A stretch of DNA of 64,000 nt from Rhytidiadelphus loreus (taxonomy: Eukaryota; Streptophyta; Bryopsida; Hypnales; Hylocomiaceae), in contig OX344764.1 of NCBI GenBank assembly GCA_947034895.1, positions 56,091,348 through 56,155,347 on the forward strand, in the 5' to 3' direction. The notes beneath the pieces were generated by a model. That model was not told the origin of the DNA and searched no databases. It was given only the letters and a program-made list of their open reading frames with translations. Position 1 is the stretch's first letter; each line of letters begins with the position of its first letter. Below, one piece after another: positions 1 through 64,000 of the stretch. A program made the position numbers and the translations under genes.

Positions 1-348
1 CTTCAAATGTACAACAACACAATGTTCATCCTCCTTTATCTTTGGATCAAATGTGCAGCACTTAATGAACAGACTCTTCATGTACGCTAAGTAGCTATTC
101 CAATGGCTAGAGTTTCTTTTCTCCACTTGTTTTGGGTGCCCTAACGATTTTGGGTAAACTTTAAGTTATATCTTCTTGTCAAGATTGAACCCTTACTTCT
201 TCGTACTTGATGGGTTAATTGAAATTTTAACTACCAAATGCAATATAATTGGATTGAGTTGTGTTGGGAAATCCCAAACTTTTCTTAATTGAATGTCATG
301 TAGTCCATACGGCCCTAACTACTGTAATTAATTTTGTGGAGATTACAG

Positions 349-3300
349 GAGCAATTGATGCATCCGAGATGTTGACTGCATTCAATGTATTGGGCATGCA
401 CGCAAAGAAGGCCGAAATAGAAGCAATGTTGGCTGAGGTGGATGCTGATGGCTCCGGTGAGGTAAATATTCACTCTCACTAACCCCGAAACATCCGTCGT
501 CGGGGACAATAATTGTCCGATGGAAGATAGAGGATCCTTCTATGTAAGATAGAACTGCACATATTCGTCCTTGAGAAAAGGGAAGATCTTGCACTATAAG
601 GTAGGAGGTTCTGAAATGGCTCATCAAAGCGTTGATCTGCCTTTTTCAGGTATTTTCTTAAATGAAAAAAAATTTAGCTCATTTTCCATACAAAGAAAAA
701 TAGAAGAGGAATCTAACACAAGTGGTTTCATATTTTTTGAATCATTTTTGAATTACTTATGAATTTTCAAACAAGTTGTGTCATAGGTCCCTATTTATGC
801 CCCTTGGTCTTCCATAAACTATTCACTTGCAACTTCTAAAAAAGAATGGGAAAGAAAAAGAAAAATGATTGGCTCTTGCAATTAATAATGTTTTTTTTTT
901 TCTTGATTCATTCAATGACTATGGAGGTCAATTTCTGAACTACCATTTATCCATTTCACAACCATTTATAGGATCCATTCTTATTGCCCGCTCCATTTCA
1001 AAGCCTCCTACCTTAGTTTGACCTCCAATGCGTGCTCTTGAAGCAAATGATTTATACGGTGCCAAAACTTATCAACGATTGCCACAATGACCAGCCTGAC
1101 ATTCTATGGTTAAAATCTCAAGTTTTATGTAAACTTAGGAATTTTTCTAGTAATGTAGTATAATAAGTTTTTAGTTTTTTTAAACAAGTAGTCATGTTTC
1201 AAAATTTTGATTAGAGTTGTTGCAAAAACTTGTGTACTTTATGATAATCTCATGATTGATTGTACTAAAACTTTTAATTATTAAGTAAGGTATGAAATGA
1301 AAATCTTTATTAAGTAAGATGCAAATATGTTTTATGTTCATAAATTCGGGATCTTTCCGTAAATGTTTGATGTGATATTAGGTAGAGTATCCTGAGTTTG
1401 TACAAATTATGACAACCAAATTGGATCAAAGACAAGATCAGTCTGCATATGCATCTTCACCAGGTTTATTTTCCATTACACAAAGTCAAAATAAAAGATG
1501 TTCATATTGTTTTTAGTATTTTAATAGTAAAACTTGTAATATTTTCAGGGGGGGATTAAATAGGAAAGGGGATTTGCCAATTTCAAACTTATAATTGAAT
1601 TTTGCAACATTTGTCTTTGTCCAAAGAAAACACTTTAATGTTACATGGTTTTGTGTGAAGTTTCAAAAATACATAATAATATTAATATATTTTAATCTTT
1701 AGGGATTACTACATTGTCTCAATAATTATAGTTAAAATAACATTTATTTATTTATTAATATTGAACTTAAAAAAATGTGGATGTTAGCTAAGACAACAAA
1801 GCAACAAACACTTCCATTCCCACTATTGGCCCAAGCTTATCGGAGAAAAAAGGTGATACTTCTACATTTTGTATACATTGTAAAACTATCCTACTAATAA
1901 TATACATCTAAAATTGCTATTGTTTTAGTACAACAAAATAATGATTCATCTCATGAACAATCACATTTTTCAAGTAATAAATCATAAATTCACAAAGGAA
2001 GGAACCTTGATTAATCACATTTATACTTCAAAATTTAGAATACTTTGTATACATTTCCACACCATTAAAAATGAGTAGTAAATAATTTTCTAACCTAATA
2101 TCATATGCAAAAGAACAAGGGTGTATGTAGTTGATGGAAGCAGTTATGGGAGGTGATAAAGCAAGCCAAGAACGATTGCAAGCACGAGCTGATGCTGCTG
2201 AAGCCGAACGACGAGCTTTAAGGGATGAAGTTGCTAATCAAAAAGATGTAGGTCTTAATAAAAATATTTTACTACCTCTAGTTTTGAAAAAAGACACTTG
2301 TTTCCTTTGTAAAATACAAAAAAAACATTGGTCTTTTTTCAAAAACAGTGAAAGTAAAAATTATCCTATAATATTGTGTTGAACGATGTGAATTGCAACA
2401 ATACTAGCACATGAGCATAGAGAGCTGAATTTATGAGCCTACAACGTAGTTGCAAGTATACCTGCAATCATTTAAAGGTGTTTAAGTTATATTACATGTA
2501 TCTATAATATCGGTACACTATAACATGAAAAGAGTCTATGATATAGGTACTTGTAACATAGACACTTATAACCATAGAAGGTATCCATAATATAGACTCA
2601 TAGGTTCATGGCATGGGCTCTTAGATTCTATGCTCACATGCTAGCACTACCTATGTGAATTGTATTGTGTTTAATTATTCTTTTTAATAATTAGTTTTCA
2701 ATAAATAGAAATTCACTATTTAGAATAATTCAAATTTAACTTGTGATGTATTAAATTGGAAAGTGAGTTATTGAACTTAAAAATGAGTTGTATTAATATT
2801 GGTATTTACCTAAGTATTTTTGGAATTGAGTGATATTTTACAAAATTTATTTCTTTGCAGACTATAAAGAAAATTCAAGACAAGGCATTCACTAGTATAG
2901 CTAGTCAGGTTTGTACAATTTTTCTATAATAGGCATTAAAAAAGCACCAAGTCTTACCTTCTAACACTCATTAGTTATTTCATAATGCTTGATTACATTA
3001 AACAAAAAATCACACACAACTTTCATCAACTTTCATTGAGGTATGGGGAGTATTATTTATTTATACTAAATTTATTCATGAGACATAAATTTACGCTTGA
3101 TGTTGCATAAATTGGAAGAAATTGTTATCTTAAAAGTAATAAATCATATACTAAGGTTAGATTTTAGTGTAATTAGAAACCATATTTTTAAATTTCAATC
3201 CAAAAAATCTAACATAATTTATTCCCTTGCGTGTGTTTAGACTTGCAGAGAATTAGAAAAGCAGCACGACTTAAGAAAAATGAATACAATAGAACACCAA

Positions 3301-5751
3301 ATAGTGGTAATATTCACTCAATTTTCTTTAAAACATAGTTATTCTATTCATTATATTAATTGAAATATTTGAATAACATCATTTGATGAAAATTATGAGT
3401 ATTTGATGATAAAAAAACAATTAAAAATATATATTTTTCAAATATTAGGTACACCATTACCACCCCAAATGCTAGAACATATGGATATTGATGTCAAAAA
3501 TGTTTTATCTGACATTCATGAGCGTGCTTTTCAACGTCGTTCTACAATGCAAGCTACTCGTGCATCAAAGTCTGAAGTACCAACTACTTCTAAGCCAGAA
3601 GAATCTTCCAAATCTAATACTTCTCCTAAAAAACAAAAAGAAGAAGCCAAAATTCATAGTTAAGTTTTATATAAAAAATTACAATATGCTCATTGGTTTG
3701 TAATACTATAGTTTAGAGTGCCTTATTTAATTGATAATGTTGAAAAGATATAATTAAGCTGAAGTCAAAGTATACATCTCTAAAATTTTACTAAAGTAAA
3801 TTAAATATATAATGTATTATTTCTTTATGACTTATTCATAATTATTAAGATGATATGAGCTCCAAATTTAGACTCTTCATTTCAAATGATGTATTTATAT
3901 AATATATGATATATAATAAAATATTTAGATTTAACATAATAATGCATCATCCTCAAAATATTCTTGTATATATTATGTATGTATTTTGAATATATATATA
4001 CAACACATATTATAATTAAGATATTGATTAATAAATTAAATAAATAAAATAAAATATTTAATTCAATTTAAAGTTTTGGGATGTTATGTATATAGATGAT
4101 GTAAAAGAAGTATTGAAATATATTAAAGAAGATGAACCAAAAATTGCACCTCAATCTCCAAGATCTCTTTCTTCCAGAGATAGTACTAGTGGTCATGCTA
4201 ATTATAAAGAAGAATATAGAAAACTTATTGAATTTCGAGACAAGGTAAAATAATGTACAACTCATATGATTGTGATGCATATTAGCATTTCATTTTATGT
4301 ATTATATTATCAACCTTGGTAGTAACTTTAGCACTTCTTTACCAAATATTTAAATTTTATGAATTTTTTAAAGGTTTTGTATGTGCTAAAAATATAAATA
4401 TTCTATATGATTATTTTGTACCATACAAAATAAAATTTAAAAATAAATTCTCGAAAAATTTGACTTTAAAAAAAAAATTCATCCAAAACTATTACCTAAA
4501 TATGGTAGTAAAGCAATTTTGATACCTTTCTTGTTTAATCAAATTTCATGAGTCTTGGCTACTACTAGTTAAAAAATAAACATATTAATAGTCTCCATCA
4601 TGTATTAAATTTCAGAAATACATCAAAGATCAATCAATAATAAGTTGTACTACATTATAAAATCATTGTATAATTATTCAAGTATTAACTATTTTATATC
4701 CATACTATAGTATCTTCAATATAGGAAGTGATATTGAATATAAAAATCTATCAAATTTAATAGATTCCATTGTCATTTTAGATTTAGAAAATTCAAAATC
4801 AATGATTATCTTATAAGAATTTATTAATCTAACCATAATAACCACTTGTCAATTTTGGATGTTTGATTTTAAATGCTAAATAAACATTTAGGGCACATCT
4901 AGGATTATTGAAAATGAAATTTTAACATTAAAAAAATAGAGAGTTTCTAGTGTGAAGCCTGATTTTAAAAATTAACCTTATAAATGCGTTAGTTTGGATG
5001 TCTCTTTGCCATGTAGAGATACAAATCTTGTTTACTATTAAATATCAATAATTGTACCAATAGTAATACATAGGTCACACACATATTGACATCAAAAACT
5101 AGTATTCATTGATCAAGGGATATTTAATCTTACTTTTGATAGAAAGAAAGTGTCAAATATACTACAATATAATTCAAATGAGCATTTAAGAAATATTCAA
5201 TTGTTAATATTTATTATTATGGAAAAAAATCATGAATAGAAATAAAAATCTATTTTAATCAACAATGTTGATTTTAAATTTTTATTCATATTTTCATTTT
5301 AATGATTTAAAAAATCAAATTATATATATTTTGTTTAAAATTGAATGATGATTATTTGATAATTATATTCAACAAAAACAAAAACAATATTTTTTAGATG
5401 CTCTTGGAATAATATTATCTTAATATCTCAAATTATGAAATGAATTTGTACATCTATTATGTGGAAAATATTCATTTGGCATAGGTTAAACACAAACCAA
5501 TCATGGAACAACAAATACTTCACCTCAAAGCATTAAAATCACTACAAGACTATTTTAAGGAAAATAAATCAGAAAGCAAAGGTGATGTTCTATTAGAAGC
5601 TTCCAAAGCTTTTATTCCTCCACTATCTCCATCAGCTGCAATATTGAGTTCACAACAACGCCCTCAATCCAATCAAGGTCATATAAAAACTCATCTTAAA
5701 GTTCGTCCTCAATCAAGTTTAGGAGAAACTTCAAAATCTAGATGGCAATAA
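349..5751 (+). CDS. EF-hand plus coiled-coil protein, 3' part of a multi-exon gene (5' end outside or unseen)
   Basis: Nine exons can be chained with matching splice phases: 349-461, 1382-1463, 1788-1852, 2131-2247, 2861-2908, 3249-3306, 3449-3658, 4096-4244 and 5485-5751 (stop TGA/TAA-type end at 5751). They encode about 369 residues. Exons 1-2 join to a canonical EF-hand loop (DADGSGEVEYPEF, acidic residues at positions 1, 3, 9 and 12) preceded by a helix typical of centrin/calmodulin-like proteins. Exon 4 is a charged alanine/arginine-rich coiled coil (QARADAAEAERRALRDEV). Later exons are lysine/serine-rich and probably partly disordered, with a final helical segment. The first exon enters in phase 1, so at least one more 5' exon must exist. 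EF-hand plus coiled-coil architecture is common among ciliary/flagellar proteins; that role is inference. Exon 6 was chosen from two AG acceptors because only 3249 keeps phase with exon 7. Confidence 0.7.
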
Positions 5752-8146
5752 CTTTATAGTGACAAAATATTGATGTATTAAGAAATTGCAATATAGATTT
5801 TAAAATTTCATAGTATTCAACTTTATTTTGTGTTATTTTGTGGAAATTAAGTATAAATAGAAGCATATAAATTGAAAAAAACTAAAAAAATTTGAATACA
5901 AAAGAATGTAAACCTTGTAATACATACATGAATAGAATAGTAAGTTTATAATATTGTAAATTTTTTTTAAATTGTTGATTTATTGAAGAAATATCTAATG
6001 TTGACAAATGCAAAACCACAATTCAATGGCAATAATATGACAACTTGCTAATACCACGCTTTTTATATTTTCCAAAGTTTTCTATTTGTCAACTATCAAT
6101 GCTTAATAAAACTTTCCTAAATTCCTAATTAGACCTTCTTTTCTAAGAGGTTAAGACTCACTTTGATTATGTAAGACTTAGAATAAAAATTTATATTATA
6201 TAAAAGCAATGGATTGTTGGGTAGCAAAAACATTCGTTATATATAATTTTTCAAAAAATATGAAATCATCAATATGCATGGAAAATTTTGATGAAAATTC
6301 ACATTGAACAAAAATTTGTCATATAATATGTACATAATTAATCTTCAATTTTATCATTCTTTCAGATATTAAAGAAATATATTTTTTCTTTATGGGTATT
6401 GAGGATCATGTTTAATCAAATGACATTAGCAAGAATGATATATGTGGCTAATTATTTTTTATTAATATATTAATTTTTGTAATATTTATATAGTAATTTT
6501 TTTTTAAAGTGATTGTCATGCACAAACACGTGCCAAGATCACATTGTGCCAACGTGAGAGATAGCGTGCCATAAATCAACAATTAGCCTTATAATTGGCT
6601 AGCAATCTAACCACACTAAGACTCAATAGCTCCTAACCAATAATAAATACCGTGGTCATAGGGGAAATGCCACATGATTGTGATATCATAATCATAACAG
6701 ATCCTCCAAGTAATGATCAAAATGTGAAAAACATTCTATCATCACAAGTCCTAACATTGGCAACATCTATAGCAAGTAAAGAAAATAAACATCCATCACA
6801 AGAGTAAGTGGTTTTACAACCACCCCTTTTCTAATAAAATGTAAGGAAAAGCTCCTAAAGAAACTAGAAAAAATAGTCACAAAATACAAATAGTCGAGCT
6901 TACATCATTCTTAAAGAATGTGTACATGCTTGAACAGAACGCCAAGACAAATGCCTCTTATTTCATCATGTGGGAGATTCAACTTGAAAAAGATGAGTCT
7001 TGAATAACCCATGTGGACCACGTGGGCATTGAGGTCTCCAATTGAAGTACTAAAATTCCTAAAACAAGGCCCAAACTTTCTAATTTAAATCAAGGCCAAA
7101 ACCAAGGCCCAACACTCAATCAAGAAAGTACTAAGCTTATAATGGTCTCATTTAAAATGAGAATTGAGAAACAAGGAAAAGACTACATTCTTGCAAAATT
7201 TGTAATCTTTAACCAAAATTTTTACTATGCCTATAAGGTAACTACACCTAGTTGAGTCCAAATAACTAGTAAAGTAATTCCAAATATATAATTTATTAAT
7301 TTTTTTTCCAAAGAATATTCTAGATTATCTTTTTATACATCGTTTGGACTCAATATGGATAAATTATGAATTTCAAAGTGCTGAGAATAGGTTTATTCAA
7401 AAATGAACCTACACTCTTATGAATAAATGAAACACATTTTAGACAAGGATCTCTACATTTCGGTTTTAGAAAGGGTTCGTAATTAGTCTCCAACTTGTGT
7501 TCAATTATGAGAAGTATGGTAGCTTGCAATGAACTAAGGTATATCACCTATTTTACACAACATTAAGCATTTTAGCATATGTTTGATTGAACAATAGTAG
7601 AAGAGATAACTTTCTCCAATTAGGGAATAAAAATAATAAAAATTGCACTATTTTTTGCTAATGTTTCATCAAGTTTGGAATTAGTAAAAATTAAAGAAGT
7701 GTAGATTGCAATCCAACCTATTCTCAATGTATAGGCAAACCTATTTCAAAGAAGTGCAAAACTAAAATGTGTTATTGAAAGGTGTCAATATGTTATTCAT
7801 CATACAAACAATGAAGTTGCTAAACCACATCATATTCCCCTCATTCATGAAAATAGGTCACACAAATGGGGCCATGTACCTCATGATATGGTTCATAAGG
7901 TAGCCCTAATCAGAAGCACCCCTTTTGGAGGGGATCATTTGCATAATACAAACAGGTCAATTTTACAAAAAGGTAGAGGTCAGTGCCGCCTGAAAGTCAC
8001 AATGCTTCAAATAAAGCACCTCAGATTTGCCTCAATGGTTCACTGCTACGACTAATAATTTACACTACTCCGCACCAACCCCATCCTGTGTTGTCTTCAA
8101 GGATGTCAGGAAATGAATCATGTTACAAAATTACTTTGCAATGCTT
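5752..8146. other. AT-rich intergenic stretch
   Basis: No gene, RNA or clear repeat was recognised. Short open frames here are AT-rich and lack domains. The part from about 7980 is the 3' flank of the minus-strand gene that ends at 8147. Confidence 0.5.
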
Positions 8147-11100
8147 TCACACAATGTTAAGCATGGAGAGCAGCCTTTTCTTTTCTTCGGACCGCTTCCA
8201 GATTTCCCGGGTTCGCTTCCGCCTCCTGAATTTGGTCCTTCGATTCAACCATCTGGTGTAACTACGGCCTTGCTTGCAAACAATAAAGTCATTCAGGTCA
8301 TCAAAATTTTCAGATGTCTTCTCAAGCAATAGCACCTCAGCCACGAAAGGATTGCCCTCGGCCTCAGTAGGAATGTCGGTGGTCTCATCTTCTGTCCTTA
8401 GTCTACATTTGCGTACAGGCCTAGCTCCACGAGTTGTTGTAACCTCGGCCTCTGACACAGGTTTCCTACAAGCAGCACATGGGAAGCAGATTAACAACAA
8501 ACGTCAAAGATCTATAGCATTAACAACTCAACAAGTGGACCAAGTGCTTCAGATAAGAGTACTGCCAAATACCAACCTCTCTGGAGAGACATCACAACGC
8601 TTTGCTGGACGACTTCGATGTTTCATCAACCTTTGAAGGATAGGTAATGTTGAGGGCCGCAGCTGCTGTTTTTCCAACCCAGTGTTTAAAGGGCATGGCT
8701 GATGCTCTGTGGGTTCTCTATAGTCATCTTGACTCTGTTGCCATGCAAAGTCAGCAGGGCGTGGTCGAAATTCTCTCTCATCTGGACTCGGCAGCTCTTC
8801 TAAGAATTGCATGTCATGATCAAAATTCTCCTCACCTACATTCCTGGACGATCGATCAGCACAATAAAGTCAGCTATCACTGTAAAACGAGAGTAAGTAG
8901 AAATGAAATGTCACAATAGTGAACCAATTCATTGTTTCATTCCTCAAGTTATTCAAATTCAAAGATCTGCAAGAATCTTCAAATATAGCCTACAAAATGG
9001 TAATGTAAGGCACCTGTCAACTATATCAGCTTCACGCACAGTCTTTAGAATTTTCCTGGCAATACGTCTCCCATTCGCAGGGATGTACTCACGCCAGTCA
9101 TTTGTAGACAGTACTTTGTCCATAAATTCACAGAAATCGTTCCAAAAGCAATTAATTTGCAAGATGATCGAAACAGCATTGGCACCCAAGATCTGCAAGA
9201 GGGAAACAACGAATGCAGGCTTCAGTACTAAGTCAACGTCACAATTTCCCAAACTTAAAAGAACTATACCAAGAGTTCTCTGATGTGTTTTTTACAAAAC
9301 CTAGCGCAATCCGTTTCAAATTTTTACTCACTGATTAAAATGTTTCAAATAAGACGAGATTGGAGCATAGTTCAGCACTTATAACCTCACCGGTATCTTG
9401 TTCATGTTAAAAAATAAATAGGGTCTAAGTAAGCTAGTGCATATAATGAGGAGCCACACAACAAACAATATCCACCCAGAGCACAGAAACAATGCAAACA
9501 AAGCTGACGTAACTTACATCCACCTAAACGCAGTGGAGCCATGCTCAGATATTCTTCAAACAAGAGAAGTTACCTCCAGAAGATCCGGTTCCTCGAGAAA
9601 CCCCTGTAATAAACTGACAACCCTTCTTGCATAAAGGCTAGGAGACGTTTTATTTTCGCTGTTTTCTTCCCAGAGTGAAGTTACATCCACAGTTCCCTTT
9701 TGTTCATACTTGTGAACGGATAATTGCGGATTTGAGGTGCTTTTCCTCCAGTAGTGCTCCATTAGAAGAGAAATCAGCAAAGATTCTAATAGTTCTAAGT
9801 ACTCTCGTAACCTGTTGTCAGAAATAGTACTTTCAGCTTCATAATACAGCATGTCTGTGAAAAATACCAGCACGTGCCCTACGCTGTCTGCCGCTGTGAT
9901 CTCTCCATCACAAGGTAAACATTTATGGAAAGAGCCAATGAGACCCAGCCAGATGTCATCAATATCCTCTTTTGTCATATCACCTGTTGGGCTGTCTTGA
10001 CAGGTTTCCTCCATCGATCGAACTTTCTCAGTAATGAAATTCAATGCTGAATGCATCAAGTGAAGTACATCAGCAATCAAAGTTGAGTGATCTTCTTCCC
10101 ATACTGGTACATTATACAGTTCTTTACCACAAAAATGAGTCCCAGATGACCGTTCAATATTGCCATCTAAATATACAGTCTTGAGAATACGATCAGTCCC
10201 TTGTCCAGGTGCATGCCCTTGAATTTGCGCTTGATCAGAGCAATAAGTCTGATCCATACACTCTTCCAGCCCTTTCCTTAGTGTAGCATCATTCAACATT
10301 GACTCCAAAGCGGCCTCGCACTCTTGGTTCATCCGACTACGGTGGCACACGTAGTTCCAGAGGCAAGAGAACAATAAAGTATTTGATACAGCAGGTGGTT
10401 GAGGACGATCATCCAAAACACTGACGAAGTTAGCGACATGAGGTGCAGCTGCATACTTCATATATAATGAGACTCCCCTCTCAAGAACTGAAGAAACAAG
10501 CCACAAAGAAACTCGTCGGCTGAGAGAATCAGGCACATAGTTTGTATTGTTGGAATAACCTGAGATTGGGAACCGAGAGAACCACTTCTTCTGGTTTTCC
10601 GCTTTCTCTGAAGACTGCAAGTCCTCTTGATTGCACATCGAATCTTCCAAACCTTGAGAGACTATTCTAACAACGTGCGACAGTAAATACCGTGGCGCAT
10701 TGTCAGTGATAACTTTGTCAAGTAACATCACCGCTGACTGTAAGCTCAGTTCACAGGGTCGTGTTCTAGGTTCATGCGGTCCTTTGGGCGCTTGGGCAGA
10801 TATCATCACATGTGCAAGTATAGCCTCCAGAATAAGCCGAGATGAACTCTTAGTTCCCTTCTCTGAGATGCCATCTTGTACTAGTAGCAATTGAGTCTTG
10901 GAACGGCACAATAGCTCATCGACAAACACCTGCAGAAACCAATATCTCAATCAAATTCAACAAAAAGCACAATTGAAAACAGAGATGAGTAATCAACGCC
11001 TACTCGACTTACCCATATTCAAAACATGTTTTTCAGTTCAGGTTCTGTAAGTTGGTATGAATTTAAAATATAGCATCCTCTCAAGAGGAGTTCTCACCAG

Positions 11101-12204
11101 CCCTCAACAAAAAATTTGTGATGTCTTCGATAATTCTTGAATATCGAATAAGACAAAAGTCCACAATCGTTGGAACTATGAGGAGTGAAATCAATGGAGA
11201 AAAATCGTACCTCCAGCAAAGCGCAAAGCAAAGGAGCTCTGAAAGGTTTGATATTAGAAGTTATCACTTCAGATGAATAGACTTTGGTGCGGAGTAAGCA
11301 AGGTTCCGTGGGTGAACAAAGCTTCTGCAATAGATTATCCAGGCCTACTCCCATAGCATTCCGTAAACCCGTGTCAAAAAGCTCAATCAAAGGCAGCAAC
11401 CTAATGCAGCAACGTAAAGTGAGAGCAGACACTTTAAGTTCTTGGAGGGTCGACGGGAAAGCGCTGAGGCTTTCAGCAGACTTCTCATTCTCAGCAGAAA
11501 AAAGGGGGATACGACGAGCAAGCTCCAAAAATAGTAAGTCATGTAAGGCCACCAGTTCATCGTAATCGACATAGACTTCTCTATCTCCCACAACGGCAGA
11601 CAAAGAAACATTTTCAGCTGATGTAGGCGATGGATATTTGATTGTTGCTGCAGAAGAAGACAGGAAATAACAGAGGTGCCTGAGAATATCGGCCTTGATC
11701 TCCTGTGGTAAGCCAGATACAATTGCGAAACCGAGTGTCTCCAGTAAGCGTCACTTGAGCATGATCAATCACAGATGCAGCTTCACCACTAACCTCCAAG
11801 AAAGTAATATCCAGGAAGACGAACTCAAGCTTGGCTGTTAATATTAGAATTGAACTATCCTGGCTACATCATTAACCCGCATAAAACTTGATCCTTCCGT
11901 CATTACAGTGTGATGGACGCCTAACGGCACTTTTACGTAAAGCCCTTCCAAGTTCCAATTACATTTTTATCTTTCAGAAACATAGTATAACCATCGGTTT
12001 CTCAAAAAAAGATGTACGATAGGATTGATATCCATTGTGAATACATACCAGTTCCGCAACGCCTAAAACTTCGACAAATTTCCTTAAAGAGGTCCACTCC
12101 TTAAACGACGAGACACGAACTCCTGGCGCCTTCGATTCAAAACCTTGTATCAATGGCTCCGCCTCAGGACGCAAAATCCTAATCCCGCCATCATCTGATC
12201 CCAT
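8147..12204 (-). CDS. Unrecognised conserved-looking protein, six exons, about 934 aa
   Basis: On the minus strand, six exons join in phase: 12204-12049, 11738-11211, 10929-9574, 9192-9014, 8843-8577 and 8465-8147. All donors are GT; acceptors are AG, and the exon-2 acceptor (GGAG) is the least typical. The product is largely helical with leucine-rich stretches resembling an ARM/HEAT-like solenoid (residues about 100-750), then an acidic and proline-rich linker. A basic C-terminal domain follows (DDLNDFIVCKQGRSYTRWLN, then an Arg/Lys-rich helix) that looks like a nuclear or nucleic-acid-facing tail. I do not recognise the family and assign no function. The long uninterrupted exon 3 (1356 bp), codon use and splice agreement make a real host gene likely. 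The start at 12204 is the first Met of the frame, and telo-boxes lie 80-190 bp upstream. Confidence 0.75.
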
Positions 12205-12285
12205 TCTTATTGCCTATAGAAGACTCCACGGAGACACATTGTCCTGCACATTTTCCACACGAAAAGTGAACTCATTACACTCTGA

Positions 12286-12294
12286 AAACCCTAA
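12286..12294 (+). promoter_or_regulatory. Telo-box (AAACCCTAA) upstream of the 8147-12204 gene
   Basis: AAACCCTAA occurs at 12286-12294 and again at 12382-12390, both just upstream of the start codon at 12204. Telo-boxes are known in plant promoters of growth and translation genes. The role here is inferred from position only. Confidence 0.45.
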
Positions 12295-12351
12295 AACCCG
12301 ACAGAATGCCATAGGTTATGGGAACGAGAACGTGGCGCTACCGGGAGGTGG

Positions 12352-12435
12352 CGCGAAATCCCAATTCTGGGTTAGTAGCGTAAACCCTAATCCCTAAACC
12401 CGCGAAATCCCAATTCAGGGCTACTAGCGTAAACA
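12352..12435. repeat. 35-bp direct repeat in the 5' flank
   Basis: Two copies (12352-12386 and 12401-12435) share CGCGAAATCCCAATTC and AGCGTAAAC with a few mismatches. The telo-box at 12382 overlaps the end of the first copy. It looks like a local tandem duplication in the promoter or 5' UTR. Confidence 0.6.
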
Positions 12436-13080
12436 TGAATACAACAGGCAAAAGCCTGGCAAGCGAAAACAGCGTTCGCCAGGACTGAGGGACAGGGGAA
12501 TCCGAGGCCCACAGAGAAAGCAGACAAACAAGCCTGCTACCCAAGCAATAATGAGGGCAAACCGAGTGAACGCATGAGCGTGAGAAGAACTATACCACAC
12601 AAAGCTCGAGACTCTGAAGCCAGAACCCAAACTTGAGACTCTCTAAGTTAAGTCCTCATCCGTTTGGAGATCCTCGTGAAGACCTAAACTGCCTTGCCTA
12701 CCATCAGAAGAACCGCTTCCCGAAGTCGGAGAAGAAACGTTGGAGACCGTCGAAGAAGACTCTCGAGCACCGTACTTCGCTGAGAGACCGCGAGCTCCGT
12801 TGTCGTGACTTATTACATGGCTGAGAGTCGGAACCAGAGAGCAAGTCGTTGCGAATGTCCTCCATGATACGATCGAGAAGAAGAAGCGGAGGCTGAAGCG
12901 GAGCTTCTGCCTCCGTCTCCAAAGAAAGATGCAATTTCTTCTCTTCTGTGGGCGTCGCCGGGGATTGAAATTCTCAAAGAAGACCCTCCGGCCACGTCAC
13001 AAAAGTATATTCCCCAAGTTGTACAAAAACATTGTATAATCAGGCAATGTTTCTCATGCTGGGAAGGTATTGAGGTAACT
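12436..13080. other. GC-richer stretch without a supportable gene
   Basis: 12630-13000 is clearly GC-richer than its surroundings and has short open frames on both strands, rich in Ser/Arg. None has recognisable domains or splice partners. It may be a 5' exon or promoter of a neighbouring gene cut off by the inverted-repeat element that starts at 13081. Confidence 0.3.
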
Positions 13081-13376
13081 AAGGTAGGGGGCTGTAAAAG
13101 CGACCTGTCTCTAAAAGCGATCTGGTACATTTTGCCTCTAACATGTTTCAGGCTTGTACATTTCAGGAGGGGGTTGCTTTTAGAAACCACTGCATTTTCA
13201 ACTTCAAAAATTCGTAACTAATTTCATGAAGGTCCAAAAAATATAAAACGACTTGGGTTAGGTACCAGTTTCATTTTTCTTACCACAAAAATTTACTGGA
13301 AATTATTTTAAGCAGTTTAGCTTCCCCCCAAATGCAAATCAGCTCTTAAAAGGTCACTTTTACAGTCCCCTACCTT
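13081..13376. mobile_element. MITE-like element, 296 bp, AAGGTAGGGG terminal inverted repeats
   Basis: The left end AAGGTAGGGGGCTGTAAAAG and the inverted right end AAGGTAGGGGACTGTAAAAG match 19 of 20, followed by GCGACC and GTGACC. Both ends are flanked so that TA could be the target duplication. There is no coding content. A related end is at 46823, and a partial relative lies near 57453-57660. Confidence 0.75.
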
Positions 13377-13565
13377 ACACCTAAAATCATCTAAAATTTA
13401 CAGGCTTCCTAAAATCTCACACTAGAGATTTTTGTCTAAAATGTACTCCCATTATGTAGGAGACTCTGCTACCAAAATGACCCCACACAGAAAAAAAAAA
13501 TTCCAATATAATAATGGGAACCATGCTCAATTGCTTATTAGTGCGATTTTAGGTGTAGTTACCTT
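13377..13565. mobile_element. MITE-like element abutting the previous one (5'-truncated)
   Basis: The right end (13545-13565) carries GATTTTAGGTGTAGTTACC, and the left side has the inverted partner ACACCTAAAATC at about 13377. It belongs to the same family as 49481-49739, with shared internal sequence (ACTCCCATTAT..., CCAATATAATAATGGGAAC). The left terminus seems lost where it meets the element ending at 13376. Confidence 0.6.
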
Positions 13566-15434
13566 ATGTCTCCTTAGATGCATGGGAGAGACTTTCAATG
13601 TGATTCAAGGATTGGGGTTGGCTAAGGAGTGATAATAAAAAGAAATTGTTTCCTATAGGGGTTTCCTTTTCAAGGATGGAGGAAGGCCCCTTGTCTCATG
13701 GGTCAAGAATGTTATGGTGGAATTAGGTTGCATGAATAATTAGGTTGCCTTACCCCAAGAAAGTTACTAGACAAGCCATCAAATTTAAATCAACAAAAAT
13801 TTATACAAACATTTTCATTTGTACACTTATACTGAGGTTCATGAGTCCGAATTGCAACAATACGTAATTCAAAAATCAGTACATTCTTATACAGTAATAG
13901 TAAATATTTATTCCATATATAGTATCAAATGTTGAGAAATTAGTAAGGGGACAACCTACTAATTTCACTATTTAGTGTAGGTTTTATCAAAATCCAATCC
14001 TTAAATTTCAACCCTTTAGCAACCAATTCTAATGCCCCTTATTGAAGTAGTACCATGCCCTTGTTCCCATTATTTGTCGTGGTTGTAATCAACCTACTTT
14101 GTAACTTCTTGCTACTTTTCTAGTACCTTCTAAACATTTCACATGTGGATGAATTATATTGGAAGTATATTAGATGACAATAAAATTGGATGATATTTAG
14201 TTGGATGCATTTTGAAGGTATGATTATCAATTGTTGGAGTTCACGTGGATGAATATCTATGCACTGTCATCTAGATGATAAATGCATGATGAGTTTGGAT
14301 AGACAATTGGTGTTATTCAATTGAAATTTGGTGCCGCACTACAATGTTTGATTTGAGATTTGTTTATATATCCACAATTTGATTGGCTCAATAGAATTAA
14401 ATATGAATGAGGTGGTGAATGGATGAAACTTTTGGATGCGATCATTTGGGTATTAGGTGTGTAGAAGGTTGTATATTTTACTAGCATTAGCTCAATATTG
14501 CCAGAGTTTCGAGCAAGCATTTACCTCAAGCTATGCATATGCAACAATAAAGATACCCCCATCTTCTTGACAATGACAACCTTCTATTTTTGTTTCTACT
14601 TAGCTTTTCCATCAATTCTAAAAAATTTGATTTGTGTTTTTGCATTTTGTTGTATTACAATGGATTTTTGGCTTGGGCACTCTAATTTAAATCCTTCAAA
14701 TTTGGCAAATTCTATCAAAAACTACTATCGATTTCAAATTGATATATGTTCATCCAATTGCTTCATGATATTGTCAGTCTTGCACGTGTAAAAAGAGGAC
14801 AAGAATAGGAAGTAAAAGTGAAGAAAATGAAGGCAGTACTAGAAATAGAGTGAAAAATTAATGTCATTATCAATACCTAGTGAATAAAAAATTGAAGAAG
14901 AACAAACTAAGGACTTGTAAAACAAATTTGTATATTGTAAGAAGCTTATCTAATGGCTATTTCAAGAGATGATGAAATGAACATGTTTTTTTGGCAAGAG
15001 TATATATAAGCAACCTTTGACAATATAAATTATTCAAGGAATGGATGGATATGAAGGTGTATCACATTGAATTTGCACTATAAGTTGGGTGAAATGGACC
15101 TGGAAATAAAAGAATTAGGCAAGAAAGTGTGCAAAATTGTCATTTAATATTCAAAACATGATCAAAGGCAAAATGTGAATTAAAGAAAGTATTGCCAGTT
15201 TGAGAAGGTCCTATGTAACTTGAAGGACATATTTTATTGAGATGAAGAGTTGTCTATTATCATATGCTTCAAATATATGCATAGTGCAAACTACTATTGG
15301 CTTAATAGGTCACAATAGCTAGTAGGCATGTTATACATGGGAGACTTTAGACCATTTATCCTAAACCGCACCTCAAGCTTGAACTAATTACATGGATTAC
15401 ACTCTTCTATTAGAGCATTACAATATCAACAATG
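13566..15434. other. AT-rich intergenic stretch
   Basis: No gene or clear repeat structure was seen. Open frames are short and AT-driven. Confidence 0.4.
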
Positions 15435-17532
15435 CTAGTTTGTGAGCCTAAAAGCGTAAGCTTAGAAGCTATGAGCGTACATTTTGTGAGCCTAGAGCAT
15501 TGATTGAAAAAAACTTCAAATTTTTGAGGCCAACAAAGAAAAAAATAGAGACATTTCAAAAAATTTATTTTTATTTTCATCCCTATGACCGTGGACCTAT
15601 GACCATGGGGCCTTGCAAGCATGCGCACCTCGCTTGGCTTGGCATGTTGACAAATGAAAACTTTAATTCATCTTGAGAACCATTTTTGTTCTTCTTGTGA
15701 AAATGTTTGTTCATGATGAAGCCTTTGAAGAAATTCTAAGGAAAACAAATATTTTGGACAATTGATGTAGGGCTCATGCAATAAGCACCATCTCACAAGA
15801 ACAAGGAAATTTTTAGAATGTCTTATCCCCCAAACCCTCCAAGGGGCTTTTCAATGCCTAGAGTTTTTTGGGGGTGTGATGGAGTTGTAACACACATTCA
15901 CACACTCAAAAGAAAATTTTAAAATTAAGAAAAAAAAATGTGTTTTTCAAAGTACTCTACTCCAAATTTTGCAAGGGAATTCTTGAGATGGTGAAATTGT
16001 GGAAACAAACAAATAGTAAATTTTTATTTTTTTTCCATTTTCAACTTTAAGAGTACGAAACTCTAGACTTCATAAGGGGTCTTTCAATAACAAAATGCGG
16101 TTTCAAGGGGTTACAAAGTTGCAATAAAGGAAAAATAAATAAAAGTAAAATCTTTTGATTATTCATTTTTTTAGAGTCTCAAACCCCAAAACCTGCAAGG
16201 GGTTTCTCGATACCAAAAGGGATATCTTGCGGTGATTAAGTTGTAGAAAAAATACAATAAATTTTTTTTTAATTGATTTTCTTTTTAGTTAAATTTTTTT
16301 TGAGAGTCCTAAATTTTCAACCTTATAAGAAGTATCTTTGTACTGAGAGGGGTTTCTTGAGGTGACAAAATTCCCAAAAAAAAATTAAGGAAACAAAAAT
16401 GATTTTTATTTTTAAATTTAAATTTATCCCCCCCCCCCTTTTTCTTAATATAGTTGAAAGTCCTAAATCCCCAAATTTAGTTAGGGATCTCTCTATACCA
16501 AGAGGATTATTTTGAGCTGACAAAGTTGCAAATTGTTTTTTGAAAAAAAAAAAAAACTTGGTTGAAAAATCCAAACTCCAAACCTTGCCAAGGGTCTCTC
16601 CGTACTAAGAGGGTTTGGCGGGTGATGAAGTTGCAAAAGAAATTCAATAATTTTAAAGAATTACAAAAAATCTATTTTCTTTTTCTTTTTCCTTGAGATT
16701 TCCAATCCCCAAAATCCACAAGGAGTTTCTTGGTACCGAGAGATCTTTGATAAGATTTAAGGTTTGAGACTTTCAACCCAAAATGATTTTTTGTGACTTT
16801 GTCACCCCAAGAAAATCCTCTCGGATTATTTAATTTGAGAGTCTCAAATTCTAACACACGCAAAGGATCTCTCAGTACCGAAAGGAGTATTGGGGATGCC
16901 AAACTCACAAAAAATTAATTATTATATATATATATATATATAATTTTTAATTTTTTTAATTTTTTAATTTTTTTTTAGAAGTGCCAAATCTAAAAGCCTT
17001 CAACAGTTCTTTTGGTACCAAGACAGGTTTGTGTAGGTAATGAAGTTAGGAAAAAAAATTGCTTTTTAACGTTTTTTAGTCCCAAACTCCAAATCTCCAA
17101 GGGACCTTTGTATACTAAGAGGGTTTTTTAGATGTGACAAAGTTATGGAAAAAAAATTGAAAATATAAAAATAAATTTTTTGAGAGACTCAAACCCAAAG
17201 GATTACTAGATATTGAAAGAGTTTTCTAGGGGATGATGGTTTTGTTAAAAAACTATAATAATAATAATAAAAATAATAGAGATTTCTTTTTGAGAATTTC
17301 AAACCCCTAACCTTTCAAAGGAAATCTTGGTATACGTGATATTCCTTGTTGTATTTTGTTATCAAAAATCTTCCATTTTCATAATTTTTTTCAACATTAG
17401 CTTCCAAAACACCCTCATCCTAATCCACAATAATAAGTCCTAATCCAAAAAAAAAAAAAAAGAATTCTAAAATCGGAGGTTCACAAGCTCACAAAGGCTT
17501 TTTAGCTCATGCTTTTAGGCTCACAAAATAGC
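15435..17532. mobile_element. 2.1-kb element with inverted ends and degenerate tandem units inside
   Basis: The left end GCTAGTTTGTGAGCCTAAAA and the inverted right end GCTATTTTGTGAGCCTAAAA match 19 of 20 and continue as related sequence. Inside, from about 15820 to 17340, about twelve degenerate copies of a unit of roughly 100-160 bp run head to tail. Each reads roughly GAGTCTCAAACCCCAAA, then CAAGGGGTCTCT, ATACC.AGAGGG and GGTGA..AAGTTGCAA, and is separated by A/T homopolymer tracts. No coding capacity is evident. Confidence 0.65.
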
Positions 17533-18075
17533 ACCCCCGGAGAAGACAATAAAGGGGTATTGCAAACAATAGTAGAATATTTATACAAATCAAACATGAT
17601 TGTATGTAAGAGTGAAGCATGAAGGCTATAAAGTCAAAGAAATGTCATGTTGTTAGGTGGACCCTATAGATTTCATATTCTTGAGTTCCATCTTGTTTAA
17701 TAAAAGCTATAGTTATATACATTGCACCTTATTTATGACAAATCTCAATAAAGAGATTCATGGTGTTATAGTATTTGTTAGCAAAAATTCAAAGATCAAT
17801 TGTTTACAATAGAAGAAGCATTTTTTTAGAAAAAGAAAAGAAAATAAGAACGTCTATATCTGCAAAAAAAGGAACATCTGACTTGTTGCGATTGGAGGTT
17901 GCCAATGATATGAATCAACAGCCATGTCATTATTTTCTACATAAATATTTTATTAGTATTCATGAAAAAATTTATTGAAGGCAGGCTAGTATCTATTAAC
18001 AATAACACGTACATTTTGCACAATAACCATTAATTTTGCATTTGATTCTTGTTCAATCCTTACCATTTTGGTCCA
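17533..18075. other. AT-rich intergenic stretch
   Basis: Nothing recognisable was found here. Confidence 0.4.
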
Positions 18076-18671
18076 TAATTAGCCCGGGCAAATTACTTAG
18101 TGTATCTATAAGTAGCCATGTGTGTTAAAGTGATTTTCTGACCCCCTATTTACTTTTTAAGAAACTATAATTTCAACCTACAATTTTAAGCTTTGTTTAA
18201 CAATGATTGTAGGTTTCTATTGCCAAAAATTTCCAACTCAAATAACATGTGAAATGATTTGTAGAATAGGTTGAAAAATTAACTAAAATAACATGTTTTT
18301 CAACTCAAATATTTATAGAGAACACATTTAGATGACCATTGCATCAATATTCAAGAAAAATGATTTTTCAATAGAAATTTATTTTCAAGAATTTTTTATT
18401 CATTTTTTAGACAATTTTTTCTTATATAAAATAGGGGTGTGAAAGTCATTTTCAGCTCTACAGTGTATTTTTTTACTTCAAAAATTTATAACTAATTATA
18501 ATTAACGAATAAAATTATCAATAATTCAAAACATAAACTTTCAAAGTAGAAAAATATATTGGTGTTTTTTTCTCCTTTTATTTAAATTTTAGGATATAAG
18601 ATAGGGGGTCTAAAATCTTAATGCACGTAGTTTCTAAATGGACACTGTAAGTGATCTCCCCGGATAATTAG
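18076..18671. mobile_element. MITE-like element, about 595 bp, with imperfect inverted ends
   Basis: The left TAATTAGCCCGGGCAAATTA (then CTTAGTGT) pairs with the inverted right end TAATTATCCGGGGAGATCAC (then TTACAGTGT). Inner segments also pair, with GACCCCCTAT near 18140 opposite ATAGGGGGTC near 18602. It is non-coding and diverged. Confidence 0.5.
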
Positions 18672-20026
18672 TAATATGTTGCCTCTAAGATGCAACAATT
18701 CTTGTTGAACTTCATTGGAATTCATGTTCAATTAAGTTTGAAGAAATGGAGATTTGTACTAGTGTATACTAATCGTAGTAGAATCTTGATTTGACTATTG
18801 TAGCTAGCAACCACTTCTGGAATATTATAGTTTATTTATGGTTTGAAAACTATATCTTAACCCCTAGGCACTCCCACATCCATACTATGGATGATGAATA
18901 TAATTCTTCAAGCCAATTTTTCATCTAAATATCTTCTCATTCATCAAGGACAAATCTTGCATGTTTAGAGGATGACCTTTCTTAATGACTAATTAGATGA
19001 AATTGATGGAAATTATAAATTCATATAAAGATATATTAAGCAAAAATGTGCTAAAATTTAAAAATTAAAAGTTTTAAGTTTTAAGCAAATTTTTCCCTCA
19101 ACCAATTTACAAATGGTTTAATTATTACTTGCACAACAATTCCCAAGAATTGAAAAATGGATAAACAATCCAAACATCGATATTAATTCCTTATTGAATA
19201 AAATTTGGACCAACCCCTCTCGCAACCCCTCTATTTCAGATGCCCAAATCACACATCTTCTTAAATTCCGGTATGAAAAATACATAGGTCAAGTCTGCAA
19301 ACACCTAACACTTCCCTATGCATACTTTGTAATTTACAACAAATAGACACATAGATATATGCTAGGATATATGTTCCCCTATGTTGCATCCATCCAAACA
19401 TCAAAGTTGTCCACATACAATGACACAACAAAATAATACATGAAATCCAAAAATGATACTATTACATACAAAATCTAGATGCTTTGCACTCATGAAAGCA
19501 GAAATTTCAAAAAAATCTTTTTGGAGCACATCATCTAACCATCATTATACCTTTGTCATTTCCCTAATTCCATGAATTTTACAAATGACACCCTCATATA
19601 CCCTAATTTGCTCTACCTCTAAACAACTTCTTTACAAAATGATCCTCCAACTATTCCAATATAACAATACAAATTCAAATCACCAAATTCACATATTGCA
19701 ATGACAAATTCTCCCTATATTCTATGGCGCTAAAGCTCAATAAATACAATTCACTCATTACCAACACTCAAAACCTAGGTTGGAATATACAACCACTGAT
19801 GATAATTATTGCAAGTCTTTGTGGCACAACTCGTACACCATTCATACAATCACTTCACCAACATCTTGAAATCTATATTATCCACAACATCTATAAAAAA
19901 ATACACTTTTAAACATTAATAACATTTCCATTAAATACGCCACTTACATACTGCAATACAAACAAAAGTTAAAACAATCAAACACTTTCTAATATACACA
20001 AATTATCCTAAAACACCACTTCTACC
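18672..20026. other. AT-rich intergenic stretch
   Basis: No gene was recognised; frames are short and without domains. Confidence 0.4.
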
Positions 20027-20526
20027 TTAACCCCTAAAGGGCCAAATTGCATTTTTTGACAACATAGCGATTTTGGGCAGCTCACTACAAATGGAATTTT
20101 TATTTAATATTTTCTTTGAAATTTCCACACAACATGTGTCCAAGGAGTAAATTTAAGGCCCAACAATTTTCATAACTTTTGACTACATGGTTCAAAAGTT
20201 ATTGCATGATAAGTAATTTTCAATGTTTGGTGGGCAGCCTGAGCAAAAAAAAAACTTCTTTGAAAATCACTTTTTTTTAAAATAAAAATTTGAAATTGAT
20301 TCTCTAGATTTATATATATATATATATACATATGTGGGGGGGGGGGGGGGGATAAGCTTTGAATCATTCCATTTTGATTAATGAAATGAAAGTTATGAAG
20401 AATTTTAGTTTGGGTTAGTTTGTAGGTAGTTATAGAATCTCTATTCTATAATAAACTTTGAAGTCATTTATTTAACTAAATTTTATATATTTTTGGAAAA
20501 TAAATAAAAACATTAGGTGTATATTA

Positions 20527-20951
20527 GGGGTAGTCACACCTTCACTTTGCACTTGGAGAATGGAGAATGAGAAGTTGGTGAGGGTTTGGAGGAGCCAATA
20601 GGAAGCCGTGGTGAGTGAAGAAGGTGTGAAACCCCTAAAAGATGTGTTGAGAGTGGAGAATGAAAAAAGTGGAGAAGTAACTTACCTAAATCTAAGATTA
20701 GATGTAAAGTTGGGGGAAATCAGCAACAACAAAGGTAAAGCGGCAATGAAAGGTAAAAGTGTAGAGCACAAAGGAATATTCTTAGTTGGATATATCTTCT
20801 GCACTCCCAATCTTCACCTCCGGAGGTGAAGACTAGGAATGCAGAAGATATATCCAACTAAGAATATTCTACCAACATGAAGCCAATCCTAAGCCGCCAG
20901 GTTTCCATTCTCCATTCTCCAAGTGCCAAGTGAAGAAGGTGTGACTATCCC
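20527..20951. mobile_element. Nested 425-bp foldback element with TA flanks
   Basis: The left end GGGGTAGTCACACCTTC and the inverted right end GGGATAGTCACACCTTC are each flanked by TA (20525-20526, 20952-20953), and both continue with CACTTGGAGAATGGAGAATG-like sequence. The TA duplication suggests a Tc1/mariner-type origin (inference). A long internal hairpin lies at 20774-20869. Confidence 0.65.
20774..20869. repeat. Loop-free inverted repeat, 48-bp arms with about 3 mismatches
   Basis: The centre of symmetry lies between 20821 and 20822 (CACCTCC|GGAGGTG). The arms run outward to GAATATTC on both sides and include the shared stretch TAGTTGGATATATCTTCTGC. A transcript would form an almost perfect 48-bp duplex, so a small-RNA precursor or cruciform is possible. 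Confidence 0.8.
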
Positions 20952-21424
20952 TATTGTTTATTGCACCATTACAACCATTGGGATTGGCATTTTTCAATTC
21001 CATAAATAAATTGTTAACAATTTCGTATTTTTAAACATTCTCTACTTCATTCTACTTACCATTTTTTTCTTATATGTTGCACAATTTCAAATGATCTGAA
21101 AATTTTCAAGCATGTAGCCAACTTGCCTTGAAGAAAGAATCCAAAGAGTAACAACCATTTTTGACATTTTTTCATACAAATGTGACCTTGTGAAGTGCAG
21201 CTGCCAGATTTTTTGCAGGGCAAAAAAAAGAAATTTTGTTACTTCAAATGCTAATATCTTGCAATCTACACGGTGGAAACTTCTAAAATTATTACCACAT
21301 CTTTTCAAACTAGTGTACTACAAGATCTTATGGTTACATGTTTCTAAAATTTAGTACTTGTCCTAGAAATGACAATTTTGGAGCAATTTTGGTGAAAATA
21401 TAGTCTACGATGATTAGGGGTTAA

Positions 21425-22180
21425 TCCTATGCTCATTGCATCCCCTTTTTCAACTTTGACACAATACCCAACTCTCAACCTACTCCGTTTCCTTTCTCAA
21501 ATTAACTTCTAAAGTCCTAAAAGTCCCAAAGTCTACTCGAGGGACAAAATGAATTTTAGGTAGGCTCTTCTAACCTCTATTTTGGATGTGGTCTTTTGAA
21601 ACTTTTTCTTAAGATAAAAAAATGTATTAGCTTTTGGAAAATATAATTTTTATGCCAAGTTTTTGTGGATTTGTTTTACTATCCAATCTCCCCCATTTGG
21701 GGATTATTGTGGCATAACTCTTACTCATACATTAAATTTTTGTCTACATGGAAAGCTTTTATTCATTCCATTTGGATTACTAATGTGAAAGTCATGGAGC
21801 TTCTTGTTTTGTAGGCAATCATTGACACATCTTGAGAAAATAACATATTGGAATCTTAGAGGTATTAACAATTTAGTTTTTCCTTCAATCAACATACCAA
21901 TTTCTATTTTATGATTTTTTAAAGAATAAAAATTAAGTTATTTTTTGAAGTTTTCCCCCTAGACTTTCAACTCAAATCTTCAACATAACATATTGAATTC
22001 AAAATCTTTAAAACAAAAAATTTAAGTTGAGAAGATTCAAAGTCAAATAATCTAGTCAAAGGATGTACACAAAAACCCACTTTCTTCACTTTAAATGCAA
22101 ATATTTTACAATCTACACTATGACAATTTCTGAAATTTCTTCCACACATTCTTATATTAGTCTAGTGTAAGATCTTATAG
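21425..22180. other. AT-rich spacer between two TTAA-bounded elements
   Basis: No gene was found. The segment separates the element ending at 21424 from the large element starting at 22181. Confidence 0.4.
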
Positions 22181-22200
22181 TTAACCCCTAAATGCCCAAG
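22181..22200 (+). repeat. Left terminal inverted repeat of the 13.9-kb element
   Basis: TTAACCCCTAAATGCCCAAG. It matches the inverted right end at 19 of 20 positions. The following 120 bp match the inverted end of the 40612-41257 element. Confidence 0.85.
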
Positions 22201-22439
22201 GCCTTTTTTGAGCTTTTTGGAATTTGCTTTAAATTGAACAAAAAGCCAACATTTTGATAAGTTTTAACAATTTTTTTTTAATTGTAATTATATAAATTCA
22301 AACTAGACATGATAGAACCCATATTTAAGTATTTATGGACAAATTGACGAATTATGGACAAATTCATAGTCCATAATGACCTTGAAAATAGAATAATATG
22401 ATTCAAATGATGTAAAAGTGTCGGCTGGCCACCCACACA

Positions 22440-23213
22440 ATGATAAAGAGAATTGCAATACTAACAAAATGCTTTAATGGCAAACAATTCGCTTTGAAAA
22501 GAAACAGTAGTGATTTATTAATTTTGCCGGCTTCAGAATGTGATAGTAGAAGAGACGCCTATAACCGTGCAACCGAAGTCCTGGCGAATCCCAATCAATG
22601 TCTGATGATTCCATCCCGGAACCAAGACATGTATCGGCATTCAGCCGATAAGACAAGGAGGTTAACGATCGCCGCCATTAGTAAAGACAACAGTAATCAT
22701 ACGTGGTCTAAAATTCAGGAATCCTGGAGCGCACTATAGAAAGTAAGTAGGAAATTCGTCCCCAGAGGAGGTTGATATAAATTTATTAATTGAAAAACGA
22801 GACATACATATCCGATGCAACTCCCACATGAAAAGAGCACTTTGAAGACGAATGACAAAAAATATCTTCTACATAATTGCTGTGCTGACGGAAGTATATT
22901 TTGTCGGCGGGCAGCCGATACATATTGTACATATCAAAGTCTATACCGAATAGATTTCAGAATTGAAGCTACAGCCGACATAGTGCCGAAAATGAGAAAA
23001 ACCAATGTGCAGAACCGTGAAATCATCCCGAAAGAAGATTATCCGGTTCATAGAACAAAATGATCAGCATGCAGAGCGGTCAGCTGTATCGGCTGGCAGT
23101 CGACAGATGCATCGGAGTCCCGTATCCGAGAAGCGGAGTGATGATGCTAGACCACCATGACTCGAAAGTGTCGTATCGGCTGGCAGCCGATAGGATAGAG
23201 AAGCGTGGTGGGG
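22440..23213. other. 3' flank of the left gene inside the large element
   Basis: No gene is supported here. The stretch holds four palindromes (22632, 22902, 23087, 23174) and short open frames that merely read through them. Confidence 0.5.
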
Positions 23214-26200
23214 TTAATCATCTCCCTCATCATCTGCATCCTTGTCCACAGTTGCACCTAATGCCTCTAGATTTGCAATCGCAGCAGCAACCGAGGCCTC
23301 CGGGATAACATGAGACGTGGGGGGTCCTTTCTTTGCATGCGAGGGTATTCTATGTGAGTACAGGACAATGTTGACATGAACCATCTGCGGCAGACAGAGT
23401 TCCTTGTGCCACCTCCGAGTCCAGCATTCCCTCGCCACAAGCGCTTTTCCCTCCCTCTTGGCTTTCATTGGAGTCCACCACTCTATCTTGAAATTCCCAT
23501 ACGTTGGTCCTGGAGTCATGTCCACACACTCGAATACCCTACCCAGCCAAACCGGCAGGTAATTGTTTTGACATGGTCGGCAAAGAACAAAGTCCCCTAG
23601 CAGGACATCCCTGAATGGATTGAACGTCAACCTTGGTCTGTCCTTGGCAGGACCGCAGTATGGAGTTGGCTCAGATTCGTCCTCCGGCGTGGTGTCCACT
23701 GGATTATTTGGATCCGCCCCGTCCTGTGTGAAAGCAGTTCCATGATCCCTTGTCCAGTCAGAGAGCGGCCACAATCCCTCTTGAAGCAATGCTGGAGTTT
23801 GTGGCAACGGCGAGTTAATCTCCGATAGAATTCTTTCCCAATAAGCAACGCAACCTGCCATCTCCTCTGCGTATCGCTTGTTTCTTGCCATTCCCGATTT
23901 CCAGAATTCAATGTACTTAGCGATTCCATTTTTGATGAAGGATTGTTTTTCATTGCATTCAGTAGCCCTTACGACTTCTTTCTCTGCATTTCGTCTTCTA
24001 GGATTAATGTCCACATTTCCCCAGAGTGCCTTGAATGGCACCGGTTGTGGGTCCCCCTGTGGAATGTTGGGTCTCCCATCTTTGTCCGCGGTCCACATTT
24101 TGACGGGCGGCCCTGGAGGCAGCCATGATGAGTCCGTGGTCCTTATTTTGTACCTCATGACCGGCCATCCACGATCATCTCCAGCCTCGACGACGTAGAA
24201 TTTGAAGAGGTGTTTGTCTCCAAGCCCGATGATCTTGTTCACCCCATCATGATGGAAGCCCTTGAGGAATGATTTGAAGTCCGCCACTTCCTGCACGAAC
24301 TCCGGAATGAAGGCCACAGTCTTCTGTGAATCCATGAACGCCTTCATGAGATCAGCAAGCACGTAGGTGTTTTTCCTTTTGATTAGTTTCGAGAGATAAC
24401 TGAAGTGCGCGTCGATGTCTTCGTGCGTGTGCCCGACAATGAGAAACCCGACAGTAACTTCTTTGAAAATTCGCTTGGCAGTGAGCAAAGAGCAGAAAGC
24501 CATGAGGAACCTATTTTTATTGTCTTTTGCGGAGTTGTCAAGTTGCAAGAATAGTTTTCTAGGAAGTGGAACATGAGGTCGCCCTGTTTGTGGAGTGTTC
24601 GTAACTTTCCCTGCGGCCTCAGGAACGGAGGAGTTGCACCTCGATTTCCCATGGAGCAGAGCCTCGAAGAAGCTATTCTGTGGCGGAGTGGAGAAGAGTA
24701 TCTTGGATTCCCGAACAGGTGGCCTCTCGAGAGCTCTGAGTACCCTGCACAGCGACGATATAGTGAAATTTGAATCCCCCGGCCAGAGTAATGTGGAGTA
24801 ATGAGCATATGCGCCATCTCCATGTCCATGAGTGAGCATGCCGGTACATGAGATTGGAATCTGCCCTAGCCTAGCGGTGGCTTTGGTTATGCGCTGCATC
24901 CTCGGAATCGCAGTCTTTGTGGTGTCCATTTTGTCATGAATAATGCAGAGGAACTCTCATGGATTTTGCACCGACTGTGTCGTCCATCCACTATATACAT
25001 TTCTACAAGCGCGTTGGTAATTGAGATGTTTCTCTCTGTCCTCGACTAGGGCTTGCCACTCATCGCAACCTCTCGGATACTTCGCAATGAACTCAACTAG
25101 GAAGTCGCATTCTGTGCATTTCGAGAAATTGCTCCCCACAGCCTTGACCTCTACGTTTTTGAAATGTGCTTTCCTGAGGCGACTGATTGCAGACTGCGAT
25201 ACCGGCTTCATATTACATATACCATTGACCTGTTTGACATAACTCGTTGAATAAGTTTCCGAGAGTGGCTAAACAGCTCTATCGGCCGGCAGCCGACAGA
25301 GTTGCAACGGACGGTCGAATAAGAGAAGTGATCTATGACAGAAGCGCATGGAAAGGAATTGGAAGGCAGAAAATGATGGTATCGGCTGGCAGCCGACATG
25401 AGGAGCTATGTATTGAATAAGTAGAGGCAAATAATGAACTTACATAATTAACTTGTTCGCGCATGTGATCCCAATTCATAGCAGAGGGGACGACCTTGAG
25501 GTTGTCTATGCGTTTATTTCCAACCAGTCTAAACTCGTTGGGCATCTGGTCCGCGTTTTCGTTGATGATCGTCATGAGAGTTGCTTGAGCCTGAACTGTT
25601 TGCGGCCTTGGTCTTCGAGCCCCTACATTTCCATGCGATCCGCTAACAGATCCTCCAACGGCCGCAGCCTTGTAGACATGATAGGCCGACCTCGAGACCC
25701 CGTGAATGATATACCAAGCGTTCTCGTAGACGTCTGTGTTTGCAAGAGTAATGAATTTTTTTCCAGGAGTAACACCTGCATGAAGTTGACTCTGCACCGC
25801 ATATGCCATCTCCCTCCTGGTCTCAAATGTGCAAGCAAAGAACTTCCGTCGTATATTTCTGGTGTCCTCCCAGGGAAACGTCTGGCAACATCTGAGCTTG
25901 CAGCACGTTTGCGAGCTGACCTTGCGTATATCCATGTCCGAGGTCTTCAACTGTAGTTTGGACAAGCTTTCGGTATTCCTGGGAATGACCTTTCTGCGCA
26001 CCGACCGGTATGGATTCTTTGGTACTCCCTGCATTCCATTGTCGTCTGACACATTCAAGAGAGCAGCCTCCGAGCATAGCGTGACAATTTCAGAGAGTAG
26101 CCTTCCTCCTTCCAATCTTGCATGTGATAACCTCCAGCGCATGGTTGTCATTTGCAGTGCCTCATTGTCCGATACGAACATGACTCCGACATCCGAATCT

Positions 26201-27378
26201 CCAAGGACGTCATCGTCGCAGGCTTCGTTTGGCAGGCAGACTTGGATAATCGCTCTTCCGAATATCGAGAAGTCGTCATTGAGAAGTTCACAATATTGGT
26301 TTCTCCACAGAGGTCTATCCGGGATTGGTAGCCCGGACTGCAATCCATCCGAGTTACAGCTGATATTTCCACTTCTCATATTTTCCCTAGACGCATCCGC
26401 ATGAACGAAGCTGTCCGCAGCGCTTGTTTCGGACCCGCCCTCGCTGGAGGTACTGTGACCATGAACATTGGGAGGGTCATCTTCGTACCCGCGGCTGTCA
26501 TCGTCCGTGGAGTAGAGCCTATCCTCTCGATCGTCCTCGTCTGATGCATTGTCAGGAATGGGTACTTGAGCCGGCTCTCGAAACTCCTCCGGCGGATCAT
26601 TGGAGCTACCTCCACTTTCGCATTTCGCAAGCAGTTGTGGCTGCATCATACGGGTCTCTGGTGAACCTATCGGCTGGCAGCCGACATTCCTCCTGGACGC
26701 ATTGGAGGTCTCGATCGGTCTGACTTTGTAACCACTCCAGAGTATTCTGTATCCAACACAACATTTGAGTGTCATGAATTTCGGAATTTCGCAGTAGGCA
26801 ATGTGATCCATGAAGTCGTCGACGACCTGCAGTAGTTTGACAACGAGGAAGAAGCTGTGCGGAACGCGGAAGCCTTCCCAGAATCCCTTGGGAGAGCACT
26901 CTACAATTGTTCCCACTCCAGCATATACCAGTTCCGGGCCCACAGTTTGCAGGAGTGCAACATCCATATTCACAGTGAGTGATAGGAATTGTTGAATTGG
27001 TTTTTCATCCTTGTTGACCTGTATCGGCTGCCGGCCGACACGAGCGCATGTAGACTCGTCCGCTTCAGCGTAGGGATAGATGTTGTCTGCCTCTCAGATG
27101 ATTGACCTTCCTAGGCAGTGTTTGAGGAAGACCAAGTCTCCCTCAGGAAACGGAATAGGCATGTCCAAATTTTGTGGAACATCTAGGACATGAACGCGCA
27201 CGAGGTAGGGATCGCGGTTCACCACCCCTTCTACGACCGCCCTTCCAGCGTAATAGAGTCCTTCGAGGGTAAGGGCAACCACTACACCCTTCCCTATTTT
27301 TATTCTCCCGGAGCCACCGTTTTTAGTAAATGCTTCTATAGGACTCACGTCCAAACCCATATCAGCAGATCCACTCAT
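23214..27378 (-). pseudogene. DUF7869-type protein of the large element, two exons, two in-frame TGA codons
   Basis: Exon 1 is 27378-25444 and exon 2 is 25229-23214; the 214-bp intron (25443-25230, GTAAGT...CAG, phase 0) carries palindromes at 25280 and 25380. About 1315 residues. The N-terminal part (about 1-200) is unrecognised. An acidic Ser-rich linker follows, then a Cys-rich block (TCCKLRCC, about residue 495) and a region ending GICNMKPVSQSAISRLRK just after the intron. The DUF7869 core (residues about 790-1000) has LCIIHDKMD, THGHGDG, LDNSAKDNKNR and VGHTHEDIDAHFS. The tail is acidic. The D-N and H-T-H-E-D-I-D motifs suggest a divergent RNase H-like transposase/integrase core (inference). 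TGA at 27094-27096 and 24957-24959 interrupt one continuous frame; both would be CGA before C-to-T change. Palindromes at 26668 and 27022 read in frame as VGCQPI and VGRQPI. More 5' exons are possible. Confidence 0.75.
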
Positions 27379-28702
27379 GACGTAGAATTGGCGACAACGC
27401 CTACAATATCTGTGCTAACCCTTCTCACGGAACTCGAGCCACTTTATCGGCTGGCAGCCGATACATCCGTCTACCAGCTGCTAGACGACTTTCACTATCG
27501 TGGAGGATTCCCTAATGAATCCACGTGGATATGGACTCCACTTCCTATCGGCTGGTAGCCGACAGGAAGTCTTGTACGGATAATAGTAGAACCCTAATCC
27601 GCGCAGACGAAAACATGTGAATCATGGACGTTGCTAGATTTTGAACATGCTGATCTAGGTAGTCTGCATTGAATCCCAGTCTAGACCTGGGCATGTATCT
27701 GGACCACAGATGCGACAGAAAATGCAGAAAATCAGCCAGAACAGAAATTTCTAGCTATGGCCTTGATTAATTCCTGAACTACTTGTGCAACGCACTGCAA
27801 ACTACTGCAATCCCCTGATATGCCTGCATTCTAGAAATCTATTACATTGCTCTGCATTCCAGTGTACACTACTGCATTGCTAGGCATTCCACTCAATCCA
27901 CTGCGAACCACTGCAAACCACTCCAAATCAATTCATAGAAGACCAATGCAAGCCCCCGCAATCCACTTCTCCCTAACGGTTCTTGGACGGTCTGAGTGTG
28001 TGTAAGTGGCAAATGAAGGCGAAAGAATGAAATGCTCTGGAAATTGAACCTAAGAAGGAGGCCAAAGATTGATTTTGGCGCTTGAAATTTGAATCTGGAG
28101 GAGGAGGATGTTGTGGTGATTGCAAAAGAGACAGGTACAACCGTTTGGAGATCGTGGTGGGAAACGTACACATCTCTCTGCAATGAGTGTTCGTTACTTG
28201 GTTGTCCTCGGTTGAAGGTGGAGTACTTGAATTTGGATGCAAAGCCGTGGATGGATGTAATCATTGGATGAATGCATTAGGTTTGTAATGATGGTTCTCC
28301 CGGCTGGCAGCCGTCACTTCAGTGGGGGGGGTATACTCCTCAGGCCACTTTCATTTTCTCTCATTTGCAATCTACTCTCTTGCTCTCTCGTTCTCTTCCT
28401 CTCTCCCACGTTCTCTTCCTCTCTCCCACGTTCTCTTCCTCTCTCCCACGTTCTCTTCCTCTCTCCCACGTTCTCTTCCTCTCTCCCACGTTCTCTTCCT
28501 CTCTCCCACGTTCTCTTTCTCAACGGCTTGCAGCCGACACTGCGTCACAGCAACCGCGTCGATGCATCAGCCGTGGCGTGCTTCCAACCTCAGCCGATAG
28601 GATTTCTTCGGCAGCCGACAGAGGAGGAGTGCAGGCGGGACGGGATTCTGAGCAGCCGACACAATATTCTACCCAGTCGATAAGCAGCTCACTCCTGCGG
28701 CG
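27379..28702. promoter_or_regulatory. Divergent intergenic region between the two gene units of the large element
   Basis: The left gene starts at 27378 (-) and the right at 28703 (+), so this 1.3-kb stretch must contain both promoters. It holds palindromes at 27445, 27546, 28297 and 28521, half-sites at 28590-28680, and a 20-bp minisatellite at 28391-28510. Open frames through the minisatellite are repeat artefacts. No TATA box stood out. Confidence 0.45.
28391..28510. repeat. 20-bp minisatellite, six identical units
   Basis: The unit TTCTCTTCCTCTCTCCCACG is repeated six times without change, followed by a partial unit. It is a pyrimidine-rich tract directly upstream of the palindrome at 28521 and the gene start at 28703. 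Perfect identity implies recent expansion. Confidence 0.95.
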
Positions 28703-31700
28703 ATGGCGTCCTCGGATGTGGTGCCCGAGAGGTACTACACATACCTTGTATCGGCTGGCAGCCGATACAATTCTTCTTGCCTGCTATTTCGATTTGAATT
28801 TCATTCCGGGTTCTTACGTAGTAGTAACTTTATCGGCTGGCAGCCGACATAGTCTGCTGTTCAGGGAGCTCTAGGGTTTCAGAAGAGTCACGGGCAGTGC
28901 GTAGATTGTATCGGTTGGCAGCCGATATCGATTTATATTGGCAGAGTGAGGACATTTCAGGTTCTATCGGCTGGCAGCCGATACAGTCTGCGCATGATTG
29001 ATTTGGGCGTCCTCGAGCGGATTCAATATTATTGAGCGCTAAATTGATGTGTAATATTGTGCAGAAAACCGACCCTCTTGGCAAGACTTCTCGGACCTCA
29101 AATCCCGAACTCCGAGATATTAGGCGACGGGTTCCCACCATGCGCAACGTGGAGAGCAAGCGATGCCATCCAAGAGTGGGTCCTGTGCTGGAGGGAGTCG
29201 TTTGACAGACTTGTGGAGATTGCGTGTTCCTTCAAGTTGAAGGGGAACATGACCCCCGGGAAGGGAAATGTTATGTCAGTCATGGCTGTTGGAGTAGACG
29301 TGCACGTCATGATTTGTCTTCTCCCAGTTGGCAACCCAGATGGCGTGGCCGACTACATCGCGGTGGAGTTGCTTGTCCAGAAGTGCACGGAAGATATCTG
29401 TGGAGCGAGGTCTATGTTGCTAGGCATGACTTTTGTCGACAACACACCAGAAGATGCTGATGAACATGTGTTGGGATGGGAATGCCTCAAGCATGAGCGG
29501 GATGAACATAATGCCCGCGTCATCCTCGAGATGGAGAAGGGGAAGAAGAAGGTGACGGCCCCTCGGAGGAAGCCATCGACGCCCACGGTTGACCACCCTG
29601 AGAATGAAGCTGCGGACACGGGGTCGCCAAGCAAACCGAAGAGGAAAGGGAAGGGGAAGGACGATCCCAACAGGGTGTTGACGCTATCGCTTGACGAGGC
29701 ATTGGTGCTAGGAAACCATCTGACTACCAAGACCAAGGACAATGAGGTGAACGCGATCTACCAAGCGCTGGAAAAGGACTGCTGCACGCCTTCCCATACA
29801 AGAAGCAGCGACTTCCGGATGTCATCCCCTCTGAGAAGCTGCACATTGCACCAGATGAGCTGAAGTACAGGAAAATTGCAAAGGATCGCCTTGGTCAGGT
29901 ATTTGACATTCGTTTCCCTTCATTCCGCATACACCAATCCCTATGCGTTTCTATGTTCTATCGGCTGCCAGCCGACAGATCACGAATGTTAATAAATTTT
30001 TGGACCTAGTGATTTTAGGTCAGGACCATGTACAAGGGGTATGGATCAATTCGGAAGAAACCTGAAATTCACAGCATTCCACTAAAGCGCGCGCCTTTAC
30101 CAACGGATAAGGGATTGGATGCGGTCATGGACAGGTGTCCAGCACAGAATGATGTGGTGGTCATTGACGAAATTCCAATGCCGTGGTGGAAGGCACCCAA
30201 CGTTCACTGGTACATCATTGGCGGGCAGCATACAGTCACTGCTTGCAGGGAACTGGCAGACCAATACCCCGAAGGATCGGAAGCCAGGAAGGATCTCCTG
30301 GAGTTCGAGGTCATTCCAGTCTTTAGTAGACAGGCGGACACACTCGTCCGGGTGTCCAACGCCTTGAACCTGAACATCGCCGAAAAGGTGGCGAAGGAGA
30401 CCTTCCGATCCTGTGCGGAGATGGGGAGGGCTGCCTGGGTGAAGGCAGGATGTCCGGAGCCGCATCGTAGAGGTAGCAAGCCGTCACCAGCGTTCGAGGT
30501 ATTCATCAAGCATCTCTTGTAATGTCTATCACTTTGCCTTATGTCTGGACGTGCTATTATATCGGCTGCCAGCCGATACAATAGCAGATTGTGTAGCCAG
30601 TATTGTTGTTATCGGCTGGCAGCCGATACCAACTATTGTGTTCTTATTTTTGGGTGCGAAATCTTGTAGGCTGCGAAGCTTCAAGTTATGGCGCACTTCG
30701 TGGATGAGAAAGTATCCTCAAAGTTGCCGCTCATCTTCATCAAGGAGAGTACATGGGTACTCTGGACAGAGGCGTTCGATGCTTGGGAGAATGGAGAACT
30801 CATTGGGGATGATGGGACAGTTCCGAATCTCATTGTCAATCGAAAACCCCTCACGCACATCACGAAAACGGATCTCATGCCAACGCTGGGGCTGCGAGAC
30901 TCAGACCTCTGCGAACTAGTCAGGGATATCGTTGCCCTACGCGTCAGCATCAAGAACACTACCAAGGCGAAGTCGTCCGGGAAGATGACACTCTTTGACT
31001 GGTGCAGAGAGAAAAAGATGGACAGGGTGGTCATGAACGAAATTATGTGGACCAGGAAGAAGTATCCCCTTCCTTGCAAAGACGCAGCTTGGGTCCCATA
31101 TACTGATGAACACTGGCAGGAGCTGGCTGACAAGGAGGGCTACTCTGCTGCCGTTGTTCGGAATGTCTGGAAGGATGTCATGAAATTCACGGATGGAAGC
31201 AACTGGTTGAAAGGGCGAGTCAACCCCATGAATCCGACAACGGACAAGAGCGTCAATGGGAAAGCGCCGGGGGTCTTCTACACAACTTTCATGAACTACG
31301 CCACAATGTCAGTGGCACCGGTGGAGGAAGGAATGTCAAATGACCTGAGATACGAATGTCGGCTAGGGTAGACTATCGCGGAGGTGGTGGACGTGCTTCG
31401 AACAAGGAAGGAGAATGAGGGGCTGCAAGTGGACGACAAGAAGTTCATTATTCTCTTTGGATACAACGATAGTGGGGAAGCCCTAGCGGTGTCGAAAAAC
31501 GATTTCCTCGAAGTATCCTTGGCAGCTGAAATACCCGCAGAAGACGATGGGACAGACAGACCGTCGAACGACGCCTACATTCCCCTCCCAATGCTTTTCA
31601 TCGGGAACTCACGCTTCCGGGATTTTGTCGCGTCGGCATCGTATTCCTCAACAGCATCGTGGTACTACCACACCGTGTACTATCAACCGTCAGCTCGTGG

Positions 31701-34047
31701 CGGCTTCCTTAGGGCGGAAATAGAGGCCAGGCCGATGGTCACACTATCCATCACCTTCCCCAAGCCGGAGGACAGGGCCTCCCTCTTTCCGGTGTTCAAA
31801 AGGTTCACCGGGATCTCCAAGGCGCCGGAATGGTTTCAGGTCGACGTCGAGGGAGAGGTAGACTGGAATGGCGGAATGTGCGGGGTCGGACATGGGCTTC
31901 TCGAGCAACTGATGAAGCCCACGTTGAAAGCGAAGGAGGCCACCGTTATCAACATCTGGGGAGGGGGAAACATCACGGAGATCGCTCTGGTAAGTCACTC
32001 CACCCTCATCTCAAAAGGAATTCACATCATTCATGCCATTCGTTTGTGTCGGCTGGCAGCCGATACGTCGTCTCTGATTCAAGTACTGTGGGTAAGCAGA
32101 GGAATGAACGAACAGTCTTAGAGTTCGTTAGGGAGGAGGACGGAGTAGCGAGGGCGAAAGAGCGCGTGAAGGGAATGAACCTCGTTTCTGCTCCCAGTGT
32201 GTTACCGCAGTCGGGGACTGCTGGAGGACCGAATCTGGAGGCCCCGACGCATACATCCACTACACAGCAGCCACCACCAATATCATCACCAGTGTTGCAG
32301 CAGAATCCGAGAGGCTCTGCTGGTCCATCACGGTCTGCGCTGCTAATGCCCGAAGCACGCATGCGGGAGAGCTCTCCAATTAGGATATTCTCGTCGGACT
32401 CGGAAAGTGAACTCTCCCCTGGAGAGGCTCTCGTTCGCAGGGAACGACAACCACAATCGACGATCCCAAATCAGTCGTCGACGCCGGACCCCGTGGAGTT
32501 GCAACAGTTATCGGCGCACACTACAGTGGAATCTGCCGGGTTGAGTAGACAGGCCTGCAGTGCCACCTCTGACGCCATGGTCGTCAATCTGCATGATGTT
32601 CCTCCATCAGAGGAGGTCCTCAGGCTGGACGATACCCTCCCGGAAGACAATGCGAGTGAGCCTCAGGAACCACTCACTGCCATAGGGATTCCGGCAACAA
32701 GGATGGATGTTGCTGTCGGCGGGCAGCCGATACATCAAGATGTCGGCAGGCAGCCGATACCTCAGGATGCTCCGCAGGTTGAACTCAGAAGGGGAAGGAG
32801 CAGAGGAGTCACGAGCAAACACACATCGGGTTCAATCGACTCGTCCCACTCAACGCCATCCGGACAGAAACGGACGCGACAAGATATGGAGCTAGACGAA
32901 GGCGGGCCATCACAAGACCACGACTTCCCGAATGAGGCACTGTCTCCCGGACCATCGTCTAAGCGGATGCGGACTAGAGGTTCGTAGGCGATAGACATCT
33001 TAGTATAGCTCATTTACATGTAGTGATGACTGGCTCAGACTTGATCGTAGGGACCTGTCAATGGGAGCCTGTACTTGGATAGACTAGAGTACTCAAGTAG
33101 TGTGTCGGCTGCCAGCCGATACGTTCTACTACTGTTGTCCAATTCCGCTCTAAGTTGCATCTCATGTTTTATGTATTTCATCTTGCATTGCAGATGAAAT
33201 ATCTCAACCGTCTGAGGCAACCGAGGACACAGTGTCTGAAGGAAGGGATGAGTGTGAACAACCGCCTCTCGAATCGAGAGCAAATCCGTCCATTTATAAT
33301 CCTCCACAGGTAGCGACTTCGAGATTGTTCCTCTTCTTAGAGGTGCAAGGAACACTGCTGCACTATGAGCCTTGCATTTTGAAGGGGGCAAACTTGCACC
33401 AGAGATCGCACGTTAGAGATCGACCGGGGCTCCCGCAGTTCCTCAGATTTTGTCAGAGTCAAGACATCATGATCATCTACTGGTCGGTCTTACCCTTACA
33501 GACTCTAAAGCAGAGACTCCACAATTTGAAGTATAAAGTACCGGAGATCGGAGAGGATTTCCTTGCCTTTGGGCAGGAGTCGTGTGACGAGTCTGTGTAC
33601 AGAGATCCTAACAATCAGTCACGAACAATTTTCCTAAAACGTCTTGCACGACTTCTCGGGTCATCCCCCTTGCTGTACAATAGTGGTGCCTCGATCAGCA
33701 ACTCACTGATCGTGGATCACGCACCATTTACTAACGTCCTCAACCTGCCATACAACGCCATTCATCCGCCTCCTTGTACAATGTACTCGGAGAAATCGAA
33801 GAAGGGTGGAAAGCTGCCCTTCCTACAAGCCTCAATGATACCGTTCCTAGAACGGTTCTTCTCGTCGGATTTGACGGTACCAGAATTCTGTGAGAGAAAC
33901 TCGGACATCGGACTTCCGCGATATATGCCAGGATCCACCTTGCATGATCTCTACGTTAGAGTCACACCCAAGTATCAAAAGGGATTCGAGGTCCCCTATT
34001 CGGAGGAAGAGCTACATGCCATGGGAGGTAGCATGGTGGTCGACTAG
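28703..34047 (+). pseudogene. ParB-like / methyltransferase-like / HAD-like multidomain protein of the large element, six exons
   Basis: Exons 28703-28731, 29065-29898, 30019-30498, 30670-31989, 32100-32979 and 33194-34047 join in phase (GT-AG introns of 333, 120, 171, 110 and 214 bp), giving about 1465 residues. Residues 1-288 are unrecognised with a Lys-rich NLS-like stretch. At about 300-448 lies a ParB/Srx-like domain: YIIGGQHTVTA in place of the G-E-R-R box, then IPVFSR and NALNLNIAE. At about 450-920 lies a domain whose end (VINIWGGGNITEIA, then LEF and ARAKERV) resembles the FxGxG, acidic and final helix of N6/N4 amino-DNA methyltransferases. ParB-methylase fusions are known in phages and bacteria. 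Residues about 890-1180 are Ser/Pro-rich and disordered. The C-terminus is an FCP1/NIF-like HAD domain without the catalytic Asp (FLEVQGTLL). TAG at 31369-31371 and a one-base loss in the A-run near 29770 break this copy. Confidence 0.7.
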
Positions 34048-34573
34048 TTGGAGGAGGCAGGATGATGTATCGGCTGCCAGCCGACATGCATTGTGTACAT
34101 TCTGTAGATTGTTTATGTGCACTGTAGATATAGCGGAAATATTCTAGTTCGTAGAAATTTTGTAATCATTTTGTATGTTTCATGTTCATTTAATTGTAAA
34201 TAAAGGCTGTACAGGCTGGGTGTCCGGCTTTAAAAGGCGGATGTCAATTTCGCTCTCGAAGCATTCAAATGTTTCCTTCGAGAGTTTGATCGGTTGGGCA
34301 TGGTCACTATAATCATGATGATTGTGGCCCTCTTAACTCTCGAGGGTTGCGTTTCAATACTTCGAGAGCAATATTGGCTCTGCCATTTGAGGCCGGGATT
34401 TTCCCATCTTCATTCGATAACAAGCGTCTTGCTCCGGCTCACTCTGTGCACTCATAATGGATTGCTTTCTCTTGTACTCTGGGTCGGTCATGTGTATCGA
34501 CTGCCAGCCGACATCACATGGACTTGGCTCCCTTGTTCTCTTACCCATTTCTTATAATCTCTCTTCTATTCAG
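34048..34573. other. Spacer between the two HAD-like genes
   Basis: It contains palindromes at 34068 and 34495. A start for the next gene may lie at 34457, with an intron holding the 34495 palindrome and ending at the AG before 34574, but the donor is weak and not certain. An AATAAA-like AAATAAAG at about 34197 could belong to the 3' end of the upstream gene. Confidence 0.4.
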
Positions 34574-35224
34574 GAGTCCAACAATGGGCAGCCACATTTG
34601 TTCAAAAAATGTGTTGTACTCGGCGTCACGAGTTTGCTTTGTTTTATCGACACAAATATCGAGGTCGATAATTGGGATCCACACAAGAACGTCATCAAAA
34701 GACCGGGACTAATTGCATTGTTCGCGACATTGTTTGAAAAGTTCAACGTTGGAATTTGGTCAAGGATGCCAATTACAGAACTTAGACCATTGCTTGCGCA
34801 CTTGCTTCCAAAACATGTTAGAGACAAACTAGCATTTGTATATGGCAGAGAATATTGTGTAGATAGCAAGAAATTCCCATGGTGCTACAAAATGATATCA
34901 ACACTCTTCAATAAGAGACCTTCCAAGGATATTTGTTCACTGGACCAGGTGCTCATGGTGGACGTATGCCCACTCTCGCTGAGGAGGACACCGGATCCGG
35001 CGTGCTACATTCCGCTGCCATTTATGGGGGACCTAAATTTCCCAAATGACAGTAGAGTCATTCCTAACATTTCCACGGATATTATTCCCTTCATTTTTCC
35101 AATGCACGAGCATGAGTCGGTCTCGGAATACGTGAATGGCGCAAAAAGACCGGGACAATTACACTATGAAGTTGCTCAGTCAATCAAGTATGGGAACCCA
35201 AATTGGAAGGGAATTTTTTGGTGA
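34574..35224 (+). CDS. Second FCP1/NIF-like (HAD) protein, catalytically degenerate, 5' end uncertain
   Basis: The open exon follows a good acceptor (CTATTCAG at 34573) and encodes about 216 residues to TGA at 35222-35224. It aligns by eye with the NIF phosphatase pattern: hydrophobic strand (GVTSLLCFIDTNIEV), IKRPGLIALFATLFEKFNVGIWSRMP, a helical cap, and LDQVLMVDVCPLS near the second acidic motif. The nucleophile Asp of DxDxT is replaced (FIDTN), so activity is unlikely. It repeats the C-terminal domain of the upstream gene without obvious recent duplication, so the two may pair. An unspliced in-frame start exists at 34457. Confidence 0.55.
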   Translation, partial: ESNNGQPHLFKKCVVLGVTSLLCFIDTNIEVDNWDPHKNVIKRPGLIALFATLFEKFNVGIWSRMPITELRPLLAHLLPKHVRDKLAFVYGREYCVDSKKFPWCYKMISTLFNKRPSKDICSLDQVLMVDVCPLSLRRTPDPACYIPLPFMGDLNFPNDSRVIPNISTDIIPFIFPMHEHESVSEYVNGAKRPGQLHYEVAQSIKYGNPNWKGIFW

Positions 35225-35268
35225 AGTAATATATGTCGTATCAGCAGCCAGCCGATATCACTATGCAG

Positions 35269-35439
35269 TGGAATCGAGGGATTTACAATGACTTGTACAA
35301 GCCTACAGCCTTCTCCACATTCAAGGCTTTGGAGGACTCGTTTCTCGAATTCATCGCCTCTCTTCATAAGGATATCGGCTGCCAGCTGATACTCAAAATT
35401 GAAGACATTGGACCGGATGCACTCAATGCTTTAGAATGA
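35269..35439 (+). CDS. Possible last exon or small separate frame after the second HAD-like gene
   Basis: After an AG acceptor at 35268 an open frame of 56 codons runs to TGA at 35437-35439 and reads WNRGIYNDLYKPTAFSTFKA at its start. The palindrome at 35373 is translated in frame (DIGCQLIL). The splice phase does not match the donor at 35221 (GTGAAG), so it is either a separate frame or joined in a way I could not resolve. Confidence 0.3.
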   Translation, partial: WNRGIYNDLYKPTAFSTFKALEDSFLEFIASLHKDIGCQLILKIEDIGPDALNALE

Positions 35440-36108
35440 TGTGTAGTGGTTTTCATAGTCACACCTTTAGACATCTTGGTAGTTTGGCTTGCTGTATAGT
35501 ATCGGACGCCAGCCGACACTTAGAAGAGAATTAGGGATATTTTGTAGGAACTTCTGTAAGTTGGTGTTTCATTGGATTATATACTTATTCTGAAATGACC
35601 TACTGCGTCCATTCTCAATCGTGAATTATCGCACATGTTTTGCACTCTACTTTATCGGCTGACGCCCGATTTATTTCTGGACTATGGATTTGTCCATAAT
35701 TAGTTAAATATCAGTTATAGAGATCACATGGTCAAAGAAAATACAACAATATCACTTATGGATTGAAAGATTATAATGTTTGATCATGAGAGTGTTAAAA
35801 TTGTGAAAATGATTTGAAGTCTTTCAATCCTCTTTTCACATGCCAAATCTAAAAAATTGGTCATCCAAAAAATATGAGGTCAGAGGGCATAACATGCATG
35901 AATCCAATCAATTTATAAATAATGTGATTTTTTCTCCAAGATCTAGTGCATTTGAGGCTCATTTTCAAGAGCCCTCAATATTAGAAAATCAAGATTTGCA
36001 ATGCTAAAATTGGACTGTAAAATTTATTTTTTCAAAAATATAAACTACTAAAAATAGTAACTTGGTTAAGTTTTATTAAACAATATAGTCAACATTAGAA
36101 TTTGGTGC

Positions 36109-36128
36109 CTTGGGCAATTAGGGGTTAA
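36109..36128 (-). repeat. Right terminal inverted repeat of the 13.9-kb element
   Basis: CTTGGGCAATTAGGGGTTAA. It differs from the inverted left end by one base. The preceding 400 bp are collinear with the inverse of 40612-41110. Confidence 0.85.
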
Positions 36129-37254
36129 ATATATAAAAAAAAGTTTGTGAATTTTTTTGGCTCTTTGCAATAGAAATTGCAATCTTGAGTGGGTTTGAAT
36201 GAAAAAAGGCCTTTAGACTTTAGGAGTTAAATTAGTTGGTATAGAGTCTTCTTTCTTGCAAAGGTATGTAGGCTAAATGTCACTTTGCCCGGATTTTCAG
36301 AGCCCAAAATGGGACCCTAAACAAACAGATTATTCATGTATAAAACTACTTACTAGAATGGTTGGGGATTTTTTTTTTTTTTTTTCTCTTAATTGTTAGT
36401 AGCTTGACTCATGACTATCATTGACAAGGAGGTCACTGAAAGTGTATCCCAATTATAGGGCTGTAAATGAAAATGCAAAACAAATGCTTATTTGCTCAAG
36501 AGATGAAGTTCCATTATGAGAAAAATTGTCAATGAGATAATTATTGTCATGTCCCTAGACCGCATTTGAGGGGCATTGCTTCAATGAAATTTTAACTAAT
36601 GAAAGGCTTACAACAAACCTTTCATTCATTGTTTTCTAATTTCCATAATTCTTGAGGATGAAATTGATTAAAGAACTTTCCAACCACTACTTGAAAAGAA
36701 TAGTGAAGTGTCATGAATCAAAGTGCCATTTAATTTGACATCAACTTTATCCATCTCAAACACCATCCCTAAAGTTGTTTAAAGTATGAAATAATTGTAG
36801 GATCATAATTGAAAAATGAAAAAGTTCCTAGATTTTTTGTAGGTGAAATTCATAGAACATGTTTAAGAAGTTACCATCCCACATTTTTATTTAATTAAGC
36901 TTTCATTGTCTTAGTGATATGCCCATTAGTCTCTTAGATTGTTGGTTTCTTGTGACATGCTTTCTATGTTGTAGATAGTTGAACAAACTTTTCATACCCA
37001 TTACCATTCAAATGATACCAAATTTTCCTCCAACCGCATGTTCCAAACATAGTTTATTAAAAAAATTGGTGTATAGTTCTCAGTACCCCCTATAGTCACA
37101 CAACTTCACCGACATCTCTATAGTATTCTTCCTTGATTGTACAATAAAACCTCTCTAAACCAATAGGTCCAAAATTTGGTGTATAGATCTCATACCCCCA
37201 CTTGTACTATGGTCTCACAACTGCACCAACATCTCTATAGTATTCTTCCTCTAT
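36129..37254. other. AT-rich intergenic stretch
   Basis: No gene was found. A 20-base T run lies near 36370. The last part (from about 37080) duplicates a short motif (CTCTATAGTATTCTTCCT, TGTACAATAAAACCTCTCTA) also found at the far end of the next element. Confidence 0.4.
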
Positions 37255-38242
37255 TGTACAGTCGGGGACCATAAAGTTACGAACTTTTTCAAAAACTTTA
37301 CAAAACATATCACTGCTGCCAACTTTGACACCCTCCCGAGGGCTCAAAAATTGTTTTTTTTCCATGAATTTTTTTTGGCAAGAACATCTATGTGTTAATA
37401 ACATCTGTGAAAATTTTTAAGGCTAAAAGACTTACACAAAAAAAGATATTTGAATTCTACCAATGTGTGTAGATGTGAAAAAGCATTCACTGCTGCCAAC
37501 TTTGACACCCTCCCTAGGAGTAAATTTTTTTCTTTTGCCATGAAATTTTTGTCATGAGATCAACTCTATGTTAATAACATTTGGTCTAAATTTCAAGGTC
37601 AAAAGATTTACACAAAAAAAGGAATTCGAAATCTACCAATATGTGTCATTGAAAGGGACAATTTCACTATTGCCAACTTCCATAAACATATTGGTAGATT
37701 TCGAATATCTTTTTTTTTGTGAATCTTTTGAACTTAAAATTTGGCGTACATGTTATCAACATAGATTCAATCTCTTTAAAAAAAGTTCATGGCAAAAACA
37801 AAAAATTTCAATCCTTGGGAGGGTGTTAAAGTTGACAATAGTAAAACTCTCCCTTACAAAAACACATGTTAGTACATATCATATATCTTTTGGGGGGTAA
37901 ATATTTTGAACTTGAAATTTGGCACACATATTGTCAATGTAGAAGTGATCTCATAATAAAAAATTTATGGCAAAAGAAAAAGTTTTCAATCCTTGAGAAG
38001 GTGGCAAAGTTGGGAGAACTGAAAGTCTACAACTACACATGTTGGTAGACTTTCAATATCTTTTTTTTGGTGAATCTTTTGGCCTTGAAATTTGGCACAG
38101 ATGTTGTTAACGTAGGGATGCACTTGAAAAAAAAAATTCATGAAAAAACCCCAATTTTTGAGCCTTCAGGAGGGTGTCAAAGTTGGTAGCAAGTTGGCAG
38201 GAATGAAAAAAAGTTCGTAGCTTTATGGTACCCGACTGTACA
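37255..38242. mobile_element. Inverted-repeat element made of five related units arranged head to head
   Basis: The ends are TGTACAGTCGGGGACCATAA and its inverted partner TGTACAGTCGGGTACCATAA (19 of 20), followed by AGTTACGAACTTTTT-like sequence on both sides. Inside are two forward units (about 37313-37480, 37488-37650) and three inverted ones (about 37682-37840, 37865-38015, 38040-38190). Each unit runs from GCCAACTTTGACACCCTCC to TACCAATRTGTG. No coding capacity was seen. Confidence 0.7.
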
Positions 38243-39714
38243 ATAAAACCTCTCTAAACATATAGGTCTGGGACCATCTTTGTCCCAAACATGTTCCCAA
38301 TTCAAAGGTTATGGCAATAAATGACCCTCTAGGAACAAATAAAACTTTGTAATGTAATCTTATATAGGTTTATTTGTTTATAAAGGGAGGCTTTAGAGAG
38401 GTTCCAGTGTATTGCGGAATTTTTTCATGTATTTATGATTTGTGTTTCCAAAAGCATACACAGAAAGTACCACCTGTCCGACTTAGTCACCAACTCATTT
38501 TCAAACCTTATAATCAACCGAAATCAACCGCTGTGCAACATTCATATCAAGACTCCCAACAAAAATCTTCTTCAGCTCTTACGGTTCAATTCTTCAAACA
38601 CACTACGAACAAGAAAAAGCAATTGATACTCGAAAACGCTCGGTCGACTAGGGTAGCAGTGAGGTGGACCTAGGGTTTAAAGAAGAATCTCTCTATTCAA
38701 TAAAAAGTGCATCCTTTGACCTATTCTGACAACCTCTGATATACGCTTAGAAGATTTTCAATACGTGACGTTTTGATCCCATCAATAAATTCGAGAATGT
38801 CCTAACCTCTGAAGTTTTTCCGCTTGAACGCTCCACAAGAATAAGAATTCTCAAACAAACGTACCTCCCAGTAATATCATATGAAACGTAATGTGTAGTG
38901 AGTGCTTTGAATTCAGATCGTACGAGAAGAGCACCGAAGATCTTCATGAACATTAAACCACGTCATGCCAACACTGTTATGACCTACAGACTAAAATTAT
39001 ATAAGGTACGTTAACAATTCAGCGTTATTGAGTAATGCATCACATCGAAAGCGAGAAGAGCTCAAAAATGAATATGTACCACTGACCATCGGACTCAAAT
39101 TGAGAGAGTGACAATTTCTCAGCCAAAAAGGATTTATAAATGATAAAAATGTAACACAACTGGTCTTCTACAAATTCAGATGTGCACCGCGGCGGAAAAC
39201 TCGAATGTTTGCGACTTCCATCATAGAACCCTGCAAATTGCCATCGAGAACAACCAAATCAATACTCTGAAGAATTCCGACCGAATTCAGTAACAGACGT
39301 ACAAGAATCTAGTGCATAAACTCCCCCGTTTCTGGACAATGCAGAAAATGAAGTCACACAAAAGAATTGTTGGCCGCATACTAGAGCACTAAGGTGCCCC
39401 TTAATCAGACCATAATTCGCATTATAGTCCAACAACCAGTTTTAGGGTGAAATTATAGGCCCAACAGGATAAAACATGAGCCCCTACGGATCTGCAAAAG
39501 TCGCTAACCCAATCCCCAAAGCAGTGAAAAGCAAAACGGTGACAACTAATCAGAATTACGAGCGGCATTATCATTTCTCTTAATGACAGCACATATAAAA
39601 CTTAACTCAACCGCATCTCAATCAGCTGCGACCTCTGTAATTCGAAGAACACAAAGCTCCGCACTTTAGACCTAACCCTAAAATGTTGGAAAATCAGCTA
39701 TACCTGCAGGCAAT
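38243..39714. other. Downstream flank of the eL14 gene
   Basis: No supported coding region. The part from about 38440 is less AT-rich and could be transcribed as 3' UTR or belong to another gene. On the minus strand CAG|GTATAG lies about 12 nt after the eL14 stop, a possible 3' UTR donor. Confidence 0.35.
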
Positions 39715-40116
39715 CTAAGCTTTCTCCCTCCTGAGCTTTCCGAGTTCTCTACGAACAATGGAACTCCTCTTGACACGGGCCACCATAACCTTGAAGCGGT
39801 CGAAGTCGTTCAAACTGGCCCGCTTCGCCCGCACAGCAAGCTTGCGCCCCCAGGCGCTGTTCTCCCACTTGCTGTACACTTCACCCTTCTCAATAGCCTC
39901 CTTGAGCGTCTTCTTGTTCGGCATCCTGGGAATTTCAATCACAATATCGGTGAGAGATAAACGCTTGAAGTTAATCTGCGTCCGGACCATGTCAGGGGAA
40001 TCGATGAGTGCCCTGTTTTGGTCAATCACGTCCACAATTACGACCAGCTTGCCATACTGAGGCCCGTAATTGATCAGAGCAACGCGCCCGATCTCGACAA
40101 ACCTGCGGAACACCAT
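39715..40116 (-). CDS. RPL14: Cytosolic large-subunit ribosomal protein eL14
   Basis: One uninterrupted frame of 133 codons from ATG at 40116 to TAG at 39715. The product follows the plant eL14 pattern from end to end: [54 protein letters not shown], the [20 protein letters not shown] segment and a basic C-terminal helix ending RREKA. Length is normal for plants. It binds rRNA on the 60S subunit. The coding part has no intron, yet a telo-box lies 109 bp upstream as in many ribosomal protein genes, so it looks like a working gene rather than a dead retrocopy. Start choice is the only Met that gives the conserved N-terminus. Confidence 0.95.
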
Positions 40117-40224
40117 GGCTAAAAGCCGCTGCTAAGGCTTGGAGGAAAAGAACGACGACGGCGCTTCGCAGCAAAAGAGCTTCCGGAACATAAGCTCCTC
40201 CAATTCAAGCCGGAGCCTCTCGCC

Positions 40225-40233
40225 AAACCCTAA
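40225..40233 (+). promoter_or_regulatory. Telo-box upstream of eL14
   Basis: AAACCCTAA sits about 110 bp upstream of the eL14 start (minus-strand gene), the usual place and motif in plant ribosomal protein promoters. Confidence 0.55.
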
Positions 40234-40297
40234 TCCTAATTTCACATCCCCTTCCCAGGTCCCAAGTCTAGGTCTCAAAGCAGCAGCCGAGATGCTG

Positions 40298-40323
40298 ACG
40301 TGGAATAAACACTTCCACGTGGC
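40298..40323. promoter_or_regulatory. Pair of ACGTGG motifs
   Basis: ACGTGGA (40298-40304) and ACGTGGC (40317-40323), with TCCACGT overlapping the second, form a G-box/ABRE-like cluster about 180-205 bp upstream of eL14. Function is inferred from motif only. Confidence 0.35.
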
Positions 40324-40611
40324 ATATCTCTTATACCCCTTCTTGGATGATGAGGTTCATCCAAACCTCCATAATTGCACACTCCCTTAATGCCTAATTC
40401 TATAGTAGCATCAAAATCTTAAGTTAGCAACACTGAAGGTTGTGAATTAAAACTTCAAATGCATTTTTTTAATGTCAGTTGTACCTTCTATCAATTGAAA
40501 GGAGACTGCAATACAAATTTGATAATATTGAGATATTGAAGTTTAAGAAGAACAAGGTAAGATTCTTTAGGGATCAATTTTAGAGAGGGCTCACAATTGG
40601 ATGTAGTTTCT

Positions 40612-41257
40612 TTAACCTCTAAATGCCCCAGGAATCCAAATTTTGTGTTTGCAAAACTTTGAAGTTAAATAAAACATGATAAGTTGCTATTTTTAGAAGT
40701 TTATATTTTTGAAAAGTTCTTCTTGAAGTCTAGTTTTAGCATCAAAAACCCAATCTTGAAATTAAATAATAGTGATTTTTTTATTCAAGATTTTGTACCC
40801 ATTGCAATCTTGACTTCCCATAGTGTTGAGAGCTCTTGGAAATGAGCCTCAAATACACTAGATCTTAGAGAAAAAATCATATTCAAAATTCATTTAAAAA
40901 AATTATAGAATAGATTTTGAGAAGCCATAAATTGATTGGAGTTATGCATGTTAGGCCCTTTAACCTCATATTTATTTGGTCACCAACTTTTTAGATTTGA
41001 TTTGTGAAAAGAGGATTGAAAGACTTCACATTACTTTTGCAGTTTTAACACCCTCATAATCAAACATTATAATCTTTCACTCCATAAGTAATATTGTTGT
41101 ATTTTCTTTTCCTATGAGATCTCTAACATGTCTACTTTGAATTTGTATGGTTACAATTTAAAAAAACTTAATACAACTTATCAAAATGTTGGCATTTTGT
41201 TCAATTTAGAGCAAATTTCAAGAAGCTGAAAATAGGACTTGGGCATTTAGGGGTTAA
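40612..41257 (-). mobile_element. 646-bp internally deleted partner of the 13.9-kb element
   Basis: The ends are TTAACCTCTAAATGCCCC (40612) and, inverted, TTAACCCCTAAATGCCCAAG (ends 41257). Read on the minus strand, the first about 150 bp match 22181-22316 and the rest match 35718-36128, with mismatches and small indels throughout. The join coincides with TAGA, present at both 22313-22316 and 35718-35721. Thus everything between, including all genes and palindromes, is absent. Confidence 0.85.
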
Positions 41258-42793
41258 GGTAACATCACCTAATTGTAACCTTTTCTAAAACCAACCCCTA
41301 GGGATTCTTGCGTAAAATGTACTCTCATTGTTCATGAGAATCTAGGGTCGGTTTAATTTGAACGCCTACTTTCAACAATTTGAGAAATCATAATTTATTC
41401 ATCCAATGTCTAATAAATATATGAGAAGAGAATCTATATACTTTTTTATTTCCAACAAGATCCATTTAGAAATCAAGCAATTTATAATAGGAACAATTCT
41501 CAATTGCTTCTTTGGACACATTTAAAGTAGAAGCACCAATTGTCAACTGCGCCTAGTATCCAACTTGTAGGGTGCAATATTTCCAACCAAGACTAGACTA
41601 GATTTCCAACCAAAGCTTGGAATGTGTTTTTTGGTCCTTTTCAAAGTTGGGACTAATAAAGTTATGACACATGTCCTGAAGTAGTGAGCAAGAAAGTAGG
41701 AATTAGTGAGCGGGAAAGTAGTTATTGATTTATCAGAATTGGAAGAGTCTAAACATTGGCTATGGATCATGAATACTTTTTGGCTCCTAAAATTCACAAT
41801 AATTTCAATTTTGGGAATAAAATTGTGAAAAATTTGCAATCCCCATATTTCCTATCTTCCTATATGAAAAAAATTTCCACCACGATCTGCTACAAAATTG
41901 ATTAAATGATTAGCAATTGGTGCCTCTACTTTAGATGTAGTTAAGTTAGAGCATCCCCATCCATCTAGCATAATGGATGACTTCTTGAAAAGGGCCCATG
42001 AAATTGTCCCACCTGTCTAGCATAATGGATGGCTTGCTAAGGAGAATAAGCTGCAAACAAACTCCAAATTGCAAATTGGGGTCATTTTGCAAGTTTTGTT
42101 CTTGGCTTGTTCTTCTCTTACAAAACATCTTACGACAAAACAAAAAGGACTTTCCGCAACTTCGGGTAACAAAGTCTTTCGCCACCTACTAAATGTTTCA
42201 CCTCTTGTGGTGTTTTTCACAACAACCGGAATTTTGATGAATCATGAATTTAAAGTTGAGCACTTCAACCACAAACTTTGATGATGTTTATTAGTCTATG
42301 AGTTCAACATTTGTGATTGTTGACTACTGTATTTTCAAGTTAGATTCAACACCTTGGTGCCAAAATAATTCAATTTTAGAATTTGGACAATGAAGCAACT
42401 TGTTTTGATTTTCTTGACTTATGGCACTTTGCTCTTCATACTTTTTTGACACTCCCAATTTTTGGTTGATTTTTTCTATTCATATATAAATGTGTTCCTT
42501 TTTCTAAACTTTCTCAAGAATATTTTTTGGATATTCAAAATTGGCACCAGTGAAATTTTTTAAAATTTTTAGAAATGATTGTACAATTTTTAAAATTTTA
42601 GGCATTTTCCAAATTTTCTCTAATTATTTACAAAACTTACCTACGTGTAGCCGTGTAGGATAGTCTACGAAAATTTTGAGCCTTCATAGTGGTTTATTTA
42701 AATATATCCTACAACTTGCAAACTTTCCAACTCAGGATTTCATATGTGGGTGATATTTGCAGAATCCAATGAGCTCAATATGTGGAGGTCCAC
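41258..42793. other. AT-rich stretch with a diverged inverted copy of part of the next element
   Basis: No gene was found. About 41555-41720 (GGGTGCAATATTTCCAACCA, TGACACATGTCCT, AGTGAGCAAGAAAGTAGG) is repeated in inverted form at about 43025-43200. Confidence 0.45.
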
Positions 42794-43230
42794 TATGGTA
42801 AAACCGCCCATAGTCAACCACTTAAGCAATTTTGCATACATTTTGGAGTAGTAGAAGGCAATCTAAATTTACTGCCCTATTGAAAGATAGAAATGAATAG
42901 CATTGCCAATTTTTCTTGATTTTTTTCATTAAATTCAAATTACTATGAATTTTGGAAGCCAAAAGTTGGCCTCAACCTGTATCTAATATATAGCCTTCCA
43001 ATTCCAATCATTCCAGAACTATTTTTTTGCTCACTACTTCCTACTTTCTTGCTCATTACACTAGGACATGTATCATAACTGAGGTCATAACTTCATAGTT
43101 CCAACCTTGTAAAGGAGAAAAAAACACATTCTTAATTTTGGTTGGAAACCTATTCTAGCCTTGACTGGAAATAGTTGCACCTTATATGATGAATACAGAT
43201 CCCTAGTTGGTAATGGGTGGTTCTACCGTA
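42794..43230. mobile_element. MITE-like element, 437 bp
   Basis: TATGGTAAAACCGCCCATAG pairs with the inverted right end TACGGTAGAACCACCCATTA. It is related to the ends of 50417-50825 (AAGGTAGAACTGCCC). Non-coding. Confidence 0.55.
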
Positions 43231-44971
43231 TTCTAGACCGTATTGAACTTTGATTCTCTTTCATTCAATCTCAAGCTATAATTCACAATACAATATAATG
43301 CTAGAGATGAATGAAAATTAATTTTAATTTTTGAGTGCTTGCACTTTCACCTTCCATCTGGCTTGTTATGGGAGGGGTAGAGTGTTTCAACCCGGCTTGC
43401 AAAATGGATGACCCCCCTTTTTGCAAACCAAATCACTACCGCATTTTGCAAGACGGGTGGTTCTTAAGCTTACCTATTATAGTTTTGGAAAAAGCAAAGC
43501 AAGGTATGTACACACCTAGACTTAGTGAGCATTCTTTACAGTGATAGAATGTGTAGGTGTTCAGACCAGAGTTCTTAATTAAAAACTACCAAACCTACTT
43601 GATTGAAGGGTTGTTAGAGCGGTGTTTATGAGTCTTATTTATAACTCTCTAACAATATTACATAAGTTAGAATCTTCCAATTTTATAGATTTTTGAGCAC
43701 TAAAATTGGTCTTTCATAATGTAGGGAAAAAAAAGCATATACCTTAATTTCTAAATGCCCAAGTCTTTTCAAGTGTGTTTTAACTATGAAAAAAAAGTAT
43801 GGGCTTATAATTTTCCTAACGAAGCAAACTGTTTTTTTTTCAAATCTAACCATATAGATGCTTAAAGAGCTTGCTTATTAGTATGCATACCAATTTTGAG
43901 TGCAAAATTACGTAGGAGTTGTAAGATTATAACAAGAGAAATGTATGTTTTTTATTTTTAGTATGCTGCTCCTCTCCACAATGTTTCAAATATTTGCACA
44001 TAAATTTTTTTGGGATTGGAGGTGACATGAACAACTACAAATTGTATTAGCACATTAAAATGCACTTTAAAAAAAACTTAATTTCACATGAAAAGATATC
44101 AAATAATTACAAAATCCACCTTACAACTGTTGAAAAGTAATTTCTTTTTAAGTAAAAATTGCAAATAACTCCAAATTAACACTTGCATATTTAGATTTTC
44201 AATGGTGAAACTCATGAAAACACTTTGTACTTTTCATTAGGACCATTTTCAAATCAAATGGAGAAGTACAAGTTTTTAGATCTCAAATCAAGTGAAATTA
44301 GAAAAAGTTTGCTCAAAGTAGAGAAATGAAGTAAAATAATCAAAATTAACTCTTTTGCTAATGGACATATATGGCTTTGAAGACCTCTCAAAAATTGAAT
44401 GTTTACCTTTTTCAGTGAAAAATAAAAAATTTCAATAGTCAACCTTTGAATTTGCTTGAATTTTATTTTAAATCGGTCAAGGAATTAAACTGCCCACTCC
44501 CAAATGAGCCTAAAATTTCAAATCGACCACACACTGCCCAAATGACTTCAATGAACCATTAGAGGGGATTTGAGGGCAAAAACACCATGTTTCAAGCTTG
44601 TTCCCAATGATGTTCCCGCGGTAGTAAAAGAACGCGGCGCGATCAAATTTAAAATAAAATTTAAATTTCTAAAATATAAAAAAAAGTTTAAAAAAAAGTT
44701 TTTTTTAAAAGAAATGATGTGGCACTATCACCACCACGTCAGATTGCACAGTCCCAACACAATAGGAATATATCTCAAAGCCAAGAACTCAGAGGCTTCT
44801 GAAGGCCTCAAACATCTTCTAATGTACCTCAATTGTACCAAAATGACATTCATTATACAATTATTGAATGGAGAATACTAGCTCTTTATATCCATATGGG
44901 GTGATAGGAGGTAGAACAAACAATGTGGGATATGTAAATTGAAATTAATAGCTCAATCGCTTATAGTTCAG
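43231..44971. other. AT-rich stretch with one GC-rich patch
   Basis: No gene was found. 44570-44760 has GC-rich edges (TGTTCCCGCGG..., CACCACGTCAG) around an A/T tract, like the patches at 45140-45360 and 45955-46265. Confidence 0.4.
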
Positions 44972-45642
44972 TCAAAAGTAGGAATTGCATTCAAAGTACA
45001 AATTCAGATCTCATTTAGACATAATAGAATACAAAATTTCAAAAACTTTGAACTTAGAAAAGTTAATAAATCAAGTTAAATTTCAAATCCAAAAATCCGT
45101 TTGATATTTAGAGTCTCCAATCAAAACATTAGATGTTATATGAGGCCTCCGAGAAGCTATCTGACCATGGTTCCCTATGCTGTAAACCATGGCCGAATAG
45201 TCAGGTTATTTAATGATTAAAAAATAAAAATAAAATAATATTTTTCAAAAATTAAAAAAAATTAAAAAAAATTAAACTACTTTTTATGTAGTCCGCCGTG
45301 GCAGTTTCTCGGCCATGTCGGACAATTGCTTTTGCAACGTTCTTAGAGTCCGGGAACGTTTGGGAACTCATAGTCTCTCAATGGGTTGAAAAAACATGTA
45401 ATGATTATGGACAAAATTCAGAGAAGGGTTGGAAGGGACATTTTTTTTGAGATTTTCGAACCTCCTCTCTGAAAATTGTCCATAAATTTTGATTGGAGAC
45501 TCTAAATATCAAACAATTTTTTTGGATTTGAAATTTAATTTGGTTTATCAACTTTTCTTAGTTCAAAGTTTTTTGAAATTTTGTATTCTACTATGCCTAA
45601 ATGATGTCTGAATTTCTACTTGAACATAATTCCTACATTTTG
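44972..45642. repeat. Foldback repeat with arms of about 155 bp
   Basis: The left arm (44972-45128) and right arm (45488-45642) are inverted copies; the inner end of the left arm reads TTTGATATTTAGAGTCTCCA. The centre carries GC-rich motifs (CTGACCATGGTTCCC, CGGCCATGTCGGAC) around an A/T-rich tract. No coding region. Confidence 0.7.
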
Positions 45643-45954
45643 ACAATGAGTGATCATGCTTTCTTCTTCACATTATCTCATACCTTTTGAGAATTCATGA
45701 TAGAAAATGGATTTCCTTATAAAACAAAGATGTCCTCACCCTAATCTCCCACAATTGTATTAAAGCTTAATATCCTTCATTATATGATTTTAATTGATTG
45801 TAATGACAGATAATGAATGACATAGGTATTGATGCTTAATTTGTTCTCCATGATGTTGATGAATTTTTTGGATGAGGACTTTGGAGAGGAACATATAACC
45901 TTTGTGAATGTTAACTTATGCCACAAATATAAACGACTCATAACATTAGATGTG

Positions 45955-46265
45955 ATTCGGGGGGGCTGGAGGGCCGTTTCAGCCTGTTCCCAGCCCCGTT
46001 CCCCCGTCCGTTCCCTCGGGCCCCGTCGTATGCGGCTGACAGGTGGTTTTTTTTGTTTTTAAAAAAAAAATAATAATAATTTAAAGTTCTTAAAATGGAA
46101 AACAAAGTTATATTTTTTTATTTTTTTATTTTTATTTTTATTTTTTAAATCGACCTGGCAGTCGCTTGGCCAGGTCAATAGGCCCTGCAAACGTCGACTT
46201 TCATCCAGTTTCGTCCAGTTTTCTTCTTGGGAACTCGCGGCCCTTCCCGGGTGGAAAATCTCATC
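45955..46265. repeat. GC-rich/AT-rich/GC-rich patch, member of a local family
   Basis: A GC-rich block (GTTCCCAGCCCCGTTCCC), an A/T homopolymer stretch, then a second GC-rich block (CGACCTGGCAGTCGC, GGGAACTCGCGG). The layout is similar to 44570-44760 and 45140-45375. It looks like a degraded non-coding element; the family is not identified. Confidence 0.35.
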
Positions 46266-46822
46266 TAATGCATAAGATTACCCAGATTAAGGTAAACTAT
46301 CCCATTATATATAAAATGGGAACAAGCCTATTGTGGGTTGAATTATGTTTGTGGTGTACACTTCAAAACTTGAATGTACGAAGCCATCCCAAACCAACTT
46401 CAAAAAATTATTTCTTTAAAACTTGCAACTTTTTGTCTTTGTAAGAGGTATTACGATTTTTTGACCACTATTACCAAACTTTAAGTGTGTACATACCCCA
46501 AGTCACTAGCTCCCACCGAAATGGGGGCCGTGCATGCTAACCTCCATCATTACATAGGCGCTAGGGCGAAGAGTAAAAAAAGCCCCTTATTTTGAGCCGT
46601 GTCTAGGGTATGCTATAGATCATTCCAAGCTAATTTGGGGTCTTTGATTGCAAATATGAACTAAAAATTAATTAATTGCACAAAAAATAAAAAATTCCTA
46701 CATTTTCCCCCAAGGTAAATGCGTTTTCCCTTGGAGTAAATGCAGCCTGCATCACAACCCTCCGTCCAAATTTTGGCAAATCTTGACCACCCCATTTGGG
46801 TAGGAGTTAGTCACTGGGGTGT
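46266..46822. other. Intergenic stretch
   Basis: Nothing recognisable was found. Confidence 0.35.
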
Positions 46823-47920
46823 AAGGTAGGTGGCTTGAATTGCGACCCACTTCTTGGCTACAAGAGGCTCTGAAATGGACACTAAGCAGTTCTAAAATGG
46901 ACTTTTGATAATCTGAGAGCTTAATAGGGTTTGTTAGATGTTAGTTTATACTTCACATATGGTGTAATAGGAGCCAAGGTGGGTCGATTTCGAACTAAGA
47001 GTTCATTTATGTAAGAAACACATTTACGGCTGAACATACTTTTACTAAAATGATTCTCAGTCACTCATTAATTTTTGGATTGATATGAAATTTTAGCCAC
47101 ACAAACTAGACTAGTAGGCTCAACTTTTACAACAAAAAAAATTGAAAACGGACCTTGTATGAAGAAGTTATAAGCCGACAAAGTTCACTGTGATTGAAGA
47201 ATGTCGGAAATTAGAACTTCGAATTGCTCCCAAACATTCAAAACAACTTGAATTGACATGAAAATTTTATCACAATAACTAGATTTCAAGGGGAACATAA
47301 TCCAATTTTTTTTTTTGAAAACAAACTTAGAATGAAGGAGATAGAAGCCCCCGAAGCTGCAGCCAACAAATGCAGTTTGGTGAACTCAAATTGAACTTGT
47401 GAATTTCGATTGGCTCCTAAAAAATCAATATAACTTGGATTGATTTGAAAATTTTATCACACAAACTAGAAGAGAGAGCGCAAATTTTACAACAAGTTTT
47501 ATTGAATTTGAAAATTGGAGGCAAAAGTTACAGCACTTTGAATTGGACTTGAAAGTATGTGAAGACAATATTGATTCCTTGGGGTGTTTAGGGCTTCAGT
47601 TTAGTAAAGGTCACATTAAGAAACTTAAGAATTACTTTTTCAATGCTTCACTGCTTGTTTTTGGTCACGTCATATCTTTTTGCAGATCGGGCATGTGTAA
47701 GTTTTGCAAGGCCTAGGATCACAAATAGATGCCTATGGCAGAATCCTTTGAAAATTCATAAGTAATTCATGAATGCTCCGAAAAATATGAAACTACTTGT
47801 GTTAGATTCCGCAACAATTCTTCTTCAAGTGAAAAATAAGGGAAAATATTTGTGTGCCTCTGAAACACTTCAAAAAGTCCTAACAGCCCTTAAAGTGTCG
47901 CTTTTTGAGCCACCTACCTT
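46823..47920. mobile_element. 1.1-kb inverted-repeat element with internal tandem units
   Basis: The left AAGGTAGGTGGCTTGAAT and the inverted right AAGGTAGGTGGCTCAAAA ends share the first 13 bases and belong with the 13081-13376 element. Within 47030-47560 about three diverged units of roughly 180 bp recur, each with TTGATATGAAAATTTTATCA and CACAAACTAGA. Its right end lies only about 430 bp upstream of the next gene. Confidence 0.6.
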
Positions 47921-48002
47921 ACATACCTGCACTCAACTTCAGTTTCGTTTGGCACCAAGTCTGTGGCCAATGGAGACACGGCAGACACCCCTCTGAAAGC
48001 TT

Positions 48003-48028
48003 ACGTGGCATAAAGCAATCCACGTGTC
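48003..48028 (+). promoter_or_regulatory. Two ABRE-like motifs upstream of the small secreted-protein gene
   Basis: ACGTGGC (48003-48009) and CACGTGTC (48021-48028) are spaced about 12 bp apart, some 325-350 bp before the start codon. Paired ABREs are known to give ABA or drought response in plants; here this is inference. Confidence 0.5.
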
Positions 48029-48224
48029 ACCTCCTTCGACGCTGCCACTTGCCGCAACCCCACGCACTCAGCTCTCGTGTCACGCAGTCGATGCAGTCTT
48101 CCTGACGCCGACAGAGCAACCTTGTGCAGCAGATTCTCATCAGTAAGTTAAGTTAAACACCTGCAGTGCTCAACCATTCCTCCCGCCAACCGCTCTCTGC
48201 AACTTAGTTTTTCCGCAGCCAGGT

Positions 48225-48345
48225 TAAATATTTGGCTCTGCGGATTCAACATTTAGCTTCGCAGATTGAAATTGTCAGGTTTTCGACTTGCAATTTTGGC
48301 TTCGTGGCTTGAAATTTGAGCTTTGCGGCTTGAAAATTGTTAGGT
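48225..48345 (+). repeat. Short tandem repeats in the probable 5' UTR
   Basis: Four to five degenerate copies of about 26 bp, each with GCTTYGYGGCTTGAAATT or a close variant, stand directly before the start codon at 48353. Confidence 0.6.
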
Positions 48346-48352
48346 TTGGGAG

Positions 48353-48793
48353 ATGGCGCGCCGTCACGTCGCACTGGCATTGCTCGCATTTCTACTCATG
48401 GTGAGCACTACTGGAGTTGCATCCCAAGCCAACACAAGAGGCGAGGCGAGCAACAACCAAGAGGCCCAGGTGAAGCAGGCGAAGGACGTGGCGGTCCAGG
48501 TATGGGAGGCGGTCGCCCCGTGGGTGCAGCGAGGATTGCAGTGGGCGAAGTCGGCTGGGAGCGACGTGGTTTCCGTGGTGTATGAGAGGGCGTCCTTCCA
48601 GGGGGTGAAGTCGGTGGCAAGCGAGGCCAGTCGCATCGCCTACCACTTCTTCACGGGGAGGCCGTATCAAGCTGCTTACCAGGTGGCCAAGAATGTGCCC
48701 GTAGTGGGAGGCGCCGTGAAGGATGTGATTGGGGAGGCTAATCTTCGAAAACAAGCGGCTCGGGAGCATGCCGAAGAGGAGAGCGAGCTCTAG
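48353..48793 (+). CDS. Small secreted-looking protein, 146 aa, family not recognised
   Basis: A single exon, GC-rich against AT-rich surroundings. Residues 1-25 form a typical signal peptide (MARRHVALALLAFLLMVSTTG, cut probably after VASQA or nearby). The mature part of about 120 residues has no Cys, is rich in Ala, Val, Lys and Glu, and forms amphipathic helices (VKQAKDVAVQVWEAVAPWVQ; VASEASRIAYHFFTGRPYQA; KNVPVVGGAVKDVIGEANL) with an acidic end. This composition recalls LEA-like or membrane-associating helical stress proteins, but no known motif is present. ABRE-like sites upstream agree with stress induction (inference). An overlapping frame from 48337 is a shadow: it has no signal peptide or domain pattern. 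Confidence 0.75.
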   Translation: MARRHVALALLAFLLMVSTTGVASQANTRGEASNNQEAQVKQAKDVAVQVWEAVAPWVQRGLQWAKSAGSDVVSVVYERASFQGVKSVASEASRIAYHFFTGRPYQAAYQVAKNVPVVGGAVKDVIGEANLRKQAAREHAEEESEL

Positions 48794-48814
48794 GAGGTGA
48801 GAAGTTGGAGCATG

Positions 48815-49262
48815 GAGGTCGAGATTCTTGCTTCCTGCTATCAGTAGTTAGGTGTTTTGCAGACAGAGTAGCAGCTTCGAGATCGAACAAATTGTAGTTC
48901 GAGGTTCTTGCTTTCTGCTATCAGTAGTCAGGTGTTTTGCAGACAGAATAGGAGCTTCGAGATCGAAGAAATTGTAGTTCGAGATTCTTTCTTGAGTTTC
49001 TACTGTCAGTCTTCGTTTGTTCAGCACAATTGAGTAGGAGCTTCAAGATCTGAAAGCAATTGTAGTACGAGTTTCTTGCTCTCTGCTGTTAGTTGGTGCA
49101 TGGGAGTTATATATATGCAGAATTGGAAAGGAGCTTTAGAGATCCCAAGAAATTGTAGTTCGAGATTTTCGCTTTCTTCTGTCAGTGTGACAGTGAATTC
49201 TTTTGCAGAATAGGAGCTTTGAGATCGAAACAATTGTAGTTCGAGATTCTTGCTTTCAGTTG
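48815..49262 (+). repeat. Tandem repeat of about 80-93 bp in the 3' flank, 5-6 copies
   Basis: The unit contains AGGAGCTTCGAGATCGAA, AATTGTAGTTCGAGATTC, TTGCTTTCTGCTATCAGTAG and TTTTGCAGACAGAATAG. The anchor ATTGTAGT recurs at 48891, 48971, 49059, 49152 and 49233. The array begins just after the stop codon of the secreted-protein gene and is likely in its 3' UTR. Confidence 0.85.
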
Positions 49263-49480
49263 TAGTTTTGTATTCTGTTGAACAGCGACTGACAGAGAGG
49301 GTAAGGTAGCTCTAGAGCTGTCTGATACCACTCTTTATATAGCCGCCCAATTTTTTACTTTAATTGTATACATTTTTGCTAATATATCTTAGTTTGTACA
49401 AGTACGTTATTTATCTCAATTTCATCAAAGTGTTAGTGGAAGGAAGTTCAAGGGAAGGCAGTGTCCTTGAGCAACAAATT

Positions 49481-49739
49481 AAGGTAACTATACCTAAAAT
49501 CACACAAATAAGCAATTCAACATAGTTCCCATTATTATATTGGAATTTTTTTTGTGGGGTCATATTGATATCAAATGCATTTTTTGGACACTATATGAAT
49601 GAACTAAGAATTTTCAAAGTGCTGAAAATAGATGTTCCTAAAAGCAATCATAGAGTTTTTTGAATAGTGGGAGTACATTTTAAGTTAGAATCTCTAAGTG
49701 TGAATTTAGGAAGTGTGGGATTTTAGGTGTAGTTACCTT
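49481..49739. mobile_element. MITE-like element, 259 bp
   Basis: AAGGTAACTATACCTAAAAT and the inverted right end AAGGTAACTACACCTAAAAT match 19 of 20. TA flanks both ends. Non-coding. It is related to 13377-13565. Confidence 0.8.
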
Positions 49740-50416
49740 ATATTACCTTCAAAACTAATATTCATTTTGTAGAGAGTTTTTTGTGAGTTCTAAAAATAAA
49801 TTTAATTCAAAGAAATCTTAATTCCTAGAGGGGTTTAGGCCCTCTTGATGTAGATTATGTGGTTTAGGATTTGAAGATGTAATATGAAAGTACAAGAAAG
49901 TTCCAATTAATTTGATATTTTATAAATACATAAATCATAAATAGAAGTGATGCAAAATTTGTAATGTTCTTGGATATTGTGGTGAAATTTTCATGAAATG
50001 TTGTAGTCATAGATTTGGTAGAAAATGTGCAATTTTACATATATTATCAAGGCTTGAATTGTAGAAAGAAGGTCCAAATCATTTACCAATTTTTGCATCA
50101 CATAGATATGTTAGATGTGATGATGGCTATGCAATTGGTTTTGCAATAAACATTGCTTAAAAATGCAATAATTAGCTTATACAATAAGGGATTTTTAGAA
50201 TACCATACATTTGGTTCATTCAATGAGAATGGTTTACACATATAAGCATGTGTTGATTGCTTGTGATAATAGTGACCTCACAACACTTGAAAGCAACTTT
50301 CATTCCCTTTCACTTGCACTTTATGCTTGGGACAAGGATATTTTTTTGGTAAGTCATGAAAATTATGAGTGAATTCAAGAATGGAAGTGGGTTGCAGATT
50401 CAAATGTATAATGATT
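49740..50416. other. AT-rich intergenic stretch
   Basis: Nothing recognisable was found. Confidence 0.4.
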
Positions 50417-50825
50417 AAGGTAGAACTGCCCAATTCCGTCAGTAATTCAATTCCGTGGTCTACAACTTTATCCCAATTTCGTCATAAAAACATGCAAATC
50501 CACTTCAGATTCTGACAACAATAATTTATTAATGCTATTAAAAGATAAAGTGTCAATTAATGATTGGTGAATCTTCAAGTGCTATTAGGTACATTGGAAA
50601 GCGGTATTGAGTTGTAAGAGGACATTTATGAATCCAGTCTAGTGGCGGTTGTGCAGTTTCACTTCAGAAATTCACAGAAATTACAGTTTTTATCAAAAAA
50701 TTATAATTCCATTTGGGTTTGACTCCTGAAACAAGAGCACACCTTTGAAAAATATGTGTCTTTCCTAAAGTTGGCCCCAATATAGTCAGATTGCGAATCA
50801 GGGTGGTCATGGGTAGTTCTACCTT
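50417..50825. mobile_element. MITE-like element, 409 bp
   Basis: AAGGTAGAACTGCCC and the inverted right end AAGGTAGAACTACCC match 14 of 15, with TA at both flanks. Non-coding. Confidence 0.7.
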
Positions 50826-51734
50826 ATAGGCTATAATAGGATCATTGTAAAAATAACTGTTGTAGAAGAGTGTCAATATCTTTTAAAAGTTGAAGTGTCA
50901 TAAAAGTATATCTTTTAAATTACTCTCAAAAAGTCACTTGAAACCATTACTCTAGATATTAGTTAACAACCATGTTGTACCATGTGTAAAATTTTAAATT
51001 TTATGTAAAATGTGTAAATCAATTTCATCATCTCTAATACACAGATATTAGAACAACAACAAAATTTAAATAAAAGATTAAAGTTAACGAGAAAAAATAA
51101 TTTATAAAAAAATAAAATACATTTTCAAATTAAAAATGCAAATGAAATATTAGATACAATAAAGTTTGGATTCTAATTCATGTAGTTTTAAGTTGTAATT
51201 AAATAATTCATTGAATTTTTAGAATTTAATCTTTTTAAATGGTGTCAAAACTAAATCCATTGTGCTTTCTTTAATTAGTTTAAATCATATACAAAAATGG
51301 ATTGTCCACAAGTAACAATTGAATTTGATGAAGACACATTTAGTTTTTAGATGCAAAGATTGGCAATAAACAAGTCAAATATCTCCTATAGAAAATGCCC
51401 ACTCTTGGCCTTATTCCTAAATGTCACTTCATTTTATTGTTGTTATATTTTGGTATTAAATTAAATCATATAAAATTATTACTATTTTTATAAGATTTCC
51501 TAAAGCCCATTTTAGAATCAAATATTTTTGATGAAAATTTGTAATTTTCCTATTTAGCTTTTTGTGCAAAGACCTATATTATAAAACTTGATTTTCTAAT
51601 CTTAACAACTCTTAGAGACAAACTCCATATACATTAGGTAATTTCAAAAGAACTTACATTGCAAATTCATTAAATTATATATAGAGTAAATTTAGATATA
51701 CAAAAAAGTATCATAATTGTAAATATCATGTCTT
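50826..51734. other. AT-rich intergenic stretch
   Basis: Nothing recognisable was found. Confidence 0.4.
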
Positions 51735-52637
51735 TTAACTCCTCAAGGCCCAACAACTTTTTGACAATGGAGGTTTTCAATGAATTGTCCCACTTTGATA
51801 TTTTTTTGCACATAGATGTACCTAATTTTTTAAATTTTAATTGTACAAAAGTAAAGACTACTTTGTCTAGTATGCATGGAATTACTTGTGGAAAATTTTG
51901 ACCATTAGATTTTTAGATTATAATGATTTTAGATGATCAGTTTCATAGGCAAAAAACAGAGTTTGGGGGGAAGAAATATTATAAGAAGACAAATAATGAT
52001 TTTTTATCCCACCCCTCCCACCCACCTCAAAAAATTATATTGGAATGTTAGACAAATGTAGTATTTTTTAATTTAAAAAATTGAGGAATATAAAATTGAG
52101 TAGAAAGTCAAAATTGACCAAATTTGATCATCCAAAATTTAAAAAAAATTATATATCTATCAATTTTTGAAATTTAACAATTGATATTATTAGCATATTG
52201 TTTGGAACATCTTCCAAATTTTTTGAATCATTCTTGTTATTTTATATTCTTAATCAAACTAGATCGAACCTTTTATTTCTAAAATTGCTAAAAGTACAAA
52301 TTTGAAAAAAAATCTCGAAAGTTCAAACCGAGTTTGTTCATGTAGATTAAAGACTATAAATGTCCAAAAAAATGTTTTTTTTCCATCCCTACTATTCCTT
52401 TCATTGGAAAAACATTGTGTTTTCTCCCTTTTTCTATTAGACTACATTTCTTGAATAAAATTTTAAATACTTCTCACATTTAAATTTTGAAAACTGAAAA
52501 ATGCGACAAGTATGTTAACTTTTTACTCTACAAGATCCTAGTTTACAAAATATTGAGATTTAATTCACCCTACCAAGAATTTGCCATTGAAAATTTGAAG
52601 AGGAAGCATTGTGTCTTCTTGGTTCTCGAGGGGTTAA
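51735..52637. mobile_element. TTAA-bounded non-autonomous element, about 0.9 kb
   Basis: TTAACTCCTCAAGGCCCAA and the inverted right end TTAACCCCTCGAGAACCAA match about 15 of 19. It has no coding capacity. The internal start (AACAACTTTTTGACAA) resembles that of the element at 20027. Confidence 0.55.
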
Positions 52638-53742
52638 TATCAAATTATTTATTAACATGATGATAAATTTAGATGTCAATAGAAGACTAATGGACTTCAA
52701 ATTAATTCAAATTTCCATTACTTTGTTATAAAAATTATAATCATTTTATCTATATGTGGTATTGTTGTATTTTCTTTCCTTTGTTCTTATAAACACGATT
52801 AGTTTATTCCTTTCACTACCAGAGGAAGGAGTGAATTAAGTGAGTTTTTTAGTCCAGAAATGCATACTGGAAGTCCACGGCATTTCAATAATTATTCTTG
52901 AAATTCTTGTGTCTAGGACATACCTTAATGTTCTTTACTGAATTACTCGCAATTGTTCTTTGAAGTCATTCTTGCGCGACTCAAAAATGTACTTTGAGGA
53001 AAATGAATGACTTTGTGAAAATTTTCTTTTAATATCTTCCACGTCACTGGTAGTTGTCAAAATGGCATTGAATGTGGAGGTTCACGATGATTCGTACAAC
53101 TGTCAACAGGATTGGTTCATGTACAGAAATTTAGTCTTGCCAGTTGTTAATAGATGAGTCGTCTACAAGTATAATAATTTTAATTGGAAAATATTGTTTG
53201 TGGTTCTAAATTTTGTGGTGAGGCCTTCTTTTAATTTCCAGATATTTTTCCCTTTCATCCCCACAGTGTAATAAAACAATTACATGCACAATCACAATGT
53301 ATAGTTAAGAAAACTTTATTTCACATAGAACTTGTAGAAGACACGTAAAAAACCCCAGCGATCATCACTAACTAACTTCAGGTTTCCTTTTCTCATATCA
53401 CTGCTACAGTATAACCATGATGTCTAATACTACTTGTCTAAGTGCGTTATTGCATGTGATGAACTCATATTTCCTTGACTGTATTGTAATAACGACTACG
53501 TTCTATGAGCTCCGTTACTTGCCTTCTACACGCTATATCTATGCAAATTCAAAACCAGTGATATCAATGTGTGATCGCAATGGAAAAAGAACACTATACC
53601 TGCCGACACTACCACACTCTATACATATTCCATACATACTTAACTTCACCTCCTTTTAGCACTTGTGCCTGCACAATACAAGCTTGCATCGAGTACAAAT
53701 GCAACCTGGTTTATACATGCAAAGAAGTGCATGGCTCCCCTT
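52638..53742. other. Intergenic stretch
   Basis: No gene was found; it is the 3' flank of the CACTA ORF1-like gene on the minus strand. Confidence 0.4.
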
Positions 53743-56632
53743 TCAACAATGTAGAAGACTTTCTGGCCACATTATAGTTTCACCTTCTCTATCTTTCACG
53801 GTCTTCTGCTGAACTTGATCTTTCCAACCTGCCGGGAAAGGACATATTTCGCAACCCCCACTATCTGTGTATGAAATGACTTTCACGCTGCACCATCCTT
53901 TGGGAATAACTTTACGAACAAATTTTGAACCTGAGAACCCCATCAAAATGGCCTTCCCGATCTCTTCCTTTATGCCTCCTATAATTGCAAGCATGGCTAC
54001 AACATCACCGCACTCCATCTGCATTTTCCCATTCCACACCAATTCTTCGGTCATTAGAATTTAAGAAGTCCGTTTGTCATGTCCGGCAATAGTGACGTTC
54101 ATTCACTAATTATGTATATCGTAATGTACACTTTCATTACCTCTTTATGTAGGTCATGCTTTCAATTCTTGTAGTGGGACGTGAATAGTCCTCTAGAAAA
54201 GTTGGAAACATGCTATAAAATGAAGGTAATCTACACGGACATTTTTCGAAGAACCATTGCAAACACAATTTCTATGAGCTCTGTCATTGGACCTCCTTTC
54301 TACCTCTGCATATGTTGTTATGTATATGAGCACATATTGCATGAAAATCATCATTATTGCAATTGGAATTTCCTACTCAATCGTTTATAAGTCCAATTCT
54401 AAATACGAAAAAAAACACTTTTGGCATATGTTCTCAGCATTCTCACCTCTATTTCGTTTTCCCCTTCTCCTGATGCACCCACGAGTTTATTCCCTCCTTC
54501 TCCTGTCATTGGCCTTGACAAGTATGTCTCAAGTTGTGATACTGACTTACCCTGTAATAGTACCTTAGGCGTCTTACTTGTGGCTCCATAGCGCATTAGG
54601 GATTGCGATTGGTTATTAACACTTCTTAGCATGTTGTTCTCCTTCGTCCCATTTGAAACTGCCCATACTCACATTGGCTCATGTAAATGCTTGGTATTGA
54701 ATTTCTTAGTTTAAATGCCGTCAATTGAATGCTTGGAACTGACATTCATTACATTTGTTATGCATTAGGACTGAGGTATACATTTCATTACTCAGAACTC
54801 TTTTATTCAGCCTTTGGACTCAGTTATTCAAGCCTTGAATAAATTGAATAAACTTCAACACTTGAATAAATTTCAAAATTCATTCAAAATTTAATTACAA
54901 GTAGAATATTATCATTTTTTGAGTAAAAATTTGTTGGAATGGATGTGAAATTCAGTTCTCTTCACATAGAGATTTCTGTAAATTTTTGTGTTTTCAAAAT
55001 CTATGACTTCATTTGTGCAAATCCAATTTTGAAGTAAACTCAATGCAATTTTGGCTTATTCAACACTTGACATACCTTTACATTTGTAATTTTTGAAAAA
55101 AAAAGACTCTACTAACACCAAATCCAAAAATTAGATAGGACCCTAGTCAACTTCATAAATTCTCTCCACATACATGTATCAAACCGTTTAAACGCTTAAA
55201 GGTTAATGCATTGGATGAAAACATAGAAGATACCTGTATCAAACACTACCATGCTGCCATTTTTGCTACTAAGAGTCAAGTCTAACTCTTTCACTTTTTT
55301 GGCCTTATTAAGATGTACCTGCATAATCATTTACTTCAGTGGGGCACCATCTCTCCAAAATCTTGTGATTGTATGCTAGGAATAACGATGCTTTAAACTG
55401 AAGATGCCTACTACTTTGTCTGTTTTTGATACAAATATTAGTTGACGCTTCCATTGCTCCCACATAATGCAAACATGCATTGTTAGGCAGTTTCCAATAC
55501 AACCAATAATCTTCACTGCCACTTAAAGTACAAATAATTAAGCTTCACGTCATTATTTTTCCTCCTCAACTTCAAGAAACAACTCTCATTCATTGTAGCA
55601 TTGTTTACCTTTCTGGAATTTTGAAGCCTCAACAATTCCCTTTTCAGTTTCTCAATTGTTGTTTCCACATCCTCATTCTCATGAGAAAGAACATCATGTG
55701 CCGTTTTGAGGTGATTGGGATTCATCCTTTGCATATACTTTTCACTCTCCTGCAACAATGGCATGGCATGCACAATTAATTAGTGGCTACGTACTACTAC
55801 AACATATTTGACATATACAAATATAACTCCAAAAACAAAGTCTTTTATTTTTGAAAAAAAAAAATGACGATGCGGCATGGAACCATAAAAGAAAATCTCC
55901 TCAGAATACAAAATTTCACCCTTCAGAATGACAAACCAAACAACTACTTATCCTTCCAGAACTCTTCTTTGAAAATCATGTCATTGGTCTATGACATGTT
56001 CAACTCCATTGCCTGAGAATGTCAAATGTGCAATTCATTATTAAAAAAAGGCCTAAACAATTCTCCTCTTCATATGAGATGGCACATGAGCATATAGAAT
56101 GGAAAATACCTTACTTGCTTTATTAGATTTCCCAAAACAAACATCATACCTGCAACTGAATCGTGAAGTCCTTCTCCCGCACACCTTCAGGACTTCTCTC
56201 TTTCTCTTTCAATTTGAGGCCACTGGAACCACTAGACATGGGGTGCTTCGACGACTTCTTTGTGAGGTCCACTATTTTTGACCAGTAAGTAGCATTGACA
56301 TCGTCTGGTTTTGTATCATTCACAATTTTCTTATATTTGTACTTCAATTGCATCTTGCGGTTCCTCATAAATTTTGTTGCAGCTTTCTCGAACATCTCTC
56401 TTGCTCTGTGACCATATCCCTCGAACTCCCACTCCTTCTCCAGAGCGTGCCACAGACTGTCAACAACTGCTTTTGGATGGTGATTGATGTTATCCATTGA
56501 CGGATCCAGACGACTGCATTGTCCGCGAATTGCGGCTCTCCATTGACGCTTGTGGATACCTCGAGCTTTGCCAGTACCATCTATGTGAATGACATATGGA
56601 CATTTCTTCACAGCTTTTCGATTACTCATCAA
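53743..56632 (-). CDS. CACTA (En/Spm) ORF1-like protein, several exons
   Basis: Minus-strand exons: 56632-56150, 55749-55609, 55318-55234, 54551-54447 and 54018-53743. Exons 1-3 join in phase 0, and exons 4-5 join in phase 0; the junction between 3 (phase 1) and 4 does not fit, so an exon is missed or an indel exists. The N-terminal exon has a basic helical DNA-binding-like region (GIHKRQWRAAIRGQCSR; SLWHALEKEWEFEGYGHRAR; YWSKIVDLTKKSSKHP), the pattern of plant Ptta/En/Spm ORF1 proteins. Exon 2 is a coiled coil (ENEDVETTIEKLKRELLRLQ). The last exon resembles the DUF8039 module (PKGWCSVKVISYTD, then ETIMWPESLL). Such proteins bind transposon ends. It lies on the same strand as the TNP2-like frame 3.7 kb away and may belong with it. 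Confidence 0.55.
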
Positions 56633-56930
56633 TTCTTTTGATCTTTTTGCTCTAAACCACAGGGAACCTTGTCCGATTCACTGGGCAGTGAATCCGGTGC
56701 AAACAGCTCGCGTTGCCCCGTGATCTGTTACGCACTGAGAACTTTCTTTTCTTTCGACGCGCGCGCGACGAGGTGGTGCGTGGCCTCGCTCCCACATGCC
56801 TTGGAGCCGCTAACCGGTGGTTTTGATTGGGCGCTGGGACAGAGGGTGACGATGGGTTGCAGTTTTGGCCCGCGCAGCTCGAAAAGTTATCCCACTTATT
56901 TACAAATGGATTTACCAAACTCGCAATTAA
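56633..56930 (-). promoter_or_regulatory. GC-rich 5' flank of the ORF1-like gene
   Basis: A GC-rich island (CGACGCGCGCGCGACGAGG) immediately upstream of the minus-strand start at 56632, likely promoter or 5' UTR. No motif is assigned. Confidence 0.3.
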
Positions 56931-57385
56931 TATTAATTAATTAAAATTTTAAGGCATTCTTTTAAATTCAATTTTAAAACCCTAATTAAAATTATTTGAT
57001 TAATTTTTTGGGGGGTAAATTCAGATTTTGTAGAGTTGGATTCATCATATTTTTATCAATGTTAATTAAATAAAATTTGAAAGCATTCTTTTAAATTCGA
57101 TTAAAAAACCCTAATTACAATTATTTGATTAATTTTTTGGGCAATAAATTCACTTTCGTAGAGTTGGATTCATCATATTTTTATTAATGTTAATTAAAAA
57201 AAATTGAAGGCATTCTTTCAAATTTGTTTTAAAAATCCTAATTAAAATTATTTGATTAATTGTTTTTGGGATAATTTCACCTCTGTACAGTTGGATCCAT
57301 CATATTTTTATTAGTGTTAATTAAATAAAACTTCAAGGCATTCTTTTAAATTCAATTAAAAATCTCCAATTAAATTAAATTTTTT
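56931..57385. repeat. Tandem repeat of about 115-120 bp, four diverged copies
   Basis: Each unit has GGCATTCTTTTAAATTC, AAAACCCTAATTAAAATTAT, TTTGATTAATTTTTTGGG and GTAGAGTTGGATTCATCATA. It ends near 57385 where the pattern decays. Non-coding. Confidence 0.8.
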
Positions 57386-59353
57386 ATTTTTTGGGGGTAT
57401 TTCAAGAGAACAATTTGAGTCTATTCATTGTTGAGAGTAAATACAAGCACATTAAGGTAGCCTCCTCTTGAAGTGACCATTTAAGTGTTAATTGCCTTTT
57501 CGAAGAAGCTAAACTCCTTGAAACAATTTTCATTAAGATTTCATAGGAAGAAAAAAGGAATTGGCATTTAACCCAAGTTGTTTCATATTTTTTGGACCAT
57601 TTTGGAATTAGTTACAAATTTTTGAAGCTGAAACACAATGGTCACTAAAAGCGACCACTTCCTAAAAACATTGAGAACATAGAGAATGTAGAAGCCTTCT
57701 CAAAATATTGAGAATGTAGAAGTCTTCTCAAAATATTAAGAATGTAGAAGCCACCTCAAAATCCAAATAGTCTTGTACGGAAACAATGGAATGTCACGTG
57801 TTGATATCAAAGGACTATGCACAGAAAAATTCACAATCTTTGATTGTATATAATAGAAAATATACACATTCAAATGATGAAGTACAAAAGGAAAAAAAAG
57901 TTGGTCAGTACTCTTCATTCTATTTTGTAACTACTCTAATATAGTGACTTGTCCATTTTGTCTTTCACTGTCTATATTTTGTTATTTAGAGCATTGCCAT
58001 CCATTCCCCCAAAACATGGCTTGGGAAGTGGGGTGGCCTAGGCTGTGCTCCTCATGAGTTCCATTTGGTCGGGGAGACACCCTAGTCATCACCAGCCAAA
58101 TAACACAAGGAAAAAAATATTGAGAATTAATGAGAAAAATACAATATTTTAAGTTTTATTCAATTGCAATGATAAATGCAGCTTAGTCCTTGTAGTGTTA
58201 AATTACATATTTTACAATATGCATTTTGAACTTAAATTTTATTATCATGAATAATTGATTTGAAAATTTTAAAAAAAGAACACCAAAATAAATATGATTT
58301 CAATATTATTTATTTAATTAAAAAATTCAATTTGAATTAAAAAATTTAAAATTAATTGTGTTGAAAAAAAGTATTCAATTTTTTTTTTAAACGGTATTTG
58401 AAATGTACTTCAAATGTGCTTCAGGTCTGCCTCAAGCACACCTCAAGCACACTTCAAGCAAACTTTTACATTTCAAATTTTTAAGAAAAATGTCTTAAAA
58501 AACTATACTCAAAATTTAAGAGAAAAAAAAATGTGCTTGTGGTACGTCTGATGTCTATTTCAAGGACAACTCAAGTGCACTTTAACTTTACTCATTGCAT
58601 TTGAATCAATTTTTATTTTAAATGTCTTAAAAAATCCTACTCAAATTTTTTTTTTTAAAAATATGCTTGAAGTGTTCAACTAGACATTGAGATCAATTTT
58701 TTTTTTGGTTTTTAAATTAAAATGGAATGAAAATAATAAATGTGTGCTTGAGGTGAGCTTCAAATCGACCTCTAGCACGCCTCCAACATTTTAAAACCAG
58801 AAGGTGCACATACACCTTCCTTTATTTTTTTCTCAACTAATTGTGTACAAAACTTGAAACTACTATGACTATGTGTTGAAGACATGATTTAAAAGCATTT
58901 ATCAATACAAGCTATGACCCTCCATAACTTTCAAAAACTCAAAGGCCTAGAACAACAACATACAAAAATTATCGAGCAATTTTATAATAGTAACTGGACA
59001 AAATAACAACAGTGACAAATTTGATGTATACACTTCCTGTGCTTTTTACTCCAGAAACAATTTCTTTTTCCAGTCATGCTAAACATTGCTACCTTCTTTT
59101 CTAAAGAGCACTTGTGATTACTTTGTAAAACAAAAAAGAAACATGGGTCCTTTTAAAAAACAAACAGAGTAGATTTTTTTAATAAACTATAGTTATAGTT
59201 TGTCTAAGTGTAGATCCCTCAATGGTGCTTGGATTGGCATTTTAGAAAACAATATTCATTACAAATGTATCATACTTCTAAGCAATTTTGTCCCATTAAA
59301 ATACCAAAAACTAAGTGGAGCTTTGTATGGCCTTCCATGGCTTACAAAAATTT
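57386..59353. other. AT-rich stretch with repeat remnants
   Basis: No gene was found. About 57453-57660 is a diverged relative of the 13081 element (shared TTTCATATTTTTTGGACC and AAAGCGACCAC). About 58395-58800 has short irregular repeats of CTCAAGCACACTTCAAG type. Confidence 0.5.
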
Positions 59354-59495
59354 CACTACAAGAAATGAGCTAAATTTCCACTATGACGCCACTGTTAACA
59401 TGAAAACATATGGATGTCTAAAAAAATCTGTCTAGAAAAACATAGGGATTTCACTAGTGTGGACAAGTAGTATTTGCCCTCATTTTCTTGTAGTG
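59354..59495. mobile_element. Facing CACTA-type termini, 142 bp apart
   Basis: CACTACAAGAAATGAG at 59354 and CATTTTCTTGTAGTG ending at 59495 are the classic CACTA terminal sequence in inverted orientation. The 3-bp flanks (TTT and TAT) do not match, so this is either a tiny derivative that lost its duplication or two unrelated ends. The left one could be the 3' border of the element carrying the TNP2-like gene. Confidence 0.55.
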
Positions 59496-60296
59496 TATAC
59501 ATACTTATTTTACACAAAAATAGTGAGAAATGATTATCAAAATTGTAGACAAAGTTTCGTTCTAGAAATTCTATTCTTTAATTTTCAAGAAAAAATACTA
59601 TGAAAGTTCATACTCTCCTACCACTATAGGTCCAATAAAACTGGATCTAAAAATGTTTATCTATTGTTGTTCAGAAATTCAAAACTACCCTCATTAATAA
59701 GGTGGGGCATTGTACATGTTGTCAAAAACTCAACATTTATTCATTCACAACCTTGAAGTACAGAACAATAATTTACAAAAATAATAAAAAGTATCAATCT
59801 TTCAACTTATTCGCTACTTTCATGACCTCTGTGTACTCATATTTCTTCTACTTTCCACACAAACTTGCTCATGATAAAACACTTAGTTGATTGATGGCTA
59901 CATCTATATGACTTTGTTGACATTAACATTTGTGGTAAGAATAAGATACTCATTATTATAATTTAATAAATTTTAAATAATATACAAAATAAAATGTTGC
60001 TTTTGGAAAAAAGATTTCATAAATGTACAACAATTGTAGGATAAGATATTATAATTGTCTTGCTTTTCTCAAAAACAAATTACAAATGCAGAAGGTTTTG
60101 CTTTTTAAACCAATATGTTGTAAGAATTAGGTACACATACCTAATGATTACATCTTTTCATATTAAGTTTGATTCTTAATATAAGAATGAATATTTATGA
60201 ACCTCAAAATTCATGAAGCAATACTAAATTGCTTGTGGCAATGGCATAAAGTACACTAATTAGGAATTAACACTAGTTCGGAATGAACGTCTAATT
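59496..60296. other. Flank between CACTA termini and the TNP2-like frame
   Basis: AT-rich, without a gene. Confidence 0.4.
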
Positions 60297-63200
60297 CTAT
60301 TCAATTGCCCTACCATGTAATTGTAATATGCGTTCGCGTTGATTACTATCATTCATTTCATAAGCAATTCTTAGACCTTCCCTTGTAGTTCCATCGTATA
60401 CAGGACCAATCTTTAGAAATTTGTGTTGCAAAAAATTCAAAGGCCTAAAACATTTGTCATCAAATGCAGCCATCATGTCTGTGTATATCAAATGCATTTG
60501 TGTAATGGGTTCTACATACTCTGTTCCCTTCCGAATTATTGTTTTATGCCGCCTCCTTCGACCATTTATTTTTTTCGTTCGATAAAGGTAGTAATAAGTA
60601 GCTCCAAAAAACACGTGCATTTCACCATTATACCACAAATAGATAAACTGGGATATTTGTGCTTTCAGAGGTACATATTGTACGTCATCAGGCTTGACAA
60701 TGACATCATTTCCAATTTGGTACAGCACTTCTCGCAGCATACACTTTGAAATGTGGGTGTAAACATAAGTTTCCCAGCCTTGTATTTGAAAATGTATTTG
60801 TAAGAAGTTATCTAACCCGGTGTCGGCGGCTTTAGGGCATGTTCTCCTACTTGACTTCGTTCCAATCAAAATCCCTTTTGAAGTAGCTGTAGATGAACAT
60901 ACAGTTCCCGGTGCACTCTTCAACAACTTGTTGATCTTTTGGGCCACATCAATGCTGGTGCAAGATAGGAAGTGCTTCTTGTGCCACACTGGACAACGAG
61001 AACTGTCATAGTTGTTTTCCTCATTTAGATATTGAGGCAAATGCAAGTGCTCGTGAAGTTCAATAAGCGCTTTTCCACACATATCAAAACCATCACTCTC
61101 TGTACACACACTTAGTTCTACATTTTGAAATTGCCTCCGACTGTAGAATTTAATAAATGTATGTTCAACTTGTTTATCGTTGGAGTGTATGTTTTGGTAT
61201 TTCTAAACCTCTCTTTCATAAGGAAAACACCAATATACATCTGAGTGTCCAAATCTCAAGACATCCTCCAAGATATGTCCTGCACCCGCAACATGTTCTA
61301 AAGGTCTTCCATTTGGGCCATACATATCTTCCGACAAAATCCGCCATGTTTGAAGCAGCAGTCTTACATTTTGTAGGTTTGTAGCTGTCCACCCTTTCAT
61401 GCGAGTCTCGTTGAAAAAATAATGTGAAATACCAATAAGACACAACCCCATGTCCAAGAGTTTTGAATCCATAGCCTCTTCCTTGTTCAATGCATATAGT
61501 ACACTTGGTAGCACCCATTGAATGAATTTTTGGTTTTCTTCTGCCATAAAAGAATTGTTGTACTCGAATGGATCATTTGGCCATCGTCCCCCTCTTAACT
61601 CACGAGGTCGTGAGTCTTCCATTGCTTTACATATTTTTGATACTATTCTTTGTTTATTAATATCGTCACCAATCCACGTGAACAAGTTCTTGATATACGT
61701 CTTGAAAATATTCAAGCCCATTATGTGCATTACATTGTAAACAAGGTCTAGTGAAATGTCAAATCCATATAGATGATACAATGTCCACAAAGGAGACTCT
61801 CCACAAACACCAGTTCTTTGTCCATGATTAGAAAATGCACTTTTTGGATAAGGAGGCAACCGGTTCCAAATACACACATCTTGCCATAGCTGTGCAACGT
61901 TACGTCTTTCAGGAGGATGGAAAATTTGCTCGCGATTATGGCTATATACATAACGACCATCTTGTACCTCAGAATGCATTTTGCACCTTTTACATGCGGA
62001 CTCCCCAAATTGTTTCAACTTTCCCATTTTGCATTGAGCTGGATGGTCCCCTGTCACAAGCCACAACATTGCCCTTATCTTGGAGTCTCTTTGTATGCTT
62101 GGAAAATGTTCACTCATGAGTGACTATGGATAGTCGACGTTGAAACCTTCATAATATAAATCTTGCAGTTCTTTAATGAATGGTTCTAATAGTTTTACCA
62201 TAGACTCTTTAATTTTTCTGTCAACCATTGAGCTCGCACCACCGATTTTGGGAATGAATGTTGTTGGAATGAAAAGCACAGGAATGAGTTCAATTGGGAT
62301 TGTTTTTCCTGCATTTAAGATGGCAACTTCTAAAGCCCAGCTACTTCGATTGTGGTGCTTGGAAACAGTAAATCCATCCCAATGAACAACCAATGCTATA
62401 TTTCGCGGGTCGCCCCGTATCATTTTCTTTGTAGATGTTATCTTTTGTAGACAGTTCCAACAATTGAAATTGTATTCCTTTGCTTCTTCATTCCAAGCAG
62501 ATCTCAAGTAATCACTTTTATATGGAAATGCGCAATGCCCAATTCCGCACATCTTACAAATCACTGGCAATTCCCACTCTTGCTCAGGGTTCCACCAATC
62601 TTGATAAATTCTGATCTTCTCACCATCCCAAACATCTTTTATACTTGTAGGAGCATCACCCACAGACTTTCCAATCCAGCGGTCCTTATTTTTCCATAAA
62701 CTTAACATTTTCTCCGAATATAATCTTGAGCGCATAAGATTTTTCAATTGACTTTCAACTGGCAAGTAGTCAATTGGAATCATATCTTTTCTTCTCAAAT
62801 TGCACATTGTGCAAGTTTGAGCATGAACATCACATTCTCGCTTTATTTTTTGTAGATTGCAACTGCATTGCACAACGTCGTCTCCTTCATAAACATCTTC
62901 AGCACTGGGTTCGAGGATGATGGCATCATGTAAATTCTCTTCAGTTGATCCAATACACATTCGATATCTCTTCGGATCAACCATTCCTCTAGTTCTATAC
63001 AATTTCATCAATTTCTTCCAAGAATTGGTAACTTGCCCTTCTTCCAATTCTCCTTTCCACTCTCCGGCCATCCCTCTGAAAATGACACCAAATTTTGGGT
63101 CTCTTTCATGAGCATCTTCAGGTCGCAATCCATCAAATAAATGGTGCATGATGGAATCTTGGCAGGATATTGGACAATTGAAAGAATCCCAATCAGTCTG

Positions 63201-63671
63201 CATTTTAATGAATGCATATCTAAGAGCATTCAAGGATTGCTCCTCCTCTACTTCAATGCCTATATCAGGTAGTGGGTCGCCCCATGCACTATGTACATCG
63301 TCTGACATATCTTGAGCTATGCTACTTTCTTCATCTTTTGTGTCATTAGCAATGTCATTTGCAATGTCATTCGCTAAACGAGCTATGTTGTCATCCAAAA
63401 CATCATTGTTTTCTTCACCATCATTCATTTCATCATCCCCTCGAATGTCCTCTCTATTTTCATGAGAACTGGTGATTCCTTCAACTTCCGGTAAATCATC
63501 CAAAGGTGTTGCATCATGTCCTTGTCTCTCTTGAATTATATTTTCATGAATACGAGCACGTCGCTCAGCTTCAACTTTGTGTTTGTCATATGTAGCTTTC
63601 CAAACACGTCTCCCTCCAAGACAATGAAACCAACAAGTGCACAATATTTTTTTTCGTGGATGTCGTGCCAT
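60297..63671 (-). pseudogene. CACTA TNP2-like transposase, one frame interrupted by two TAG codons
   Basis: The three open stretches 63671-62124, 62117-61203 and 61109-60297 lie in one frame and are separated only by TAG at 62124-62126 and 61203-61205; the residues between read on normally, for a total of about 1124 codons. Features in order: a short basic/Cys start (CTCWFHCLGGR), an acidic region, a Cys/His zinc-binding block (CSCNLQ...CDVHAQTCTMC), a second Cys block (CKMCGIGHC), the catalytic-core start ALVVHWDGFTVSKHHNRSSW, a third Cys pair (CKRCKM), a helical region (LYHLYGFDISLDLVYNVMH) and DUF4218-like motifs (LSEDMYGPNGRPLEHVAGAG, FGHSDVYWCFPYE). Known role of TNP2: cut-and-paste transposition in the nucleus. 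Both stops fit CAG-to-TAG change. 63671 is the first Met after upstream stops. Confidence 0.8.
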
Positions 63672-64000
63672 TGCAACAACGTTGAATTAAGGAAAAGAAA
63701 ATATGACAGTCTTTATGAATGAATAATGAATATATTTCTAGTACTATTTGAATTTATAATGAATTAAATCACAAAAAAATAAAAGATAAAACTCATGTAA
63801 AAAGTAAAAGATGAATCTTGTGTATAAAGAAAAAGTTGAAGCAAATGTATAAAGTAAAAAATGAAGCTTATGTACAAAATAAAAGATGAAGTTGTAAGCT
63901 TATTTGTCATGATCCTTGTCACAACCTTTGATGGATGAATGCATTGATAGATGAAAGATTTATGATGATTGAATCATGACTTTCATGTCATGACCTTTTA
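63672..64000. repeat. Short tandem repeats upstream of the TNP2-like frame
   Basis: 63775-63895 holds four to five copies of about 30 bp with AAAGTAAAAGATGAAGCT and TATGTATA variants. It could be subterminal repeats of the CACTA element. The last 100 bp repeat ATGA-type words (GATGAATGCATTGATAGATG). Confidence 0.5.

Follow-up and report, generated by a model that had tools for sequence, protein, structure and literature searches.

To our knowledge, few transposons bear sites, distributed along the element, by which their own regulator recognizes them, and the clearest case is the VANDAL/VANC system of Arabidopsis. In En/Spm (CACTA) transposons, the element-encoded regulator TnpA binds a repeated short motif, the sites of which crowd the subterminal regions. 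Subterminal repeats serve as transposase sites in other cut-and-paste transposons. The ParB-parS and KorB-operator systems of bacteria have dispersed palindromic sites. According to the VANDAL21 report, VANC21 binds motifs in the introns and in the intergenic and terminal non-coding regions of the element, and the VANC motifs are 8-9 bp long and are arrayed in tandem with a uniform orientation (PMC5735166).

In this study, we analyzed a window of 64,000 nucleotides (the whole stretch of DNA) from the 407-Mb genome of the moss Rhytidiadelphus loreus. Positions 22316-35716 are a complete DNA transposon of 13,401 bp, to which no strand is assigned, with terminal inverted repeats and a 4-bp target duplication. 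The left terminal region with its inverted repeat lies at 22316-22373 (+ strand), the right terminal inverted repeat at 35678-35716 (- strand), and the duplication ATAG at 22312-22315 and 35717-35720. Other copies, 95-98% identical, cover the identical span; the target duplication was exact in six of the eight copies seen with both flanks and one base off in the other two. A sequence-only reading had set the limits of the repeat-bearing region at 22421-35670, which fall within the element but leave out about 100 bp at its left end and 46 bp at its right end.

Gene 1, on the - strand, encodes a candidate transposase, for which the nearest named relatives are moss proteins, and it is the best conserved gene of the element. 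Its second exon, with the DUF7869 domain (E 1.5e-41), lies at approximately 23214-25215, and its first exon, placed by tblastn of moss proteins and by the codon phase of substitutions, at approximately 25431-27390. Gene 2 (+ strand, 28702-32987) has exons at about 28702-28748, 29065-29905, 30003-30503, 30690-31992, and 32095-32987, with limits that we set ourselves from codon phase and the presence of splice-like ends; in the window copy, it is broken by one frameshift and one stop. Genes 3 (33216-34047) and 4 (34576-35224), both on the + strand, gave NIF/HAD phosphatase-like matches, the former weak and under the Pfam cut-off (E 0.0015) and the latter over it (E 2.5e-6). A Pfam scan of ten open reading frames of the element, with the interrupted gene 2 scanned piecewise, recognized no DNA-binding domain and gave no DUF1985, DUF287, or MULE transposase hit.

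The palindrome carried by this element, 19 bp in total, pairs two CAGCCGAYA half-sites in inverted orientation around a single central base. About thirty copies, six of them perfect, had been proposed from the letters alone, with none noticed elsewhere in the window, and all three statements were confirmed. There were 30 matches with up to five mismatches, all within the element and 0 in the remainder of the window. With up to three mismatches there were 27, all at 22632-35671, against an expectation of 0.00 from 100 dinucleotide-preserving shuffles. The half-site occurred 27 times on the + strand and 19 times on the - strand, and all 46 occurrences were inside the element. Genome-wide, we counted 1,503 places with up to two mismatches, while the pattern read backwards gave 0. 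At least 50 places were perfect (C1 and part of C2), and all 47 of those listed for which DNA was fetched showed homology with another family member in a flanking sequence. Between the sites in the window, no homology was found beyond the 19 bp.

The sites, given here without strand, run through the whole element. In the left non-coding part, there is a terminal site with five mismatches (22419-22437), followed by three with two mismatches (22632-22650, 22902-22920, and 23087-23105) and a perfect one (23174-23192). The gene 1 intron holds sites with two mismatches (25280-25298) and one mismatch (25380-25398), and two sites are coding, at 26668-26686 (one mismatch) and 27022-27040 (two). Between genes 1 and 2 lie a perfect site (27445-27463), one with two mismatches (27546-27564), and two with four (28298-28316 and 28521-28539). 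In the first intron of gene 2, sites at 28749-28767 and 28965-28983 are perfect and those at 28831-28849 and 28909-28927 have one mismatch; further gene 2 introns hold sites at 29959-29977 (one mismatch), 30560-30578 and 30610-30628 (both perfect), and 32047-32065 (one mismatch). Two coding sites with two mismatches each (32714-32732 and 32741-32759) sit in a 27-bp tandem repeat. Sites with one mismatch lie between genes 2 and 3 (33103-33121) and between genes 3 and 4 (34068-34086), and one with two mismatches is upstream of gene 4 (34495-34513). The right non-coding part carries sites at 35239-35257 (two mismatches), 35373-35391 (one), and 35500-35518 (three), and the last, with three mismatches, is 45 bp from the right end (35653-35671). 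Upstream of gene 2, single half-sites sharing one orientation are also grouped at 28531-28661.

The moss element resembles VANDAL21 and VANDAL6 with VANC in having a short family-specific motif that lies in non-coding parts and is rare elsewhere, and in that related families use altered motifs (PMC5735166, PMC10398659). It differs in that its sites are 19-bp palindromes, mostly single and dispersed; tandem arrays are absent, and the local exceptions are the half-site cluster and the one 27-bp tandem pair at 32714 and 32741. It also differs in its DUF7869 transposase, 4-bp target duplication, and clear terminal repeats, and no VANC-type domain was found in the ten reading frames, gene 2 being scanned in pieces. 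A repeated short motif is shared with En/Spm, where the regulator is element-encoded, as we propose here; unlike in En/Spm, the sites occupy the whole element rather than the subterminal regions. Sola2 has a 4-bp target duplication (PMC3627910), and Sola1 is tabulated for Physcomitrella (PMC9033089). At the level of described features, the duplication is a likeness to the Sola superfamily (PMC3627910). The dispersed internal palindromes of the moss element go unmentioned in the portions of PMC3627910 and PMC9033089 available to us.

On our own gene map, 26 of the 30 palindromes are non-coding and four are coding, although 67.4% of the element is coding (binomial P 1.4e-9). All ten non-coding gaps have a palindrome, for which the chance is 4.7% if 26 sites fall at random over the gaps. 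The sites hold orthologous positions between diverged subfamilies, as compared between the window copy and C1_66.845M: mismatches affected 54 of 490 motif positions (11%) and 854 of 1,882 flank positions (45%). Four or fewer mismatches were kept by 22 of the 26 non-coding sites, compared with 240 of 3,269 control windows, in which gapped windows were scored as failures. Even the degenerate end sites at 22419 and 35653 were retained in C1_66.845M. Among six copies at 95-98% identity, motif conservation was no higher than that of the flanks. In a decayed copy, 62% identical, nine deamination-tolerant palindrome matches were still found, compared with 0.07 in shuffles. Three subfamilies have an identical half-site, with T or C at position 8; T rather than C stands there in 57-69% of half-sites. 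When introns were read through, motif-coded peptides gave 19 matches in 16 of 220 related proteins from other contigs and 0 in reversed proteins, with patterns that had been widened after the first hits and with some source contigs (82-83% identical proteins) that may come from the same or a near species.

Element copies bear the mutation signature expected of dense CG and CHG methylation. In young copies, derived transitions affected 137 of 4,197 CG, 137 of 3,998 CHG, and 151 of 15,372 CHH cytosines, and 36 of 25,102 A/T positions. In silent copies, CG decay was 23/834 in the motif and 65/1,931 in other non-coding sequence (P 0.48), and CHG decay was 44/1,157 and 78/1,909, respectively (P 0.78). 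Cytosines of the motif thus decay no more slowly than the remaining non-coding ones in silent copies, which gives no indication that they are protected there.

We regard it as roughly an even call that the palindromes are operator-like sites for a dimeric protein encoded by the element, with anti-silencing or activation as the likeliest outcome. Family specificity, conservation, non-coding placement, the structure of two half-sites, and the methylation mutation signature are directly supported. A dimeric DNA-binding protein would read the two inverted half-sites, and it is most likely of the element's own making, with the protein of gene 2 and the N-terminal half of that of gene 1 as candidates. 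As sites lie in every intron and intergenic gap, all 13 kb would be tagged while host genes would not. The likeliest effect would be that the element's own genes are activated or released from silencing in a sequence-specific way. By analogy, the system probably works like the VANC anti-silencing system of VANDAL transposons, in which case a factor bound in the non-coding parts would open the chromatin of the whole copy. Protein binding, an element-encoded binder, and an anti-silencing outcome are all three what we infer. On this main reading, the element would be one more transposon that labels its own DNA so as to be recognized. More tentatively, the element may belong to an ancient plant family unrelated to VANDAL, whose own dimer would read a 19-bp palindrome retained in each intron and gap; across species, seven outer bases per arm would stay fixed, while the inner ones would drift with the protein in one lineage (YRRSAD/YRQTAD peptides in place of YRLPAD). 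If true, sequence-specific self-recognition against host silencing would have arisen independently here. As a structurally different second case, from a bryophyte-type genome and conserved far more deeply, the element would show that self-tagging against silencing evolved repeatedly in plant transposons, and its long palindrome would offer a specific address at which chromatin changes could be targeted.

Among other binders, the transposase itself might use the sites, spread throughout the element, for synapsis and excision. The confinement of all 47 examined perfect sites to this transposon, the retention of the degenerate end sites in C1_66.845M, and the standing of the transposase gene as the best conserved are consistent with this. 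However, there is no crowding of sites towards the ends, where degeneracy is greatest (five and three mismatches), and excision needs no intron sites, yet each intron has one; we consider this explanation unlikely. GCCGAC is the DRE core, and the C form of the half-site includes it, so the element could instead exploit sites of a host transcription factor, such as an AP2/ERF protein, for its expression. The one-orientation half-sites upstream of gene 2 fit such a role. This is distinctly unlikely, as T predominates at position 8, a host factor ought to have sites in the DNA of the host too whereas the 47 perfect ones examined lie in the family, and introns and 3' regions are marked no less than promoters.

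The sequence-only reading had offered a binding site, an RNA hairpin, or a tiny mobile unit. The first of these is upheld, as a probable binding site of the element itself: the sites examined are confined to the family, stay conserved where the flanks have diverged, lie mostly outside coding DNA, and vary largely independently in their two halves; the other two were not borne out. A hairpin acting in introns or untranslated parts of the transcripts is highly improbable. Perfect copies would fold, albeit with a loop of just one to three bases, and some counts lean that way, although the copies are non-independent and shared changes are counted repeatedly: at pair 2 of the gene 1 (left) half, pooled copies had 44 G-U and nine broken pairs on the sense strand, and C1_66.845M had 18 G-U and 16 broken. 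On the same counting, pair 2 of the right half had 49 broken and 35 G-U, pair 8 had 73 broken and 14 G-U when pooled, and the window copy had 22 broken and 14 G-U over all pairs. As broken pairs are overall at least as frequent as G-U variants, the hairpin is unsupported, and because the half-sites vary mostly independently, a DNA site for a dimer is favored.

It is very improbable that gene 2 encodes a ParB/KorB-like clamp protein that loads at the palindromes and spreads along the element, although dispersed palindromic sites suit that mode of action. By eye, the gene 2 exon sequence at 30019-30504 and 138 relatives show a pattern like the ParB N-domain (YIVGGQHTxxAC beside YDIVAGERRFRAA). 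The likeness had no statistical support in profile comparison (P 0.46, with 0.37 for reversed ParB and 0.72 for an unrelated profile), Pfam, NCBIfam, and PDB sequence searches of gene 2 gave no ParB, and fold searches with a poor-quality gene 2 model gave no match.

A tiny MITE-like palindrome multiplying inside the element would account for many near-identical copies and for pairs of sites sometimes about 50 bp apart, as though duplicated, but it is scarcely credible, since diverged subfamilies share site positions, none of the 47 perfect sites fetched among those listed lies outside the family, and the sites lack mutual homology past 19 bp. Recent mobility of such a unit is ruled out by the positional conservation.

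The palindrome, a 19-bp word of two inverted CAGCCGAYA half-sites around one centre base, is carried by a DNA transposon of 13,401 bp at 22316-35716, delimited by terminal repeats that have AATTATGGACAAATYCATAGTCCA in common and by a 4-bp target duplication, ATAG. The sequence-only reading had claimed about thirty copies, six of them perfect, all confined to the element. A window search with TATCGGCTGNCAGCCGATA bore this out: 27 matches were found at ≤3 mismatches and 30 at ≤5, six were perfect, and every match lay inside the element, the remaining 50.6 kb having none. Dinucleotide-preserving shuffles of the window gave an expectation of 0.00 matches for the 19-mer. The genome-wide count that the sequence-only reading proposed yielded 1,503 places at ≤2 mismatches in the 407-Mb genome and 0 for the reversed pattern. 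Of the 50 perfect places listed, DNA was fetched for 47, and all 47 had flanks homologous to another family copy.

BLAST found six close copies besides that of the window, at 95-98% identity (the sixth, C4_27.423M, aligned at 98%), and more distant ones at 87%, 76-79% and 71% identity over the aligning parts only. The 4-bp duplication was exact in six of the eight copies with both flanks seen and one base off in C1_47.453M and C1_13.138M. The terminal repeat occurred at 197 places genome-wide (≤3 mismatches). It contains an imperfect palindrome, TATGGAC...GTCCATA (22350-22376 and 35678-35701), unlike the internal motif. The same repeat was also seen in facing pairs 42-58 kb apart at five loci of the source genome (C2:69576156-69633739, C4:56541120-56590975, C5:31008744-31063812, C5:32588943-32640392 and C4:59150237-59192217), which would be either elements grown by nested insertions or giant relatives with cargo.

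Gene models were inferred by comparing the window copy with two diverged copies for the codon phase of their substitutions, with exon limits set by our reading of phase and splice-like ends. Gene 1, the candidate transposase, has two exons on the minus strand and at least 79 matches in the genome, most with in-frame stops. Its named relatives were from two mosses, Ceratodon and Physcomitrium (about half of the query aligned, at 67-70% identity), with a more distant one in the liverwort Riccia. Gene 2 has several exons on the plus strand; in the window copy it is interrupted within 29065-31992 by a frameshift and an early stop codon, from which several other copies are free. Its exon at 30019-30504 has 138 relatives at E up to 0.01; Pfam, NCBIfam and PDB sequence searches with it returned nothing of note, and a ParB likeness seen by eye was unsupported by profile comparison. 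DxDxT is the usual motif of NIF/HAD phosphatases, and it looks altered in both NIF/HAD-like genes (33216-34047 and 34576-35224), which perhaps encode inactive phosphatase folds. About 4 kb from the element, a minus-strand ORF (39715-40116) resembles ribosomal protein eL14 by eye.

Coding sequence makes up 67.4% of the element in the inferred gene map, and only 4 of the 30 sites fall there (binomial P = 1.4e-9). None of the ten non-coding gaps of ≥60 bp is without a site, an outcome with a chance of 4.7% if the 26 non-coding sites are placed randomly over the gaps. Directly upstream of gene 2, four CAGCCGAYA half-sites lie in one orientation (28531, 28591, 28612 and 28653); this cluster (28531-28661) adjoins a 20-bp tandem repeat at 28389-28521.

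Conservation was examined against C1_66.845M, a copy whose gene 1 protein is 86% identical to that of the window copy. Motifs differed at 54 of 490 aligned bases, compared with 854 of 1,882 in the 40-bp flanks on each side. With gapped windows scored as failures, ≤4 mismatches were kept at 22 of 26 non-coding sites and in 240 of 3,269 control windows; the same comparison with C2_44.497M, confined to the left part, gave 10/16 and 166/2,175. Totals for C1_8.006M (motif 69/473, flanks 456/1,952), C1_16.683M (99/513 and 539/2,122) and C2_44.497M (140/491 and 900/1,953) combine homologous stretches with non-homologous ones, because these copies lack part of the element. In the six close copies motif and flank divergence were alike (e.g., 18/570 and 57/2,392), as expected for neutral decay after insertion. 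Counts pooled over copies are not independent, since the copies have common ancestry. Near the equivalent of 32047, the single palindrome of the window copy corresponds in C1_66.845M (L016/L017) to a pair spaced 47 bp apart, accompanied by a 50-bp insertion in the alignment; this reads as a site gain by local duplication.

A binding site and an RNA hairpin had both been suggested, and the pair counts, which exclude sites between genes, bear on the choice. The half-site is common to three subfamilies, its position 8 being C in 30%, 36% and 40%, and the two halves mostly vary independently of each other. Variant pairs in the window copy comprised 14 G-U and 22 broken, and pair 8 over all copies 14 G-U and 73 broken. 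Pair 2 was the sole result leaning to a hairpin: the gene 1 half had 44 G-U variants and 9 broken ones, the other half 35 and 49. Overall the counts fit a dimer-bound DNA site better than an RNA hairpin.

Apart from the centre base, every cytosine of the motif belongs to a CG or CHG context. With two outgroup copies used for polarisation over 27300-35700, derived transitions among the close copies numbered 137/4,197 in CG, 137/3,998 in CHG, 151/15,372 in CHH and 36/25,102 at A/T, the pattern that methylation in CG and CHG is expected to leave. Sparing of motif cytosines from this decay was sought in the copies and none was seen. The Arabidopsis protein VANC21 attaches to a short motif found within its own family of transposons, in introns, intergenic stretches and terminal non-coding DNA, and strips methylation from the entire copy (PMC5735166, PMC10398659). 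The palindromes here are likewise family-specific, non-coding and spread over the element. Their length and palindromic form set them apart, as do their occurrence singly instead of in tandem and the element's different transposase and target duplication. From this matching anatomy and these differences, we propose that the element operates like VANDAL/VANC yet is not a member of that system: a putative factor would bind the palindromes and counter silencing of the copy. The gene 2 product is the main candidate for this binder.

The motif also left traces in related predicted proteins from other contigs, which are translated through introns. Its three frames encode RLPAD, G[WCR]QPI and SA[GADN]SRY, and such peptides were found in intron stretches of P0001, P0099, P0101-P0103, P0106, P0110, P0161 and P0180. 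A second group (P0016, P0020, P0021, P0027, P0046, P0134 and P0139) has YR[RQ][ST]AD, compatible with TATCGGC-N5-GCCGATA. The patterns, broadened once the first matches were known, matched 19 times and hit 16 of the 220 proteins; the reversed proteins gave 0 and shuffles ≤0.025 per pattern. Proteins of 82-83% identity may stem from the source or a near species, because subfamilies here are equally far apart; P0099, P0106, P0110, P0134, P0139, P0161 and P0180 are more distant. In L045, a 62%-identical decayed copy in the same genome, an intact palindrome was not found; counting C-to-T and G-to-A at half weight, a scoring picked after an initial look, gave 9 matches, compared with 0.07 in 60 shuffles.
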